Shown here: one piece after another, positions 1 to 31,607 of the stretch
How the letters are laid out: each line of letters begins with the position of its first letter
Position numbering within the stretch: position 1 is the first letter of the stretch
Assembly (NCBI GenBank): GCA_030267965.1
Contig: BRYA01001094.1
Coordinates: 4,000 to 35,606 of the forward strand
Source: Triparma columacea
Lineage: Eukaryota > Sar > Bolidophyceae > Parmales > Triparmaceae
Reading direction: 5' to 3'
DNA length: 31,607 bases
Notes under the pieces: model-generated
Told to the model about the DNA's origin: nothing
What the model saw: the letters and a program-made list of their open reading frames with translations, nothing else
Database searches by the model: none
Program-made: the position numbers and the translations under genes

Positions 1-3000
1 TCATTGGCTTCTGAGCTGCTTAAAAGATTTTCAAAGTAGATGGCAGCATAACTACCTACACCAAGACGTGTTGTAGCACTTCTCTTTGCAGCACTCTTTG
101 TGATCTCCTTTCCCAGCTCCAGCCTTGTGACAATATTTATCTTGGTCTCTTTTTTACCAACCCTGCAGAATCTTACTGCAAAATCTTCTCTTGCTAGAGA
201 CTGCAACCCTCTCTCTTTGATTGCTTCACTCATGATAACAAGAGTGCTCTTATCTGCTCTATACAAATGCATCTTTGAGACAAAGGTCACATTAAAGCTT
301 TGCAACGTTGTTTTGATGCACTTGTTTGCCTTGACCTCTAAATCAAAGTTGTTACCTGTATTTGCCGCTTCCCTCACTAAGCCCCTTGTCTGAAGCCTGT
401 CAACATCCCAAAAGTATGCTGCTGCCTCCTCAAAGCCTATCCTCAAGGTAACTGAGATCATTCCCCAGCTCTTTCCTCCTCCTTCTGCACCAACAGTTGG
501 TCTAATCATGTCAAACAGTGGTAAGAGTTTTGTGTCGCCCCTCACCTTGAGATCTTTCATCTTCTTGACAATCTCTATCCTCCTTGGCTTGTCAATCTCA
601 TTAGTCTTATCGAATTTTTTGCGCATTCGTGATGCAGCAGTCAGGAACTTCGTAGCCAACTTTTCAATGACTGCGTTGGGTATTGGGCTGTGAAAGTCTA
701 CTTGCGTTTGGTATGTAGCTCTTGTTTGTGGAACACCACCCAAAGGAGGTAAAGATTCAAACATCCAGATTGTGTGCACAGTGCCAACAACATGGCCAAA
801 CTTGACGGGGTGTTCCTTTGTCAAGTCATCTATGCTCTGGGTATTAATCCACACAACATCTCTGCCGTGCTCATTTTCCCTTTTCCATGTCATCTTGGTT
901 CTGAAGTCCCTGTAAGCAAATCCAGGAATGCCAAGATCTCTTGTGGAGAAGTAGTATTGTGAATGATCGTTGATGTTCTTCACAGTCAAGTCAACGACAC
1001 CATATTTTTTTAGTGATTTCATTGTAAAGCGGCTGTTGATTGCTGAATACTCATGTGCTGAGCATTCATAAACACTGGCATCTACTATTGTGGTTGCTAT
1101 AGCGACAGCATGGGAATCTCCATCAATCGAGCCCCTCATCTCAACTTTATCATCAGGGCTTTCGAGTTCATACGCCCCAGTTCCTTCCTTGCACTTCTTG
1201 TAGAATTCCTTTGCACTCCTGATTGCCTTGTCCTCTTCTTCTGTATAAGTTTGCTCCTCATTTTTTATAACCTTGTCTAGCAACTCTTGTGTAATCGAGT
1301 CCTTTTCCTCATCAGTTTTTGCAAACTTGTTCCCGATGTCAATAATGCTATTTGCATAATTAGATGACAAGTAATTCATTACAAATGTTGGCACAGAACT
1401 CTTGATATCAACCCTGGAAGCAAATGTGACGCGGCACTGAGGGGTCCCTTTATCAGTTGGTAGCGCTTGAAACATCCAGGTAGTCATTGCAGATGCAAGA
1501 ACAGTCCCAGAGCTTAATGGGAAGTCGCTATCCAACAGGTTGGTGTCTTTGTACACTGTCCAGCATTTTGTGCCTCCCATCTCTGTCTGCCAGCATCCAA
1601 TTTGCCTCCACTCCCTCAGTGAAAGTCCTTGTCCAAGCTTTCTTCTGTTAAGATAAAGCTGTGAATGCCCATTAAGTTTCTTTGTCTCGATCGCCTTGTA
1701 CTTCTTTCCAAGCTTGGCCTTTCTCTCGTTTGAATCCTTGATGAACTCGTATGCAACACACTCTGAAAGTGTAGCATCGACGACTGTTTCGCAAAACCCG
1801 ACGCCTTGAGAGTCTCCCTCAATATGTACAAACTTAAACTTCACCCTAGGATCTGGACTCTTAACATTCTTGAATTTCTTGCTTGCCTTGCAATTCATGT
1901 AGAATTCCTTGCCCTCCTTGATTGCCTCCTCCTCCTCATCGGTGTAAAGTTGGGGCTCGTTCTTTATTATATTTGCGAGGGCCATGAGTGCCTCCTTGTC
2001 AATCTCGTCGTTGCTCTTGATTTTAGGGCGTTCTTTTGGCACACCGTCCTGAGCAGTGCCTCCGGATGTTGTCCGCCCCTCCTTTCCACCTCCATCAGTC
2101 TCGACATGCCTGATCTCGACGTCGTCCATGTCGCGTACGATATCCTCTTCTTCGTCAAGCCCCCCGTTACCGTAATCTTCAGTAACAATTCGCTTGTAGT
2201 CCTCTGAGTCTGTTAAAGAAGGAGCCTTTGTAAGGGCTGCAGTGCCCATCTCTTCTGCAGCAGACCTGAGCGCATCGTTCTCCTTCATCAACTTGTCGTT
2301 GATATCTTTGAGGTTCTTCAACTCAACAAGGTGATCGGCGGCGACCCTTACCGCGGATGCCTTGAGTTCGGCAATTTCTATCCCTCGAGCATTGACGAGG
2401 TTCGTTAATCTTTCGATTTCATCCTCCGTCTTTGCAACGTTCACAATGCTGTCAGGATTCATTGGTACGGTCGAAGCGGGTGTCGTGCGGCCGGCGGACG
2501 GTGGTACGGCACTAGCATTATTACTGTCCGCAACCAGACCGACGGCGTCCTCATGACCATTTTCAGAGTCTGCGGTAATGGCGATTATGGCGTTTGTTAG
2601 TCAAATTGAAAAGATTTCCACGCGTGTCCCTCGATGCCGCATGTGGTCGCCGCAGAAGGGCCACATGCGGTCGCCGCAGATGGAACCCACGCGGTCGCCG
2701 GGGACGAATCCCATGCGGTCACCGGAGACGGATCCCATGCGGTTGCCGCAGACCGGCGCGCGTTTCTGTGTAGAATATCAAGGGTCTCCCTCCCTACAAC
2801 CCCCTGAAACGAACTTACCTCGGTCTCGTCCGGCGTCCTTGTGAGAGCTTTTAGATTTAGCGACTGCGAAGGGGACAACAGTGTTGCAAAAGTGAGAACA
2901 AATTACAAAGTTTCAACGCGTCCTCCCGCGACTCTCCCGCTCTCGCCTATAGTATTGCTATTTTTTTTTCTTATCCGGCGCTCAACGCACAACTCACCTC

Positions 3001-3713
3001 GTCCGGCGTCCTCATGTGACATTTCAGTTGCTGCAGAGGAAACGACAGAGACGGAAAAGTGGGTAAAGGTGGCAAAGTTCATCTTGTCCTCCCACACATC
3101 TCCCGTCCTCTCCTAAAGTATAAAGATGTTCTTTTCCTCCTCAAGCTCTCGACGTTTACTCACCTCGTCTGGCTTCCCCATGATCATTTTCAGATTCTGC
3201 GGGAGTGGAAATGTTGATGTATTTTGAGCTTTTGTTAATCATTTCATCAGTCTTCCCAACGACCTATCTTTTTCCCACCGCACCACCAAATTGGCAACTT
3301 TCTCATCTGACCCCCAACGCAAACTCACCTCGTCCAGCGTCTCCATGAGACCTATCAATATCAGCAGCTGCCCCAAGGTTGACAGCATAGTCATTTGCCT
3401 CAACGACATCAGCGGCAGTTTCGTGGCCTTCGGTTGCCTCAGCATCCCCAACAATAGCAGACTGATCCTCGGCGGCCTCAGCGGCGGCGGCAAGGAGGAC
3501 AGCAAGGTCAGTTGCAGCACTGACAATGTCAGCAGTTGTGCCATTGTGAGCAGTTCTCTTGACGGCGGCAACAAGGTCGTTGGCTGCCGCTGCTGTAGAT
3601 GCAAGATCAGCAGTATGTTGAGCCCTTGTTGCCCTTAAGTTGGCCTTCAATCCAGCTATCTCCTTGTCCCTCTGCTTCAGGAGGATTGTGAAATCCTTCT
3701 CACTGTCCGCCAT
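1..3713 (-). CDS. START-like repeat protein with microexon-built N-terminus (partial, 3' end outside window)
   Basis: The inferred exons on the minus strand are 3329-3713, 3164-3196, 2998-3030, 2819-2863 and <1-2569. All junctions are GT-AG and phase 1, and the last exon stays open to the window edge, giving at least 1021 residues. The ATG at 3713 is the first in frame. Residues 1-130 are Ala-rich with a heptad-like start (KQRDKEIAGLKANL), and another probable coiled coil lies near 190-265. Two homologous modules follow, each introduced by a KNE-Q-YT-EEE--AI--KEFY-CK motif (about 370-595 and 595-850). Each carries VDAT/VDAS then SEC/YEC, and later TWMFQALP or TIWMFESLP. A third module starts near 875 with FEEAAAYFWDVD. 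This pattern is typical of the START/Bet v1-like proteins abundant in stramenopile algae, where a hydrophobic ligand pocket is expected. The family call rests on pattern memory; ligand and role are unknown. The missing C-terminus could hold a further domain. Confidence 0.75.
2641..2760. repeat. 24-bp minisatellite, 5 units, inside an intron
   Basis: Five consecutive 24-bp units start at 2641, 2665, 2689, 2713 and 2737. Each is a variant of ATGCGGTCGCCGCAGA followed by a more variable 8 bp. The array lies in the 249-nt intron (2570-2818) between the third microexon and the long exon of the START-like gene. A unit length divisible by three keeps frames open on both strands here, which explains the short open frames overlapping it; they are not needed as genes. 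Confidence 0.85.
2819..3196 (-). other. Tandem microexon array (33, 33 and 45 nt) of the START-like gene
   Basis: There are three very short exons: 3164-3196 (33 nt), 2998-3030 (33 nt) and 2819-2863 (45 nt). Each is preceded by a pyrimidine-containing tract ending GCAG and followed by GTGAGT, GTGAGT or GTAAGT. All are phase 1 at both ends. They encode variants of one 11-15 residue module (ESENDHGEARR, ATEMSHEDAGR, and a longer one ending SSHKDAGRDR). The same module closes exon 1 (RSHGDAGR) and opens the last exon (DSENGHEDAVG). Their length and phase allow each to be skipped without a frameshift. Exon calls are inferred from splice motifs and protein similarity between modules. Confidence 0.7.
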
Positions 3714-4278
3714 CTGCCTGCGAAAGCGTGAGGGGCTAACACGACGAAGATGTTGAGTGAGCCGAGACGAATACTATTTACGCATATTCGTCGCCGCTGC
3801 TGCCGCAATATCCTTTTAATTGCTCAGGGGTCCAATCCCCAAAGAAGCTGTTGTGTCCTCCTTTCTCTTTTCTCCCTCCCCTCGCCCCCGTATCCTCCCT
3901 CCCCAACAATCCGTCCTCCGCCCTCGCCTTCTATACAAAAATCTCACCTTGTTTCGTCCCTATCCACTCCACTTCTTCACAAAGTCCCTGTTCCAAATGA
4001 CACTCGAGAATGCCCTGCTCTAAAGCTCTCACAGTCACACGGGTGATCCAAATATCTTGAGGTGTGGAGTAATAAGTAAAGGATAGCAGCAGTGCGAAGA
4101 AGAATGTAATTATAACTCGCCAAGCAAATAAAATATGTCTCCTCACTCGCTCAGTGCTCAGTTTTTAATCCGGATTTAACCCAGATTTAACCACACACTT
4201 TTATCCCCATCTGATTTCTTTCCCGCCTGTCTCTAACCCCTCCTGTTGTCTCTCTTGTTCCTTCCTCCGCTGACAGTA
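3714..4278. promoter_or_regulatory. Divergent intergenic region between the START-like gene and the ORAI-like gene
   Basis: These 565 bp separate two divergent start codons (3713 minus, 4279 plus), so both promoters should lie here. Visible elements are an inverted repeat CGAATA...TATTCG at about 3767-3789, a pyrimidine-rich stretch at 3855-3930, and a short direct repeat of GATTTAACC at 4167-4192. Short open frames in this stretch have no recognisable content. I see no RNA gene. Confidence 0.5.
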
Positions 4279-5861
4279 ATGAATAATGGTACATCGAAAC
4301 GTCAACAGCAAAAAAAGAAAAAGGCTTCGAAGGCCAAGTCAAAGAGTGGTTCTTCCCAAGAGCCGAGGCTTGAACTTCGGCAGGAGCGGCTCTCGGGTGT
4401 TGGGGTCGGAGGACAAACCCTTGAGCTTTTGGATTCAGAGTACTCTAAACTTCGCTCCCTCGGTCTCAACATCCCTCCTCCTGTCCCTCTCGCCGACAGT
4501 GAATTAGCATTTGGTCACAACAATGATCACCTCGCCCACGTGGATCTCGAGGACGAGGCTTTCTCGTCTTGGTACCGGAAGACTGCAGGAATGCACACTG
4601 TTCGGACATGGTGCGAAAATTACATGAAGCATCCCTATGCTTGGGGGGCTTTGATAATGATCCACGGGGTGGACGAGGTTAGCGCTAGGCTGAGGTCCAA
4701 GGTTGAGAACTATGCCGTTTACAGTGCAGTGCTCCTATCTGCTAGTGTCGTCCTGCTGGCCATGACGGAAATGAATGTGAAGTTTAGCAAATTGAATAAT
4801 TCTGGAGAGGCAGTTGACATGGTGATGGCGCGGGTATACCTTTACTCGCTGTGTGTGTCGGTAGCTTCTCATCTGACGAGCATTCTCCTTTCAATGAGCT
4901 TCGTCAATAGTTTGAATGAGGCCGGCAGGGACTCTGATGTGATCCGGATGTTCGGGGAGGTGAGATGGAAAAAGAGGTTACCGTGACTAGACAAAACTAA
5001 CGTCCTACTAACGCCCTTTATCTTCCTTCTCCTCTCCCCCCCTCCCCCCCCTTTCTATCTTCCGCCCTTTTTCACTTTCCCCCTCAGGGCCAAGGCTTCC
5101 TTGCTACCCTCAAGTGCGGCCAGGCTTTTCAAGCTGGGCTGGTTGCCCTTGGTGTGAGCATCATTGACATTATAGCGATCAACTTTGAGTGGTACGACGG
5201 TTTGATTTGCTTCGTTGTAGCTGGAATCATAATGCGTGTTCTACCCTCGACTGCCAACAAGCTCTTCAGCTCAAGTTCGCTCATGTTCTACTGGAGGTTC
5301 GGGAGGGCAGAAGACAATGAGGATCCCTTCAACTTGAAGGTGCCGCTCGAGCGGGTCCTACTGAAGTCTAAGATTTCTGAGAGGTTGTATGGGATTTTGT
5401 CGGGGAGGAGGTGAGGGAAATCATCGCCAGGGAGGAACGAGGCACTGCGAAGCGCCAATCGAATGCAGGACGAAGCGAAAGTAATTTAAGTTTTCTCTAA
5501 CCCACACCTCACACCCTTCATTCCGCATCCCTTCCGTTCGCACAGTGATCTTGGGGGCGAGGGCGAGGAGAAGGAAATGAGGGTGAGGGAAAGGCTCAGG
5601 GATGAGCGAAGAGAGAGTGATGCGATCAAGAAGTACATAGATTCCAGACATGACAAGAAGACTGGTAGAACACCCACGAATAAGATGGCGTCGTTCAAAG
5701 AAGGTGATGGGGGCGACATTGTTCAGTCCTTCTTTAGCGAGGATAACGCCAGAGAAGCCACAAAGGACCTCGAAGAGCTCGCTCTTATGAACAACGCCAT
5801 GGAGCAGGGATTATCCCTAACAGGAATATTGGGGAGTCCCATGGAGAATAAGCTAAAGTAA
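4279..5861 (+). CDS. Four-TM protein resembling ORAI-type calcium channels
   Basis: The exons are 4279-4959, 5088-5410 and 5546-5861 (donors GTGAG, acceptors CTCAG and CACAG), joining to 439 residues. The start is the ATG at 4279, followed by a Lys-rich tail. Four hydrophobic segments lie near residues 146-166, 187-211, 235-257 and 263-282, and a charged, probably helical C-terminus follows. Segment 1 follows a basic stretch (ARLRSK) and contains LLAMTEMNV with Glu164; segment 2 contains ASHLTSILLSMS with His198; segment 3 contains VSIIDIIAINF with Asp254. ORAI channels have a pore Glu in TM1 (E106 in ORAI1), a TM2 His (H134) and a TM3 acidic residue (E190). The His-to-acidic spacing of 56 matches. 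I therefore infer a store-operated-type Ca2+ channel homologue, but similarity is weak and an unrelated membrane protein is possible. The gene structure is firmer than the family. Confidence 0.6.
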
Positions 5862-5945
5862 AGTGCGTTCTTCATGCTGAACAAATTCAAAAAGTCTGTA
5901 GGGATTACTGTAGTAAAGTAAAGTGCGTTCTTCATGCTGAACAAA
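5854..5945. repeat. 32-bp direct repeat, two copies 60 bp apart, over a stop codon
   Basis: The 32-bp sequence starting TAAAGTAAAGTGCGTTCTTC occurs at 5854-5885 and again at 5914-5945. The first copy spans the TAA stop of the ORAI-like gene. The interval between copies also shares CTGTAGGGATT/CTGTAG-like words with what follows, so a 60-bp unit was probably duplicated in tandem in the 3' UTR. Confidence 0.85.
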
Positions 5946-6113
5946 AATTCAAAGTGTAGGATTCCTGTAGGGCAAGGGTGTTCCCACTCAAGTGGTCACT
6001 ATTTTACTCAGCAGCCTTGTTAGTAAAGCCACCAGGCCCTCGTTCTTTTCCTCTCGCCCCGTTTAGTGCTTTTGCCCCTCGCGAGCCTCATCATTAAACT
6101 TTAGCCCTTCATC

Positions 6114-9044
6114 ATGGAGGAGCAAAACAATTATCCCGTCCTTGTTATCGGCCGAGAAGTGAAAGGACAGGTGAGGAGAGCCTTGGATTTTGGGAGATTG
6201 TAACCCTCAGCCGGGCTGTCCGCGATCACCTTCGTGGCTCTGGTTTCGCCGTCCTCCCTCCAGAGATACAACAACACTCATCCAACCCCCCCACCCCTCC
6301 ACCCCCCGTCACCCCAATCCTGCCCCCCACCCCAGGGATCATCCAGGTATGTTTCGTTTCGGCTGTCACTCCCTGCCAACCTCCACACGACTCTGGCTGA
6401 CGGCAGCACTCTCGACTACGTGAACACCCGGTACTCTTATGTTGAGGCTCTTCGAACCAGGTGAGAATGGCAAGAACCATTATTTTGAAGGAGCACGAGC
6501 ACACGCCCATGAATACCCGTCCTGCGCGCTCCTACCCGCTAACGCAATGTTTCCCTCTCAGCCTCCTCCAAAGTTTCCCCGCCCTCGACCTGCCCGTGCT
6601 GGACTCGAAGCGCCTCTTGGGTTCTCTGTCCTCCTCTGTCGTGAACCAGCGCACCCGCATCATAAACAACTTCCTCCGGACCTGCCAGGAGAGCGACACT
6701 ATAAAGGCGTCGAGGCAGTGGGGGGAGTTCCTCAGGGGGCAGAAGCCCGGGGATCCTCCGGGGACCCCAAGGACGCCGACCAACAGGGAACTCAGGGGCG
6801 AGGGGAGGTCGGACGCGGCCCCGGCGCCTGGTCTGTCGGAGAATCCTGCGGCCGTAAGGGGGATGAGTTTCGGCTGGTTGTTGGAAAACCTTGGCCTCAA
6901 CGGGGGGGAGCAGCCTGACGTCACCTCTCCCCTCCCAGAGTACGCTGCTGAGGAGGGGTCTGCTCCGCCCGCCCAGTCGCCTCCAACCAATACGAGGGAG
7001 TCTATTTCGAACGACGTGGACAGCGATGATGAGGACGACTTGGAGACAGTTATAGCGAACGGGGCTGCAATTGCCACGCCCAGGCAGGTAATGAGACAAG
7101 AGTATTACAGGATGGTTCAGGAGGCGAGGGGCAAGTCTCGGCCTGTCAACCGCAATCTCTTCGTCGGGACGCCCGAAGAGCTTGAGAAGGTGAGAGTGGG
7201 TTGGGAGGAGTTATCTTGTCGCCTTTCAATTCACTGAACGCACTCCTTCCCGCCCCGCAGGGGGAGACCTTCTCCAAGTTCGTAATCCGGTCTTTGCCTC
7301 CCCTTGTGTTTGAGTTCATCGGTTGCTTCTTCCTTGGGCTTGTCGTGAACTTTGTCCGCTCCGGTCCCTCCTCAGGCTTCACCTCCAATGTCTCCTACCT
7401 GTCCCCCCAGCTCTTCACCCTGGGGTTTGCCGTGTCAGCCCTGACCTTCTCGATGGGGCACGTCTCCGGGGGCCACATGAACCCCGCCGTCACCTTCACC
7501 GTGTGGCTCCGGAGGCACCTGACTTTCCCTCAGATGCTGGCCTACGTAGCGTTCCAGTTCCTGGGGTTCCTGGCCGCGGCCGTCGCGTCCGTGGAGGTCC
7601 TCGGCGGCATTCTCACGCCGACTGAAGTTAGGGTTCCCCACGCGTCTGGTGGGCTAGGTGAGGATGACCATGGCGATTAGCCAATGATGATGAGTGAAGT
7701 CCTCACTTATCTTATACTCACACTCAACCTCCTCCCCCCTTCTCCCCGTCCCCAGATACCATAAATTCCTTCGCCCTCACCTCAATTTTAATGTTTGCGG
7801 TCTGTTACACGGTCCTCTGTTCCTCCACCTCCGCTGCCCAGACCGGTAACTCCCATTTCGGTCTTGCCTCTGGTTTCTCCCTCGCCGTGGGCATGGTTAT
7901 AAGCGCCCTCGCCGGGACCGGGACCACCCTCAACACCTCCCTCGACGTGTCCCTTATCTGCGCCAAGTTCTTCTACGACTCTGACTTCCCTGACCTCGAG
8001 GTTTGGGACGGGTACGCAAAGTTCAGGGGCAACGGGGACGAAGACATGTGGTACTACCTCGCCGGCCCTGCCGCCGGCGCCTTCCTCGCCGCTCTAGCGT
8101 ACCGTTACGTGAAGATGACCGCCTTCACGAAGCGCTCCCACGGCTGTATAAACGCCTCCCTCAAGGTGGTCGCCCCCTACCTCGTCGAGTGCATGGGAAC
8201 GTTCGCCATTGCCTTCACCTGGATGGCAGCCTTCCCGAGCGACGGGACCAGCGACGAGGGGTGGGCGTCGCTGGCGGCGGTCTACATGGGAATGACGGTG
8301 GCAATGTCTTATGCGGGGGGGTTCATTAGCGGGGGACACTACAACCCGGCGGTGACGTTGGCCGTGGTGGTGCAGGGGAAGCTCTCAAAGGTCAACTTCT
8401 TCATATACGTTTTCTTTCAGATTGTGGGCGCGGCGGGGGCCGGGACGGTCTTCTGGGAGATCTTCTCTAAGACCCCCGTTCCCGCAATCGGGGCCGGGGT
8501 ATCTGAGGTGAACGCGGGGGTCATGGAGGGCCTCTTCTCTTACTTTCTGGCGTTTGTGTTCCTGAACAGCGCCGCCGCCAAGGACAACAGGGGCAACAGT
8601 TTCTTTGGAATTTCCTACGGCTCCGTCCTCTATGTTTCCACCACCCTGATCGGGAGGATGACCTCCGGCCTCGTCAACCCTGCCGTCGCAATCGGTGCGT
8701 TCGGGGCTCGCAACTTCTTCAACGGCGGGGGGGCCGATTACCTCGACGGCCTGGAGGATTCTTGGGTGTCTGCGGGCGTGCCCATGGCGGGGGCGCTGGT
8801 GGCGGCTCTTACGTTCCGGGCGTGCGAGGTTGGGGGGATGTACCTTCCCTGCCCCTCGTTCTGCCGGTGCCCGGGCCGGGGGGGGGGGAGAGGGGGGGAG
8901 GAGGACGAGGAGGGGAACTACGACGGGATGGAGATGGCAGACAGGATGAGCAGCCTGCCTCCTGAGAGGGGGGCGGGGAGCGAGGGGAGCATCCCTGTTG
9001 CTCGGGCGGTAAGAGGATCGTCGATGGAGATGGGACGAGTGTAG
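6114..9044 (+). CDS. PX domain fused to two tandem aquaporin (MIP) domains
   Basis: The inferred exons are 6114-6170, 6336-6460, 6562-7189, 7261-7657 and 7756-9044. All donors are GTGAG and the acceptors are pyrimidine-rich, giving 831 residues. Residues about 5-110 read as a PX phosphoinositide-binding domain: YVSFRLSLP, then RYSYVEAL (Arg51-Tyr52), LLQSFPALDLPVLDSKRLLG, and R-RIINNFL. An acidic, Pro-rich linker reaches residue 270. MIP module 1 (271-520) has SGGHMNPAVT (Asn344) in its first half; in its second half the NPA position reads TLNTSLD (Asn462). MIP module 2 (530-790) has SGGHYNPAVT (Asn599) and SGLVNPAVAIG (Asn710). That makes about 12 TM helices. Neither second motif has the usual NPAR arginine. 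The C-terminus is Gly/Glu-rich. I infer a water/solute channel tethered or sorted by phosphoinositides. Exon 1 and its junction are the least certain part. Confidence 0.85.
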
Positions 9045-9147
9045 AGGATGTAGTGGGTTAAAAGAGTTTCGTTCGTTTTGTGAAAAATAGAAAAAAAACA
9101 ACGATGCCTTCAGGCCTTCTTTCTATATACTTCGTCACCCCATGTCC

Positions 9148-10068
9148 CTACACCATCGGTGGAAGGCCCCATTCCTCGCTGCTGCATTCCTCTGGTAGTT
9201 CCTTGATCCTGAACCTTCCCTCCCCCTCCCACCCTTGAAACCACGCCTCCCCGTCCTCGTCTACGTCAATCCTTTCCGCTAGCACCCCCGCAACGCTGCT
9301 CTTTATGAGTCCGAATTCCCCCCCCGTCTTCTGCATCTTCGTCCTCCTCCCCCCCTCCCCCCCTCCCCCCAGGAACAGCCTGTGGTAGATCCTCCCTGTC
9401 CTTGAGCAGAGTGCCAGCTCTGAGGGGTCGAACGTCTGGGTTAGGGATCCCCCCCATACCAGGGATGGGGGGGCTGCTGCTGCGGTACGGAGGTCGTGGA
9501 AGACGACGCCCTGGCAGGCTGGCCTTATGTAGTTCTTCTCAGGACCGCAGGGGGAGAAGAAGGGGTAGGAAGGGAAGGAACCTGTGGCGTTACGAGTGAG
9601 GCGGGAGAAGAAGAAATCGAGGAATTTTGGGGACTTTAGGGAGGTTGCTATGTTCTTGGGGCTGGTCTAAAGGGTGGGAGTGTGGGGGAAAGGGGGGGGG
9701 GAGGAGGGGGGGAGTTGAGGGTGGTTATTGTCGCATCGTTAGTGTTAGTGTCTGTCTGTTTGGCTGTTTGTCTGTTTGTCTGTGTGTATGTCTGCTATCT
9801 GCCATCTCTCCTCTGCCATCTGGCATATGCCATCTCTCCCATCACTCCTCCCATCTCTCCTCTCCCCTATCCTCACCTCCTCTAAGAACAGTCTCCCTTG
9901 TAAGTCAATGGAGTAGAAGTATGTTCTATTTTGTGCGTGTGTTTCATAGAATTCATTATCTTGAATGCATGTTTGTTGCCATTGTTCAATGTATTGCGTT
10001 TCTGATTTAGAAGATGATTTTGAAGATTGTTGTCGATATCCTCCTCTATATCTTCCTCTATTATACAT
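9148..10068 (-). CDS. UPF0598 family protein (C8orf82-like)
   Basis: The exons are 9877-10068 and 9148-9666, phase 0, with donor GAGGAG|GTGAGG and acceptor CCCTTTAG after a long pyrimidine tract; the product is 236 residues. Family hallmarks are YFYSIDLQGRLFLEE at the end of exon 1, then SPKNIATSLKSPKFLDFFFSRL, FFSPCGPEKNYIRP, and WGGSLTQTFDPSELAL...GRIYH. These match my memory of the UPF0598 family, whose human member C8orf82 has no established biochemical role. A Gly-rich insert (GGGGEGGRR) after RIYHRLFL looks lineage-specific. The ATG at 10068 was chosen as the most upstream plausible in-frame Met. Its first 35 residues are Ser/Arg/Gln-rich in AT-rich DNA and could instead be 5' UTR. Confidence 0.8.
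9735..9795. repeat. TCTG/TTTG microsatellite in the UPF0598 gene intron
   Basis: An interrupted run of TCTGTCTGTTTG-type tetranucleotides lies in the 210-nt intron (9667-9876), followed by repeated CCATCTCTCC words to about 9860. In the minus-strand transcript this gives CAGACAAACAG-rich RNA. Nothing further is indicated. Confidence 0.8.
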
Positions 10069-10208
10069 ATATATGCGTCTAAAGTGGATCGAACTTATTC
10101 TATACATTGTTATATACCTTCATATACAGTTAAATACCGTTATTTTCTCAAAAATAAAACAATTGGGAAAAAAAGGAAATTTCCTTTTGGAACTTATCAA
10201 AATACCCA

Positions 10209-10518
10209 GGTAAGAGTAAGGCAGGACAACAATGACAATGATAACGCGTTTCAAGGCTTTCACCAGTAGTCATTTGTCCTATTGTCGATTTTTATCTCCT
10301 ATTCAGGTCAACTTCAAGTTATTTCCCCTCTTCAATCACGGTCGAGACTGAGTATCATTGGTTTTGGATTTTTCGTCTCATAGACGAGATAATACTACTT
10401 TCGGCAATATTTCCTATAGTGTTAGCATCATGTTGGGGTTTATATGGGGCAGATAACAGCCATTGACTCCACAATGACGCATCCTTGAGGGGTCTCACAT
10501 CCCTCTCCCTTGTTCTCA
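10209..10518. repeat. Dispersed repeat, copy A (upstream of the HXXEE gene)
   Basis: This stretch aligns by eye with 12671-12965. Shared words in order are GTAAG...GGACAACAATGACAAT, AAGGCTTT, ATAGACGAGATAATACTACTTT, TGTTA-CATCATGTT, ATGGGGCAGA, CCATTGAC, GACGCAT-CTTGAGGG, and CATCCCTCTC-CTTGTTCT. It ends about 10 bp before the ATG at 10529, so it must contain that gene's promoter and 5' UTR. It has no long open frame in common with copy B. The whole gap 10069-10528 holds this repeat and AT-rich DNA only. Confidence 0.75.
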
Positions 10519-10528
10519 CAGAATCGCA

Positions 10529-11377
10529 ATGGGAGTGGCAGGGTTCGCCTCGAGAGCCGTCTTCGCGGCGGCAAGTTTTGAGGTCGTCCTCACGGCCATG
10601 ACTGCATCCCCCTCAGCCTCACTGTTGAGCTCGTGGCTGGCCACGAACTGGATGTTCCTCCACTTGGTGGTCGGCTGTGTCTGCCTTCCTCTCTTGCTGG
10701 TCGACGCGCGCCCTGCCAGCAGAGCCAGCCAGCGGTGCGACTGGCATGCCATGGTACTCGCCGCAGTGTACTGCTTCCACCAGTTCGAGGAGCATGGGTA
10801 CGACGTCTTCGGCCGCCGCTATCCGTTCGTGTTCCACCTGGCCAAGATTCTGGACTGCGACTTGGCTCTCGAGGCAGGGCGCTTTTTGAGGGTCACGGGG
10901 TCTTGCGGCCTGGACGAGATGACGATTTTGTACATCAACGTCTACTCCGTAATGGGCCTGTTCCTAGCTCCCTTGCTCTTGCCCGCAAAGTGGAGCTGCT
11001 GCCTCGTCCTGATGAATGCGACACTCATCTTCTGCAACGCCGTGCTATTTCACCTTCTCCCCGCTTTGGTTTTTTGGGAGTACAACCCGGGACTCCTGCA
11101 GTCTGCGCTGATGAATGCTCCCCTATCCGCGTGGGTGCTGGGCCAACTCTGGAACCGTGGGGTTTGCAACAAAGCCCAGGCTGCTGCTGCCTTCCTCGTC
11201 AATGGGCCAGGCCAGGTGGTCCAGGCTCTCGGTCCGATGGTGTTGGTGAGGCAGCAAATGCTTTCAAATGCCGGGCAGCACGCCGTTCTCTTTGCCGTCT
11301 TGCTCGTGCTGCACCCGGCCACAGCGCTCTTCATCTCCTGGATGGGTCCAACGAGGAAGAAGAGACGCGCGCTGTGA
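10529..11377 (+). CDS. HXXEE-motif membrane protein
   Basis: A single exon of 282 residues starts at the ATG at 10529. It carries FHQFEEHGYD (His84, Glu87, Glu88), a second conserved histidine in VLFHLLPAL (His175), and EYNPG (Tyr185-Gly188). This trio (HXXEE, a further His, and YXPG) defines the HXXEE domain family of multi-pass membrane proteins, whose function is not established; the His/Glu set suggests metal binding or membrane-embedded catalysis. Several hydrophobic segments fit about six TM helices (for example 12-30, 40-58, 75-85, 135-150, 155-178 and 250-272). The C-terminus is basic (RKKRRAL). The upstream region is dispersed repeat copy A. Family identity is good; substrate is unknown. 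Confidence 0.82.
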   Translation: MGVAGFASRAVFAAASFEVVLTAMTASPSASLLSSWLATNWMFLHLVVGCVCLPLLLVDARPASRASQRCDWHAMVLAAVYCFHQFEEHGYDVFGRRYPFVFHLAKILDCDLALEAGRFLRVTGSCGLDEMTILYINVYSVMGLFLAPLLLPAKWSCCLVLMNATLIFCNAVLFHLLPALVFWEYNPGLLQSALMNAPLSAWVLGQLWNRGVCNKAQAAAAFLVNGPGQVVQALGPMVLVRQQMLSNAGQHAVLFAVLLVLHPATALFISWMGPTRKKRRAL

Positions 11378-11485
11378 TCTGCTGCGAGCCTTGAATCTAT
11401 TCATTACTACAAAGTGATGACTTGGTAGGAATCCTCTAGGAATGTTATACATATTTATACGTCGTAAGATAACTTTATTTACTAA

Positions 11486-11491
11486 AATAAA
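11486..11491 (+). terminator. Possible polyadenylation signal AATAAA
   Basis: AATAAA lies about 110 bp after the stop of the HXXEE gene in AT-rich DNA, at a reasonable 3' UTR distance. It is a hexamer match only. Confidence 0.35.
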
Positions 11492-11505
11492 CAATTATAA
11501 ATATA

Positions 11506-11605
11506 GCTTTCAAGGAAGATCGGCCCTAAGCGCAACTTGGACGATGTTGTCACCATCCTTGAGCCCAAGGATGCTGCTCTTCCCGTTCCTGCCGCGTTCT
11601 TAGTG
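11506..11605 (+). pseudogene. Orphan coding-like fragment
   Basis: Within the 306-bp convergent gap 11378-11683, the plus frame from about 11515 reads KIGPKRNLDDVVTILEPKD and then AALPVPAAF. Its codons favour G or C at third positions like the neighbouring genes, unlike the AT-rich DNA on both sides. No start codon precedes it; a TAG lies upstream in frame (about 11502), and the frame degenerates into AT-rich sequence and stops near 11651. I do not recognise the source protein. It looks like a gene fragment left by recombination. Apart from the AATAAA at 11486 I see nothing else in this gap. Confidence 0.4.
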
Positions 11606-11683
11606 ATAAATGAAACGTTGAGAAACAAAAAACACTTTCGCGCCATTTTTTAGGAACCTCCATGTTCGCATCCTATTGACTCA

Positions 11684-12601
11684 CTAACAACCAGTCTGTT
11701 CCAACATCACTTCAATTTCTTCCCCATCGTCCAGTTCAAGTGAATTGGAAGTTTCATTCGTGTCGATCCTTTCCTCATCGAGCCGGAAACGTAATGAAGA
11801 GACATCAACTCCACGCGTTCTTGCATACGCGTTAAATATCACTTCCATCCGAGTCGTCTTTCTCACCACAAAGTTCATCCCCATACCCTCATTATCCTTA
11901 AATCTGATAGTAATGCACTCATCCCCAGGGGGGGGAGTAACTTTTCCAACACCACCTTTACTGCTTTTGGTCGGTGTCTTTGACCGCCCTCCCGAATCGT
12001 CACTTTCGTCGCTTTCTTCCTCCTCCTTTTCCTCCTCTTCCTCCTCTTTGTCCTCCTCAACACTTGGATTTTTCCCGAACACCTCTTGGTACATTTTCTC
12101 AGCCTTCCTCAGACGGCTACAACGCGCTCGTTCATCATGCCCCCCCTCAGGGTTGTGGTGAATGATTCTCACCTCGTCAGGTACGCCCAGTACAGCGCAG
12201 GTCTCCATGTAGTCCATCGTGTGGAGTATGTGCGCGTGCCAGACCGCGTCGACCTCGGGGGTCGGGGACAATAGGCCTGCGTACCAGTCCAAAGCTCCCA
12301 CCTTGAGAGAGAGGAACCTCTTGTACTCCTCGAGCGCTTCATCTGAGCAATTTGACCGCCCCTGAAGTGCCGAGAAGGAGTCTTTTAAAGAGTCGTCATC
12401 TAAAGCTGAGCGGGCATGCAATGAACTTGCAACACGAGCAGATGTAGGAGAGGGAGTGCTTGCAGATGCTGCTGCGAAAGAAGCTCTTCCTGTAGGTCTT
12501 ACTGGTGAGGTCGAGGTCTGTTTTGCAGTTGTTGTTTTACGAGACTTCATATTTGTCGATGCTGCCTTTCGTTTTTTTCCGCTCTGTCGTCTTTGTGGCA
12601 T
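11684..12601 (-). CDS. WHxH-domain protein with C-terminal SUMO-like domain
   Basis: A single exon of 305 residues starts at the ATG at 12601. Residues 1-70 are basic, Ser/Thr/Ala-rich and probably disordered. Residues about 88-176 hold the motif EVDAVWHAHILHTMDY (Trp121, His122, His124, His127), then IIHHNP (His148-149) and YQEVFG. This resembles the bacterial/algal domain related to the glycine-rich-domain (DUF1399-type) proteins, where the histidines may bind metal. An acidic Glu/Ser linker (182-205) follows. Residues 228-304 match a SUMO/Rad60-SLD ubiquitin fold: ITIRFKDNEG, FNAYARTRGV, LRFRLDEERID, and LELDDGEEIEVMLEQTG. SUMO normally matures at a Gly-Gly; here the chain ends TGC, so conjugation by the usual route is unlikely. 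A role as a SUMO mimic or scaffold is inference. Confidence 0.82.
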   Translation of the reverse strand: MPQRRQSGKKRKAASTNMKSRKTTTAKQTSTSPVRPTGRASFAAASASTPSPTSARVASSLHARSALDDDSLKDSFSALQGRSNCSDEALEEYKRFLSLKVGALDWYAGLLSPTPEVDAVWHAHILHTMDYMETCAVLGVPDEVRIIHHNPEGGHDERARCSRLRKAEKMYQEVFGKNPSVEEDKEEEEEEKEEEESDESDDSGGRSKTPTKSSKGGVGKVTPPPGDECITIRFKDNEGMGMNFVVRKTTRMEVIFNAYARTRGVDVSSLRFRLDEERIDTNETSNSLELDDGEEIEVMLEQTGC

Positions 12602-13057
12602 GGTTTTAATGAAATGGAAAGACGAAAAGATAATTCGGAATCATCATGTTAATAAATATAGCTTTCAAACAAGGTAAGAAGGACAACAATGACAATTATG
12701 ACCCTTGTTAAGGCTTTTCCCACTCGTTACCCGTCCTATCGTTCCTTCTTCTTCCCCGCCATTCAACCAAAAGAGCCAAGATACCCCCCCTCTTTAATCG
12801 TGGCCGAGTGGATTCATGAAGTTTTTCCGTCTTATAGACGAGATAATACTACTTTGGGCCCCATTTACGATATTGTTAAACATCATGTTTGCGGTAACAT
12901 GGGGCAGAGAACCGCCATTGACGCATACTTGAGGGTATCACCATCCCTCTCTCTTGTTCTTCGTCCATCACACAACTCTAACCCTGCTTATTCCGTCAAC
13001 AATTTACGAATTCCTAGAGAGTTAGTTTGACTGTCGCCATTTTTTACACCTTCTTCG
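12602..13057. repeat. Dispersed repeat copy B in the divergent promoter region
   Basis: This 456-bp gap separates the start codons of the WHxH-SUMO gene (minus) and the MYND-LRR gene (plus). From 12671 to about 12965 it carries the second copy of the repeat seen at 10209-10518. Just before it, AATAAATATAGCTTTCAA (about 12650-12667) resembles the sequence at 11495-11512. An open frame at 12689-13030 gives a 113-residue translation with no recognisable motif; it is not open in copy A, so I do not call a gene. Confidence 0.7.
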
Positions 13058-15109
13058 ATGCCAGGTACTTGTGCTCATTGCAAGAAACCATCAGCAAGAG
13101 CTCGATGTTCATTATGCAAGGCTGTTTATTACTGTGGTCGTGAATGTCAGCGTTTGGACTTCAAGACCCACAAGCGTACATGCCGCAAACTTTCCGGGGA
13201 AAGAATGGGGAATAGCAGATCAGCAGTGTACTCTGGTGTAGAGAGATTCGTGAACAACAATGAACTCACGGAGGTGACTTTTGCAAAGGGAGTGACAAAG
13301 ATTGACATTCAAGCCTTCTTCGGATGCTCCTCCCTCACGGACATCACCATTCCTGACGGAGTGACAACGATTGGCGAGGGTGCCTTCTTAGGATGCTCCT
13401 CCCTCACGGCCATCACAATTCCAGACGGAGTGACGATAATTGGCAATGATGCCTTCTCTGGATGCTCCTCCCTCACGGCCATCACCATCCCGGATGGAGT
13501 GACGACAATTGGCGTTCAAACCTTCTTCGGATGCTCTTCCCTCACGGCGATCACCATCCCGGATGGAGTGACTACAATTGACAAAAACGCCTTCAACAGA
13601 TGCTCCTCCCTCACGACCATCACAATTCCAGACGGAGTGACGATAATTGGCCTGGGCGCCTTCTACAGATGCTCCTCCCTCACGGCCATTACCATCCCGG
13701 ACTCAGTGACAACGATTGGTGAGGGCGCCTTCTATGAATGCTCCTTCACGACCATCACAATCCCGGATGGAGTACCGATAATTGACGCTGACACCTTCAA
13801 CGGATGCTTCTCCCTCACGGCCATCACAATCCCGGATGGAGTGACGACAATTGGCGCACAAGCCTTCTTTAGATGCTCCTCCCTCACGGCCATCACCATC
13901 CCGGACGGAGTGACGACAATTGGCTGGAGTGCCTTCGAAGAATGCTCCTCCCTCACGGCCATCACCATTCCGGACGGAGTGACAACTATTGACAGAGGCG
14001 CCTTCAAAGGATGCTCCTCCCTCACGGCCATCACCATCCCAGACGGAGTGACGACAATTGGCGAGGGTGCCTTCGAAGGATGCTCCTCCCTCATGGCCAT
14101 CACAATCCCAGACGGAGTGATGAAGATTGGCGATGGCGCCTTCTCTGGATGCTCCTCCCTCACGGACATCACCATTCCGGACGGAGTGACAACGATTGGC
14201 GAGGGTGCCTTCTACGAATGCTCCTCCTTCACGACCATCACAATCCCGGATGGAGTAACGATAATTGACGGTGACACCTTCTCTGGATGCTCCTCCCTCA
14301 CGGACATCACCATTCCTGACGGAGTGACAACGATTGGCGATAAGACCTTCTTAGGATGCTCCTCCCTCACGGCCATCACCATTCCGGACGGAGTGACAAC
14401 AATTGGCAAGGGCGCATTCGCTGGATGCTCTTCCCTCACAGCCATCACAATCCCGGACTCAGTGACGACAATTGGCATGGGCACCTTCCACAGATGCTCC
14501 TCCCTCACGGCCGTCACCATCCCGGACAATGTGACAATGATTGACCAGGGCTTCTTCTACGGATGCTCCTCCCTCACGACCATCACCATCCCAGTTGGAG
14601 TGACGTCGATTGGCAATAGTGCCTTCGAAGGATTCTCCTCCCTCACGGCCGTCACAATCCCTGACGGTGTGACGATGATTGAAATTGAAACCTTCAGGGG
14701 ATGCTCCTCCCTCACGGCCATTACCATCCCGGACGGAGTGACGTCGATTGGCTGTGAAGCCTTCAGTGATTGCCCCGCCCTGACGAAACTCATTCTATCT
14801 CCTGTCGTTTCCATCGGTGAAGACTGCTTCGAAAATTGCACCGCCTTAATCACTGCCGCTGCCGATCAAAATATGCCGACTGTCTCGGACCTCCTCCATT
14901 ACAGGTGGCATCGCAAAAACGCTGTGATCGAACGCGTCAACGCTCTTCTGTGCCTCAAGGGAAGCTGGGATCATGTGGAGAGTCAACCCAGTGGACTGGA
15001 TAGTCTGAAGCAGAAGAAAATGGACGGAGTTGAAGCCCCGCTAAAGAGGACTGAGGCACGTGACAAGATCCCGAAAGTTTTGTGGAGAGTAATTCTGGAA
15101 TATCTATAA
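13058..15109 (+). CDS. MYND zinc finger fused to BspA-type leucine-rich repeats
   Basis: A single exon of 683 residues has its ATG at 13058. Residues 5-42 form a MYND finger with all ligands: Cys5-Cys8, Cys17-Cys20, Cys26-Cys30, His38-Cys42. From about 75 to 585 run about 22 units of 23 residues with the consensus GCSSLTAITIPDGVTTIG--AF, the LRR_5/BspA type. One unit near 13741 is one residue short. The C-terminal 95 residues (LLHYRWHR, ERVNALLCLK, WRVILEYL) close the solenoid and recur in the gene at 22895. MYND domains and LRR solenoids both bind proteins, so an adaptor or recognition role is inferred. Units are very similar at DNA level, suggesting recent expansion or gene conversion. Antisense open frames across this gene are by-products of the 69-bp period. 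Confidence 0.9.
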   Translation: MPGTCAHCKKPSARARCSLCKAVYYCGRECQRLDFKTHKRTCRKLSGERMGNSRSAVYSGVERFVNNNELTEVTFAKGVTKIDIQAFFGCSSLTDITIPDGVTTIGEGAFLGCSSLTAITIPDGVTIIGNDAFSGCSSLTAITIPDGVTTIGVQTFFGCSSLTAITIPDGVTTIDKNAFNRCSSLTTITIPDGVTIIGLGAFYRCSSLTAITIPDSVTTIGEGAFYECSFTTITIPDGVPIIDADTFNGCFSLTAITIPDGVTTIGAQAFFRCSSLTAITIPDGVTTIGWSAFEECSSLTAITIPDGVTTIDRGAFKGCSSLTAITIPDGVTTIGEGAFEGCSSLMAITIPDGVMKIGDGAFSGCSSLTDITIPDGVTTIGEGAFYECSSFTTITIPDGVTIIDGDTFSGCSSLTDITIPDGVTTIGDKTFLGCSSLTAITIPDGVTTIGKGAFAGCSSLTAITIPDSVTTIGMGTFHRCSSLTAVTIPDNVTMIDQGFFYGCSSLTTITIPVGVTSIGNSAFEGFSSLTAVTIPDGVTMIEIETFRGCSSLTAITIPDGVTSIGCEAFSDCPALTKLILSPVVSIGEDCFENCTALITAAADQNMPTVSDLLHYRWHRKNAVIERVNALLCLKGSWDHVESQPSGLDSLKQKKMDGVEAPLKRTEARDKIPKVLWRVILEYL

Positions 15110-15483
15110 CTCTTTGTTGTTGAACAAAACAAAGAACAATTGTGCGCCATACGGATGTGTTCCCCTTTCCCGCTTCGGAGGCGTCTTGTCTGAAACGTTC
15201 TCTTGCTTCAATAATGTCCCATCTAAATCCCTTCCCAAAATCAAGAAAACCCCAATTTCCACCAAATTCCCCCAAAACCTAATTGTACGTTTAACGCGGC
15301 CTATTTTTGTACAAGACGTCTCATAATGCTCAAATATGTCACAAAATACAATTGATAGCCCCTCAAATCCTCTCAAACCCTCAAACCCTCCCCCTTGCAC
15401 CCAACCCCGAACTTACCCTCCTCTCTATTTCCCTCCCCTCCCCTCCTCTCCTCCCTTTCCCAGTTTTCTCCTTCTCTCTCCTC
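15110..15483. other. Intergenic region before the HSD17B10-like gene
   Basis: These 374 bp contain the 3' flank of the MYND-LRR gene and, from about 15355, a strongly pyrimidine-rich stretch leading to the ATG at 15484. The open frames here have low-complexity Ser/Pro content and no motif. I see no other feature. Confidence 0.5.
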
Positions 15484-16492
15484 ATGCTCTCCTCGACAGT
15501 AGGTCTCGTAACCGGTGGTTGTTCAGGTCTTGGTCGTTCTGCCGCTCTCCGTATCCTCCGTTCTGGTGGTTCCGTAGTTATCGCCGATCTCCCCTCCCAG
15601 TCCCACCTCGCCGAGCCCCTCGTTGAAGAGTTCGGCTCCTCTAGGTGCCGCTACTATCCCACCGACGTCACGAAAGAGGAAGACGTTATGGGGGCCCTGG
15701 ACGAGGCGGAGAACGGGGGAATGGGGGTGGTCAACGCTACGGTTAACTGCGCGGGGATTGCGACGCCGAGCAAGATACTGGGGAAGAGGGGGGTGCACGA
15801 CCTCGAATTGTGAGTGTCCCCCCCCCCCGAACGCCCGTAGGTGTAGTGCTGAGGAATTATTTCTAGGTGCTCAAGAGAACAAGAAGAACTGAAATATTAC
15901 CTCCTAACTGCCTCCTCACCCCCCTTCACCCCTCTACCCCCTTAGGTTTTCCAACGTAATAAAAGTGAATACAATCGGTACCTTCAACGTGAACCGTCTC
16001 GCCGCCTCCCGAATGTCTTCTCTCCCCCCCACCTCCGGTCTCCGCGGTGTTCTCATAAACACCGCTTCAATAGCCGCCTACGACGGCCAGGTCGGCCAGT
16101 GCGCATACGCCGCCTCAAAGGGTGCCATCGTATCCATGACCCTCGCGATGGCCCGTGACCTCGCGCCGAACGGTATAAGGTGCATGACGATCGCGCCGGG
16201 ACTTTTCCTTACGCCACTGCTGGAGGGACTGCCGGAGAAGGTTAAGGAGGAACTGGGGAAACAGGTACCTTGCCCGAACAGATTGGGAGACCCGGAAGAC
16301 TTTGGGAAGTTGGTTGAGGCCATTATTACCAACCCCATGCTTAACGGGGAGACTATTAGGTGAGTTTTTTTTTCGGGGGGGAGGGGGGGGGAGGAGGGGG
16401 GGGGGGAGGTCTGAAATATTACTAACAAGTGAATGCGACGTCTCTACGGGAAAACAAACAGGCTTGATGGAGCTTACAGGATGCCCCCGTGA
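15484..16492 (+). CDS. HSD17B10: 3-hydroxyacyl-CoA dehydrogenase type 2-like short-chain dehydrogenase
   Basis: The exons are 15484-15809, 15946-16359 and 16462-16492, all phase 2, giving 256 residues, close to the 261 of human HSD17B10. The Rossmann NAD-binding motif TGGCSGLG is near residue 10, followed by [10 protein letters not shown], and the catalytic Ser-Tyr-Lys set in [26 protein letters not shown] sequence (YAASK). [25 protein letters not shown] and [15 protein letters not shown] match the HSD17B10 family closely to the last residue. The enzyme oxidises 3-hydroxyacyl-CoA in mitochondrial fatty-acid/isoleucine degradation, and in animals it also serves in mitochondrial RNase P. No strong targeting peptide is visible; a short upstream exon is possible. 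The last exon codes only 10 residues. It converges with the LIS1 gene. Confidence 0.9.
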
Positions 16493-16710
16493 GGATGAGA
16501 CGGGGAGCAAATATTATAGTGAGAGGGAGGGGAGGTTAGAGGTTAAGAGAGAGGTGGAGGGTGGGTGGGGTTAGACACAACCCAGGATGACGATGATGAT
16601 AGGATAACGTGGATGGGAAGTCTAGCCCAATGTCCCGTTCAAAGAAATTCGACGTCTGTAAAAATGAATAAATTTCATGGTTCTTTCGAAAAAAAAATTC
16701 CCTCCCTATT

Positions 16711-17967
16711 TTACTCGCACTTCCATATCCTAACCTCGTTGTCAACCCCCGCCGTGACGACCACCGGTAGTTTCTTGTGCATCCCCACCGCCTGTACAAA
16801 GTGTCCCCCCGCGTCCTTAATTTCTCTCACGCACCTCCTGTTCTTCAGATCGAACACGACCATGCTCCTGTCGTCCCCTACGCTGATGATGTAGTTGTGG
16901 TCCCTAGGTGAGACTAGTACGTCCCTCACCCAGTTGCTGTGTGTGCGGAAGCAGTGAATCTCAGCCCCCGTTCCGGTGTCCCATACCCTCACCGTCTTAT
17001 CCCTGCTCGCGCTCACAACAATATTAGCCGCCTCCGCCTCAGCCGTCGCCCCTCCTGGGTAAGCCACGGCGTTTACGACGTGTTCGTGTCCCCTCATATC
17101 GTGTTTAACCTTCCTCCCCTCCAAATCCCAGACCGTCACAACCCCGTCGCTCCCAGCAGTCGCGAACTCTCCCCCCCCCCCCCCAACTTTGAGGTCCCTA
17201 AGCCATACCGGAGGATCCGCCCTCGGCTGTATAGTCCCTACGCAGAATCCAGTGTCTAGGTCCCAGAACCTAATTGTCCCGTCACGACCTGTAGTTACGA
17301 CTCCCTTGTCTTCCACCCCTTCCATCCTACAGAAGCTTGCCGCAGATACGTTATGTCCATGTCCCCTCATAGTCTTCCTACAGTTATACCCGTCCCCACC
17401 ATCCCATACCTTAACACTAAGGTCAGCCCCCGTGCTAACCAGCAGGTCCCCTTTCGCGTTCCAGACAACGCACGTAACGGCCGCGGTGTGTCCCTTTAGG
17501 GTCTTAACGAAGTCCCCGCTATCGAGGTCCCAGAGTTTGACTGTACCGTCCTCTCCTGCGGTAGCTGCGAGTTCAAAGATAGGGTGGACTGATACCTTGT
17601 TTATACCACCTCCTCGATGGCCTAAACCTACCTTTGGTGAAGGGGTGGGGGTGGGGATACAACGACCGGTTTTAGATGAGGTTAGACCACCGGTACGATC
17701 TGAGGTGGTGGAGGAGGAGGAAGAATTTGCAAGGGCTGTTTCAAGCTCGAGGACTTTCTTCTGCAGTCTTACTACGGATGTCCATTTCTTTTCAAGGAGG
17801 GTTGATTTTGGTGGTGGTGGTGGTGGTGTTGTTGTTTTAATATCGTCAGGCTCCTTATTTAGCTGTATATTAAGACTTTCAACAAGGGTTTGATCGAGAT
17901 GTGGAATGTTTTGAAGATATTCTATTATACTAACGTGTAAACTTGACTTTTGTCGATCAGTTAGCAT
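16711..17967 (-). CDS. LIS1 (PAFAH1B1/NudF) homologue
   Basis: A single exon of 418 residues starts at the ATG at 17967. Residues about 6-40 form a LisH dimerisation motif (SIIEYLQNIPHLDQTLVESL). A short coiled coil (KKWTSVVRLQKKVLELE) follows, then a low-complexity Ser/Pro linker, then seven WD40 repeats (about 125-418), with GEDGTVKLWDLDSGDFVKTL, GADLSVKVWD, GRDGTIRFWD, GSDGVVTVWD, SRDKTVRVWD and the last ending VRIWKCE. This order and length are those of LIS1, which regulates cytoplasmic dynein in nuclear and organelle movement and would fit a flagellate life stage. Poly-Pro and poly-Gly stretches in the linker and between blades 4 and 5 are lineage-specific. Confidence 0.9.
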   Translation of the reverse strand: MLTDRQKSSLHVSIIEYLQNIPHLDQTLVESLNIQLNKEPDDIKTTTPPPPPPKSTLLEKKWTSVVRLQKKVLELETALANSSSSSTTSDRTGGLTSSKTGRCIPTPTPSPKVGLGHRGGGINKVSVHPIFELAATAGEDGTVKLWDLDSGDFVKTLKGHTAAVTCVVWNAKGDLLVSTGADLSVKVWDGGDGYNCRKTMRGHGHNVSAASFCRMEGVEDKGVVTTGRDGTIRFWDLDTGFCVGTIQPRADPPVWLRDLKVGGGGGEFATAGSDGVVTVWDLEGRKVKHDMRGHEHVVNAVAYPGGATAEAEAANIVVSASRDKTVRVWDTGTGAEIHCFRTHSNWVRDVLVSPRDHNYIISVGDDRSMVVFDLKNRRCVREIKDAGGHFVQAVGMHKKLPVVVTAGVDNEVRIWKCE

Positions 17968-18400
17968 ATTTAGAGTTAATACTACTGATTGGGTAAAGAT
18001 TTAAAGCGTTAATGTCAAAAATGAGACTCAAATCTAATTCTGATGTCAATTTTGCCATGCTCCGATTTCCGAGCTTCTCCATTTCTCTATCTAGCCAAAC
18101 TAAAAAGGTGTGTTCTTATCGCAATTAACGGGACGTTCCGGCATAAATTACCATGATTTCAACTTCCCCGGTTTACGTCTCTCCTCTTTGATAGTTTTAA
18201 TCTCGATAAGTGTCCTTTCATGTGTGTTTGGCCCTGCCAGTTCTGAGCTGTTCGGGTGCTTGCAAGGTGCCCCCTGTTGCCCCTTCCTGTCTCGGTCGCC
18301 CCGCCCTGAGAGTTTTGTATGTACCATTCACCTCACCCTTCCCTCCCCCCTTCCCCCTGCAAGACTTTGCCCTTACAACCCAAACAAAAGGAAAAACACG
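17968..18400. promoter_or_regulatory. Divergent intergenic region between LIS1 and the secreted-protein gene
   Basis: This 433-bp stretch separates two divergent start codons. The frame of the downstream gene stays open back to about 18110, but the translation lacks an ATG before 18401 and has no recognisable content. A pyrimidine-rich tract ending CCCTGCAAG (about 18325-18363) could be the 3' end of a 5' UTR intron. Nothing else is visible. Confidence 0.4.
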
Positions 18401-18931
18401 ATGACCAAGTACCTCCCCCTCCTCCTCCTTCCCTCTCTCTCCCTCTCATGTCCCTTTGATCTCTGCGATGTACCAGACTACGGTTCCTGCGGTAACGCAT
18501 GTTGCAAGTTATCCCTAACCGTCCCTCTCCCCACCTCCGACGTGATGGCGGCTATCAACTCAACCCTCACCTCCGGTGGTCCCGACGGTCTTTACGAATC
18601 CCAAATGACAGCCGAGGGTACACTAGGTTTCGGGGACCTTACACCCTTCGATGTTGGCGTCGATTACATAGGTCAGGCTTACCACACAACAGCGAACGGT
18701 ATGTACACCGACACCGTTAACTTCAACCTTGCCCCCACCGCCGACGGTATGGGTACGGTTGTTAAGGCGTTCTCTACGAGTCAGATTGGTGGGGCTTATG
18801 GAGACGACGGGCAGAACTACTATAATATTGTTAGCTTGCTAACGGAGGTCGACTTTGGAGGGGATAAAGCAGACGAAGGAGACTTTGTTAGAGTTGATGA
18901 AAGCTGCCCTGAACCTGAGACTAAGAGGTAG
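18401..18931 (+). CDS. Small secreted Cys-containing protein, unknown function
   Basis: A single exon of 176 residues has its ATG at 18401. The N-terminus (MTKYLPLLLLPSLSLSCPFD) is a clear signal peptide with likely cleavage near Ser16/Cys17. A cysteine cluster follows (CPFDLCDVPDYGSCGNACC). The body is acidic, rich in Gly, Thr and Asp, with one Asn-Ser-Thr glycosylation site, and ends with another Cys near the C-terminus. I do not recognise a named family; the N-terminal Cys cluster followed by a beta-rich body suggests a compact extracellular or cell-wall domain. Codon use matches the neighbours. A longer N-terminus is unlikely because the signal peptide begins precisely at this Met. Confidence 0.72.
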   Translation: MTKYLPLLLLPSLSLSCPFDLCDVPDYGSCGNACCKLSLTVPLPTSDVMAAINSTLTSGGPDGLYESQMTAEGTLGFGDLTPFDVGVDYIGQAYHTTANGMYTDTVNFNLAPTADGMGTVVKAFSTSQIGGAYGDDGQNYYNIVSLLTEVDFGGDKADEGDFVRVDESCPEPETKR

Positions 18932-19378
18932 ATATAGGTGGGGGGGATGGGGGGGGGGGGAGAGAGTAGAACGAGGTTATGAGTTCCTGATGAATAAATA
19001 ATTACCATCGTTATCTGATATTGCCTCATAGTTTTCCCTTACTTTTCTATATTTCGCCTTGGTACCTTCTACCATAAGGTGTAGGTAGATTACAATATTG
19101 GTCAGAATTTCCCTATACGGTCACGTGGAAGGAACGGGAGAGGAAGGCGGAGGGGTTCGAGCCTTCCGAGGGGATTTGGGGGAAGGGGAATAAGAATCCC
19201 GGGGGCTTAGAGAGGAAACGCTTGGGTGATTTTGGTCCGATCAATTTTTCTGGGTTTTTAGTTTTATTTGTATATTGATATATGTAGTTCATAATCATTT
19301 GTTCTCCCCCCCCGCGCACCCCACGAGTCCTTCCCCTGACCCTAGCCACCCTCTCCCCCTCAGGCGCTGTTCCCGGTG
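18932..19378. other. Intergenic region with poly-G tract and polyA signal
   Basis: This holds the 3' flank of the secreted-protein gene: a G-rich tract at 18939-18962 and AATAAA at 18993-18998, a plausible polyadenylation signal. From 19130 to 19330 the DNA is unremarkable; a minus frame there has no recognisable content. I see no gene. Confidence 0.5.
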
Positions 19379-20005
19379 TTAGGCGTTCCACAGCTTCACG
19401 GTGCCGTCGCGAGAACTGCTCGCGACCGTCCTCCCGTCTGGCGACCACGCCACGCCATTTACGATGTTAGTATGCCCCGTCAGGGTGCCGATGCACTCGC
19501 CCGTGGAGCCGTCCCACAGCTTCACGGTGCTGTCGTCAGAACTGCTCGCGACCGTCCTCCCGTCTGGCGACCCGCCACGCTCATTACACAGCGCCAACAC
19601 TTTAAGTGCGATCTGGTTCGGCGCCTTGGAGAATCCCCGAAGAGATTTCGAAATCAGCAGTTTCTTCATATCCACATGTCCCTTCACCAACTCCGTTAAT
19701 TTCCACTGGACGAATTCGTACGCTTGTTTGACTCCAGTCGCTTCTCCACGCATGATGATGTCCACCACGCCCCAATAATACTCCTTGACGATCCCCGCGT
19801 TATCGCGACGTTTCAGCACCAATCCCTTGCTCTTGCGCCCTCGATATCCGAAGTCCGAAGTGTGAAGCCGGCACTGAGTAGATCCGCTACAACATAGCCA
19901 CCCTCTTTGCACTCTGTTAGGTCGAAGCCCACCTCCTTGCACTGGGAGCATGAAAAGGAGGCGTCTTTAATCTCGCCTGCGGAGAAGCCTGCGGACTTGA
20001 TCTCT
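19379..20005 (-). pseudogene. Chimeric relic: decapeptide repeats + family B DNA polymerase fragment + WD40 repeats
   Basis: Three unrelated coding pieces lie head to tail on the minus strand. From 20005 to about 19856 is a copy of the decapeptide repeats of the neighbouring gene (AGFSAGEIKDASFSCSQCKE). From about 19834 to 19590, in another frame, is a piece of a family B DNA polymerase thumb region: KGLVLKRRDNAGIVK, later KLLISKSLRGF and APNQIALKVLA. From about 19570 to 19379 are one and a half WD40 repeats (SPDGRTVASSS, VKLWDGSTGECIGTLTGH) ending at TAA. A 190-codon frame spans the last two pieces, but its ATG (19951) lies out of frame within the repeat piece. The RRDNA-IVK and SKSLRG wording recalls polymerases of algal nucleocytoplasmic large DNA viruses more than cellular Pol delta, but that is memory-based. 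Probably non-functional. Confidence 0.7.
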
Positions 20006-20011
20006 TACACT

Positions 20012-20056
20012 CCCCCCACTAAAGTAGGGGGCTTCCGGACAGGAAAATATCTCCTG
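20012..20056. other. Two adjacent stem-loops at the edge of the chimeric relic
   Basis: CCCCCACT at 20013-20020 pairs with AGTAGGGGG at 20022-20031 (one bulge). Immediately after, CAGGA and TCCTG (about 20040-20056) form a second small stem-loop. They sit just beside the 5' edge of the repeat fragment and before the 3' end of the next gene. The CCCCNACTAAAGT-GGGGGCTTCC pattern is reminiscent of subterminal hairpins of IS200/IS605-type elements, but no transposase or TnpB-like frame is near. Confidence 0.4.
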
Positions 20057-20148
20057 CCAACAAGTTATCGGTGGATTCTTGACCTTGAAAGTTAATAGAT
20101 TCTGTAGATTCAATACTCGTCATCGTATTATTTTTCTTGTCCTTTTCT

Positions 20149-22493
20149 TCACCAGTAATCGCGCAATGACCAGGAGCCGGCGGCAAAGGCGTCTCTTAAC
20201 TGGCCTGCGGAGAAGCCTGCGCCCTTGACCTCTTGAGGTGTGAAGCCGGCATTGAGTAGAGACTGTGGATCTATATATATATTAGCGCCCTTGATCTCTT
20301 GAAGTGTGAAATACGCTAGATCATAACCGCCTGCTATGCACTCCGCTGGGCTGAAGCCCGCCTCCTTGCACTGGTAGCATGAAAAGGAGGCGTCTTTAAA
20401 GTAGCCTGCGGAGAAGCCTGCGCCCTTGATCTCTTGAAGTGTGAAGCCGACACTGAGTAGATCCGCTAGATTATAACCGCCTGCTCTGCACTCCGCTGGG
20501 CTGAAGCCCGCCTCCTTGCACTGGGAGTATGACAAGGCGGCGTCTTTAAACTCGCCTGAGGAGAAGCCTGCGCCCTTGATCTCTTGAAGTGTGAAGCCGG
20601 CACTGAGTAGATCCGCTGGATCATAACCGTCTGCTCTGCACTCCGTCGGGTTGAAGCCCGCCTCCTTGCACTGGGAGCATGACAAGGAGGCATCTTTAAA
20701 CTCGCCTGAGGAGAAGCCTCCATCCTTGATCTCTTGAAAACTAAAGCCAATGTCGTAAATTTCCTTGCTGGTGTACCCCTCTTGCTTGAGAGTCACGCTC
20801 GGAGTTCCCTCAGCGCGATAAAAGCACAACATGGTCAGGCGTTCTTCTCCACTAGGGACAGGCCACGACCTCATCGAACCGATCATGTTGATGCTAGGAG
20901 CGGCGAGGAGGAGGTCCACGGCGCTCCTCTTCTGACTGGGCCTAGATGGCGCGCCAATCTTCCTACGCGTGCTGAGCAAGACCCTTGCCGTGGCAGTCTC
21001 CGTCTCGGGGATCTTCACGGAAGATCTCAGGCTTCTGAGGCGGTTCAGAAAGTTGATCAGCTCCTCTGCCTTGCCTTTGCCCTCCTCGGCTCCGTCGTAG
21101 TCGTCGGCGTTGTTGCACTTGACCTGGAAGCGGCGCCACTTGGACACAAGTTCCTCGGCATCGCGAATCAGCTGAGCCACGTGCTGCAAACGTGCGGGCC
21201 CGACGCCACCGTCGGGCTCGCCGTCGTAGCCTCCGTCGCTAGAAATGGTGTCGTCGATGGCCTCCTTGAGGGCCTTAAGCCTTCTGGCCTCGTCGTAGTC
21301 TTCTGAGCGGCCTGCCTTCTTCTGAGCCTTCCCGACGTGATGGGAGGAGTCGATGAGGAGCTGGACGAGGGCAGTGCGCGCCTCCTCCTGCTCTTGTAGG
21401 GCGGTCACAATAGTCGTCTTGAGCGCATCATGTTCCGGGCGCAGCACCTCAACATCGACTTCCGCCTCGGCCTCGGAAAAAGGCGCTTCACCATCGGTGT
21501 TGATGCCAGAGTCATTCCACTCCCACCCGAACGCGGCCATCCTCTTTCCCTTAAAACTGTGGTGCATCGAGAACTGCTTGGAGAGAAACTCGAGCTCGTT
21601 TAGGGCGTAAACGGCTTCGGTGCCGAAGCACTCGAGAAGCTCCTTGGCGGCTTGGAAAGTTGCTACGACATCGTCGGAAAAAGACTCGCCCTGCGATGAG
21701 CAAATAAGGAGGAGGTCAGACGTTAAAATAATAATTTTGACGCTAGCGTCCCGCAAACAGGGTCTCTCACCTCCTGAAAATGGAAGTTAGCGTTGCGCTT
21801 GTCGTAGACGTGTTGGGCAGCGTTGACGAGTGTATTGACGTTCGTCGCCGTGCCTGGGGCGAGATGAGCGGTCTGGTGGGCCAGTACCTGCTCAGACGTG
21901 GAAGGAGCGTCAGGGTCTGAGGACTTTGGCGGGGCGAGTATCTGCTTGAGCAGGTACATGACGTCTCCGCTTGCGTCGCCGTAGTCGGTGATGTAGTACT
22001 TGTACAAGCGTTTCTGGTCCGCGACGCGGGTTATGGCGCCGCTGATACCCCTTCCGATGATCTTGAAGATACGGCGAAGGTAGTCTTCGTTCGTGAGCTC
22101 GAGGGGGAAGTAAAGTTCATAGGAGTCGGTGGGGGAACGCCTCACAGTGCACTTTTGCAGTGACTTTGGTGGTAGCCACGGGTTGTCGGCTAGCTCTGGA
22201 CCGTCCGCGTTGCGCGACGCGCGTTGGAGGAGCTGGCCCGTCCTGTGATCCTTGTCTTGCTTCTTGCGTCCCCTGCCTCCTCCTCCTCCATGACGTCCCC
22301 TTCCTTGATTTCTCCCTCCTCCTCCTTGGTCTCTTCCCCCGCCCCCGTTGTGCTGCCCCCCCCCCCGCCCCCCCCTTCCCCTACCGCCCCCTCCTCCCCG
22401 GTTGCCCCTCCCCCTCCCCCTCCCTTGTCCCCTTCCTTGATTCTGACGTCCCCTCCCTTCTCCATTCCCATGGCCATGCGCAAATGACGACAT
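20149..22493 (-). CDS. RGG-rich protein with possible HEPN motif and decapeptide repeats
   Basis: The exons are 21771-22493 and 20149-21690 (phase 0; donor CAGGAG|GTGAGA, acceptor CATCGCAG), giving 754 residues. Residues about 8-78 are Gly/Arg-rich with many RGG/GRG elements, an RNA-binding low-complexity type. At the end of exon 1, DKRNANFHFQE contains Arg233-X4-His238, the R-X4-6-H signature of HEPN domains, with helical sequence on both sides continuing into exon 2 (FQAAKELLECFG). A mostly helical, acidic stretch with coiled-coil character follows (about 300-470). From about 551 to 742 run roughly 19 decapeptides of the type GFTLQEIKGA/GFSSGEFKDA/QCKEAGFSPAEC, organised in 50-residue (150-bp) higher-order units. 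I infer an RNA-associated protein; the HEPN assignment is tentative. A fragment of its repeats lies in the downstream relic. Confidence 0.72.
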
Positions 22494-22894
22494 GACAAAC
22501 TGCCTCTGGCGAAAATATGGGTTACTGAAAAGCTACTGATAGATTTTCACGTCCTAGAAAGGTGTTCACTTGCTTGGAAATACTGGGTGAAAATCTGAGT
22601 CTTGTTTGGGGCGATCAATTTTGCTTTGGGGTGGGTTTTGAAAAAAACCTGGTCCGTCGTATTCTCGAGCTATAGTCGTGGGCTAGTAGAATTTTGAGTA
22701 AAAGATTGCATTTATTGGTGTATTGATAAATATATCGTTGGATTTGGGGAAGAACATGCTCCATGGAAATAAATACTGGTGTGTGTAACTGCCCTACCTT
22801 TCTAACTCATCTTCCCTGACCCGCAATTTACGCGTACCCTCTTTCGAATCACCATCGAATCACCATCGAATCACCATCAGTAGGGACCTTCATT
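22494..22894. promoter_or_regulatory. Divergent region with 11-bp triple repeat
   Basis: These 401 bp separate the start codons of the RGG/decapeptide gene (minus) and the second LRR gene (plus). Close to the LRR gene, CGAATCACCAT is repeated three times in tandem (22845-22877), 18 bp before the ATG at 22895. The rest is AT-rich without recognisable coding. Confidence 0.6.
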
Positions 22895-24346
22895 ATGCCC
22901 AAATCAGCAGTATACTCTGGCAAGGAGAGATTCCATTATGATCGTGAACTCACAGAGGTGATTTTTGCAGAGGGAGTGACGTCGATTGGCTATGGCGCCT
23001 TCTTGGAATGCCCCTCCCTTGCAGCCATCGCAATCCCAGACGGAGTGACGACGATTGGCAATGACGCCTTCCACGGATGCTCCTCCCTCTTAGCCATCAC
23101 AATCCCGGACGGAGTGACATCGATTGGCAATGACGCCTTCTGGGGATGCTCTTCCCTCGCAGCCATCACAATCCAGGAAGGATTGAAGACAATTGGCAAT
23201 GATGCCTTCTATGAATGCTCCTCCCTCGTAGCCATCACAATCCCGGAAGGAGTGACCACAATTGGCAATGGCGCCTTCGACGGATGCTCCTCCCTCACGG
23301 CCATCACAATCCCGGACTCAGTGACAACGATTGGTGAGGGTGCCTTCCAAAGATGCTCCTCCCTCACGGCCATCACCATCCCTGACGGAATGACGATGAT
23401 TGGCAATTGGGCCTTCGCAGCATGCTCCTCCCTCACAGCCATCACAATCCCGGACTCAGTGACAACGATTGGTGAGGGTGCCTTCCAAAGATGCTCCTCC
23501 CTCACGGCCATCACCATCCCGGAGGGAGTGACAGCGATTGGCAATGATGCCTTCTTGGAATGCTCCTCCCTCGCAGCCATCACAATCCAGGAAGGATTGA
23601 AGACAATTGGCAATGATGCCTTCTACGAATGCTCCTCCCTCGTAGCCATCACAATCCCGGAAGGAATGACCACAATTGGCAAGGGCGCCTTCGAGAGATG
23701 CTCCTCCCTCACGGCCATCACAATCTCGGACTCAGTGACAACTATTGGCAAAAGTGCCTTCTACAGATGCTCCTCCCTCACGGCCATCACCATCCCGGAG
23801 GGAGTGACATCGATTGGCATTGGCACCTTCTACGAATGCTCCTCCCTCGCGGCCATCACCATCCCGGACTCAGTGACAACGATTGGCGATGGCGCCTTCT
23901 CTGAATGCTCCTCCCTCACGGCCATCACCATCCCGGACGGAGTGACGAAGATTGGCAATAGTGCCTTCGCTGATTGCTCCTCCCTCACGGCCATCACCAT
24001 CCCGGACTCGGTGACGTCGATTGGTCTAAACGCCTTCAGAGATTGCGTAGCCCTGACTCGGCTCAGTTTATCTCCCGCTGCCACCATCTATGAAGGCTGC
24101 TTCTCAAACTGCGCTGCCCTACTCTCTGCCGCTGCCGAACAAAACATGACTGTCGAGGAACTCCTACATTCTAGGTGGCACCGCATACGTGAACGCGTCA
24201 CCGTTCTGACCTGCCTCAAGACACTCTTTACTACCCAAAAAGAGAGGAAGCTACTGGACTGCGGTGAAGCGCAAATACTTGGGGTAACTGCAACACGCAA
24301 GAGGCTCCCGAAGGATATGTGGAGAGTTATTCTGGAATTTCTGTAA
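22895..24346 (+). CDS. BspA-type leucine-rich repeat protein (no MYND finger)
   Basis: A single exon of 483 residues has its ATG at 22895. It starts MPKSAVYSGKERF, matching the sequence right after the MYND finger of the gene at 13058 (SAVYSGVERF). It then has about 16 LRR_5 units of 23 residues (CSSLTAITIPDGVTTIGN-AF) and the same C-terminal cap (LLHSRWHR, ERVTVLTCLK, WRVILEFL). The two genes are paralogues, one of which gained or lost the MYND exon-equivalent. A block containing the unusual unit AAITIQEGLKTIGNDAFYE occurs twice, 414 bp (six units) apart, showing an internal block duplication. A protein-binding solenoid role is inferred from the repeat family. There is no signal peptide or TM segment, so it is probably intracellular. 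Confidence 0.88.
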   Translation: MPKSAVYSGKERFHYDRELTEVIFAEGVTSIGYGAFLECPSLAAIAIPDGVTTIGNDAFHGCSSLLAITIPDGVTSIGNDAFWGCSSLAAITIQEGLKTIGNDAFYECSSLVAITIPEGVTTIGNGAFDGCSSLTAITIPDSVTTIGEGAFQRCSSLTAITIPDGMTMIGNWAFAACSSLTAITIPDSVTTIGEGAFQRCSSLTAITIPEGVTAIGNDAFLECSSLAAITIQEGLKTIGNDAFYECSSLVAITIPEGMTTIGKGAFERCSSLTAITISDSVTTIGKSAFYRCSSLTAITIPEGVTSIGIGTFYECSSLAAITIPDSVTTIGDGAFSECSSLTAITIPDGVTKIGNSAFADCSSLTAITIPDSVTSIGLNAFRDCVALTRLSLSPAATIYEGCFSNCAALLSAAAEQNMTVEELLHSRWHRIRERVTVLTCLKTLFTTQKERKLLDCGEAQILGVTATRKRLPKDMWRVILEFL

Positions 24347-24754
24347 CTCTAAAATCCAGATATAGGCATAGGCAAATAGGCACCCGTTGGAACCAATCAG
24401 ATCGCCGCATTTGCGGATATATAGCCGTTAAATAAACTTTTTTAGCGAAGTTATAGCCAAAATTTTAGCCGTGGCTAAGGACCCAAGGCTAGGTTTCTGT
24501 TAGTTTTCCTACCTGGTAGTCCGAACCAAAAGAACTATTTTCAACCCCCCTGATTGCTTGTCTACTACACTATTGCTGCTAGTTCTTCCCCACTCACTAT
24601 TCCTTGGGTTTAGGACGTCTCGGCGGCTTTTTCTCGAGACCCGGATTGCAGATATATAATATCGAGCTCGCTCTCAGCTGAGTAGTCAAATAATTACCCC
24701 CCCACCCCGAGGGACAAACTACTACAACCACCTCCACTGTCCCACTTCCCAGTC
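24347..24754. promoter_or_regulatory. Intergenic region: LRR gene 3' flank and PDZ gene promoter
   Basis: AATAAA at 24431-24436 is a plausible polyA signal for the LRR gene. Short words TTATAGCC and TTTTAGCC recur between 24420 and 24475. GATATATAATATCG near 24650-24663 is a possible TATA-like element about 95 bp before the ATG at 24755. No coding content is seen. Confidence 0.4.
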
Positions 24755-26806
24755 ATGTTCTGGAGTGTCTTCGCATCTTACTTTTCTAGAGTTGTGAAAC
24801 GCCTTTCTCTGGAAGGAAAAGGGCTTGCTTCGCTCTCCAACGAGGATTCTCCCCCCAAATCAGAGGCACAGGAGAGGCGACCATCTATGAAGGAGGCAAT
24901 CGACATGTCTGCGCAGCGAATCAATCGGTCGTCTACTGTCGATAAGGCAAAGCACGTGGCGCTTCTACTACAGATGCGGATCGTGTGGTTTCTTGACTTC
25001 ATCATGTTCGGGCTGCTGACCTTGCCATTCGTAAACGGACTGTTCGACTTTGCTAACGAACTGAAAAGATACGCTGTGATCTTGGGCCTGGCGAGTGGCA
25101 TTCCACTTGAACTCATCAGTTTGTGGATCCACAATAAGGAAATCCGTTTGCAGAGCCTGAGCGATCGTGAGGAACGCTCTTCCAAAATCATGGATGATCC
25201 TACCTTCGACAACTACCTGAGCACGAATTTGTGCTGGTACATGTTTCTTATTTATTATTTATCAATACATTCGTGGTGTGAGTGTGAGCTAAAAGAAACC
25301 ATCAACCCACATAACTCAAAAATGAATAATGAACTACTACGAAAAGATAAGCAATGTCACCCAGACTCACCTTACCATAACATGACAGTCGGCCATTACT
25401 ATGAAGACATTTATGTGGCTCCGCAAGTCTCTAAAGACCCACTCGCAGACTTTGTTGGGGAGTCGAGTTGGTATCTTGGGGTATTGATGGATCTCACTTT
25501 GTTCGTGGTTCTCATCTTCAACAACGGGTTCATGGACAAATTCTGCTGGGTAAACATGTTCCTCATTTTCTTTGCTCAAGCGTTTCTCACATATACACTT
25601 TTCAACTCCACTGCCGCACTCTTATTTTTTGGTTTCAACTTTTTGGTTGGCCCTTGTCTCGTTTGTTGTTGCTGCGCTCGAGGTTCACAACTTAAACGAA
25701 GGGGAAAAAAGAAAGGTGCCACCGTTAAGAACGCGTGTTGTGGCATGCCTGATGGCTTCACCACTCTCAACATGCTTCTCTGCAATGTGCTACTTTGCAT
25801 TACAATCCCGATAAGTATCGTGGGGATGAGCAACGAGATCAACAGCACGGTCATTGATAAGTGTCTCTGGGGAGTAATAAAGAGGGCCAACGTGCACGTA
25901 AAAGTGCTGCCAATTGGGGAGGCATCACTAAAGTTGTTCGAGTTCTCCACCTCAACCTCAATAGGGATGAAGTTTGAAGAAGCCGGCGGTCATGCCGTCT
26001 GCACCAAGGTTACCCACGGGTCTAGAGCGGAGGCTGCCGGGATCAAGGCAGGTGATGTTATCCGCGAAGCTACCGGGAAAGCGATGGCGTTCAATGATTT
26101 CAACGCAAGGTTGCGCTCTCCGACTCTTCAATTCTATCTCCAGAGAGAAGAAGGCCACCATGTAGTCGACGGGGTTAGTACGACGTTGTCTCGGTCCTCC
26201 TCGTCGCTGAGTGCAATGTCTCAGCCTAACTCGAGCTTAATGTCGTGTCAATCGTCGTCGCTGAGCGTGAGCGGTCAGCTTTCGCAGCAGCTCGTCATGG
26301 TTCAGATGCCCCCAAATATGCAAGCTGGTCAGACCATGATGTTTCAAGGCCCTAGCGGCCCCTTCATGACGATTTTACCTGCCGGCTATGCGACAGGGCA
26401 GACTTTCGGTGTTATGGTACCGGTGGCTGGGAATCGTAATGTACCGCGGAAGAGCATCGTGGTCAAGAAAGAGGATCTTGAGGGGGTGAAGGGGGGGGGA
26501 GATGGGGCGAAGAAACACGACGAGACAAGACTGGTGGAAAATGCATCTGGTGCGGAGACGCAAGAGGGGGAAAAAAGTGACGTCGCGAAGAAACACGACG
26601 AGACAAAAGTGGAAAATGCATCTGGTGCGGAGACGCAAGAGGTGGGAAAAAGTGACGTTGCAGCAGAGACGGAAGAGGGGGAAAAAAGTGACGTTGCAGC
26701 AGAGACGGAAGAGGGGGGAAAAAGTGACGTCGCAGCAGAGACGGAAGAGGGGGAACGAAGTGACATCACGGAAGAGGGGGACCGCGTCGTCGAAAGGTCT
26801 AATTAA
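24755..26806 (+). CDS. Multi-pass membrane protein with cytosolic PDZ domain and acidic repeats
   Basis: A single exon of 683 residues has its ATG at 24755. Hydrophobic segments occur near residues 74-95, 108-126, 160-172, 240-257, 268-283, 285-305 and 340-360, so about six or seven TM helices, with a Cys-rich patch (CLVCCCC) near 305. A large loop (about 173-235) holds several Cys and an NMT sequon and may face outside. A PDZ-like domain spans about 400-465 (IGMKFEEAGGHAVCTKV...GSRAEAAGIKAGDVI...LQFYLQRE). Next comes a Ser-rich stretch and a VQMPPNMQAGQTMMFQGPSG...ILPAGYATGQTF motif, seen in several protist proteins. The tail has repeats of ETEEGEKSDVAA. Function is unknown; a membrane-anchored scaffold or receptor is inferred. 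Confidence 0.78.
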   Translation: MFWSVFASYFSRVVKRLSLEGKGLASLSNEDSPPKSEAQERRPSMKEAIDMSAQRINRSSTVDKAKHVALLLQMRIVWFLDFIMFGLLTLPFVNGLFDFANELKRYAVILGLASGIPLELISLWIHNKEIRLQSLSDREERSSKIMDDPTFDNYLSTNLCWYMFLIYYLSIHSWCECELKETINPHNSKMNNELLRKDKQCHPDSPYHNMTVGHYYEDIYVAPQVSKDPLADFVGESSWYLGVLMDLTLFVVLIFNNGFMDKFCWVNMFLIFFAQAFLTYTLFNSTAALLFFGFNFLVGPCLVCCCCARGSQLKRRGKKKGATVKNACCGMPDGFTTLNMLLCNVLLCITIPISIVGMSNEINSTVIDKCLWGVIKRANVHVKVLPIGEASLKLFEFSTSTSIGMKFEEAGGHAVCTKVTHGSRAEAAGIKAGDVIREATGKAMAFNDFNARLRSPTLQFYLQREEGHHVVDGVSTTLSRSSSSLSAMSQPNSSLMSCQSSSLSVSGQLSQQLVMVQMPPNMQAGQTMMFQGPSGPFMTILPAGYATGQTFGVMVPVAGNRNVPRKSIVVKKEDLEGVKGGGDGAKKHDETRLVENASGAETQEGEKSDVAKKHDETKVENASGAETQEVGKSDVAAETEEGEKSDVAAETEEGGKSDVAAETEEGERSDITEEGDRVVERSN

Positions 26807-26872
26807 TTTATCGCAAGCCATCGTATTATTTCTAAAAACAGTCTAACGTTACACCCCCACCTCCTCCTCTCC

Positions 26873-27019
26873 TCAGTCCTCCCACTCCGTCTCCCCCGTC
26901 TCCTTATTGTACCAGTAAGCGACCCCTGTGCTTTGGTCAATGTGGCTGACTCGCTTCTTCGCCTCCTCCTTCGTCTGGTCCTTGTTTGGGTCCTCCCATA
27001 CCGACTCTTGAACAAACAT
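26873..27019 (-). CDS. WW-like short ORF in frame just beyond the C2H2 gene stop
   Basis: This is a 48-codon minus frame (ATG at 27019, TGA at 26873). It contains VWEDPNKDQ and then HIDQSTGVAYWYN followed by KETGETEWED, the second half of a WW domain (aromatic triplet, Asn, Thr, final Trp). It is in the same frame as the C2H2 gene and separated from its TAA by one codon (TAA CGG ATG). It may be a readthrough extension, a small separate ORF, or the terminal exon of another minus-strand gene. Only the WW similarity is well supported. Confidence 0.45.
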   Translation of the reverse strand: MFVQESVWEDPNKDQTKEEAKKRVSHIDQSTGVAYWYNKETGETEWED

Positions 27020-27022
27020 CCG

Positions 27023-28552
27023 TTACATGTGAATGCTAGAAATGTGCCTCTTGATATCGCCTCTCAGCTTCGCCTTATATCCACACCCTTCTTGCGGGCA
27101 TGTATGCCATGTTACGCCAATATCGTGAATATTAGCAAGGTGGGTCTTGAGGTGTTGTTTCTGCTTAGTCCTATATTCACACCCTGCTTGTGGGCATGTA
27201 TGCCAAGTTACACCGATGCCGTGAGCATTAGCAAGGTGTAGCTTGATATTGCATCTCTGCTTCGCCTTATATTCACACCCTTCTTGCGTGCATGTATGCC
27301 AGGTTACACCAATATCGTGAATATTAGCAAGATGGATCTTGATACTATCTCTCTTCTTCGTCTTATAATTACACCCTTCTTGCGGGCATGTATGCCATAT
27401 TACGCCAATGTTGTGAACGTAAGCAAGGTGATCCTTGATAGAGCTTTTCTCCTTCGCCTTATATTCACACCCTTCTTGCGGGCATGTGTGCCAGGTTACG
27501 CCAATATTGTGAATACCAGCAAGGTGCCTCTTGAGAATACCTCTTTGCTTCGCCTTATATTCACAGCCTTCTTGTGGGCATGTATACCAAGCTACACCAA
27601 TGCCGTGAGCATTAGCAAGGTGTAACTTGATATTGCATCTCCTCTTCGCCTTGTATTCACACCCCTCTTGCGAGCATGTATGCCATGTTACGCCTATGTC
27701 GTGAACATCAGCAAGGTGCCTCTTGATAACGTCTCTCTGCTTCGCCTTATATTGACACCCTTCTTGCGGGCATGTATGCCAAGCTACACCAATGCCGTGA
27801 ACATTAGCAAGGTGCTTCTTGATACTATCTCTCTGCTTCGCCTTATGTTCACACCCCTCTTGCGGGCATGTATGCCAGGCTACGCCAATATCATGACTTT
27901 GAGCAAGGTGCCTATTGATTTGGCCTCTCTCCTTCGCCTCATATTTACACCCCTCTTGCGGGCATGTATACCACGTTACGCCAATATCGTGAATATTAGC
28001 AAGGTGCCTCTTGATGTCACCTCTCTTCTTCGCCTTATGTTCACATCCTTCTTGCGGGCATGTATACCATATCGTGCTAATACTGTACTGAGACTTCTTT
28101 TCATACTTAGGCTCATATTCATCATCATCATTTTCACCACCATTACCATCACCATCCCAAGAGTCATCGTCCTCATCATAGTCTTCTTCGCTATTGTCGT
28201 AAGTGTATTCCATTGTCGTCTCTCTCTTTCTCTCATTGCTCCTGCTGTTAGTCTTCCCTTCAGCAATAACCTCCTCATCCTCATCACATGGTTGGCAAAC
28301 AAGCAGATCATGCCGCACCTCGTTACTGTCCTCAATAATCTCCCCGCTCCCCGATTCTTCGGCACCACTCACTGTCGATCTACCCTTGCTGCCTCCTTGA
28401 AACTCAGCAAGGATACCCAGGTCCCCCGGTACAACTTCTTCCAACACGAATTCATCAATTATGGTGATACTAGGCGCAAATATGTCAATATGGGACCTCG
28501 GATCTCGACAAGTCACGGGAATTTCCGATGTGGACTCTTCTCTTGGTCGCAT
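27023..28552 (-). CDS. C2H2 zinc-finger protein with 11 tandem fingers
   Basis: A single exon of 509 residues starts at the ATG at 28552. The first 160 residues are acidic and low-complexity (Glu/Asp/Ser, for example EEDYDEDDDSWDGDG). From about 160 to the end run 11 fingers of 32 residues with the pattern YTCPQEGC-YKAK-R--IK-HLAN-HDIGVTW. The ligands are C-X4-C-X12-H-X4-H and all are intact. The linker is HDIGVTWHTC rather than TGEKP, which is unlike animal Kruppel arrays. The last finger ends two residues before the stop. A DNA- or RNA-binding role is inferred; the acidic N-terminus could be an activation or interaction region. Open frames on the plus strand across the array arise from the 96-bp period. 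Confidence 0.9.
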   Translation of the reverse strand: MRPREESTSEIPVTCRDPRSHIDIFAPSITIIDEFVLEEVVPGDLGILAEFQGGSKGRSTVSGAEESGSGEIIEDSNEVRHDLLVCQPCDEDEEVIAEGKTNSRSNERKRETTMEYTYDNSEEDYDEDDDSWDGDGNGGENDDDEYEPKYEKKSQYSISTIWYTCPQEGCEHKAKKRGDIKRHLANIHDIGVTWYTCPQEGCKYEAKERGQINRHLAQSHDIGVAWHTCPQEGCEHKAKQRDSIKKHLANVHGIGVAWHTCPQEGCQYKAKQRDVIKRHLADVHDIGVTWHTCSQEGCEYKAKRRCNIKLHLANAHGIGVAWYTCPQEGCEYKAKQRGILKRHLAGIHNIGVTWHTCPQEGCEYKAKEKSSIKDHLAYVHNIGVIWHTCPQEGCNYKTKKRDSIKIHLANIHDIGVTWHTCTQEGCEYKAKQRCNIKLHLANAHGIGVTWHTCPQAGCEYRTKQKQHLKTHLANIHDIGVTWHTCPQEGCGYKAKLRGDIKRHISSIHM

Positions 28553-28944
28553 AGGGCTATAGAACCCTCAAAATAAATCCAGTATTTCTTTCTGTGGATC
28601 CGTGGAGTTGTGGAGGGAGAAAAATAGAAAAATGATTGAGGAATATGCATTTTTTGGCCTTCTTCATTTTTCGTCATTCTGCCGTCTTTATCTCCAATTT
28701 TTAGCCAATAATCTCACTTAGTGTGTATAACAGTGTAGTCGTATTGTTGTAGTATAATCTCCAAATTTGACAGCAAAAAGGAGGAGTGCAAAGAGGCTCG
28801 ACTTCTTTCCCCCTTTCCTAAAGGACACTTTTTGGACACTTTTTGGAGACTTCTTCTATCTAAACTATTACATACGATTATATATGTGGATGTGATACAC
28901 ATATATATACAAATACACATATATACACAGCACAATAACTAAAT
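28553..28944. promoter_or_regulatory. Divergent AT-rich region with short tandem repeats
   Basis: This 392-bp gap lies between divergent starts at 28552 (minus) and 28945 (plus). GGACACTTTTT occurs twice in tandem at 28823-28844. An AT-rich ATATATG/ACACATATATA stretch (about 28875-28930) directly precedes the plus-strand ATG and may hold its core promoter. No RNA gene is seen. Confidence 0.45.
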
Positions 28945-30807
28945 ATGGATTACTACTCTTCCTCATCCTCCTCCCCCTCATCACCAGCCTCATCAACAAC
29001 ATCGTCAATCACTTCATCGCCGTTATTACGTCAATCAAGTCATTCTACAAATACGTCTACAAATACAACAACAATACATACATCAAATTCCCTCCATTCC
29101 ACCTCCAATTCCTCATCATCTTTACCTCTTAATCCTCTACAGTTGGATTTAAAGTTGGATTTAAACAACTTCCTAAACTTCACACACCCTCCTAACTCAT
29201 CCCCTAACCCTCCTCCCCAACCCCTCTCCTCCACTACAACAATGTCCTCCACAACAATGTCCTTCCCTTACCTAGATTCAACCCCCCAAGTTAAACTCCC
29301 CCCAGCCTCTCTTCCAAAGCCTACCTTAATCTACCCCCCATGCAGCCCTCCAAGTTACTTTACAAACCTCCTTCAAACCCTCCCTCCATCTACACGTAGT
29401 ACACCCTCACCCCTACATACAAACACACACTCCTACTCCTCAATGTCATGGTTTGATACTACGGGTGTGTCACTAAGTAGGAGCACACAGGATGTAGAGT
29501 ACAAGGTAGAACCGAGGGATCTAGGTGTGGGTGATAACGTTGATTGTGTTTTGGTAGGGTTGGTTTATTACCTAACCAGGACCAAGTCCCAAGTCAGGTT
29601 TAATTCACATATCTACAATAAGGGTGATATACCTACAGAGAGGAATCTACAATCCTCCTTCTCGGATTCGTGTTGTTGGGATAGTATAGTTTCGTCAGTA
29701 ACTTCCTACGTAACTTTCCACCAATCATCATTCGTTACAACCATGTCAGTCGGTTGCGGTATGACTTCCCCCACCACCTCCTCCCAAGGTAACAGAGATA
29801 TACAAGATTTAAACACAGTCCATAACTCCCCTCCTACTCATGGTTCCAACAACATGTGGGGTAGTAACGGTGGTGAGGAGAGTGATGAACTTTCGAGGTT
29901 ATGGAGTAAGGCTATATACATTGAAATCGAGGACCTGAGTCGTTGTGTAGACCCTGTAGGAGTAGATAGTGGGATGGAAAAATGGGTTAAATGTAGGATG
30001 GATGGTATATTCAAACGAGTTAACTCAACTCGATACCAAGCGCAACGAACGTTAGCAGAGGACTCCACACGTACGATGTTAATACTAGGAACTGAGTGGT
30101 ATAAGGATTTAGAGATATGGTGGAGTGGGATTAAGGAACACTGCGATGAAGTAGATAAGTGTGTAACAGCCATGGGCTCCAGCATCCATAACACCACCTC
30201 CTCCTCCTCCCCAACACCCTTACTTCCATCTTGTTACGGTAATACTATAGTGGGGGGATGGTGGGTAACACGTTCTATTGTATACGATGGTTTAGTAGGT
30301 AGAAGGGGAAGGAATAAATGGGAATGGGAGGAAGGATGGAGGTGTGATAACAAGGGGGGAAGAAGACACGGGGGAGGTGAGATTAAGGATGGATGGAAGG
30401 TTGGAGTTCACTTGGAAGATAAGGAGGGGGGGGGGGGAGAAGGGAGGGATGATAAGACGATAAGTAAAGGGGAGGATAAGGAAACGAGGGGAGGAGAGGA
30501 TTGGGGGGAAATTAGGAAGAAAAGAAGGTTGATTTCGGTTAGGGATATGGGGGTAGGGGAGGACGAAGAGAACAACGACGACGGTGGAGGAATGAGTGGA
30601 GGTGAGGATGATAATTGGGATGATATAGAGGAGGATAAATATAATCACGATCGCTCGGAGGAGGAGGAGGATGAGGATAGTGCGTACTGGAGTGATATGT
30701 CTGAAGTTTCAGACATTATTGAGGGACAAACAAACAACGAAGGAGACGAGGACGAAGAGGATGTAGAGGATAAGGAAGGAGGGTGGGATGTTGAGGAATC
30801 TGATTAA
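28945..30807 (+). CDS. Unrecognised protein with Ser/Thr/Pro-rich N-terminus and acidic tail
   Basis: A single open frame of 620 residues starts at the ATG at 28945. I do not recognise it. Residues 1-175 are Ser/Thr/Asn/Pro-rich and probably disordered. Residues about 176-330 are more ordered (VEPRDLGVGDNVDCVLVGLV, SFSDSCCWDSIVSSVTSYV) and include several Cys. Residues 310-430 have a Trp-rich helical character (SRLWSKAIYIEIEDLSRCVD, EKWVKCRMDGIFKRVN, EWYKDLEIWWSGIKEHCDEV). From about 460 the chain becomes Gly/Lys-rich and then strongly acidic (DDWDDIEED-type, EEEDEDSAYWSDMSEVSDI). Codon use is richer in ATA, GTA, TTA and AGG than most neighbours. It could be a nuclear protein judging by the acidic tail, but that is a guess. 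It faces the minus-strand terminal-exon repeats. Confidence 0.65.
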   Translation: MDYYSSSSSSPSSPASSTTSSITSSPLLRQSSHSTNTSTNTTTIHTSNSLHSTSNSSSSLPLNPLQLDLKLDLNNFLNFTHPPNSSPNPPPQPLSSTTTMSSTTMSFPYLDSTPQVKLPPASLPKPTLIYPPCSPPSYFTNLLQTLPPSTRSTPSPLHTNTHSYSSMSWFDTTGVSLSRSTQDVEYKVEPRDLGVGDNVDCVLVGLVYYLTRTKSQVRFNSHIYNKGDIPTERNLQSSFSDSCCWDSIVSSVTSYVTFHQSSFVTTMSVGCGMTSPTTSSQGNRDIQDLNTVHNSPPTHGSNNMWGSNGGEESDELSRLWSKAIYIEIEDLSRCVDPVGVDSGMEKWVKCRMDGIFKRVNSTRYQAQRTLAEDSTRTMLILGTEWYKDLEIWWSGIKEHCDEVDKCVTAMGSSIHNTTSSSSPTPLLPSCYGNTIVGGWWVTRSIVYDGLVGRRGRNKWEWEEGWRCDNKGGRRHGGGEIKDGWKVGVHLEDKEGGGGEGRDDKTISKGEDKETRGGEDWGEIRKKRRLISVRDMGVGEDEENNDDGGGMSGGEDDNWDDIEEDKYNHDRSEEEEDEDSAYWSDMSEVSDIIEGQTNNEGDEDEEDVEDKEGGWDVEESD

Positions 30808-31607
30808 AAACACCACACCCCAACCGTGTAAGGCTTTTACTGTTTTTGTTTAAAAAAAAAAGTGCTAAATCCTTAAAAACCTTTATACATGTCCCTAGTC
30901 CTCCCCCTCCATGTCTTGCCTAAGGTTCTCCCTGCTGACCTCCCTGCTCATGCCGACCTTCCTCTCCTCCTTGTTAACCTCATCGAACGGTGTTTTAATG
31001 TACATCTCCCCCCCCCCCTTATTAGCTAGCGCAGTTTTAAGGTGGTCCGTAATAAGGCTAACCCTAACATTAAAACCCCCACCCCAACCGTGTAAGGCTT
31101 GCTTTGTTTTTGTTAAAAAAAAAAAAGTGCTAAATCCTTAAAAAGCCTTTATACATGTCCCTAGTCCTCCCCCTCCATGTCTTGCCTAAGGTTCTCCCTG
31201 CTAACCTCCCTGCTCATGCCGACCTTCCTCTCCTCCTTGTTAACCTCATCGAACGGTGTTTTAATATACCTCTCCCCCCCCCCCTTATTCGCTAGCGCAG
31301 TTTTAAGGTGGTCCGTAATAAGGCTAACCCTAACATTAAAACCCCCACCCCAACCGCGTAAGGCTTTTCCTGTTTTTGTTAAAAAAAAAAAGATGCTAAA
31401 TCCTTAAAAACCTTTACACATGTCCCTAGTCCTCCCCCTCCATGTCGAGCCTAAGGTTCTCCCTGCTGACCTCCCTGCTAATGCCGACCTTCCTCTCCTC
31501 CTTGTTAACTTCATCGAACGGTGTTTTAATATACATCTCCCCCCCCCCCTTATTCGCAAGCGCAGTTTTAAGGTGGTCCGTAATAAGGCTAACCCTAACA
31601 TTAAAAC
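30808..31607 (-). repeat. Three tandem ~265-bp units, each with the same minus-strand terminal exon
   Basis: Three near-identical units repeat with periods of 264-266 bp (anchor CAACCG at 30821, 31085 and 31351). Each has, on the minus strand, an intron-like stretch ending ATGTTAG, a 169-nt coding-like segment ending TAG, and an AT-rich spacer with a poly-A/T run. The coding segments are 30895-31063, 31161-31329 and 31426-31594. They share a reading frame VSLITDHLKTALANKGGGE then (M/R)YIKTPFDEVNKEERK and a MEGED C-terminus. An 11-G run is kept at exactly the same length in all three, preserving frame. The host gene lies to the right of the window. Confidence 0.8.
31426..31594 (-). CDS. Terminal exon, copy 3 (nearest the upstream gene), partial gene
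   Basis: This 169-nt segment runs from a probable acceptor (GTTTTAATGTTAG) to a TAG at 31426-31428. It encodes about 55 residues, charged and probably helical, ending LRLDMEGED. It would be the first terminal exon met by a transcript entering from the right. Protein family is not recognised. Whether it or copies 1 and 2 (30895-31063, 31161-31329) are used cannot be told from sequence. Confidence 0.5.

Follow-up and report, generated by a model that had tools for sequence, protein, structure and literature searches.

A PX domain followed by two unequal aquaporin-type modules in a predicted protein of a bolidophyte-like stramenopile

Here we describe a protein-coding gene of a bolidophyte-like stramenopile, the predicted product of which is composed of a PX domain, an acidic linker, two six-helix MIP modules with a connector between them, and a C-terminal tail. 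Judged by sequence comparison, this PX-MIP-MIP layout is that of a real, conserved family and not of a gene pair joined by mistake, because an ORF of Triparma pacifica and other relatives share it. As to what such a protein may do, the best explanation, to which we assign a probability of about one half, is a channel of internal membranes that is positioned by PI3P and in which the two modules have unequal roles.

Gene structure and the question of one gene or two

The window, that is, the whole stretch of 31,607 nucleotides that was analysed (C700:4000-35606), comes from a genome assembled in 789 contigs with 37.85 Mb in total. The gene lies on its plus strand and consists of exon 1 (6114..6170; residues 1-19 with the start ATG), exon 2 (6336..6460), exon 3 (6562..7189), exon 4 (7261..7657) and exon 5 with the stop codon (7756..9044). 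Splice sites and reading frame were checked for all the exons, the start region was aligned with relatives, and exons 2 to 5 were aligned at their junctions. Each of the four introns (6171-6335, 6461-6561, 7190-7260 and 7658-7755) starts with GTGAG and ends with AG after a pyrimidine-rich stretch, and the spliced coding sequence of 2496 nt gives 831 residues with no internal stop. Since all the introns carry a stop in the frame entering from upstream (at 6201, 6462, 7235 and 7678), the 831-residue protein can be made only by splicing. In the alignment, junctions 1, 2 and 3 are gap-free in every relative covering them (five, five and eight, respectively). At junction 4, P0001, P0002, P0003 and P0006 are gap-free, P0008 and P0009 have one additional residue in the vicinity, and P0004, P0005 and P0007 have gaps there. 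The five exons, four junctions and 831 residues proposed in a preliminary description of this DNA are thus upheld by the open coding sequence, the form of the introns and the stops within them. It is to be noted that this gene model is derived from genomic DNA while its transcriptome counterpart is the T. pacifica ORF.

A search with the full-length protein, in which scoring was limited to the approximately 8,000 candidates with most words in common, gave 18 proteins at E ≤0.001. Half of them (P0001-P0009) are close relatives, and four of these nine are full-length proteins with both PX and MIP: P0001, an ORF of 814 aa from the T. pacifica transcriptome MMETSP0785, which is collinear with the window protein and 76% identical over 99%; P0002, 845 aa and also from MMETSP (61% over 99%); P0004, 827 aa (55% over 98%); and P0005, 923 aa (44% over 97%). 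P0009 is partial and ends inside module 1; its PX domain has 23.4 bits (cut-off 21.6). The others, P0003, P0006, P0007 and P0008, start at the linker or at the first helix, do not have PX, and are probably truncated gene models. A second, profile-based search (21 proteins; again about 8,000 candidates scored) gave no additional full-length member.

Is it then possible that a PX gene and a neighbouring MIP gene were falsely joined by the exon model? The gene of the window species is known here from genomic DNA alone, and the protein collection does hold the two parts separately: one is P0019, found by the profile search, which has 300 aa, contains PX only and is near-identical to part of the window protein, and the other is P0031, a 250-aa module 2 protein with 99% identity to the corresponding part. 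However, P0019 starts with window intron 1 read in frame and ends with VRVGWEELSCRLSIH, which is window intron 3 up to its stop. Because both its ends are made of intron letters, P0019 is to be regarded as the product of an intron-blind caller working on nearly the same DNA. Moreover, the T. pacifica ORF and three further full-length proteins run continuously through the whole layout. We therefore reject the false joining, which we consider very improbable. The pair of P0019 and P0031 is an observation in its own right: by intron-blind calling the PX-MIP gene has become two proteins, one with PX only and one with MIP only, and the number of PX-MIP fusions counted in databases is therefore likely to be too low.

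How is the conservation distributed along the protein? When the window protein is compared with P0001, P0002, P0004 and P0005, in this order, identity of PX is 88, 80, 78 and 57%; the linker has 80, 64, 60 and 54%, module 1 has 78, 62, 56 and 51%, and module 2 has 70, 55, 51 and 39%. In all the four full-length relatives, conservation of PX is higher than that of linker, tail and each of the modules, and module 1 is more conserved than module 2. In P0001 and P0005, a stretch of 22 residues about the connector has an even higher identity than PX.

Two MIP modules that are not alike

Pfam PF00230 (MIP) matches the window protein in two stretches with 142.4 bits against a cut-off of 25 (E 2.3e-41), and a Pfam scan down to E 1 found nothing but MIP and PX, with no PXA, RGS or PXC domain. 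The domain search and the search for orthologues that the preliminary description had recommended thus gave, respectively, PX and MIP both above the Pfam cut-off, and the collinear T. pacifica ORF with three other full-length relatives; the order PX-linker-MIP-MIP holds on both grounds. In an AlphaFold2 model of the relative P0001 (mean pLDDT 64.3), each MIP module has six long helices and two short half-helices. Fold comparison returned aquaporin matches, and the VIA-align rows listed are those of module 2.

Module 1 (residues 282-525; 7294..8123, with intron 4 inside), defined by Pfam and the model, has its first NPA at 7480..7488, while at the position of the second (7932..7940) NTS stands in place of NPA. 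A short connector (residues 526-540; 8124..8168) leads to module 2 (residues 541-762; 8169..8834), defined by Pfam and fold comparison, in which both NPA motifs are present in the motif alignment (8343..8351 and 8676..8684), the second being followed by V where R is usual. Thus, the window modules have three NPA motifs in total; module 2 has two of them and module 1 only one. Variation of the NPA motif is known among MIPs, and therefore module 1 stays in the MIP superfamily. Of the two complete MIP modules claimed previously, the fold is supported for both by the relative's model, but the motifs are complete in module 2 and not in module 1. Neither this inequality nor the missing arginine described below was a point of the preliminary description.

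The arginine at LE2 of the ar/R filter, which is typical of MIPs though not universal, is replaced by L in module 1 and V in module 2, and LE1 is T in module 1 and G in module 2. Among nine family members (P0009, whose first module 1 motif is NPV and not NPA, was left out of the filter comparison), the second motif of module 1 is degenerate in eight and the LE2 arginine is found in 0 of 18 modules. Module 2 keeps both NPA triplets intact in five of the nine, so that it is not uniformly canonical; its H2 position is Y in all the nine, and H5 is T, V, R, S or I. Since the arginine is missing, strict water selectivity seems unlikely, and judging from the residues the candidate substrates include ammonia, urea, peroxide and other small neutral solutes. 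Is the loss of arginine then a sign of decay? Twelve bacterial single MIPs nearest to module 2 were examined; the arginine is absent in every one, and nine have I-A-G-V. Because these nearest singles do not have it either, its absence is regarded as a feature of a wider group rather than decay.

Such bacterial AqpZ-like single MIPs with I-A-G-V are, among the matches listed, the closest singles to module 2 outside fragments of the family itself, and the AqpZ-like MIPs share with module 2 the missing LE2 arginine. They differ in having a single module and no PX, and family module 2 departs from them at H2 (Y) and H5. Diatom TpMIP1 and ToMIP2 are listed as AqpZ-like I-A-G-V MIPs in Table 1 of PMC4022174. 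The LIP subfamily treated in the same paper resembles the window protein in being heterokont MIPs with a hydrophobic LE2 (L or I). LIPs have, however, P at LE1 and, in 8/9, NPM as the second motif (PMC4022174), while the window protein has NTS with T in module 1 and NPA with G in module 2, that is, neither NPM nor P at LE1; membership in LIP was rejected.

No PX-MIP-MIP architecture was known to the preliminary description. Proteins with multiple MIP modules have been published: PMC11316224 reports that 1,101 of 7,541 MIP sequences have two or more MIP domains, several of them only partial, and assigns 624 of the 1,101 to SAR IX, a clade of ochrophyte and dinophycean sequences with three or four NPAs; the paper calls for more scrutiny. 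The window protein is similar to these SAR IX proteins in having more than one module in a chain and three NPA motifs, a likeness by these counts and not by a tree; it differs in its PX domain, a term that does not occur in the main text of PMC11316224. As to the fusion with PX, the claim stands within the literature matches listed in the open library, among which neither a PX-MIP fusion nor any tandem-MIP phrase was found. Therefore, double and multi-module MIPs are already known, and the PX fusion is new as far as those listed matches go.

A tree of 64 rows was built from modules and single MIPs (13 of at least 120 single-module matches were used), leaving out the partial module of P0009 and the partial first module of P0013, as well as P0016, P0017, P0018, P0026, P0029 and P0030. 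Family modules 1 form one clade (nine rows, 100/100) and family modules 2 another (nine rows, 100/99), so that the pair is older than the split of the family. Multi-module proteins without PX (P0014, P0015 and P0020-P0025) form two groups of their own elsewhere (18 rows, 100/99); P0010 and P0011 are grouped apart from these, and P0012 has long rows, the placement of which is uncertain. Deep forks are weak (54/87), and at this support duplication inside the family and fusion of two MIPs are not separated. There are four MIP modules in P0012 and P0020, and three complete ones with a partial one in P0013; these three may be covalent tetramers. P0021 has a C2 domain between its two MIP modules, and is a second case in which a lipid-binding-type domain is fused to tandem MIPs. 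It is like the window protein in this combination and unlike it in that the domain is C2, not PX, is placed between the modules, and is accompanied by modules of another clade.

The PX domain and a possible function

The PX domain covers residues 1-124 (6114..6751, with introns 1 and 2 inside). Pfam PF00787 matches residues 48-119 of the window protein with 26.9 bits against a cut-off of 21.6, and is also above cut-off in five relatives. A profile made of the six family PX sequences found sorting nexin-17 in PDB at E 2.6e-4, followed by SNX9 (0.0057) and SNX1 (0.013); both the Pfam and the PDB scores are modest. In the P0001 model the PX part has a PX-like order of strands and helices, with parts at pLDDT <50. 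After PX comes a conserved linker (residues 125-270; 6752..7189), mostly at pLDDT <50 in the model; with 25 D/E against 14 K/R in its 146 residues, it is acidic as was noticed at the outset. The tail (residues 763-831; 8835..9041) is unstructured in the model as well.

The PI3P motif given in PMC9692390, R[Y/F]-x23-30-K-x13-23-R, is found at R51-Y52, K77 and R91, at aligned positions in 6/6 family PX sequences; among shuffled PX sequences, 7.5% contain it through composition alone. In the R51-Y52-S53 triplet (6429..6437), R51 is the predicted contact of the 3-phosphate of PI3P, Y52 the predicted ring-stacking aromatic and S53 the predicted 'PIP-stop' serine, roles taken from PMC9692390 and PMC5843628; K77 (6608..6610) and R91 (6650..6652) are also predicted contacts. 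S53 is invariant in 6/6 PX sequences. In SNX3, the 'PIP-stop' serine S72 comes after R70 (PMC5843628), and from the same R-x-S spacing we infer that S53 may be its counterpart. Because the predicted PI3P contacts are invariant in the six PX sequences, lipid-controlled sorting or gating by PX, as was suggested in the preliminary description, is plausible.

How could such a protein work? In the explanation that we prefer, one membrane would hold both modules, and PX, linker and tail would be on its cytosolic side, where PI3P is. The ends of MIP modules lie on the cytosol side. As each module has six helices, its ends and the connector would come out on one side. Two such chains could then make up the four pores of an ordinary MIP assembly, in which each kind of pore would occur twice. 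PX would bind PI3P via R51/Y52, K77 and R91 on endosomal, phagosomal or vacuolar membranes, and this binding would hold or concentrate the channel on membranes of that identity, while the channel could be set free by phosphorylation of S53. Through its arginine-free filter, module 2 would conduct most of the water or small neutral solute, and module 1, with a degenerate second NPA and high conservation, may have a different, restricted or regulatory role. Retention or enrichment on PI3P membranes seems to be the most economical reading, with a tether in trans as its chief competitor; gating in cis is a further possibility.

In such a trans arrangement, the MIP pair would reside in the ER, the plasma membrane or some other compartment, and PX would grip PI3P on a second organelle to make a contact site, at which the channel would act. 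The idea has precedents: PMC9692390 lists SNX13, SNX14, SNX19, SNX25 and yeast Mdm1 as transmembrane PX proteins, describes such proteins as tethers between ER and endolysosomes or vacuole, and reports PI3P binding by the PX domains of SNX13 and SNX19. They are similar to the window protein in having PX and membrane helices in one chain, as seen here by Pfam and the relative's model, and a linker of 146 residues, mostly at low pLDDT, would be long enough to be in keeping with it. On the other hand, SNX13/Mdm1-type proteins are anchored to ER by terminal helices and have extra domains such as RGS (PMC9692390), whereas the membrane part here is a double MIP and PXA, RGS and PXC are all missing from the Pfam scan. 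We consider the tether unlikely, though to be taken seriously. Even less probable is that both modules have lost ordinary transport and remain as the membrane anchor of a PX adaptor in sorting. Such a non-conducting scaffold could be read out of the degenerate second motif of module 1, the arginine absent from all the family modules and the intact NPAs of module 2 in only five of nine members, but the arginine is also missing from the nearest bacterial single MIPs, and the full set of helices is kept in both modules of the model.

Beyond the PI3P-positioned channel, we put forward rather tentatively a broader idea of a channel that reads membrane identity: a covalent pair of unequal pores whose position, partner or opening would be set in cis or in trans by a PI3P-binding PX, with one of the pores non-canonical and yet under strong selection. 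If this is true, bolidophyte-like algae would have a lipid-coded channel of the aquaporin type. Delivery of MIPs to the correct membrane generally depends on sorting machinery separate from them. In PX-MIP, a phosphoinositide reader is likely to be built into the channel itself. The unequal joined modules would also offer a system for asking whether pores of two kinds can be combined in a MIP tetramer in a fixed 2+2 order. Diatoms and Parmales are sister groups, and the genomes of the latter have been read as those of phago-mixotrophs (PMC10328945); an endosomal or phagosomal channel could bear on how these algae handle ingested fluid.

The same genome and the rest of the window

An exon-wise search for the MIP family in the same genome gave at least five matches, of which three fall within this gene and two on contig C738. 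The latter locus (C738:9000-18000, L006, at about L006:2459-3388) is the only other MIP locus among the matches found and encodes a single MIP. By eye, without alignment, its second motif GPSMNPML looks LIP-like, with NPM, P at LE1 and L at LE2. The corresponding search for the PX family gave 23 matches, from which this gene is absent, its PX being split by an intron. A viral origin was also considered and rejected: 19 pattern matches in viral contigs were obtained and none was confirmed by tblastn. BFVD gave no match at E ≤0.001, the best one being a viral protein at E 9.7e-3.

Elsewhere in the window, a tandem duplication of about 60 bases (5854-5970) is located just upstream of the PX-MIP gene, past the end of the preceding ORF. 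Two long ORFs with BspA-type leucine-rich repeats lie on the plus strand (13031-15109 and 22820-24346) and are built of 69-base tandem units, the former having an N-terminal MYND finger. On the minus strand are an ORF with a region of decapeptide-type repeats (20149-21786; Pfam PF25296, 189.8 bits) and an ORF in which C2H2-type zinc fingers are arranged in tandem, the repeat unit being 96 bases (27023-28567). Finally, a 266-base tandem repeat is present three times, the copies being 94% alike, at 30807-31607, and reaches the end of the window.
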